Part shown: positions 1 through 37,361 of the stretch, piece by piece | Layout of the letters: each line of letters opens with the position of its first letter | How positions within the stretch are numbered: position 1 is the stretch's first letter | NCBI GenBank assembly: GCA_020722165.1 | Contig: DYLI01000003.1 | Coordinates: 1 to 37,361, forward strand | From: Halothiobacillus neapolitanus | GTDB taxonomy: Bacteria > Pseudomonadota > Gammaproteobacteria > Halothiobacillales > Halothiobacillaceae | Reading direction: 5' to 3' | Length of the DNA stretch: 37,361 nt | Program-made: the position numbers and the translations under genes | The notes under the pieces: generated by a model | Told to the model about the DNA's origin: nothing | Databases searched by the model: none | Seen by the model: only the letters and a program-made list of their open reading frames with translations

Positions 1-50
1 CGAATGAATTCGCACCTACGCATTTTTCCTTCGTATATCACTCAATACTT

Positions 51-620
51 TTACGGCGCAGGTGAGCTTGTGTCTTTTTTAGGTCGCGTTCCACTCAAAC
101 TGTTTTCCAGTGCGCTGAAAAAAGCGGCGTAAAACTCACGTTCGCTGATGGTTTCTTCCGTGGTTTTGACCATCGAATCTGCGCTTTGGCCGATGGGTAG
201 GGAGAGCGAACCAAACACGCTGACCCCGACGCTGGCTGAGGTGGATGATTTTTTCATTTCAAAAATTGTGCGCAGGCCATTGGCATACACGCTGCTTCCA
301 CCGTCGGGATTGGCGAGACAGGTGACGGTCATATCCACTACGGCGGTGTGCTCGCTGTCAATGCGGTAGGATTTTCGTCCCTTGAGTTTGTCATTGACAA
401 CGGGCTCGGTGAGGTAGCCGTCGCCTAGTAAGGCGCGATTGGCGGCTGCACAGACGCTGGGCACATCCTCAGTGAATTGCTTTTGGTAGGGGCTGGCTGG
501 CTTGACGCTCGCCGGTTTGGTGGGCGTTTGCAGCGCAGTGCATGCACTCAGCATCACTGCACTGGTCAATATCATCAGAACGTAGAACAGCACGCGGCGC
601 AATAACATTAAAACCTTCAT
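51..620 (-). CDS. Putative lipoprotein, DUF2242-like
   Basis: 189 aa ORF; N-terminal signal peptide with lipobox-like LSAC; overall resemblance to DUF2242 lipoproteins (recalled, not searched). Confidence 0.6.
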   Translation of the reverse strand: MKVLMLLRRVLFYVLMILTSAVMLSACTALQTPTKPASVKPASPYQKQFTEDVPSVCAAANRALLGDGYLTEPVVNDKLKGRKSYRIDSEHTAVVDMTVTCLANPDGGSSVYANGLRTIFEMKKSSTSASVGVSVFGSLSLPIGQSADSMVKTTEETISEREFYAAFFSALENSLSGTRPKKDTSSPAP

Positions 621-621
621 A

Positions 622-2286
622 TCACTCTAAACGTTTATATTTCAATCGCTTGGGTTGGTCGGCATCGGTACCAAGGCGTTTATGGCGATCGGCTTCGTAG
701 TCTTGGAAGTTGCCTTGGAAGAACACCACGCTACCGTCGTCTTCAAATGCGAGGATGTGGGTAGCTATACGGTCAAGGAACCAGCGATCATGTGAGATCA
801 CCAGCACGTCGCCGGGGAAATCGAGAATCGCCTGCTCCAAGGCGCGCAGTGTTTCGACATCCAGATCGTTGGTCGGTTCGTCGAGCAGTAGTACATTGCC
901 GCCCGATTTGAGCAGCTTGGCGAGGTGGACGCGGTTGCGTTCGCCGCCGGATAAATCCTTGATGAACTTCTGCTGCGACTCGCCCTTGAAGTTGAAGCGG
1001 CCAAGATAGGCGCGTGAGGGCATCTGGAAATTGCCGACCTGAATGATGTCCAGCCCGTCGGAGACTTCTTGCCAGACGCTATTTTTATCGTTCAGTGCGT
1101 CGCGACTTTGCTCGACGCAGGCCAGTTGCACGGTATCCCCCAGGGTGATGTTGCCGGAGTCCGGTTTTTCGTCGCCGGTCATCATGCGGAAAAGAGTGGA
1201 TTTACCCACACCGTTCGGGCCGATAATGCCCACCACCGCACCTTTGGGCACACTGAACGACATGCCTTGATACAACACGCGCTCGCCAAAGCCCTTGGAT
1301 AGGTTTTCGACTTCGATTACTTTGTCTCCGAGGCGTGGGCCGGGCGGAATGTACAGTTCGTTGGTTTCCGAGCGCTTCTGGAATTCGACCGATTGCATTT
1401 CTTCAAAGCGCGCCAAACGTGCCTTGGACTTGGTTTGGCGAGCCTTGGCACCCTGGCGCACCCACTCCAGCTCTTGCGCCATGGCTTTGTGGCGGGCAGA
1501 TTCGGTTTTTTCTTCCTGCGCCAAACGCTTTTCCTTGGCTTCCAGCCATTGCGAATAGTTGCCTTCAAACGGAATGCCTTGACCACGGTCAAGTTCCAGA
1601 ATCCAGCCCGCCACGTTGTCGAGGAAGTAGCGGTCATGCGTCACGGCGACCACAGTGCCGGTAAAGTCTTGCAGGAAGCGCTCCAACCAAGCCACCGATT
1701 CGGCATCCAAATGGTTGGTTGGCTCGTCAAGAATCAGCATGTCGGGGTTGGAAAGCAGCAGGCGGCACAGCGCGACGCGGCGCTTTTCACCCCCGGAAAG
1801 ATGGTTGACGTCTGCGTCCCAAGGCGGCAGACGCAGCGCATCGGCGGCGATTTCCAACTTGCGATCCAAATCCCAGCCGCCCGCAGCGTCGATCTTGTCC
1901 TGCAATTCGGCCTGCTCGGCCATCAGCTTTTCAAAATCAGCATCCGGATCGGCAAAGGCATCACTAATGGCGTTATAGCGTGCTAAGACACTGGCAATTT
2001 CACCCATGCCTTCCATCACATTGCCGCGCACGTCTTTGTCTGGATTGAGTTGTGGTTCTTGCGGCAGATAGCCGATTTTAATGCCGGGCTGTGGGCGCGC
2101 TTCGCCGACGATGTCAGTATCCACGCCCGCCATAATGCGCAGCAGCGTGGATTTGCCCGAGCCGTTGTAACCAAGCACGCCGATTTTCGCGCCGGGAAAA
2201 AAGTTAAGGTAAATATCCTTGAGGATGAATTTTTTCGGCGGGACAATCTTGCCCACGCCGTTCATGGTGAAAATGTATTGAGCCAT
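622..2286 (-). CDS. ettA: Energy-dependent translational throttle protein EttA (ABC-F ATPase)
   Basis: 554 aa; two ABC domains (GYNGSGKST / [15 protein letters not shown] / [11 protein letters not shown] and GPNGVGKST / [15 protein letters not shown] / [11 protein letters not shown]); start [19 protein letters not shown] is EttA-like. Confidence 0.97.
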
Positions 2287-2290
2287 GGGG

Positions 2291-2785
2291 TTATTTTTTG
2301 CCGCTACCGAAGACGTAAAGATTGAGATTGGACACGTCCTCGCTGGCGCGGCGGAACAGTTGATCCAAGCTGATAATGGTGTATTCGAGCAAATTCACCG
2401 CGATGTAGGGGTGTTCGATGCGCAGACGCTTGTACATCGGGCGGGTGAGTTTGAGCAGGCGATCATGTTCGGTCGCGGCTTTCAGGCGTACCTGACGCGG
2501 CTTGCGGTCAAAAAAGCTCATTTCGCCCATCAGTTCGCCCTGGTGGACGCGGCCCACTTCAACCTCAGAGGCGGTGCTGCCGGTGACTAGGGCGACTTCG
2601 CCCTCGACGACGAAATACAAGGCCTCGCCGACCTCGCCAATATCGGCAATGGTCTCACCCTTTTTGAATTCGACTAGTTCGCAGTACTCGAGAAAGGCGG
2701 CATATTCGCTGATTTTCATGGTTTCGCTGCACCATTGGGTGCGCAGTTGTTCAACCAGTCGGGGATGTTCATTGACGGCAATCAT
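2291..2785 (-). CDS. Stand-alone cyclic nucleotide-binding domain protein (Crp-like, no DNA-binding domain)
   Basis: 164 aa; CNB fold pattern ([28 protein letters not shown]...[21 protein letters not shown]); no HTH after it. Confidence 0.85.
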
Positions 2786-2860
2786 GGCGTTATTCCTGTT
2801 TCATGACGTTATTGCGTCGTAGTTTAACCGAGATGGGGCGGCATAGTTGTTGTCTGAGCG

Positions 2861-4963
2861 CTACAGCCGTCGCACTTCGTCCAATCCTTCCAGGCTTTTT
2901 AGGCGTTCGATCATGGGTTGTAAATTGTCCAGGCTGGGAAGTTCAAGCTTGAGGCGCATGTGTACCTGTTCTGTGCGCTTGTCGCGGCGGCTGTCAATGG
3001 TGTTGACGCGAGCTTTGAACATGGACAGCACATGGCTAATGTCACTTAAGAATTCAGCACGATCTTCACCTAAAATCAGCAATTCAGCGCGCACCGCCAT
3101 GCCTGCAAGGTACGGCCATTCCACGTCGATAAGGCGCTCGGGTTGCGTGCGGCGCAGGTTAGCGAGGTTGTGGCAATCGGTGCGATGCAGGCGCAAGCCT
3201 TGTCCACGGGTAATAAAACCGACAATCGCATCGCCCGGCATGGGGTTGCAGCAACGCGCAGGTTCGGCTTGTAATCCCTCAAGGCTCAGGCTGCGCGGAA
3301 TGGCGGCAGTGGCAAGGCGGCGGGGCAAGGTTTGTGCTTCTTGAATGGTTTCATTGTGGGCGAGGGTGGTGCGAGCGGCATCCAAAAATGCGGCGTGGGA
3401 TAGGTGTCCCTCGCCGAGTGCTTCCCACGCGGCGGTTTCGCTTTTGAATTTAAGTTTTTGCAGCAACTGCTCGCGTTGTTCGCGCGAAAGCCCCAAGCGG
3501 CGCACGGTTTTGTCCCAATGCGTATGACCTTCTTCACGCGCGCTGTCGCGCTCGCGTTGCTTGAACCAAGTGCGAACTTTGGCGCGCGCTCCCTTGGACA
3601 CCAGATAGCCGCTTTTTGCATCCGCCCATTCGCGGTTGGGCGTGCCTTGTGGTGCGCGCATGAGTTCCACGCGGTCGGTGTTTTGTAGCGGTGTGTTGAG
3701 GGGGACGAGGCGGCCATTGACCTTGGCACCTTTGCATTGATGTCCAAGCTCGGTGTGCAGGCTATAGGCCAAATCCAGCGGTGTTGCGCCTTGCGGCAGT
3801 TCGATCACATGCCCTTTCGGGGTGAACACATAAATGCTGCGCACATTCAGCGCCCCACCTTCACCTTCTTTCAAAGCGAGGTGCAGGCGTTCCAGATCAT
3901 CTTCAAAGCTGTCGTTACGCACGTGACCACCCGCCTTGTAACGCCAGTGCGCCGCCACACCAAGTTCGGCTTGATCGTGCATGGCGGCGGTGCGAATTTG
4001 TACCTCCAGTGTTTTGCCTTCGAGCGCGTGCACGGCAGTGTGCAACGATTGATAGCCATTCGGCTTGGGGTGGGCAATGTAGTCATCGTATTCGCTATGA
4101 ATTGGCTGCCACAGGCTATGTACTACGCTCAGGGCTGCGTAGCAATCGCTGATATTCTCAACCTGTACCCGCAGGGCGCGCACATCGAAAAGCTGCGCAA
4201 AATCAAGCTTTTTGCGGCGCATTTTTTCAAAAATGCTGTAAAGATGCTTGGGGCGACCATACACTTTGGCGCTTATGCCTTCGGCGTGCAGCGCATGATC
4301 GAGCTGCTCGCGTACCGTGTGCATATAGGCTTCGCGTTCAACTCGCTTTTCATCCAGCAGGCTGGCAATCCGCTTGTAGGTTTCCGGCTCGACATGGCGA
4401 AACGCTAGGTCTTCAAGCTCCCATTTGAGTTGACCGAGGCCAAGGCGGTGCGCAATCGGCGCGAAAATATCCAGGGTTTCGCGGGCGACGCTTTGCCGTA
4501 TGACCGGGTTGTCCACCAAGGGCAGGGCGCGCAAGCGCTCTAGGCGGTAGGCCAGTTTGATTAAAATCACGCGCACATCGCTGACCATGGCGAGTAACAA
4601 ACGGCGCATGTTTTCGGCCTGTTGCGGACTTTCAAACGCGGCTTGCGTTTCACTAAAGGTGTTCAGCCGATGCAGCTCGGTGACCATGCGCGCGACGTGT
4701 GCGCCGTAAAGTGCTGCAAGCTCGCCTTCGTTGAAGCTTGCGCGCAGGCGCGGGTCGCCCAGCGTGGCGGCCAACAGCGTGTCCGGGTCGGCTTTCATCT
4801 CACACAATACAAGCGCCGCGCGCGCACCGCGTGGACGGGTTGGGTCGCCATCCCACGCCGCGCTGGCTTGAAAGCAGGCTTCGTGCAGCATGGGATTTTC
4901 TCCCGTTTGGGCGAGTAAATCGGCGCATAGGGCGGCGGGGTGCTGGTCGAGTGGGTGCTGCAT
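2861..4963 (-). CDS. relA: RelA-type (p)ppGpp synthetase (RelA/SpoT homologue)
   Basis: 700 aa; synthetase domain (KMRRKKLDFAQLFDVRALRV, HPKPNGYQSLHTAV, EVQIRTAAMHDQAELGVAAHWRYK), TGS (VFTPKGHVIELPQGATPLDLAYSLHTELGHQCKGAKVNG), C-terminal ACT-like domain; HD hydrolase motif degenerate. Confidence 0.93.
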   Translation of the reverse strand: MQHPLDQHPAALCADLLAQTGENPMLHEACFQASAAWDGDPTRPRGARAALVLCEMKADPDTLLAATLGDPRLRASFNEGELAALYGAHVARMVTELHRLNTFSETQAAFESPQQAENMRRLLLAMVSDVRVILIKLAYRLERLRALPLVDNPVIRQSVARETLDIFAPIAHRLGLGQLKWELEDLAFRHVEPETYKRIASLLDEKRVEREAYMHTVREQLDHALHAEGISAKVYGRPKHLYSIFEKMRRKKLDFAQLFDVRALRVQVENISDCYAALSVVHSLWQPIHSEYDDYIAHPKPNGYQSLHTAVHALEGKTLEVQIRTAAMHDQAELGVAAHWRYKAGGHVRNDSFEDDLERLHLALKEGEGGALNVRSIYVFTPKGHVIELPQGATPLDLAYSLHTELGHQCKGAKVNGRLVPLNTPLQNTDRVELMRAPQGTPNREWADAKSGYLVSKGARAKVRTWFKQRERDSAREEGHTHWDKTVRRLGLSREQREQLLQKLKFKSETAAWEALGEGHLSHAAFLDAARTTLAHNETIQEAQTLPRRLATAAIPRSLSLEGLQAEPARCCNPMPGDAIVGFITRGQGLRLHRTDCHNLANLRRTQPERLIDVEWPYLAGMAVRAELLILGEDRAEFLSDISHVLSMFKARVNTIDSRRDKRTEQVHMRLKLELPSLDNLQPMIERLKSLEGLDEVRRL

Positions 4964-5013
4964 GGCTTAAGCATGTCACAATGCCGACTTCTTGAGTACC
5001 CGGTGAAACCTTC

Positions 5014-6030
5014 ATGAACCTGCCTTATGCCTTGGGCGCACCCGATGTTCACGGGCTGCTGCGCAGCCAAGCCGAAGATTTTGTGGTCGATGAGATGTTG
5101 GGCTTTGTGCCCGATGGACGCGGCGAACACGTATGGCTTGCGGTGCGTAAAAAAGGCGAAAATACCGCCTGGGTGGCCAAGCAATTATCGCGTCTTGCGG
5201 GGTGTTCCGAGCGTGATGTGGGTTATTCGGGGCTAAAAGATCGCCACGCCATAACCACGCAATGGTTCAGTCTGCCTGCGCCTCGCCGTGCGGTGAATTG
5301 GGTGGAACTTGGGCAGAAAACTGCAGCGGAAATCATCGTTATCACACGCCACGGGCGCAAATTGCGGCGCGGAACGCATCGTGGCAATCGGTTTTTACTT
5401 AAAGTGCGCAGGCTGGAAGGCGATTTGAGCGGCTTGAATGCGCGCCTTGAGCAGATTGCACGGCTTGGGGTGCCCAACTGGTTCGCCGAACAGCGTTTTG
5501 GGCATGACGGCGGTAATCTCGATGCCGTGCGTGCCTGGTTTGCAGGCGGCAAAGCGCCGCAGCGCGGGCAACAGGGTATGTTGTTGTCCACTGCACGCAG
5601 CGAGTTGTTTAACGCCATTCTGGCGCGGCGCATTAAAGATGGCACTTGGTTGCAACCCCTGCAAGGCGAGCCGCTGATGCTCGATGGTCGGCATAGTTTT
5701 TTTATCGCAGAACCGGGGGATGCGGCACTGGCCGAGCGTTTGACGAGTGGCGATGTGCATACCAGCGGTGCGCTCTGGGGTAAGGAGGGCTCGCAGGCTC
5801 AAGGCGAGTGCGCTGAATTGGAGCTGGCCGTGATTGCGGCGGATATCTTGTTAGCCGAGGGTTTGGTGCGCGAAGGCTTGGAAGCCGCACGTCGGCCTTT
5901 GCGGGTGATTCCCCAAGATATGCACTGGCATGTGGATGAGCGAAATTGCGTGTTGAGTGTGGGTTTTGTTTTGCCTGCGGGAAGTTACGCTACGGCGGTG
6001 ATGCGGGAGATTGTATCCGTCACAGAATGA
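5014..6030 (+). CDS. truD: tRNA pseudouridine(13) synthase TruD
   Basis: 338 aa; N-terminal DFVVDEMLGF, GYSGLKDRHAITTQWFS, NWFAEQRFGHDGGN. Confidence 0.95.
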   Translation: MNLPYALGAPDVHGLLRSQAEDFVVDEMLGFVPDGRGEHVWLAVRKKGENTAWVAKQLSRLAGCSERDVGYSGLKDRHAITTQWFSLPAPRRAVNWVELGQKTAAEIIVITRHGRKLRRGTHRGNRFLLKVRRLEGDLSGLNARLEQIARLGVPNWFAEQRFGHDGGNLDAVRAWFAGGKAPQRGQQGMLLSTARSELFNAILARRIKDGTWLQPLQGEPLMLDGRHSFFIAEPGDAALAERLTSGDVHTSGALWGKEGSQAQGECAELELAVIAADILLAEGLVREGLEAARRPLRVIPQDMHWHVDERNCVLSVGFVLPAGSYATAVMREIVSVTE

Positions 6031-6031
6031 A

Positions 6032-6056
6032 AAAGCCCCCAACAGGTGGGGGCTTT
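6032..6056. terminator. Bidirectional rho-independent terminator between convergent truD and sqr
   Basis: AAAGCCCCC-AACAGGT-GGGGGCTTT: perfect 9 bp stem, 7 nt loop, A-tract/T-tract in the stem ends, between two converging genes. Confidence 0.85.
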
Positions 6057-6082
6057 GCGGAGTCACGAGCGAAGTTTATTTT

Positions 6083-7357
6083 TTACTTTGCCAAACGCTC
6101 AATACCAATGGCTTTCATGATGTACTTCTCATAAATCGGCTCGGAGCTACCTGATTTCATCTTGCGGATGAAGTACTTCTCGAAGGCGATTTTAGCTAAG
6201 TGTACCCACTTGCCCTTGGCGAACCAGTTGACATTACGCGGCGGGATTTGTGGCAGGGCGATAAACGCTGCGCCACGGTCGCCCATGTCGGCGAGGCAAA
6301 TGGCTTGCCAGGTGCCTTTGTGGGTGGGCTCTTCGCCTTTAAGTTCTTGTTCGATGTTGTGAATAATCGCCGTGACCATGGATTCGATCATGTAGCCAGT
6401 TTTCGGTGTGCCGACGGGAACAGGGCAGACTTCGACCGGCGGGATGGCAACACATACGCCAGCGGAGTAGATGCTGGGGTATTTTGGGTTGCGTTGCTTG
6501 TCGTCGATCAGCACGAAGCCACCCGGATTGACCATGCCTTCAACGGAGGCCACAACATCCACACCACGGAAGGGCGGCAGCATCATGGAGTGGTTGAAGG
6601 GCAGTTCGTGGGTTTTGATGATGTTGCCCTGCATGTCGAGCTCTTCGACAAACATTTTGCCCGCTTCAACTTTAGTGGTGCGTGCGTTGCAAATCCATTT
6701 GATGTCGTGCATACGCAATTCGGATTCGAGCATACCCTTTGAGTCGCCTACGCCGCCGAGGCCAAGATGCCCGATGTAGGGTTCGGCGGTGACGTAGGTA
6801 ATGGGCACTTGGTCGCGGATTTTTTTCTTGCGCAGAGCGGAATCCAAGATAAAGACATATTCGTAAGCCGGGCCATAGCAGCTTGCACCGGGAAGCGCGC
6901 CGACAATCACGGGGCCTGGATTGTCACAAAGTTTCTGGTAATCGGCGTAGGCCAGTTCGGCATGATCGACGGTACATACGGAATGGGTGTGGCCACCGTG
7001 CGGGCCGGCACCGGGAATCGCTGCGAAGTTGAGCTTCGGGCCAGTGGTGATAATCAGATAGTCGTAGCTGACGCTGTTGCCATTATCGAGGTGCACGGTT
7101 TTGGCTTCAGGGTCGAGCTTGGTCACGCTGGCGTGGATGAAATCGATGCCTTTGCGCTTGAGGTAGGGTTCGATGGGAAAGGTGATTTCATCACGAGTAC
7201 GCCAGCCCACGGCAACCCAGGGGTTGGAGGGGGTGAATTGGAAGTAGTCGGTGGAGTTGATGGCGGTGATTTGATGTGACTTGCCGAGCAATTCGCGTGC
7301 TTCATACGCTGCGGGCATGCCGCCGATACCTGCGCCCATAATAACGATGTGTGCCAT
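6083..7357 (-). CDS. sqr: Sulfide:quinone oxidoreductase, Acidithiobacillus ferrooxidans-like
   Basis: 424 aa; GAGIGGMPAAYE, CTVDHAE, GASCYGPAYEY, PVGTPKTGYMIESM, ADMGDRGAAFIALPQIPPR; close to recalled A. ferrooxidans SQR along its length; three conserved Cys present. Confidence 0.95.
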   Translation of the reverse strand: MAHIVIMGAGIGGMPAAYEARELLGKSHQITAINSTDYFQFTPSNPWVAVGWRTRDEITFPIEPYLKRKGIDFIHASVTKLDPEAKTVHLDNGNSVSYDYLIITTGPKLNFAAIPGAGPHGGHTHSVCTVDHAELAYADYQKLCDNPGPVIVGALPGASCYGPAYEYVFILDSALRKKKIRDQVPITYVTAEPYIGHLGLGGVGDSKGMLESELRMHDIKWICNARTTKVEAGKMFVEELDMQGNIIKTHELPFNHSMMLPPFRGVDVVASVEGMVNPGGFVLIDDKQRNPKYPSIYSAGVCVAIPPVEVCPVPVGTPKTGYMIESMVTAIIHNIEQELKGEEPTHKGTWQAICLADMGDRGAAFIALPQIPPRNVNWFAKGKWVHLAKIAFEKYFIRKMKSGSSEPIYEKYIMKAIGIERLAK

Positions 7358-7577
7358 GTGGTTGCCTCTGCCCTTTAAAAATCTGGTTTTAAATCTGAAA
7401 TCACTCGCCGCAGCAAAACATGTTTATGTTTGCTTGGCGCGCGGAGTTGTTAAGGGCAAAACTCTAGCATGTGCTTAAGGTATAGTTTCATTGGAGTGTC
7501 TTATGTCGCATTAGAGGAGTTTATCTGCAATTAAAGTCACAGCAAAACACCCGGATAAAGCGTGCATGTCTCTTTCA

Positions 7578-8231
7578 CTATATGTATCGAGCGAGTAGCG
7601 CGAGAAACTCGCTGCGCGGGATGGGTTTTGCGCCAAGGCTTAGTAGATGATCGGTCGAGAACTGGCAATCAATCATGGCAGGCGTTATGCCTAATGCACC
7701 TTGGCACAAGGCAACGAGTGCGGCTTTGGATGCGTCGGAAACGCGGCTGAACATCGATTCACCAAAGAATAGATGCCCTATTTTGACTCCGAACAATCCG
7801 CCAACGAGAGTGTCGTCGCGCCAGCTTTCGATGCTGTGGGCGTAGCCCATGCTGTGCAGGCGCAGGTAGGCTTGCTGCATTTCTGAGGTAATCCATGTGC
7901 CGGATTGATGTTGGCGAGGCGCAGCACAGGCCGTGAGTACGCCGTGGAAGTCACGGTTGACGTGAATCTCGAATGGGTGGTTTTTAAGGGTTTTGCGCAG
8001 GCTGCGATGGATGATTAGTTCACCGGGAAACAGCACGGTACGTGGGTCAGGCGACCACCACAGGATAGGGTCGCCAGGTGAGAACCACGGAAAAATTCCG
8101 CGCCGATAGGCATTAAGCAGACGCGCAGGGGATAGATCGCCACCGACTGCGAGTAAGCCATTCGGTTCGTCCAGGGCAGTACGCGGGTCGGGAAAGAGGT
8201 TGTCGTGTGGGTCGAGTTGGTAGAGAGGCAC
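7578..8231 (-). CDS. aat: Leucyl/phenylalanyl-tRNA-protein transferase
   Basis: 217 aa; [70 protein letters not shown]. Confidence 0.97.
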
Positions 8232-8255
8232 GACCGTGACTGCAATTAATGAGTG

Positions 8256-8552
8256 TTAATGCGGCAAGCTGATTTGTGAGTCTTGCGCACGCTTGCGGAA
8301 GAGTACAGCCATGTGGCCAATGGCTTGCACGAGCTCGGCGTTACACGTTTCGCAGATGGTTTGGATAATGGCGCGTTTGTCGTCGCGATCCATACCGGGG
8401 ACGCGCACCTTGATAAGTTCATGATGCGCAATCGCCAGCTCAATTTCGGCCATGACGGCTTCAGTGAGCCCGTGTTGACCAAGCAAAACCACAGGCTTGA
8501 TGTTGTGGGCAAGGCTGCGCAGGTGGCGCATTTGATTGGCTTTGAGAGGCAT
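8256..8552 (-). CDS. yhbY: YhbY-family CRM-domain RNA-binding protein
   Basis: 98 aa; LKANQMRHLRSLAHNIKPVVLLGQHGLTEAVMAEIELAIAHHELIKVRVPG. Confidence 0.93.
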   Translation of the reverse strand: MPLKANQMRHLRSLAHNIKPVVLLGQHGLTEAVMAEIELAIAHHELIKVRVPGMDRDDKRAIIQTICETCNAELVQAIGHMAVLFRKRAQDSQISLPH

Positions 8553-8604
8553 GACAAGGTCGATCCGTAAAATATTAAGTGTGAGTTTAACACGCTACTC
8601 ACGC

Positions 8605-9582
8605 TTATTGAGGTTGCAGTGCGCCTGCCTTGCTGCTTAGCGCATAGTGCGCCGCGCCAAAAAGCGTCATTTGCACGCCAAAAATCATGGCCGCGAACAT
8701 CAGATGCAAAGGCTGCAAAAAGGCCGGGAAACCAAGTAACGCAAGGCTAAGTCCAAACATGAGTTCAACCACGACCAGAATCATCATGGCGCGGGCGAGG
8801 TTTTGACTAAGTTTATTGTCCGCGTATTTCACCACCCGCATACCGAGCCAAAGGCTGTATGCCACTACAAGCATGGCAGCAAAGATATGGATGCTTAGTG
8901 GTGTGCCCACCTGCGCCACCCATGTGGTGCGTTCGGCATAATTCAAGCCGATAGAGATAATGTCGATGCGCTCGCGCACTTGTACGCCAAGCGCGATTTG
9001 GATAATGGTTAGAATCATGCCGATAATCAGCCACATGCGTGTGGCATGAGCACCGCTGATGCTCATGCTAAGGGTTTTGCGCGTGGCATGACTAATGGCG
9101 AGAATCAGGCTCGCCACGACCAGTAAGGAAGCCATCATGTGCGAGGTGATAAGCACAGGATGCAGATTGCTATCCACCACCACTTTGCCCAGCCAGCCAT
9201 TGAAACCAACCAGCAAAAACGCGCTAAGTGAGTACCAAAATACGGGTTTCATTTCGCGGCGCACGCGCCACGCCGCCCATAGCGTCCAGATGGACAAAAA
9301 GCCAATGGTGACGCCAGTTAGGCGGTTGAAAAACTCGGTCCATGTTTTGAGCGCGTTAAATTCAACATTGGCATAACCGCGATTGCGGTAGATTTGCTGG
9401 TAGTTTTCTGGCAGTTGCGAAACATCCGTGGGCGGGATGAGTTGACCAAAACACATTGGCCAATCCGGGCAGCCCATGCCTGCGCCCGTGGCGCGCACGG
9501 TACTCCCCACCGCAATCAGCATAAATACGGCGGCCACGGTAATCAGCGCGGCAGTAACAAAGTGGCGTTGGGCTTTAGACAT
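8605..9582 (-). CDS. ctaA: Heme A synthase (CtaA/COX15 family)
   Basis: GSTVRATGAGMGCPDWPMCFG, EFFNRLTGVTIGF, HPVLITSHM, IHIFAAMLVV, LHLMFAAMIFG; ATG at 9582 preferred over the 49 aa upstream extension of the listed ORF. Confidence 0.93.
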   Translation of the reverse strand: MSKAQRHFVTAALITVAAVFMLIAVGSTVRATGAGMGCPDWPMCFGQLIPPTDVSQLPENYQQIYRNRGYANVEFNALKTWTEFFNRLTGVTIGFLSIWTLWAAWRVRREMKPVFWYSLSAFLLVGFNGWLGKVVVDSNLHPVLITSHMMASLLVVASLILAISHATRKTLSMSISGAHATRMWLIIGMILTIIQIALGVQVRERIDIISIGLNYAERTTWVAQVGTPLSIHIFAAMLVVAYSLWLGMRVVKYADNKLSQNLARAMMILVVVELMFGLSLALLGFPAFLQPLHLMFAAMIFGVQMTLFGAAHYALSSKAGALQPQ

Positions 9583-9596
9583 GGGGGTGTTCTTCT

Positions 9597-10319
9597 TTAG
9601 AATTTGGTGCGTGCGCGGTAGCTTGCAATGCCACCGTAAACAAGTAAAGGCACAGCTAAACTCGCCAACACCCACAATACTCGCCCTGGCATGGCGAGCA
9701 ATTCGCCGGTGTGGAGTTGGGGTAGCCATGCACCGGGGCTATCTGCAAAAGCGATAAACAAGGCGCTTGCGGCAATAACGAGTAAAACGGGTGCTGCGGT
9801 TAAGCCAAGTAGGGGGTGCAGACGGGCGCTTAAGTGTTTCTGCTTGCTTTGTCGGCGCAGAAACAGGCCGCTCAATGTTGTGAGCAATAAGCCCAAGGCG
9901 GCAAAACGTGTGACCCATGCGCCCCATGTGCCCAGCGTGAGCGTGGTGTGAAAACGATAAACCTGGGCATAAAAACTATCAGATGCGAGGCGACTGCCAC
10001 GAATTTCAGCGGTTTGGGGGTGAATAAAAACTTCATGCTCACGGTTTTGTGCGTCCTTCATGATGAAGACTGTGTTGTCAAACGCTGTTTTGGCAGGATG
10101 AATCTCAACAACATTCAATTCGGGGAATTGCTTTTGTACGACGGATTGTAGGGATTCCATGCTTTGCGCAGGGGCAGAAGACCATGGAGCGGAGACAAGA
10201 TCGACGTTGATAATGCGATCCGACTCACGCGCGAAACCCAGCAATGCGCCGCTCAGGCTCGCCAGCACCAAAGGCAGCGCAAATACAAGAGCGAGAATGG
10301 CGTGAAGTGAACGGGTCAC
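9597..10319 (-). CDS. PepSY-associated transmembrane helix protein
   Basis: Multi-TM protein with PepSY-like segment (SVVQKQFPELNVVEIHPAKTAFDNTVFIMKDAQNREHEVFIHPQTAEIRGSR) and conserved TM-associated His (RSLHAIL, YRFHTTL, RLHPLLG); probable GTG start at 10319, 7 nt after the ctaB stop; the longer listed ORF overlaps ctaB. Confidence 0.8.
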   Translation of the reverse strand: MTRSLHAILALVFALPLVLASLSGALLGFARESDRIINVDLVSAPWSSAPAQSMESLQSVVQKQFPELNVVEIHPAKTAFDNTVFIMKDAQNREHEVFIHPQTAEIRGSRLASDSFYAQVYRFHTTLTLGTWGAWVTRFAALGLLLTTLSGLFLRRQSKQKHLSARLHPLLGLTAAPVLLVIAASALFIAFADSPGAWLPQLHTGELLAMPGRVLWVLASLAVPLLVYGGIASYRARTKF

Positions 10320-10326
10320 GGGCGTA

Positions 10327-11247
10327 TCAGCGCAGGTAATGGTCGGCGAGCAAGGCAGCGAAAATAAGCATGAGATAAAGAATGGAGTAGCCAAAGGTCG
10401 GCATGGCCATTTTACTTTCAGCGCCGGTATCAGGCTCACGATAAAGCTTCCACGCATACACCAAAAAAACCACGCCCAAAGCAGTCGCCGCGCCAAGATA
10501 CAGCAGACCGCTCATACCAATGGTGGTAGGAAGCAGACTCACCGCGACCATCACCATGCTGTAGATCAGGATTTGATATTTAGTGTGATGAATGCCCTTG
10601 ACCACCGGCATCATGGGAATGCCGGCTTTGCGGTAGTCTTCCACACGGCGGATCGCCAATGGCCAGAAATGCGGCGGTGTCCATACAAAAATAATCAAAA
10701 ACAACACCAAGCCTTCAAGCGTGACCTGCCCCGTCATGGCAGTCCAGCCTAGCAGCGGCGGCGCGGCGCCGGCAGCACCACCCCACACGATATTCTGCGG
10801 CGTGTTGTGCTTGAGATAGACGGTGTAAATTACCGCGTAGCCAATCAGGGCAAAAAAGGTCAGCACGGCAGTTAATACATTGACCTGCCATACCAAAATA
10901 ACCATGGACATTGCCGCCCAAGATAAAGCCACCAGCAAAACTTCTCGCGCGCTGACACGCTGTGTGGGTAGGGGGCGGCTGTGGGTGCGATCCATCAACG
11001 TGTCATAGCGCTCATCCAGCAGGTGGTTGATTGCCGCACCCGCAGCCGAAGCCAAGGCAATGCCTAGCAGGGCATAACACATACGCTCCCACTCCATGTT
11101 CGTTGGCCACGCACCAGCGGGAACGGCCAACAACATGCCAACAAACGCAGTGAACACGATGAGGAACACGACTTTGGGCTTGGCAAGTTCGTAAACTGAG
11201 CGAACTTTTTCCGTCAATGAATGGCGCAATGCGACCGCTTGAGTCAT
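10327..11247 (-). CDS. ctaB: Protoheme IX farnesyltransferase (heme O synthase)
   Basis: 306 aa; AINHLLDERYDTLMDRTHSRPLPTQRVS, YTVYLKHNTPQNIVWGGAAGAAPPLLGW, WTPPHFWPLAIRRVEDYRKAGIPMMPVVKG. Confidence 0.97.
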   Translation of the reverse strand: MTQAVALRHSLTEKVRSVYELAKPKVVFLIVFTAFVGMLLAVPAGAWPTNMEWERMCYALLGIALASAAGAAINHLLDERYDTLMDRTHSRPLPTQRVSAREVLLVALSWAAMSMVILVWQVNVLTAVLTFFALIGYAVIYTVYLKHNTPQNIVWGGAAGAAPPLLGWTAMTGQVTLEGLVLFLIIFVWTPPHFWPLAIRRVEDYRKAGIPMMPVVKGIHHTKYQILIYSMVMVAVSLLPTTIGMSGLLYLGAATALGVVFLVYAWKLYREPDTGAESKMAMPTFGYSILYLMLIFAALLADHYLR

Positions 11248-11289
11248 GTGCTATCCCCTCAGGCAAATGTGGTGTGTGATTTGATGTAC

Positions 11290-11318
11290 TTTTTATACTT
11301 GAATAAAAAAATGTGCAA
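11290..11318 (-). promoter_or_regulatory. Candidate sigma70-type promoter for ctaB
   Basis: On the minus strand TTGCAC followed after 15-17 nt by TATAAA/TAAAAA; by eye only. Confidence 0.3.
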
Positions 11319-11440
11319 GAAATAAATAATGCTAATGACGTATTAATTTGATCCAAAGTATCGACACAAAGCTGGATTGACGCGGGTTGCCTTAGGCTTG
11401 CCAGTGTTTTTTACATCAGAATGTTGAGTGTTTTTATGAG

Positions 11441-11469
11441 TTGTATCTGGCATAAGTCGGATTTATAGT
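11441..11469 (+). promoter_or_regulatory. Candidate sigma70-type promoter for the fccAB-oxidase operon
   Basis: TTGTAT-17 nt-TATAGT in the intergenic region upstream of fccA; by eye only. Confidence 0.35.
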
Positions 11470-11587
11470 GCGTCAAATAACACAGGTTCATCTTTTTTGC
11501 GTGAGCTTGGGTTGTTGTTTCGTAGGGGTGCTTAACCCCGTATGTCTGCCCCTTGAGGGCGTGTCTTCTTGAGGAGGTTCAACAAAA

Positions 11588-11911
11588 ATGACCCAACGTA
11601 TCCGAAAACGAGTCCGAATGTTAGGTGTTGTATTGGCTGGGGTGATGTCGATGCCTATGGCAATGGCCGCTCCGCAAGCCAGCGGCGAGATGATGGGCAA
11701 CACCTGTGGGGGTTGTCACGGCACGCAGGGTCACATTAAGGGTGAAGCCTTCATGCCCTTGGCGGGCATGAAAGAAGCCACCTTCATCAAAGCCATGACC
11801 GATTTTCGTGGCGGCGCCCGCCCGGCCACCCTGATGGGGCATGTGGCGCGCGGCTACAACGACGAGCAGATCAAGGCCATGGCCGAATATTTTGCCAAGG
11901 TGAAACCATGA
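11588..11911 (+). CDS. fccA: Monoheme c-type cytochrome, flavocytochrome c cytochrome subunit-like
   Basis: 107 aa; signal peptide ending AMA; one CxxCH (CGGCH); GYNDEQIKAMAEYFAKVKP; immediately upstream of fccB; SD GAGGAGG. Confidence 0.85.
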   Translation: MTQRIRKRVRMLGVVLAGVMSMPMAMAAPQASGEMMGNTCGGCHGTQGHIKGEAFMPLAGMKEATFIKAMTDFRGGARPATLMGHVARGYNDEQIKAMAEYFAKVKP

Positions 11912-11922
11912 GGAGCCCCGAC

Positions 11923-13344
11923 ATGCCTACCCCCCACACCCTTCCCGGCACCATGAATCGACGCGACTTTCTCAAGCTTGGTGGTCTTGCGACCGCAGCC
12001 GGAGCCGCGACCGTAAGCAACGTCCACGCGGCAGGCGCTGCCCACGTCGTCATCATCGGCGGCGGTGTCGGCGGTGCCACCACCGCCAAATACCTCAAGT
12101 TGGCTGATCCCAGCGTCAACGTCACCATCATCGAAAAGAACCCGGTGTATATCCGCTCCTATGGCTCCTCCGAAGTTGTGGTTGGGCACATCCCCTACAG
12201 CGCCATCGAAGTCCGCTACGACGACCTTAAGAAAAACTACGGCATCGAATTCATCTTCGACCAAGTCACAGGTTTTGATGCAGAGAAAAAGACCGTCCAA
12301 ACCGCCGCTGGCCAAAGCATCAGCTATGACAAACTCGTGGTCTCCCCCGGCATCCAGCTCAAATACGATGCTATTCCAGGCTACAGCGAAGACATCGCCA
12401 ACACCCAAGTACCAAGTGGATGGATTGCCGGCCCACAAACCAAGTTGCTGGCCGAACAACTCAAAGCCATGCCCCAAGGCGGTACCTTCGTCCTCGTCGC
12501 TCCCCCCAACCCCTACCGCTGCCCGCCCGGGCCGTATGAACGCACCGCTCTGGTTACCGAATGGATGCTCAAGCACAACCCCAAAGGTAAAGTCCTTTTG
12601 CTTGACCCCAAAGACAACTTCGTCACCGACACCACCATGCTGCAAGGCTGGAACCGCCTGTACAACTTTCCTATGCCCGCCGACTACGAAGCCAAATTCG
12701 TTGAAGAACTCAAAAAGAGCAAAGTCCTCGGTGAAAGCGACGGCGTCGCCCAACTGTACGAAAAAGGCATCCTCAGGAAGCCCACCGGCCCCAGCATGAT
12801 TACCTGGATTCGTGCCAAGGAAGGGGGGCGCGTCCTCAAACTGGATGTGACCAACAAAACCATCGAATCCGAAAGCGGCGTGCATAAATACGACGTGCTC
12901 AACATCGTTCCTCCGATGGTCGCTGGCAAAATCGCCCAAGACATGGGGCTGACCGACAAAACCGGCTTCTGCCCCATCGACTATGCCACCTTTGAATCCA
13001 GCATTCACAAAGGTGTCTACGTCCTTGGCGATGCCAGCATCACTCCCATGCCCAAATCCGGTGCCTCCGCCAACACCCAGGCCAAAGTGGTCGCCATGGC
13101 TGTCCTTGCCTCCATCAAGGGACAAGCGCCTGGTGTACCGGCCTGGGGCAACGTCTGCTACGCCCTGGCTGGACACGAATACGGCGTTTTTGTGGTGGAC
13201 GTGTTTGAACTCAAGGACGGCAAGATCACCAACGTCTCGGGCCCGCGTTACCAGATACTCAACGCCAGCGAGGCACAGATTCGCCTCGCGGCGCTGTATA
13301 CCGAAACCTGGGTTCGTACCTTTACCGCTGATTGCTTTGCATAA
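11923..13344 (+). CDS. fccB: Flavocytochrome c sulfide dehydrogenase-like flavoprotein subunit
   Basis: TAT signal (MNRRDFLKLGGLATAAGAA), GGGVGGATTAKYLKLADPSVNVTIIEKNP, PYRCPPGPYERTALV, FCPIDYATFESSIHKGVYVLGDASI-TPMPKSGASAN; ATG at 11923 has GAGGAG at good spacing; ORF opens at 11908. Confidence 0.9.
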   Translation: MPTPHTLPGTMNRRDFLKLGGLATAAGAATVSNVHAAGAAHVVIIGGGVGGATTAKYLKLADPSVNVTIIEKNPVYIRSYGSSEVVVGHIPYSAIEVRYDDLKKNYGIEFIFDQVTGFDAEKKTVQTAAGQSISYDKLVVSPGIQLKYDAIPGYSEDIANTQVPSGWIAGPQTKLLAEQLKAMPQGGTFVLVAPPNPYRCPPGPYERTALVTEWMLKHNPKGKVLLLDPKDNFVTDTTMLQGWNRLYNFPMPADYEAKFVEELKKSKVLGESDGVAQLYEKGILRKPTGPSMITWIRAKEGGRVLKLDVTNKTIESESGVHKYDVLNIVPPMVAGKIAQDMGLTDKTGFCPIDYATFESSIHKGVYVLGDASITPMPKSGASANTQAKVVAMAVLASIKGQAPGVPAWGNVCYALAGHEYGVFVVDVFELKDGKITNVSGPRYQILNASEAQIRLAALYTETWVRTFTADCFA

Positions 13345-13388
13345 GCAGTTGTTGATCTTTTAATTTTTATTTCAAGGAGATACGTGTC

Positions 13389-13529
13389 ATGACTCCAGAA
13401 GAAGAGAAGAAAATTCTCGCAAGTTCACCGATGGGCACTTGGGTCATTCTCGCCGTCTACGGCGTGCTATTTACGTTGGCTTGGTTGGGAATGTATGCCT
13501 TGTTCCTCAGCCATGGCCCAGTGAGTTGA
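13389..13529 (+). CDS. cbaD: ba3-type cytochrome c oxidase subunit IIa
   Basis: 46 aa ORF below the track cutoff: MTPEEEKKILASSPMGTWVILAVYGVLFTLAWLGMYALFLSHGPVS; one TM helix, resembles recalled Thermus ba3 IIa (...FWLGVYAVFFARG); SD AAGGAG upstream; directly before subunit II. Confidence 0.85.
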   Translation: MTPEEEKKILASSPMGTWVILAVYGVLFTLAWLGMYALFLSHGPVS

Positions 13530-13573
13530 GTGCTGCGAGTTAAGTGCCGTGTTCCACAAGAGGAGTTTAAGAA

Positions 13574-14068
13574 ATGTCCATGATTCATATTGATCCGCTA
13601 GAAAAGCGTTGGCTTTGGGCCATTGGCGGAATGTTGGCGATTTTCTGGGGTGTGCAAATCTATTACGCAGCGGCTGAGAATATGCACCCGCCAAGTAACG
13701 TCGAAGTGATTGATTCTGCCAAGCTGCACCTGAGCGGTGAGTTTGCCGAGGATAACCTGGGCGTGAAGAAGGAAGCCGATGGTTCGTACACCGTCACCAT
13801 GGTGGCCGCGCGTTATGGCTTCTATCCACAAGAGATTGAAGTTCCGGCAAAGACCCCTGTGAAATTGCGTATTGCTTCGTTCGATGTGTTGCACGGTGTG
13901 CATGTGCCATTCAGCAACATGAACACCATGGTGGTTCCGGGCTATGTGTCTGAAGTTCACACCGAGTTTCAAACACCGGGAAGCTTCCCGATGATTTGTA
14001 ATGAGTATTGTGGTTTGGGTCACGATTACATGTATTCCAAGCTGCATGTAACCGCTGGCAAGTCCTAA
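13574..14068 (+). CDS. cbaB: ba3-type cytochrome c oxidase subunit II (CuA)
   Basis: 164 aa; one N-terminal TM; CuA ligands FDVLHGVHV...ICNEYCGLGHDYMYSKL; no fused heme domain. Confidence 0.95.
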   Translation: MSMIHIDPLEKRWLWAIGGMLAIFWGVQIYYAAAENMHPPSNVEVIDSAKLHLSGEFAEDNLGVKKEADGSYTVTMVAARYGFYPQEIEVPAKTPVKLRIASFDVLHGVHVPFSNMNTMVVPGYVSEVHTEFQTPGSFPMICNEYCGLGHDYMYSKLHVTAGKS

Positions 14069-14087
14069 ATTAAGGGAGAGACGAGTA

Positions 14088-15773
14088 ATGAGCATTACAG
14101 CTGAACATGCTGCAAGTCTTGCCAGCAAGCCTTCCCGCCCGGCGGTGACGGCGGTGCAGGCTTACGGTAACAAATTAGGCCTGTGGAACATGTGGGTCGC
14201 CTTCGCAGCGCTCGCCGTAGGGTTGCCCATGGGCTTATTCCAGGCTGCGGAACGTAGCGGCTTTTTCCCGGGCATTGAAAATACGGCGGTGTATTTTGCC
14301 TCCACATCAACTCATGGCGTGTTGATGGCCTTCGTGTTGACTACGTTTTTCGCGATGGGTTGGGGATACCACACCATGGCGCACAGCGTGAACAAGAAGC
14401 CATTCTTCGGTTGGACGAGCTTTTGGGTGGCGCTCATTGGTACAGTCATGGCGGCCATCCCGCTCCTGACCGGGTATGCCTCGGTGCTCTATACCTTTTA
14501 TCCACCTGAAATGGCGCACCCATCCTTCTATTTGGGCGCAACCTTGCTGGTGGTTGGTTCGTGGTTCTGGGTGGCCGATATGATTATCGCCTTTGTCCAG
14601 TGGAAGAAGGAAAACCCCGGCAAGCCTATTCCGGCGGTGATGTTCATGTTCACCATGACAGCTCTGCTCTGGGGCTGGACGAGCTTGGGTGTGGGTTCAG
14701 AAAGTTTATTCCAGCTGCTGCCCGTGGCATTCGGTCTTACGCCAACCATTGACGTGGGCTTGGCGCGTACCCTGTTCTCCTGGACGTTGCACTCCATTGT
14801 GTACTTCTGGTTGATGCCCGCTTACATCGCCATGTATGTGATTTTGCCAAGAGAAGCCGGTGGCAAACTGTTCTCGGATGAGTTTGCACGTATTGCCTTC
14901 GTCTTACTGTTTATCTTCTCCGTGCCGATTGGTTTCCACCATCTGTACCTTGACCCACAACAGGCCGCAGGCTGGAAATTGTTGCACATGTTCGGTACGT
15001 TCATGGTGGCCGTTCCGACCTTCCTGACTGGCTTTACCGTGCTGGCTTCAATGGAAATTGCAGGTCGCCTGCGTGGTGGTAAAGGTTTGTTTGGCTGGAT
15101 TGGCGCTTTGGATTGGAACAACCCAATCGTGCTTGCCGGTGGCTTGTCATTGTTGATGCTCACTGTTGGCGGCTGGGGTGGCGTGTTGAACGCGTCTTAT
15201 ACTTGGGACGTCATGGTGCACAACACGCAGTGGATTACCGGTCACTTCCACCTGATTTTTGGTGGTACCACGGTCATCATGTACTTGGCGGCTGCCTATT
15301 GGTTGTGGCCGAAGATTACGGGTAATGCACTGTATTCGCGCGCCTTGGCCGTTTGGCAGATGTGGTTGTATTTCATCGGCATGGTGGTTTTGACCGGACC
15401 GTGGCATGTGCTTGGCCTTATTGGTCAGCCTCGCCGTGTGTCGTTTACGGATCAGTACGCAGCCTTTCCGGAATACGCGCAAATGTGGGGCATCTATGAA
15501 GCCTTAATGATTGTTGGGGCGTTGTTGGTGGTTGTTTCGGGTTTTATGTTTATCTACAACCTTTTCATGACCCACTTCAACAAAGTTCCCGCTGCCGATA
15601 CCAAGGTGGAGTACGCCGTGGCCATCCATGAACCGATGCGCTTGCCTAACGTGTTGAATAGCCTTGCCTTTTGGAATTGGGCGATGGTGGCCTACATGCT
15701 TCTAAGCTACGGTTATCCGATTCTGCAGTTCTTCTTTATGGCAGGGGACAAGACTATCCCTTGGGGAGTTTGA
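14088..15773 (+). CDS. cbaA: ba3-type cytochrome c oxidase subunit I
   Basis: 561 aa; THGVLMAFVLTTFFAMGWG, TLHSIVYFWLMPAYIAMYVILP (His-Tyr pair), GFHHLYLDP, GHFHLIFGGTTV. Confidence 0.96.
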   Translation: MSITAEHAASLASKPSRPAVTAVQAYGNKLGLWNMWVAFAALAVGLPMGLFQAAERSGFFPGIENTAVYFASTSTHGVLMAFVLTTFFAMGWGYHTMAHSVNKKPFFGWTSFWVALIGTVMAAIPLLTGYASVLYTFYPPEMAHPSFYLGATLLVVGSWFWVADMIIAFVQWKKENPGKPIPAVMFMFTMTALLWGWTSLGVGSESLFQLLPVAFGLTPTIDVGLARTLFSWTLHSIVYFWLMPAYIAMYVILPREAGGKLFSDEFARIAFVLLFIFSVPIGFHHLYLDPQQAAGWKLLHMFGTFMVAVPTFLTGFTVLASMEIAGRLRGGKGLFGWIGALDWNNPIVLAGGLSLLMLTVGGWGGVLNASYTWDVMVHNTQWITGHFHLIFGGTTVIMYLAAAYWLWPKITGNALYSRALAVWQMWLYFIGMVVLTGPWHVLGLIGQPRRVSFTDQYAAFPEYAQMWGIYEALMIVGALLVVVSGFMFIYNLFMTHFNKVPAADTKVEYAVAIHEPMRLPNVLNSLAFWNWAMVAYMLLSYGYPILQFFFMAGDKTIPWGV

Positions 15774-15776
15774 TTC

Positions 15777-16511
15777 ATGAGTAACATGTATATTAAAACC
15801 GTTACGGGCATGAGCGTTGTTGTTGCTGCGCTGATGATGTCGCCAGTGTTTGCAGCTGAGCACGGGGTGACAACTGCACCCAAAGGATCATCGTCCAATG
15901 TGGCGTGGACAGCCGAAATGGTGGAGTTTGTCGCCAAAGGTGACAAGAACCGTGGTGGGCAGCTTAATCAAGATTTGTTTTGTGCCTCGTGTCATGGTCA
16001 AGTGGGCATCGCGCCATCGGCAAACTGGCCGTCTTTGGCGGGTCAACGTGCCGAGTACACCTTCAAAATGTTGAAGGATTACAAGGAAGGCAAGCGCAAA
16101 GGCAGCCATTCCGCCGAAATCATGACTGCTACAAGTCAGTTGGTTTCAGATCAGGATATGGCTGATTTGGCGCAGTTTTATGCCAGCTTCACCTTGCCGC
16201 CGTTGCCCGTAGGTGTCAGCTTTGATGCAGCTGTTGGCGCACAGTCCAAGTCCATCGTTACGCGTGGTGATGGCAAGCGCCTCGTTGCGCCCTGCCAGTC
16301 TTGCCATGTTGCCAATGGCGAAGGTCAGGAAACGGACACCCCGGCCTTGGCGGGTCAAACCCCTGATTATTTCATCAAAACCATGCAGGAATATAAAACC
16401 GGTGCACGCAGTAGTGATGTTTACTCGCGTATGCGCTTGATCGCCAAGGTTTTGACGGATGAGGAAATTGTGCAGATGGCTCATTACTATGCGGGTCTGA
16501 CTGCGAAATAA
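15777..16511 (+). CDS. Diheme c-type cytochrome (cytochrome c4-like)
   Basis: 244 aa; signal peptide; two CxxCH (CASCH, CQSCH) in duplicated domains; WPSLAGQRAEYTFKMLKDYKEGKR / PALAGQTPDYFIKTMQEYKTGAR. Confidence 0.92.
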   Translation: MSNMYIKTVTGMSVVVAALMMSPVFAAEHGVTTAPKGSSSNVAWTAEMVEFVAKGDKNRGGQLNQDLFCASCHGQVGIAPSANWPSLAGQRAEYTFKMLKDYKEGKRKGSHSAEIMTATSQLVSDQDMADLAQFYASFTLPPLPVGVSFDAAVGAQSKSIVTRGDGKRLVAPCQSCHVANGEGQETDTPALAGQTPDYFIKTMQEYKTGARSSDVYSRMRLIAKVLTDEEIVQMAHYYAGLTAK

Positions 16512-16535
16512 TATTGCTTTTTCGCTTATAACCTG

Positions 16536-16565
16536 AGCCCCGCAGTTTTTTTGCGGGGCTTTTTT
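16536..16565 (+). terminator. Rho-independent terminator after the cytochrome c4-like gene
   Basis: AGCCCCGCA-loop-TGCGGGGCT followed by T run. Confidence 0.88.
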
Positions 16566-16582
16566 CATTGGAAGACTGCAAC

Positions 16583-19048
16583 GTGACTGACGAAAAAAAT
16601 GTTTGTTATCACTGCGCGCTAGACATTCCGCGCGGGATTGACCTGCGCTATCCCGTGCTCGGTGAGGAGCGGGTGTTTTGCTGTGCCGGATGTCATGCCG
16701 CATGCAAGGCCATTGTTGATGCGGGCTTTGAGGAATTTTACAAATTCCGCGAGCAGGAAGGTGAAGTCAATGCTCAAGTCTTGCCTGATATTCTGCGCAA
16801 CCTGACCTTGTTTGATCGTGAAGATGTGCAGCAAAGCTTTGTGCGCCACAGTGGTGAATTGCTTGAAGCCGCGCTCATTCTGGAGAATATCCGCTGCGCG
16901 GCCTGCATGTGGCTGAATGAACAGACCTTGCGCGCGCACCCGGGAGTGCTGGATGTACATTTGGACTATGCCAGTCATCAGGCTCGGGTGACTTGGGATC
17001 CGGCACAGACCAAATTGAGCGAGATTTTGCAGGTGATTGCCGCCATCGGTTATGTGGCGCATCCCTATGATCCGGCGCATCGTGAGCAACTGATCGAGGA
17101 TGAGCGCCGCCGCAGTGTTGAGCGCCTGTTATTTGCCGGTTTACTCGGCATGGAAGTGATGTTTTTTTCCATTGCAACCTACTGGATGGGGGGGCATGAG
17201 CCGGGTGGGCAACTTCAGCTTTGGGAGGTCATTGGGCGTTGGACCTCCTTGCTGATTACGTTCATTATGCTGGTGTATTCGGGCGCGGATTTTTTTGTGG
17301 GTGCTTGGCGCGATTTGAAAAACAAGCGCCTAGGCATGGATGTTCCGGTGGTTTTGGGGATGGTGGCTGCTTGGGTCGGGAGTTTATGGGCGACGATTAC
17401 AGGTGGCGAAGAAGCCTATTTCGATTCCATTGCCATGTTTGTGTTTTTTGTATTGCTGGCGCGAGTAGTGGAACTAAAGGGCCGACTCGCGGCGGCGAGC
17501 GCCCTCGATCATTTGATGAAGGTGATTCCGGCGACAGCCTGCCGGGTGGGCGAGGATGGCGATACAGACGTGGCGGTGGCTGACTTGAAAGGCGGCGATG
17601 TGGTGCGTTTGCTGCCAGGCGCAAGTGTGCCGGTGGATGGTAGTTTGTTGAGCGCATTCAGTAGTTTCGATGAGTCGCATCTCACCGGTGAGTCTGCGCC
17701 CGTGGTGCATCGAGAAGGTGATTGGATTGCTGCTGGAAGTTGTAATGTCGATCAGCCCGTTTTGATGCGCGTGGAGCGCGTGAGTACCGATTCAACCATG
17801 AATGAGCTGCAACGCCTGATGGATCGTGGTTTGTCGGAAAAGCCGAAATTGGCTGTTTTGGCCGAGCGCATTTCTGCGCCATTTGTACTGGTCACTTTGA
17901 TTCTGGCGGCTTCGACAGCCTTGGTATGGTGGTTTATTGATCCCGCACATGCTTTGCCCAACACGATTTCTGTACTGATTATTACGTGCCCATGTGCATT
18001 GGCTTTGGCTACGCCGGTGGCTTTGGCCATTTCCGCCGGACGCTTTGCTGGTTTGGGTGTTTTGCCGATGCGCATGTCGGCGGTCGAGGCGCTGGCGCGA
18101 GCTAATACCCTAGTGCTGGACAAAACGGGGACATTGACACGCGGCAGACCCAAGGTTTCGGCCGTGCACGCCTTGGGTGGTTTGGACGAGGCATGGCTTC
18201 GAGCGTTAGTTGCGCGCATGGAAATGCACTCGGAGCATCCCTTGGCGTATGCTTTGCGTGAGGGGGTTGAGCCGTTGGATGCACCGCTTGAGGTACTTAA
18301 TGTGCCGGGGCAGGGGCTGGAAGCACACTTGGATGGCCGGTGTTGGCGTGTGGGAACGCCGATCTTTGCCTTGCAAGGCGTAGCGTTAGCTGATGAGGCG
18401 CAAGCCTGGCTGCAAGCACATCTTGAGAGTGCCGGCATTGTGGTTGTGCTAAGTTGTGACGCAGAGTCGCGTGCGTTGTTTGTGCTGCATGATGAGATGC
18501 GCGAAGGTGCAGAGGTTTTTGTACAGCAAACGCGTGCTCTGGGCATGAAACGTATCATTATTTTGAGCGGGGATCAGCCTGCCGCCGTGCGTTATATGGC
18601 GGAAAAACTTGGTATTGATGAATATCACGGCGCGATGTTGCCCCAAGATAAATTGGCATGGATTGAACAGGCACAGGCGGCGGGTGTCAGAGTGATGATG
18701 GCGGGCGATGGTATTAACGATGCGCCCACACTGGCGGCGGCGCAGGTGTCTTTATCATTTGGCGCGGCAACCACGTTGGCTCAGCTGCATAGTGACTTTG
18801 TGCTACTTGGGCATGATTTGAGTGCCATTCCACCGGCCATTCGTTTAGCGCGCGCGACACGCCGTAACATCAATGCCAACTTGGCATGGGCTTTGGGCTA
18901 TAACATTGTTGCCGTGCCTTTTGCAGCGCTTGGCTTTATCAGCCCATGGGTCGCGGCGGTGGGGATGTCACTCAGTTCCTTGCTCGTGGTGGGTAATGCC
19001 TTGCGTCTGAAAAATGTGGTGTTGCGTGAACCACACCAGAAGGTATAA
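16583..19048 (+). CDS. Heavy-metal (Cu) translocating P1B-type ATPase, FixI/CcoI-like
   Basis: CYHCALDIP...FCCAGCHAACKAI N-terminal domain; HMA NIRCAACMWLNE; LTGESAPV; ITCPCALALATP; DKTGTLTRG; GDGINDAPTL. GTG at 16583 has GGAAG at 8 nt; listed ORF opens at TTG 16568. Confidence 0.93.
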   Translation: MTDEKNVCYHCALDIPRGIDLRYPVLGEERVFCCAGCHAACKAIVDAGFEEFYKFREQEGEVNAQVLPDILRNLTLFDREDVQQSFVRHSGELLEAALILENIRCAACMWLNEQTLRAHPGVLDVHLDYASHQARVTWDPAQTKLSEILQVIAAIGYVAHPYDPAHREQLIEDERRRSVERLLFAGLLGMEVMFFSIATYWMGGHEPGGQLQLWEVIGRWTSLLITFIMLVYSGADFFVGAWRDLKNKRLGMDVPVVLGMVAAWVGSLWATITGGEEAYFDSIAMFVFFVLLARVVELKGRLAAASALDHLMKVIPATACRVGEDGDTDVAVADLKGGDVVRLLPGASVPVDGSLLSAFSSFDESHLTGESAPVVHREGDWIAAGSCNVDQPVLMRVERVSTDSTMNELQRLMDRGLSEKPKLAVLAERISAPFVLVTLILAASTALVWWFIDPAHALPNTISVLIITCPCALALATPVALAISAGRFAGLGVLPMRMSAVEALARANTLVLDKTGTLTRGRPKVSAVHALGGLDEAWLRALVARMEMHSEHPLAYALREGVEPLDAPLEVLNVPGQGLEAHLDGRCWRVGTPIFALQGVALADEAQAWLQAHLESAGIVVVLSCDAESRALFVLHDEMREGAEVFVQQTRALGMKRIIILSGDQPAAVRYMAEKLGIDEYHGAMLPQDKLAWIEQAQAAGVRVMMAGDGINDAPTLAAAQVSLSFGAATTLAQLHSDFVLLGHDLSAIPPAIRLARATRRNINANLAWALGYNIVAVPFAALGFISPWVAAVGMSLSSLLVVGNALRLKNVVLREPHQKV

Positions 19049-19094
19049 ATTAAGCTGATTGTGTATTAAATATTTCACGTAGGAGTTGAAGCTC

Positions 19095-19757
19095 ATGAGC
19101 AAATCTGGTCGTCAAGGCGCGCCCGTAGCGGCTGTTGTGTTTTTGGTGTTGATTGTCGCCCTCGGTATTGCCGTGTATCTGAAATGGCAGCGCGCAAATG
19201 TTGATTTAGCGACCGTGGTCGATCAGTCGGTGATGCGGGTGATACCACAGGCGATTCCTGTGCCGGAATTCACGTTGACACGCATGGATGGCAAGCCGTT
19301 TGAACGCAAGAATCTTTTGGGCAAATGGACGTTCTTGTATTTTGGTTACACACTCTGCCCTGATGTCTGCCCGACGGAATTGACCGCACTGGCTGAAGTG
19401 GCTGAGTTGATACGCAAAGAAGGTGTGCAGTCGTCATGGCAGCAAGTGTTTGTTTCGGTGGATCCTCAACGTGATACCCCGGAGCAACTCGCCAAATTCG
19501 TGACCTATTTTGATCCTAAAATTATTGGCGTCACCGGTGCAGAGTCTGAGCTACGTCAAATGGCTAAACCCTTAGGGGTTGGCTGGGAAAAGGCAGCACT
19601 ACCCACGGCGAATGATGCGGCCTCATCGTCTTATTTAATTAACCACACCACTTCAATTCTGTTGGTGAGCCCTGACGCAACCGTGATTGGCGTGTATCCT
19701 ACGCCGCATGATCCAGTGGCGATGGTCAAAGTGTTTCGTACAGTCATTAACGAGTGA
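19095..19757 (+). CDS. SCO1/SenC family copper chaperone
   Basis: N-terminal TM; FYFGYTLCPDVCPTEL-type motif (YFGYTLCPDVCPTEL), SVDPQRDTPEQL, NHTTSILLVSPDATV; ATG at 19095 preferred. Confidence 0.94.
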   Translation: MSKSGRQGAPVAAVVFLVLIVALGIAVYLKWQRANVDLATVVDQSVMRVIPQAIPVPEFTLTRMDGKPFERKNLLGKWTFLYFGYTLCPDVCPTELTALAEVAELIRKEGVQSSWQQVFVSVDPQRDTPEQLAKFVTYFDPKIIGVTGAESELRQMAKPLGVGWEKAALPTANDAASSSYLINHTTSILLVSPDATVIGVYPTPHDPVAMVKVFRTVINE

Positions 19758-19765
19758 GGTGTTCC

Positions 19766-20230
19766 ATGCGTAAATTGATTTTGGCTGCGGCCATGTTGAC
19801 ACCCTTGTCTGCGTATGCGGAGGTCAAAGTTGTCGATGCTTGGATTCCCGAAGCGCCGCCCAATGCGCAGGCGATGGCAGCATTTATGGTGATGGAAAAC
19901 GATGAAGATAAAGAAGTCAAAGTGCTGAGCGCCTTTGCGCCGGGGTTTAACACTATCGAGCTGCATAAGTCGATGGAAGTTGACGGGATGCACAAAATGA
20001 TTAAACAGGATGCTCTTGTGGTTCCTGCCAAGGGCAATTTGACCCTCAAGCCGGGCAGTTATCACATTATGTTGATTGGGGTACAAGACCCACGCCCCAA
20101 GGCCGGAGATGTCATTCCAGTTCGACTAGATTTTGCCGATGGCAAGCAGATGACGCTGCAAGTTCCAGTGAAAAAGCGTGCCGATATGATGAAACGCATG
20201 GAAAACATGCAAAAAATGCAGGGGCATTAA
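19766..20230 (+). CDS. PCuAC-family periplasmic copper chaperone
   Basis: Signal peptide; WIPEAPPNAQAMAAFMVMEN, ELHKSMEVDGMHKM, LKPGSYHIMLIG; ATG at 19766. Confidence 0.93.
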   Translation: MRKLILAAAMLTPLSAYAEVKVVDAWIPEAPPNAQAMAAFMVMENDEDKEVKVLSAFAPGFNTIELHKSMEVDGMHKMIKQDALVVPAKGNLTLKPGSYHIMLIGVQDPRPKAGDVIPVRLDFADGKQMTLQVPVKKRADMMKRMENMQKMQGH

Positions 20231-20268
20231 GCGACGACCTTGTTTAAGGCATAAAAGCCCTTAGCCTT

Positions 20269-20303
20269 GTCAGGCGTTGGTTTGTCCAGCGCCTGACTTT
20301 TTT
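20269..20303 (+). terminator. Rho-independent terminator after the PCuAC gene
   Basis: GTCAGGCGTTGG-TTTGT-CCAGCGCCTGAC (12 bp stem with one T.G pair) followed by T7. Confidence 0.88.
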
Positions 20304-20312
20304 GTATTGGAG

Positions 20313-20942
20313 ATGCTTTTGAAGCGTACCGCAAGCAGCCAACGCTGGCTGCATGAACATTTTACCGACCCCTATGTACAACGCGCCCAGCGCGAAGGTT
20401 GGCGCTCGCGCGCGGTGTACAAGCTGATTGAAATCCAGGAGCGCGACCGTGTTTTGCGCCCTAGTCAGGTGGTGGTTGATCTTGGCGCGGCTCCCGGCGG
20501 TTGGACGCAGTATGTTTCCAGTCTGTCGGGGGATAAGGGGCGTATTTTCGCGCTGGATATTCTGCCTATGGATAGTTTTGCCGATGTGGACTTCATTCAG
20601 GGCGACTTTACCGAGCAGGCGGTTCTGGACACCTTGATGCAGCGCCTTGATGGACGCACGGTTGATGTGGTTTTGTCGGATATGGCGCCAAACATGAGTG
20701 GGCACGAGGGTGTCGATCAGCCGCGTGCCATGTATCTTGCTGAATTGGCGACTGAATTTGCCTTGCGGGTGCTTAGTCCTGAGGGCGTGTTGGTGATTAA
20801 ATTGTTCCAAGGTGCAGGTTTTGATGACTATGTGCGGGAATTGCGCAAACAATTTAGCAGTGTCACCATGCGTAAACCCGACGCTTCACGTGCCCGTTCC
20901 CGCGAGGTTTATGCCTTAGCGCGGAACCCTCGCGTGATATAG
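20313..20942 (+). CDS. rlmE: 23S rRNA 2'-O-ribose U2552 methyltransferase RlmE (RrmJ/FtsJ)
   Basis: [78 protein letters not shown]; start may instead be TTG at 20319. Confidence 0.96.
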
Positions 20943-20999
20943 TGCTCCAACACTTACTTTTTCCATGATTCAGCATTCAAGCTGAAACGAGGTTTTGCT

Positions 21000-22931
21000 T
21001 TGAACGACGTTGTAAAAAATTTACTTCTCTGGTTTGTGCTCGCCATCGTATTGATGACGGTTTTTAATAGCTTTCAAGGGGCGCGCACGCCTGTAAATGT
21101 ACCCACCGCCTATTCGCAATTCATCAGCGATGTGAAGTCGGGTTCCGTACAGCGTGTGCAGATTGAAGGCAATGTGATTCGCGGCAAGATGACCTCTGGC
21201 AGCGAGTTCATGACCTACAGCCCGGAGTCGGATAACCGTGCGCTGATTGGCGATTTACTCAACGCGGGTGTGACTATCAATGCCGTGCCACCTGAGCGTC
21301 CCTCTTTACTTCTCACATTGCTGATTCAATGGGGGCCTTTCCTGTTGTTGATTGGCGTGTGGATATTTTTCATGCGCCAAATGCAGGGCGGTGGGCGTGG
21401 CGGTGCTATGAGCTTTGGCAAGAGTCGTGCGCGCTTGATGGGTGAAGATCAAATCAAAGTGACCTTTGCCGATGTGGCGGGTTGCGACGAAGCTAAACAG
21501 GATGTGGCTGAGTTGGTCGATTTTTTGCGCGATCCGGGTAAGTTTCAGCGTCTGGGTGGCAAGATTCCGCGTGGCGTGTTGATGGTCGGCCCTCCTGGAA
21601 CCGGTAAAACGCTGCTCGCCAAGGCAATTGCGGGCGAAGCTAAAGTGCCGTTTTTCAGCATTTCCGGTTCGGACTTCGTAGAAATGTTTGTGGGTGTGGG
21701 GGCGGCGCGTGTGCGCGACATGTTTGAGCAAGCGAAGAAAAACGCGCCCTGCATCATCTTTATCGACGAAATTGATGCGGTCGGTCGCCAGCGCGGTGCA
21801 GGCTTGGGTGGCGGCAACGATGAGCGTGAACAAACCCTCAACCAAATGCTGGTTGAGATGGACGGTTTTGATGGTCACGAAGGCATTATTGTGATTGCCG
21901 CCACCAACCGCCCGGATGTGCTTGATCCGGCCTTGCTGCGCCCAGGTCGTTTCGATCGTCAAGTGGTTGTTGGTCTGCCTGATGTGCGTGGTCGTGAGCA
22001 AATTCTTAAAGTGCATTTACGCAAAGTTCCTGCCGCAAGTGATGTGACCGCAATGAACATTGCACGCGGTACACCGGGTTTTTCTGGCGCAGATTTGGCC
22101 AACCTTGTGAACGAGGCAGCTTTGCGTGCGGCGCGCACAGGTCGAAATGAAGTCTCTATGACCGATCTTGAATGGGCGAAAGACAAGCTCATTATGGGTA
22201 CGGAGCGCCGCTCGATTCTGATGAGCGATGCCGAGAAGAAGCTCACCGCCTACCACGAAGCAGGGCACGCGATTATCGGTCGCCTCGTACCTGAGCATGA
22301 TCCGGTATATAAGGTCAGTATCATCCCGCGCGGACGTGCCTTGGGTGTCACCATGTTTTTGCCTGAGCAGGATCGTTACAGCTACAGCAAGCGCAAGCTG
22401 GAAAGCTCACTCTCGACCTTGTTTGGTGGGCGGTTGGCCGAGGAGCTTATTTTTGGGCCAGATTCGGTCACGACGGGTGCATCCAACGATATTGAGCGCG
22501 CCACTGATATTGCCCGCAATATGGTCACCAAATGGGGTATGTCGGAAAAACTCGGTACCTTGAGCTATATGGAAGAAGAGGGTGAGGTTTTCCTTGGCCG
22601 CAGTGTGACCCAGCACAAGAATGTGTCGGATGACACCGCACATCTGATTGATGCTGAAGTACGTGCGATTATTGATCGCAATTATGAGCGTGCGCGTACC
22701 ATTCTTGTTGAGAATATGGATATTCTGCACAGCATGTCCGAAGCGCTTTTGAAGTACGAAACGATTGATTTACCTCAGATTGATAATTTGATGGCGCGGC
22801 GTGAGCCGGGCGAACCCAAGGGTTGGGGTGAAGATCAGAATCCTCCGCAGTCAGGAGGTGGCGTTGCTATGGGTGAATCACCGAAAGAAGCGCCCACCAA
22901 GTCAGTTGGGGATGCGGCGAGCCAGCATTGA
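21000..22931 (+). CDS. ftsH: ATP-dependent zinc metalloprotease FtsH
   Basis: 643 aa; [45 protein letters not shown] start with GAGG 7 nt upstream. Confidence 0.98.
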
Positions 22932-22934
22932 CGC

Positions 22935-23753
22935 ATGGCGGTGTTTGATTTGGCAGCATGGACACGCGAGCGCCCGCGTGTCATGGGTATTATCAATGTG
23001 ACCCCCGATTCCTTTTCGGATGGGGGTCGTTTTTTTGCCCGCGATTCAGCTTTGGGGCAAGCCGAGCGCATGATTGCCGATGGCGTGGATATTTTGGATC
23101 TTGGTGCGGAGTCCACCCGCCCAGGAGCCATGCCTGTCAGTGCGGCAGAAGAATTGGATCGACTGGGTGGGATTTTGGAGTGTTTGCGCGGTGTGCCTGT
23201 GCCTTTGTCCCTGGACACCAGCTCAGCCGAAGTCATGCGTGAAGGCTTGCGTCTTGGCGTGTCGCTAATTAACGATGTGCGTGCCTTGCAGCGCCCCGGT
23301 GTGCTTGATGTGCTTGCGGCACATCCTGCTGCTGTGTGCCTTATGCACATGCAGGGTGAGCCGGGTCGAATGCAACATGCGCCAGCCTATGAGAATGTCG
23401 TCCATGAGGTTGAAAATTTTTTATTGAACCGGGCGCGAGCCTGTCTTGCTTTGGGTTTGCCTGCATCCTCCATCGCGATTGACCCAGGGTTTGGCTTTGG
23501 TAAAGATTTTGCGCACAATCACGCGCTTTTTAAGGCGCTGCCGCGTTTGGCGGGGCATGGTTTTCCTGTATTGGTTGGCGTTTCGCGTAAAAGAATGATT
23601 GCCGATTTGATTGGCCAAAGTGCGCCTATGGAGCGTGATGCTGGCTCGCTTGCTGCGCACGTCATGGCTCTGGAGCGTGGTGCGCGAATATTACGGGTTC
23701 ATGCAGTAAAGCCTAGCGTGGATGCGGTTCGTGTCTGGGCTGGCTTGGTTTAA
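22935..23753 (+). CDS. folP: Dihydropteroate synthase
   Basis: 272 aa; [59 protein letters not shown]. Confidence 0.98.
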
Positions 23754-23778
23754 ATCGTATTTTGATTGGAATAAAAGA

Positions 23779-25116
23779 GTGAAATATTTCGGAACAGATG
23801 GTATTCGCGGGCGGGTAGGGCAATGGCCTATGACCCCTGAGGTAGCTTTGAAACTGGGTTGGGCAGCCGGAAAGGTGTTGGCGAATAGCGGAACGCGCAA
23901 AGTCGTTTTGGGCAAGGACACGCGTATTTCGGGTTACATGCTTGAGTCAGCCTTGGAAGCCGGACTCATTGCCGCCGGAGTTGATGTGCGTCTGTTGGGA
24001 CCAATGCCGACACCTGCTATTGCCTATTTGACTCGCACCCTGCGCGCTTCGGCAGGGGTGGTGATCTCGGCTTCGCATAATCCGTTTGATGATAACGGCG
24101 TGAAGTTTTTCAATGCCGCCGGAAGCAAGTTAAGCGATGTGCAGGAGGCGGCGATTGAGGCATTAATGGATAGTCCGCTGGAAGTGGTTGCACCGGAACA
24201 CTTGGGTAAGGCCAAGCGCGTTGACGATGCCGCTGGTCGTTACATTGAGTCTTGCAAGGCAACCTTGCCCTTGGGTTCGAGTCTGGCGGGGCTGCATGTG
24301 GTGCTGGATTGTGCCCATGGTGCAACTTATCACGTGGCACCCAAGGTGTTTGCCGAGTTGGGGGCGCAGGTCGAGAGCATTGGCGTGATGCCGGATGGCT
24401 TTAATATCAATGCTGAATGCGGCTCCACTCACCCGGAAAGTTTGCGTGCAGCGGTACTCGCCAAGGGTGCCGATATGGGCATTGCCTTTGATGGTGACGG
24501 TGATCGGGTTGTTATGGTTGACGAGACTGGCGCTGTGCTGGATGGCGATGATTTGCTGTACGCCATTGTGCGCGAGCGCGTGGAGCAGGAAGGCTATTGC
24601 GGTGGCGTTGTCGGCACGTTGATGAGCAATCTCGGTCTGGAATTGGCCATCAAACAGCTTGGGTTGCCATTCCAGCGTGCCAATGTAGGCGATCGTTACG
24701 TGTATGAGGCGCTGCGTGAGCAGGGCTGGTTGTATGGTGGCGAGGCTTCCGGCCATATTCTTTGCCTAGATCGTGCAGGAACCGGGGATGGGATTATCGC
24801 GGCCTTGCAGGTGGTGGCCGCCATGCGCCAACGCGGTGAGCCCTTAAGCGCCCTGCGTCATTCAATTAGGAAATACCCCCAATTGATGTTGAATGTCCGC
24901 TTGCATAAGAAGGTTGATTTGGCGACATTGGATAAAGTTTGGCAGCGTGTAGCGGAGTTTGAAAAGGCTTTTGATGGTCGAGGGCGCATTGTATTACGTG
25001 CTTCGGGAACCGAGCCGTTGGTGCGTGTCATGGTAGAAAGTGATGACCATGAAGTGACACAGCGTACGGCGGAAGCACTCACTGCACTGGTGCGTGAGGC
25101 GGTTGAGGCGCTTTAA
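23779..25116 (+). CDS. glmM: Phosphoglucosamine mutase
   Basis: [73 protein letters not shown] start at 23779. Confidence 0.97.
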
Positions 25117-25209
25117 CTAGCCTTATGCCTGAGTGTTAGAGTAGGTTGCTTTCCGTGCCTTTTAACATTAACCTTGCCGCCCGTTTCAAGAGCAGTGAAC
25201 ACAAGTCCC

Positions 25210-25974
25210 ATGCGCAAACCGATTGTTGTAGGAAATTGGAAAATGAATGGCCGCAAGGCCACGATTGACCAACTCGTTGCCGGATTGCGCCAGGGTATTG
25301 CTGATCTTGATGCTGTTGATGTCGCCGTCTGTCCAAGCTATGTGTATATCACGCAGGCCGTTGACGCTCTGAGTGGCACCATGGTGGCAGTGGGGGCGCA
25401 AGATGCCGCTCTTGCCGAGCATGATGGTGCATTCACCGGTGATGTATCGGCGGCGATGCTGCACGATATCGGCTGTGCCTACGTGATTGTGGGACACTCT
25501 GAGCGCCGTGCCATTCATGGCGAAACGGATGCGCAGGTCGCCGAGAAGGTTAAGTATGTTTTGCGCTCCAAGCTTGTTCCCATTTTATGTGTGGGTGAAA
25601 CGCTGGACGAGCGTGAGCAGGGAGTGACCGAAGCGGTGGTGGCACGTCAGCTGGATGCGGTGCTTGAGCAGGTGGGTATACAGGCTTTTGAGTACGTGCT
25701 TATTGCCTACGAACCTGTTTGGGCGATTGGTACGGGGCGTACAGCCAGTCCGCAGCAAGCGCAAGATGTGCATGCCTTTATTCGCTCTCGTTTGGCGGCT
25801 CACAATGTCGCAACGGCATCGCGAGCACGCATTATGTATGGCGGTAGTATGAAGCCTGAAAATGCCCATGAATTAATGGGGATGCCGGATATTGATGGTG
25901 GCCTGATTGGTGGCGCATCCTTAAAAGCTGAAGATTTTCTTTCCATTTGCCGTGCGGCGAGGGATAACACGTGA
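25210..25974 (+). CDS. tpiA: Triosephosphate isomerase
   Basis: RKPIVVGNWKMNG, VIVGHSERR, IAYEPVWAIGTGRTASPQQAQ, ILYGGS-type IMYGGSMKPENA. Confidence 0.98.
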   Translation: MRKPIVVGNWKMNGRKATIDQLVAGLRQGIADLDAVDVAVCPSYVYITQAVDALSGTMVAVGAQDAALAEHDGAFTGDVSAAMLHDIGCAYVIVGHSERRAIHGETDAQVAEKVKYVLRSKLVPILCVGETLDEREQGVTEAVVARQLDAVLEQVGIQAFEYVLIAYEPVWAIGTGRTASPQQAQDVHAFIRSRLAAHNVATASRARIMYGGSMKPENAHELMGMPDIDGGLIGGASLKAEDFLSICRAARDNT

Positions 25975-26297
25975 TTGCTCTGTTAACAACATTTCATATT
26001 TTGGTCGGCCTAGCCCTGATTGGTCTGGTACTTGTGCAGCACGGAAAGGGTGCGGAAGCTGGTGCGGCTTTCGGCGGCGGTGCATCGTCTACGGTTTTTG
26101 GTGCGCGCGGCGCAGCGACATTTCTAAGTCGTTTGACCGCTTGGTTGGTTACAATTTTTTTCGTGACAAGTTTGTTACTTGCCTATATTGTGACCTCCGC
26201 TCCAAAGAGCGGGAGCGTGGTTGAATCTACGGCTCCGGTTGTGACAGAAGTTGTGCCACAGGAAAATAAGCCAGCTGATGTGCCGACAGCCAAGTAA
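25971..26297 (+). CDS. secG: Preprotein translocase subunit SecG
   Basis: 108 aa; LVLVQHGKGAEAGAAFGGGASSTVFGARGAATFLSRLTAWLVTIFF; GTG start overlaps tpiA stop. Confidence 0.95.
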   Translation: MIALLTTFHILVGLALIGLVLVQHGKGAEAGAAFGGGASSTVFGARGAATFLSRLTAWLVTIFFVTSLLLAYIVTSAPKSGSVVESTAPVVTEVVPQENKPADVPTAK

Positions 26298-26319
26298 ATT
26301 TTTAGAAGATAAAGTTTTC

Positions 26320-26404
26320 GCGGATGTGGTGGAATTGGTAGACACGCCATCTTGAGGGGGTGGTGTCGCAAGACGTGCGGGTTCGAGTCCCGCCATCCGC
26401 ACCA
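26320..26404 (+). tRNA. leuU: tRNA-Leu (anticodon GAG)
   Basis: GCGGATG acceptor pairs with CATCCGC, encoded CCA; anticodon stem CCATC/GGTGG with loop TTGAGGG; long variable arm; T arm GCGGGTTCGAGTCCCGC. Confidence 0.96.
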
Positions 26405-26606
26405 AATATGCAATCCTGGTCACTTGATATAACAAGTAGGCTCAGAGATTCGCAAAGACATTAAGAAGCGTTGTTGAACGCTCATAATTTTTACAACCAC
26501 TATTGCTGTTACAGCAATGCAGGCAGCAACACGAGCAGTAAATAAAACTTTGGCACTCCAGTGTTGAAGTATTTTAAAGCTTGGTTGCGTAGGAGGAGTG
26601 AGTCGC

Positions 26607-26963
26607 ATGCTTGAGAACTACCTTCCTGTTCTTGTTTTCTTCGCTGTAGCACTAGGTTTTAGTCTAGTCATGCTTGCTGCGGGCTTTGTGCTTGCCCCGC
26701 GCCGTCCGGATAAAGAAAAAGACTCCCCCTATGAGTGCGGCTTCGCTGCATTTGAAGACTCGCGCATGAAGTTTGACGTGCGTTTTTATCTGGTTGCCAT
26801 TCTTTTCATTATTTTTGATCTTGAAATTGCCTTTCTTTTTCCCTGGGCCGTGGTGCTGGATGAGATTGGCGGCTTTGGTCTAGCGGCCATGGGGATTTTC
26901 TTGCTGATTTTGGTGATTGGTTTCATCTATGAGTGGAAGAAGGGGGCTTTGGAATGGGAATAG
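26607..26963 (+). CDS. nuoA: NADH-quinone oxidoreductase subunit A
   Basis: [52 protein letters not shown] at 26607 is 10 nt after AGGAGG. Confidence 0.97.
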
Positions 26964-27454
26964 AGGGTATTCTCGACAAAGGCTTTGTCACTACTTCGGC
27001 TGACAAGTTAATTAACTGGGCACGAACAGGTTCATTGTGGCCGATGACATTTGGTCTTGCCTGTTGTGCGGTTGAAATGATGCACGCCGGCGCTGCGCGC
27101 TATGACTTGGATCGCTTCGGCGTTGTATTCCGTCCAAGCCCGCGTCAGTCCGATGTCATGATTGTTGCTGGAACACTCGTCAACAAAATGGCACCCGCCT
27201 TACGCAAGGTTTACGACCAGATGCCCGAGCCGCGTTGGGTGATTTCGATGGGCTCCTGTGCCAATGGTGGCGGTTATTACCATTATTCCTATGCCGTAGT
27301 GCGTGGTTGTGATCGCATTGTTCCGGTGGATATTTACGTGCCCGGATGCCCACCGACGGCTGAAGCCCTGTTGTACGGCATTATTCAGCTGCAAAATAAA
27401 ATTCATCGTACCAATACGATTGCTAAACCCACTGTTGTGGCTGAGGCGGTTTAA
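26954..27454 (+). CDS. nuoB: NADH-quinone oxidoreductase subunit B
   Basis: [55 protein letters not shown]. Confidence 0.98.
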
Positions 27455-28182
27455 TGAAATTGACCCTGTCCAAAACTTTAGCCCAGTTGCGCGAACAGTT
27501 CTCTGTGCGCTTTCCCTCGGCTGCCACGCAGTTTATTGAGGACTGTAATGAGTTAACGATTGAAGTGCACGCTCAGGATATCTTGCGTGTATGCCAAGTG
27601 TTGGCCACAGAGGCTGAATTTGCCTTTGAGCAGATAATTGATCTCTGCGGCGTGGACTACAGCGATTACGGCAAGAGTGAGTGGTCGTCCGACGAGAAGG
27701 TGTGCAAAGGTGGCTATAACCGTGGTGTGCAGGAATCAACCGCTGGACGTATGAAGTTTGGCGATGAAATGCAGCTTTCGGACACCTCGCGCCCGCGCTT
27801 TGCCGTGGTCTATCACTTGCTCTCGTATACGTTTAATCAACGCCTGCGTTTGCGCGTGTATTGCGACGATACGGAGATGCCAGTATTGCCTTCGGTCACT
27901 TCGGTCTGGTCGGGTGCCAACTGGTTCGAACGCGAAGCTTTTGATCTGTTTGGCATTTTGTTTGACGGTCACCCTGATTTGCGACGCATTTTGACGGATT
28001 ACGGTTTTGTCGGCCATCCCTTCCGTAAGGATTTTCCATTGATTGGCAATGTTGAAATGCGTTACGACGAAACCAAAGGGCGCGTGGTGTATGAGCCGGT
28101 GAGTATTGAACCGCGTGTACTCGTGCCACGGGTGATACGTCACGACCACCGCTATATTCTTTCGTCGCAGAAGAAGGGTTGA
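27454..28182 (+). CDS. nuoC: NADH-quinone oxidoreductase subunit C
   Basis: 242 aa; [47 protein letters not shown]. Confidence 0.97.
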
Positions 28183-28185
28183 GTC

Positions 28186-29439
28186 ATGCCTGAAATCGTC
28201 AACTACACCCTGAATTTCGGTCCGCAACATCCTTCGGCGCACGGTGTGCTGCGTCTTGTGCTTGAGCTGGATGGCGAGACCATTGTGCGTGCGGATTCGC
28301 ACATTGGTTTATTGCACCGTGCCACCGAAAAGCTCGCCGAGAGCAAGCCTTACAATCAAAGCATTGGTTACATGGATCGTCTCGACTATGTGTCGATGAT
28401 GTGTAATGAACACGCCTATGTCATGGCGATGGAAAAGATTGGCGGAATTCAGGTGCCTGAGCGCGCGCTGTACATCCGTACCATGTTTGATGAAATCACC
28501 CGCATCTTGAATCACTTGCTCTGGTTGGGTGCGCACGCGCTGGATATTGGCGCGATGTCAGTGTTCCTGTACTGCTTCCGTGAGCGCGAAGACTTGATGG
28601 ATTGTTACGAAGCGGTCTCTGGGGCACGTTTGCACGCTACCTATTACCGACCGGGTGGTGTGGCGCGCGATTTACCGGATTCCATGCCGCAATACAGCAC
28701 TTCTAAGTGGCATAACGCCAAAGACATCTCGCGTATGAACGAAGTGCGTCAGGGTTCGATGCTTGATTTCCTTGAGGATTTTGTTAATCGCTTTCCGGCC
28801 TTGGTCGATGAATACGAGACCTTGCTGACCGATAATCGTATCTGGAAACAGCGTACTGTAGGCATTGGCGTGGTGACTCCTGAGCGTGCTTTGGCGATGG
28901 GCTTTACTGGGCCGATGCTGCGTGGTTCTGGTGTTGAGTGGGATTTGCGCAAGAAGCAGCCTTATGCGATGTACGACAAGCTGGACTTTGATATTCCCGT
29001 CGGCGTGAATGGTGACTGTTATGACCGATACTTGGTGCGTGTGGAAGAGCTGCGCCAATCGAATCGCATCGTTAAGCAATGTATTCAGTGGTTGCGTAAA
29101 AATCCTGGTGAAGTGATTACGGGCGATCATAAGTTTGCTCCGCCGCGCCGCGAAGAAGCCAAGGCCGATATGGAGGCATTGATTCACCATTTCAAATTGT
29201 TCACTGAAGGCTTCTGCCTGCCTGAGGGTGAAGTGTATTCCGCCGTCGAACATCCGAAAGGCGAGTTTGGTATCTATCTAATTTCAGATGGTGCGAACAA
29301 GCCTTATCGTTTAAAGGTGCGCGCACCTGGTTTTGCCCATCTTTCAGGTTTGGACGAAATGTCACGCGGTCACATGATTGCCGATGTGGTAGCCATTATT
29401 GGTACCCAAGACATTGTATTCGGGGAGGTTGATCGTTGA
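28186..29439 (+). CDS. nuoD: NADH-quinone oxidoreductase subunit D
   Basis: 417 aa; [53 protein letters not shown]. Confidence 0.98.
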
Positions 29440-29963
29440 TGAACGAACAAGAACGTGCGCGCAAAATCGCCCTGTTAAGTGCTGATACGGTTGCAGAAAT
29501 TGAGCATTGGCTGAGTAAATATCCAGCCGATCAACGCATGTCGGCCTTGCTTGCTGCGTTGAGCGCCGCCCAGCATCAAAACCACGGTTTTTTAACCACC
29601 GACCTGATGGATGCGGTCGCGTTTTATCTTGGCGTGCCTGAAATTGCTGCGTATGAAGTGGCGACGTTTTATTCAATGTTTGAAACCAAGCCAGTCGGCC
29701 AGCACAGCATTTCGATTTGTACCAATATTTCCTGTTGGCTGATGGGATCCGAACGTATTGTCGAGCATGTCGAAAATCGTCTAGGCATTAAAACCGGCGA
29801 GAGCACACCCGACGGCAAATTTTTCCTCAAGTGCGAGGAAGAGTGCTTGGCCGCCTGTGATGGCGGTCCAATGATGCAGGTCGATCATGTGTATTACGAG
29901 CGCCTGACCCCGGAAAAAGTGGACAGTATTCTTGATGCTGTTGCACTTAAGGATGGACACTGA
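29439..29963 (+). CDS. nuoE: NADH-quinone oxidoreductase subunit E
   Basis: [26 protein letters not shown]...[16 protein letters not shown] 2Fe-2S ligands. Confidence 0.97.
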
Positions 29964-29965
29964 AC

Positions 29966-31249
29966 ATGAGCACCCAAGTTTGTTTTGCAACGCGCCAGTT
30001 TGATGAGCCTTGGACGCTGGAAAATTATCTTAAGACAGGCGGTTATCAGTCCTGGCGCAAGATACTGGCGGAAAAGACGGATCCGGCAGTCATTATTGAA
30101 GAGTTAAAACTATCCAATTTGCGTGGTCGCGGTGGTGCGGGCTTCCCCACCGGTTTGAAGTGGAGCTTTATGCCGCGCAATGCGCCGGGGCAAAAATATC
30201 TGGTGTGTAACTCGGATGAGTCTGAGCCCGGAACGGCCAAGGATCGTCAGATTTTGCTGAACAATCCACATGCCTTGGTTGAGGGTATGGCGATTGGAGC
30301 CTACACGATCGGTGCGACTGTGGGCTACAACTACATGCGCGGCGAGTTTGGTGATCTGCCTTTCCAGCGCTTTGAACAGGCATTAAAAGAAGCCTATGAG
30401 CATGGTTTGCTCGGCAAAAATGTACTTGGCTCCGGTCTGGACATGGAGCTTTATGGTTCCTTAGGCGCGGGTGCTTACATTTGCGGTGAAGAAACCGCTT
30501 TGCTTGAATCACTGGAAGGAAAAAAGGGGCAACCGCGCTTTAAGCCTCCTTTCCCGGCCAACTTTGGTTTGTATGGCCGTCCGACGACGATTAACAACAC
30601 TGAAACTCTGTCTTCGGTACCTGCGATTTTGCGCAATGGCGGCCAGTGGTTCGCCGATCTTGGCGTGCCCAACAGTGGCGGCACAAAGATGTTTTCGGTC
30701 TCCGGTCATGTGAATAAACCGGGTGTTTTTGAAATTCCTATGGGTACGCCGTTTGCTGACTTGTTGGGTATGGCGGGCGGAGTGCGTCACGGACACACAC
30801 TGAAAGCAGTGATTCCTGGCGGTTCCTCGGTGCCTGTCGTACCTGCGGAGGTCATGATGCAGGTCAAGATGGATTATGATTCGCTGGCGAAGGCTGGCAG
30901 CTTCCTTGGTTCGGGCGGGCTGATTGTCATGGATAGCAGCACGTGCATGGTGAAGGCTTTGCGTCGGATTTCACGTTTTTATTACTCCGAATCATGCGGG
31001 CAGTGCACGCCCTGCCGCGAAGGCACAGGCTGGCTCTATCGTATGTTGACGCGCATTGTGGAAGGCAAGGGCGCGTTAGCGGATTTGGCTCGCTTGGATG
31101 ATGTGGCCAGCAAAATTGAAGGGCGCACGATTTGCGCCCTTGGTGATGCCGCTGCTATGCCGGTGCGCAGTTTTCTTAAGCATTTCCGCCCAGAATTTGA
31201 ATATTACATTGAGCGCGGCCATAGTATGGCCGAAGCCAAGATTCGCTAA
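29966..31249 (+). CDS. nuoF: NADH-quinone oxidoreductase subunit F
   Basis: 427 aa; [59 protein letters not shown]. Confidence 0.98.
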
Positions 31250-31267
31250 AGGGCGCAGGGAGTAGCG

Positions 31268-33628
31268 ATGAGTGATGATCTGATCTCCATTGAGGTTGAC
31301 GGTAAGAAGCTGCATGGGCACCAGGGTGACATGCTGATTGAAGTTACCGATGCTGCGGGTATTCATATTCCGCGCTTCTGTTACCACCGCAAGCTGTCTG
31401 TCGCGGCCAACTGCCGTATGTGCCTTGTTGAGGTTGAACGCGCACCGAAGACCTTGCCTGCCTGCGCAACTCCAATTTCAGAAGGGATGCGGGTTTTTAC
31501 CAAGTCACCGAAAGCCATTATTGCGCAACGTGCGACCATGGAGTTTTTGCTCATCAATCATCCGCTGGATTGCCCCGTGTGCGACCAAGGCGGCGAGTGT
31601 GAATTGCAGGATGTCGCCATGGGTTACGGCGATGGCGTGGGTCAATACTCCGAAACCAAGCGTGTCGTGAAAGATAAAGACATCGGCCCGCTGGTGGCCA
31701 CCGATATGACGCGCTGCATTCATTGCACGCGCTGCGTGCGTTTTGGCGATGAGATTGCTGGTGTGCGTGAACTTGGAACCACCGGACGCAGTGAGCATAT
31801 GGAAATCGGGACGTACGTCGCCAAAGCCGTAAGCTCTGAAATTTCTGGGAATATTATTGACTTATGCCCAGTGGGTGCGCTTACGGCCAAGCCTTCTCGC
31901 TATATGTTCCGGCCATGGGAGCTGGCGCAGCATGCCGCCATTGCGCCGCATGATGGTCTCGGCTCAAACATTTACATGCACATTCGTGAAGGTGCGGTCA
32001 TGCGCGTGGTGCCGCGTGAAAATGAAGCAGTGAACGAAGTTTGGTTGTCGGATCGCGATCGCTTTAGCTATCTCGGTATTCAACATCCCGACCGCCTGAC
32101 AAGTCCGATGATTCGTGTCGAGGCTGGCTGGCGTGAGGCGAGCTGGGAAGAGGCACTAGAAGTTGCAGCTAAAGGTCTTAAAGCAGCGGGTGCGGATTTG
32201 CACACTCTAATTGCGCCCCATGCAAGCTTGGAAGAGTTGTATCTTGCGCAAAAACTCAGCCGTGGACTCGGTTCAAACAATATTGACCACCGTTTGCGTC
32301 AGCGTGATTTCCGCGATCAGGCGGCCTTGCCTGTAATGCCGTGGTTAGGGCATGACGTGGCTGAGTTGGAGCAACGCCAAGCCGTGTTGGTCATTGGTAG
32401 CCATATTCGTCATGAGCAACCACTGTTGGCGCAGCGTTTGCGTAAAGCCGCGCTTTTGGGTGCCAAGATCAGTTTTGTTAACCCATCGGCCTTGCCACAA
32501 ACCTTCACTGTGTTGGAAAACTTGGCCGTGGGCAACGATGGCATAGTGACTGCTTTGGTGGGCATATTGTCCGCGCTGGCTCCTAATGATCTTGAAAAGA
32601 ACATAGCCCCCCTGGTCGCCAAGGCCGTTGTTGAAACTCGTCATCAAGCCATAGCAGCATCCCTGAAGAAAGCCAAGCGTGCCGGCGTGTATCTTGGTGC
32701 ATTGACGCAGGCGCACCCTGATTTGTCGCTCATCCGTCAACTTGCGCAAGCCATTGCACAGCATAGTGGTGCAACATTGGGTGAATTTGCTTCGGCGGGC
32801 AACAGTGCGGGTGCGTGGCTGGCGGGTGCGCTGCCGCATCGCTTGCCCGGAGGTGGAGCTTCGGCAGAGCAAGGCTTGAATGCGGTTGAAATGTTATCTA
32901 AGGCTGCAAAAGCAAGCATGTTGATCGGTATTGAACCGGAGTTCGACAGTCTTCAAGGTCAGGACTCACTCGCGGCATTGAAGCAATCCTCTTTTAACGT
33001 AGTGATTAACCCATTCATGAGCGATGTCATGCGTAGCTATGCGCATGTGATGCTTCCAATGGTCACATTTGCTGAAACCTCGGGAACGTATGTCAATACC
33101 GAAGGTTTGTGGCAGGGGATGCGCGCCGTGGCGCGCCCCTTGGGTGAAGCACGCCCCGCGTGGAAGATTCTGCGTGTTTTGGGCAATTTGCTGAATTTGG
33201 AAGGCTTCGAATACATGAGCTCCGAGGATGTGCGTGATGAATTACGCAGTGCCTGTCAAGACGTGCAATTAAGCTCAAACATTGAGCCTGTAGATGTTGC
33301 TGTGCCACAACCTGCTGGCGATCATGGAATGCAACGCCTAGGTGGCGTTGCTATGTTCTGTGTGGACGCGCTGGTGCGCCGTTCTGCATCCCTGCAGGAA
33401 ACAGCGGATGCGCAGGCTGCAAAAAATGTTCGGCTGCATCCGGAAGAAATCCAACGATTAGGCTTGGCGATTGGTAGCATGGTTGAGGTCGCGTCAGGCA
33501 TGAATAAAGTACATATGGCAGTGCAGGCAGATGAGAACCTGCCAGTGGGTTGCGCATGGATTGCGTACGGTACCGCTGTCAGCATGGCGCTGGGTAATGC
33601 CTTGCACGTTCAGATTAAGGGGGTGTAG
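31268..33628 (+). CDS. nuoG: NADH-quinone oxidoreductase subunit G
   Basis: 786 aa; IPRFCYHRKLSVAANCRMCLVEVE, HPLDCPVCDQGGECELQD, RCIHCTRCVRFGDE. Confidence 0.97.
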   Translation: MSDDLISIEVDGKKLHGHQGDMLIEVTDAAGIHIPRFCYHRKLSVAANCRMCLVEVERAPKTLPACATPISEGMRVFTKSPKAIIAQRATMEFLLINHPLDCPVCDQGGECELQDVAMGYGDGVGQYSETKRVVKDKDIGPLVATDMTRCIHCTRCVRFGDEIAGVRELGTTGRSEHMEIGTYVAKAVSSEISGNIIDLCPVGALTAKPSRYMFRPWELAQHAAIAPHDGLGSNIYMHIREGAVMRVVPRENEAVNEVWLSDRDRFSYLGIQHPDRLTSPMIRVEAGWREASWEEALEVAAKGLKAAGADLHTLIAPHASLEELYLAQKLSRGLGSNNIDHRLRQRDFRDQAALPVMPWLGHDVAELEQRQAVLVIGSHIRHEQPLLAQRLRKAALLGAKISFVNPSALPQTFTVLENLAVGNDGIVTALVGILSALAPNDLEKNIAPLVAKAVVETRHQAIAASLKKAKRAGVYLGALTQAHPDLSLIRQLAQAIAQHSGATLGEFASAGNSAGAWLAGALPHRLPGGGASAEQGLNAVEMLSKAAKASMLIGIEPEFDSLQGQDSLAALKQSSFNVVINPFMSDVMRSYAHVMLPMVTFAETSGTYVNTEGLWQGMRAVARPLGEARPAWKILRVLGNLLNLEGFEYMSSEDVRDELRSACQDVQLSSNIEPVDVAVPQPAGDHGMQRLGGVAMFCVDALVRRSASLQETADAQAAKNVRLHPEEIQRLGLAIGSMVEVASGMNKVHMAVQADENLPVGCAWIAYGTAVSMALGNALHVQIKGV

Positions 33629-33631
33629 GTC

Positions 33632-34687
33632 GTGGCCGAATTTCTCTCCCCGCTGTTGAACTTGTTTCCTGAGGGTTTACGTGCACTGGTTTTGATCCTG
33701 ATTCAAATCATGTTGGTGGTTATGCCGCTCGTTATTGCGGTGGCTTATACAACTTATTTTGAACGCAAGATTATTGGCTATATGCAAGTTCGTATCGGCC
33801 CCAACCGCGTCGGTCCCTTGGGTTTACTCCAACCATTTGCCGATGTATTTAAACTGATGTTCAAAGAGATCATCATTCCCACGGCGGCGAACAAGTTTAT
33901 TTTCTTTACGGCTCCTGTGCTTATTCTTTTCGCAGCTTTAGTGGCTTGGGCTGTTGTTCCATTTGATGATGGCTGGGTCATTGCTGATGTGAACGCGGGC
34001 TTGCTGTATGTGCTGGCTGTGGGCGCTGCGGGGGTTTACGGCGTAATTTTGGCGGGTTGGGCTTCAAACTCTAAATATGCCTTGCTGGGTGGTTTGCGTT
34101 CAGCCGCACACAAAATCGCCTATGAATTAGCCATGGGATTTGCGCTGGTCGGTGTTCTGATGGCAAGTCAAAGCCTTAATCTTCAAGATATTGTGCGCGC
34201 ACAGAGTGGCAGTATTTTGCATTGGTATTGGTTGCCTCTTTTACCCATGTTTGTGGTGTATTTTATTTCCGGCGTGGCAGAAACCAACCGCGCCCCTTTT
34301 GACATTGCCGAAGGCGAGTCAGAAATCGTCGCTGGTTTCCACGTTGAATATTCAGGCATGGGCTTTGTGTTGTTCATGCTCGCTGAATACGCCAGTATGA
34401 TTCTGATTTCCGCGTTGACCGCGATTATGTTTCTTGGTGGCTGGTTATCACCATTTCAAGGAACATTTTTAGAGAGTGCATTTGCATGGATTCCAGGCAT
34501 TTTCTGGATGTTCGCGAAAATCGCCGTTTTACTCTTCGTGTTTATTTGGTTCCGCGCGACCTTCCCGCGTTATCGCTATGATCAGATTATGCGCTTGGGT
34601 TGGAAGGTGCTTATCCCCGTCACCCTGATTTGGATTGTGGTTGAAGGTGTTGCCATATATTTCAAGCTTGGTCCTTGGTTTGCGTAA
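33632..34687 (+). CDS. nuoH: NADH-quinone oxidoreductase subunit H
   Basis: 351 aa; [66 protein letters not shown] start. Confidence 0.98.
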
Positions 34688-34699
34688 TGGAGCCAATGT

Positions 34700-35188
34700 A
34701 TGAATAAAGTTAAACAGTTTTTCAAAACATGGTTTCTTTGGGAGTTGCTGCTCGGTATGCAGCTTACCGGGCGTTATTTGTTTGCTCGGAAATTTACAGT
34801 GCAATATCCTGAAGAAAAAACGCCCATGTCTCCGCGTTTTCGTGGTTTACATGCCCAGCGGCGTTATGCTAGCGGCGAAGAGCGTTGCATTGCCTGCAAG
34901 CTCTGTGAAGCGGTATGTCCTGCGGTAGCAATTACCATTGAATCTGAGCAGCGCGAAGATGGTACCCGTCGCACTACGCGCTACGATATTGATCTTTTCA
35001 AGTGCATTTATTGCGGGTTTTGTGAAGAAGCCTGTCCGGTGGATGCTATCGTTGAAACGCGAGTATTTGAATATCACTTTGAAGCGCGCGGCGAGCACAT
35101 CATGACCAAGGATAAACTCCTTGCCATGGGTGATAAATATGAAGTGCAAATTGCCGCCGACCGTTTGGCTGACGCTCCTTATCGTTAA
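34700..35188 (+). CDS. nuoI: NADH-quinone oxidoreductase subunit I
   Basis: 162 aa; two 4Fe-4S motifs [13 protein letters not shown] and [16 protein letters not shown]. Confidence 0.98.
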
Positions 35189-35218
35189 TATTGTTCTTAC
35201 CATAAATACGGAAATGCC

Positions 35219-35839
35219 ATGAGCTTTATCAAGCTACTTTTTTTAGTCTTCGCCTCAAGTGCAGTATTGTCGGCCTTCATGATGATCACTACACGTAATA
35301 CGGTGTATGCGGCATTATATTTGGTATTGACCTTTTTCAGCACGGCATTGGTTTGGATGCTATTGGAAGCTGAATTTTTAAGTATCGTGTTGATTCTGGT
35401 GTATATCGGTGCGGTAATGGTTTTATTCTTGTTTGTGGTAATGATGTTGGATGTTAATACCGCAGCAACTCGCGAAGGTTTTGTGCGATTTTTGCCTCTT
35501 GGGGCCGGCGTTGCCATTCTAATGATCCTTGAAATGTCTCTGGTTTTAGGACCCAAGTTGTTCGGCTTGGATCTATATCCTGCTCCCGTACCCAAACCAG
35601 CGGATCACAGCAATACCGAAGCCATTGGTTCAGTTTTGTATACCGTCTATGTGTACCCGTTTGAAATTGCTGCAGTGATTTTGTTGGTTGCCATGATTGC
35701 AGCAATTATGTTGACGCTGCGCCGCCGGCCAGAAACGAAATATCAGGATGCAAGCGCGCAAGCCAAGGTACAAAGTAAGGACAGGGTACGCATTATCAAA
35801 ATGTCTGCTGAACCTCGTATCACTGACGTGGCAAAATAA
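35219..35839 (+). CDS. nuoJ: NADH-quinone oxidoreductase subunit J
   Basis: 206 aa; [53 protein letters not shown]. Confidence 0.96.
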
Positions 35840-35850
35840 GGAGAAGGCTC

Positions 35851-36162
35851 ATGATGGCGATTGCTTTGTCCGATGTGCTGATTTTTGGCGCGATCCTTTT
35901 TGGATTGTCACTGGCAGGAATTTTTCTTAATCGTAAGAACGTTCTCGTTTTGCTCATGAGTATTGAGCTGATGCTGCTTGCGGTGAACATAAACTTTGTC
36001 GGTTTCTCACATTTTCTTGGCGATACCGCAGGGCAGGCTTTTGTATTCTTTATTTTGACGGTTGCAGCCGCTGAAGCTGCCATTGGTCTTGCGATTTTGG
36101 TGGTGTTGTTCCGCAATCGCCGCAGTATTAACGTCGATGACCTCGACAGTGTGAAAGGTTAA
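35851..36162 (+). CDS. nuoK: NADH-quinone oxidoreductase subunit K
   Basis: 103 aa; [49 protein letters not shown]. Confidence 0.97.
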
Positions 36163-36168
36163 GCCGTA

Positions 36169-37361
36169 TGGAAACGATCTACCTCTGGATTGTGCTTGCT
36201 CCCCTTATCGGCTCGATTATCGCGGGTCTTTTTGGTCGACAAATTGGTCGTGTGGGCGCGCAGACCGTCACGATTGCTGGGGTGGCTGTGTCATTTGTAC
36301 TGGCGCTTATTGTATTCAAAGCTCATGTGCTCGATGGTGGAGTCATTTTTAATGGCACCGTATATACGTGGCTTTCGAGCGACTTTTTTACTTTTAACGT
36401 CGGTTTTTTAGTCGATAACTTGACCGCAGTTATGGTGGTCATCGTCACGAGCGTAAGCTTGATGGTACATATCTATACCATCGGCTATATGGCACATGAC
36501 GAAGAATTATGGCCAGAAACCAGTCGTGCGCGTGCCGGTGGTTATCAGCGCTTCTTTAGTTATATTTCCTTGTTCACCTTCTCCATGCTGATGCTGGTGA
36601 TGAGTAATAACTTCATGCAGCTGTTCTTTGGCTGGGAAGCTGTAGGCTTGGTATCTTACCTGCTTATCGGTTTCTATATGAATCGTGAAACCGCGATTTA
36701 TGCCAACTTGAAAGCCTTTATCGTTAACCGTGTGGGTGACTTTGGCTTTTTACTTGGGATCGCTGCAATATTGGTTTATACGGGTTCGATGGATTATCAC
36801 GAAGTATTCAAACAAGCGAATCAACTTGCCGGTATCCAAGTCGAATTAATTCCGGGTATTGAGTGGTCGCTGATCTCTGTGATTTGTGTCTTGCTCTTCA
36901 TCGGAGCCATGGGTAAGTCAGCACAGATTCCATTGCACGTTTGGCTGCCGGATTCGATGGAAGGTCCAACACCTATTTCTGCATTGATTCATGCTGCAAC
37001 CATGGTGACTGCGGGCATCTTTATGGTCGCACGTATGTCGCCCATGTATGAACTTTCGGAAGCCGCGCTGTCGTTCATTATGTTGATTGGCGCGATTACC
37101 GCGTTCTCCATGGGTTTGCTGGGTATTGTCGCCAATGACATTAAGCGCGTGGTTGCTTTTTCCACACTTTCTCAGCTTGGCTACATGACAGTAGCGCTTG
37201 GAGCCTCGGCCTACTCGGCAGCCATTTTTCACCTAATGACCCATGCCTTCTTCAAGGCGCTGCTGTTCCTTGCAGCAGGTTCGGTGATTATCGCCATGCA
37301 CCATGAGCAAGACATCCGCAAGATGGGCGGGCTGCGTAAATACATGCCGATTACCTTCTGG
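36169..37361 (+). CDS. nuoL: NADH-quinone oxidoreductase subunit L (partial, runs off window end)
   Basis: Open from ATG 36169 ([23 protein letters not shown]) to window end; contains [53 protein letters not shown]; absent from ORF track because there is no stop. Confidence 0.97.

Follow-up and report, generated by a model that had tools for sequence, protein, structure and literature searches.

In the 37,361-nucleotide stretch of DNA from Halothiobacillus neapolitanus analyzed here (hereafter the window), the homologue of FccB, the flavoprotein subunit of flavocytochrome c, carries a serine at the position of the cysteine that binds FAD in the Allochromatium vinosum protein, and it belongs to a single clade whose 22 members all lack that cysteine. 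Our overall reading, to which we assign a probability of roughly 0.6, is that the proteins of this clade would bind FAD non-covalently, would keep a sulfide-type chemistry, and would pass their electrons via cytochromes c to a bd-like or a ba3 oxidase. A covalently bound FAD counts as a hallmark of flavocytochrome c, and Cys42 (A. vinosum numbering) is used in its annotation.

An FccB Homologue without the FAD-Binding Cysteine

Domain and structure matches identified the FccB homologue as a protein of 478 aa encoded on the forward strand at positions 11908..13344, with a likely start at the Met at 11953 and a Tat signal (MNRRDFLK). The phmmer comparison with 1FCD gave an E-value of 1.1e-98, with 3VRD and 5N1T as the next matches, and two FCSD domains scored above their cut-offs, PF21706 in the central part of the protein (123.8 bits) and PF09242 in the C-terminal part (52.5 bits). 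The AlphaFold model (pLDDT 94.8, pTM 0.92) superposed on 1FCD, 3VRD, and 5N1T with TM-scores of 0.94-0.97 relative to the target. In common with the FccAB complexes of A. vinosum (1FCD), T. tepidum (3VRD), and T. paradoxus (5N1T), the window protein has the fold, the FAD-binding motif, the Cys161-Cys337 pair, Glu167, a Trp near the C-terminus, export by the Tat route, and an FccA-like heme partner. An insertion of about 42 residues (residues 254-295, positions 12667..12792, forward strand) follows the motif GWNRLY in the alignment and appears as two helices in the model.

The preliminary description of this DNA had claimed a serine in place of the FAD-binding cysteine, and the alignment upholds this: Ser84 (codon TCC, 12157..12159) falls on A. 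vinosum Cys42, and the phmmer alignment to 1FCD runs ungapped through YYTCYLSNEV. The region around the site in the window protein (ORF 11908-13344, forward strand) reads VTIIEKNPVYIRSYGSSEVVVG. In FccB, Cys42 binds FAD, Cys161 and Cys337 form a disulfide, and a Glu at position 167 lies in the active site (PMC3504083). Only four cysteines occur in the window protein, namely the two redox cysteines, Cys355, and Cys476. Since Ser84 stands at the Cys42 position and none of the 22 clade members has a cysteine there, we filed the protein as a divergent homologue; judged by its sequence, for want of Cys42, it is not a canonical FccB.

The protein resembles sulfide:quinone oxidoreductases (SQRs) in belonging to the same superfamily, in its sulfide-oxidizing cysteine pair, and in that no cysteine at the Cys42 position holds the FAD, but it differs from them in carrying the FCSD C-terminal domain and in its heme partner. 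Assignment to the SQRs is opposed by the Tat signal and the heme partner, and in sequence searches the protein matched FccB at 1e-98 vs. 1e-17 at best for SQR.

The Cysteine-Less Proteins Form One Clade

The homologue set comprised 113 distinct rows taken from the family of the window, its class, and a named genome collection. Within the clade, the Cys42 column holds Pro (17 rows), Arg (3), His (1), or Ser (1, the window), whereas outside it 90 of the 91 rows hold Cys and one holds Gly. In a tree computed without the motif columns the 22 cysteine-less rows grouped together with bootstrap/SH-aLRT values of 100/99, so that a single loss of the cysteine suffices there, and the 8-alpha-S-cysteinyl FAD anchor would have been lost once. 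The suggestion that the serine itself might define a clade stood only in part: the cysteine-less clade is real (22/22 rows without Cys vs. 1/91 outside it), but Ser is a singleton, with Pro the usual residue. As a clade marker Ser was consequently rejected, both the nearest relative (G022) and a genome of the same genus (G024) having Pro like the majority of the clade.

Could Ser84 stem from faulty sequencing or assembly, or from random drift that has no meaning of its own? A single base separates the serine codon from one for Pro, the usual residue, the genome is a draft of 273 contigs, and in the same genus contig ends interrupt the FccB copies at this very part of the gene; the window ORF is nevertheless intact, and the cysteine is lost throughout the clade whatever residue the window has, so that the central observation would stand even if the serine were wrong. 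We regard either origin of the serine as very improbable.

Further traits separate the clade from the known FccAB complexes. Behind the WNRLY motif its members have 22-43 inserted residues, as against 2-13 in nearly all other proteins, they have Ser or Thr three residues past the site where the others have Asn, and their genes are linked to oxidase genes. Five cysteine-bearing sisters (L035, L037, L048, L165, and L166) join the clade with support of 100/100; one of them, L035, has the site YVRCYGSN and an insertion of 21 residues.

Outside the clade, the FccB of a member of the Magnetococcales (L069, 10001-11269) is the row with Gly at the Cys42 position, and this loss apparently occurred independently of that in the clade. 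Viral contigs yielded no relatives; plasmid matches reached only 33-37% identity and were kept out of the analysis.

Binding of FAD

The anchor cysteine is gone, its loss marks a clade, and no conserved cysteine has taken its place; taken together, these observations make non-covalent FAD the likeliest state, and we consider it probable for FccB proteins of this clade. The cofactor would then be held by the Rossmann fold, as in the SQRs, which oxidize sulfide and whose FAD is not attached via this cysteine.

A covalent link through another residue is unlikely, the candidates being Tyr85 (codon 12160..12162, forward strand) as an 8-alpha-O-tyrosyl bond, Cys476 near the C-terminus (codon 13333..13335, forward strand), and, in one member, a His at the site itself. 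Tyr85 directly follows the lost anchor in the alignment and is invariant in the clade (22/22), but a Tyr in this place is also found in 14 of the 91 rows elsewhere, and these canonical proteins include that of A. vinosum, in which the cysteine serves as the anchor. Cys at position 476 was found in 11 of the 22 Cys42-less rows and in 0/93 others, a curious correlation, yet in the other half of the clade this alignment column is occupied by Ile, Ser, Thr, or Val. His occupies the Cys42 position in L047, a clade member from an uncultured Duodenibacillus (3674-5023) that reads SFVRHYGSSEHL; judging from this residue, a histidyl-FAD link is conceivable in that protein. Tyrosyl and histidyl flavin links do occur in other flavoenzymes, but the tyrosyl ones are extremely rare (PMC4148704). 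As for the consequences of non-covalent binding, the flavin potential falls when the covalent link is lost in other flavoenzymes (PMC4148704), and by analogy a lower flavin potential would follow for the cysteine-less FccB.

Redox-Active Residues and Substrate

The claim that the pair of redox-active cysteines is retained proved right for both residues but misplaced the second. Cys205 (12520..12522, forward strand) aligns with A. vinosum Cys161, and the true second redox-active cysteine is Cys417, which lies in NVCYALAG (13156..13158, forward strand) and aligns with Cys337. The cysteine codon at 12970..12972 that had been taken for it encodes Cys355 (GFCPID) and aligns with Cys274; it was rejected as the second redox cysteine because 1FCD numbering puts GWCPV at about 274 and identifies NTCYS as Cys337, in agreement with PMC3504083. 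Among the 91 FccB rows outside the clade, 11 have Ala or Val at the Cys274 position. Glu211 (12538..12540, forward strand) is aligned with the active-site Glu167 (role from PMC3504083) and is retained as well, and the equivalents of Cys161, Cys337, and Glu167 are invariant throughout the cysteine-less clade.

Because the Cys161-Cys337 pair and Glu167 remain, oxidation of sulfide type at FAD is probably kept, and would proceed as a two-electron reaction; a sulfide-type substrate is therefore, on the evidence of these residues, the probable one for the clade. The change of substrate that the preliminary description had entertained is not supported, given the invariance of these three residues and the fact that SQRs oxidize sulfide without this FAD anchor. 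Polysulfide, persulfide, a thiol, or another reduced sulfur compound could be used instead if the insertion and the lost anchor together reshape the active site; the insertion, present in the whole clade, could by its size alter the substrate site, and plain sulfide oxidation is already covered in the window genome by an SQR and a cysteine-bearing FccB. Against this, the FccA-like partner is kept beside the clade FccB in addition to the invariant residues, and multiple sulfide oxidases are usual in many sulfur oxidizers (for Guyparkeria, PMC9032823). A different substrate is thus rather unlikely, and we retain sulfide-type chemistry as the preferred reading.

The SQR gene of the window (6083-7357, reverse strand) lies 4 kb from the FccA-FccB pair, and its product closely resembles the enzyme of A. 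ferrooxidans (4.7e-176). The second FccB of the same genome (L001, G000:C33, 1495-3144, reverse strand) keeps the FAD-binding cysteine (YYTCPFSN), adjoins a mono-heme cytochrome, and has Ala at the Cys274 position (GWAPVN), as is likewise seen in G023 and G025. It was considered as a protein that had lost a redox cysteine, a notion that was discarded, as only Cys274 is missing.

Two further replacements are unique to the window protein within the clade alignment, Ala386 (13063..13065, forward strand) in place of Tyr306 and Val416 (13153..13155, forward strand) in place of Thr336. Both positions have been proposed to lie on the electron path from FAD to heme (PMC12010331), and the electron path of the window protein may thus differ from that in the rest of the clade.

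Gene Neighborhood in the Window

Immediately upstream of the FccB gene, and overlapping it by 4 bases, is a gene for an FccA-like mono-heme cytochrome c of 107 aa (11588..11911, forward strand), whose best PDB match is heme domain 1 of FccA (3vrd_A, 2e-17; 1fcd_C, 1e-15) and which is the predicted heme c partner subunit of the window FccB. Together the two would make up a flavocytochrome c of sulfide dehydrogenase type, located in the periplasm. Downstream on the same strand follow a small hydrophobic ORF of 46 aa that is conserved at related ba3 loci (13389..13529), the genes for subunit II (13574..14068) and subunit I (14088..15773) of a ba3-type cytochrome oxidase, the closest solved structure to the latter being Thermus ba3 (about 1e-112), and a gene for a cytochrome c with two heme domains (15777..16511), a relative of which ends the FccB cassette of related genomes. 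Beyond the oxidase and diheme cytochrome genes lie those for a copper ATPase, SCO1, and PCu(A)C, and upstream in the window are those for heme O synthase and CtaA.

A Membrane Cassette Accompanies FccB in Relatives

In most relatives, the gene for FccB stands in a cassette with those for a CydA-like membrane protein with a heme-c end (F2), a second membrane protein (F3), an FccA-like cytochrome, and a diheme cytochrome. The F2-F3 membrane genes were found at 16 of 21 distinct cysteine-less loci, a lower bound as locus lengths differ, vs. 0 of 63 other FccB loci (8 kb or longer; L049 and L131, being a single record, were counted once). The cassette is common to the clade and its cysteine-bearing sisters and is therefore older than the loss of the cysteine; the two traits did not arise in the same event.

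F2 proteins have about 455-490 aa and a C-terminal CSNCH heme-c motif. Five of ten F2 members matched the CydA family PF01654 (best E-value 3.8e-5), and the first thirteen PDB fold matches of an F2 model of low confidence (pLDDT 56) were all cytochrome bd subunits; the family matches and the model together give a hint that F2 is cytochrome bd-like. F3 (about 410 aa) had no significant match in Pfam, NCBIfam, or the PDB, and a profile comparison that paired F3 with F2 at 81% probability offers a hint only. The putative CydA-like membrane domain is what F2 would share with the cytochrome bd superfamily (CydAB, OR-N/OR-C), within which cytochrome c-linked OR-N/OR-C families have been named (PMC10839748), and its heme-c domain suggests cytochrome c as donor. 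The pair is unlike canonical CydAB in that F3 lacks a Pfam match and F2-F3 are tied to flavocytochrome c by gene order.

Variants of this arrangement were also encountered. The three Arg-type proteins (L132, L134, and L136, from genomes G019, G014, and G016) end in a C-terminal tail YKPYWA and have no F2-F3 genes nearby; all three genomes also encode the Pro type, and in G019 and G016 the neighbors of the Arg-type gene encode proteins of 710-717, 308, and 1312 aa. A second type of F2-F3, about 53% (F2) and about 37% (F3) identical, occurs in related genomes at L139, L140, L141, L142, L143, L144, and L152 with no adjoining clade FccB, in part beside a small mono-heme cytochrome.

F2 and F3 are absent from the window, and a search for F2 in its genome, a draft assembly, gave no match. 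In G023, which belongs to the same genus, ends of an FccB gene turned up at two places, a ba3 locus syntenic with the window and an F2-F3 cassette, and the assembly breaks fall at the same points within the gene; this suggests that G023 has two near-identical FccB copies that serve both outlets. A second such copy in the genome of the window may have been lost from the assembly or may never have been there.

Electron Transfer and Significance

From FAD, electrons would pass to the FccA-like heme, then to soluble cytochromes c, and finally to a membrane oxidase, the terminal step being taken in most relatives by the CydA-like heme-c protein with its partner and in the genus of the window by the adjacent ba3 oxidase. 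Gene order leads us to favor, with some reserve, this route through cytochromes c, with a bd-like or ba3 oxidase at its end. The bd-like membrane complex may be a dedicated electron outlet of the clade FccB. More tentatively, and as a possibility we hold less probable than its opposite, there could be a dedicated chain from sulfide to O2 that bypasses the quinone pool, running from a non-covalent FAD through the FccA heme and the diheme cytochrome c to the heme-c CydA-like subunit, with the same flavoprotein also serving ba3 in the genus of the window.

The existence of a cysteine-less clade beside cysteine-bearing sisters in the same cassette amounts to a natural experiment on the role of the covalent bond, one that bears on flavin potential and on sulfide oxidation. 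In addition, F2-F3 suggest an uncharacterized terminal oxidase of sulfur oxidizers, one that would be open to study in culturable Halothiobacillaceae.
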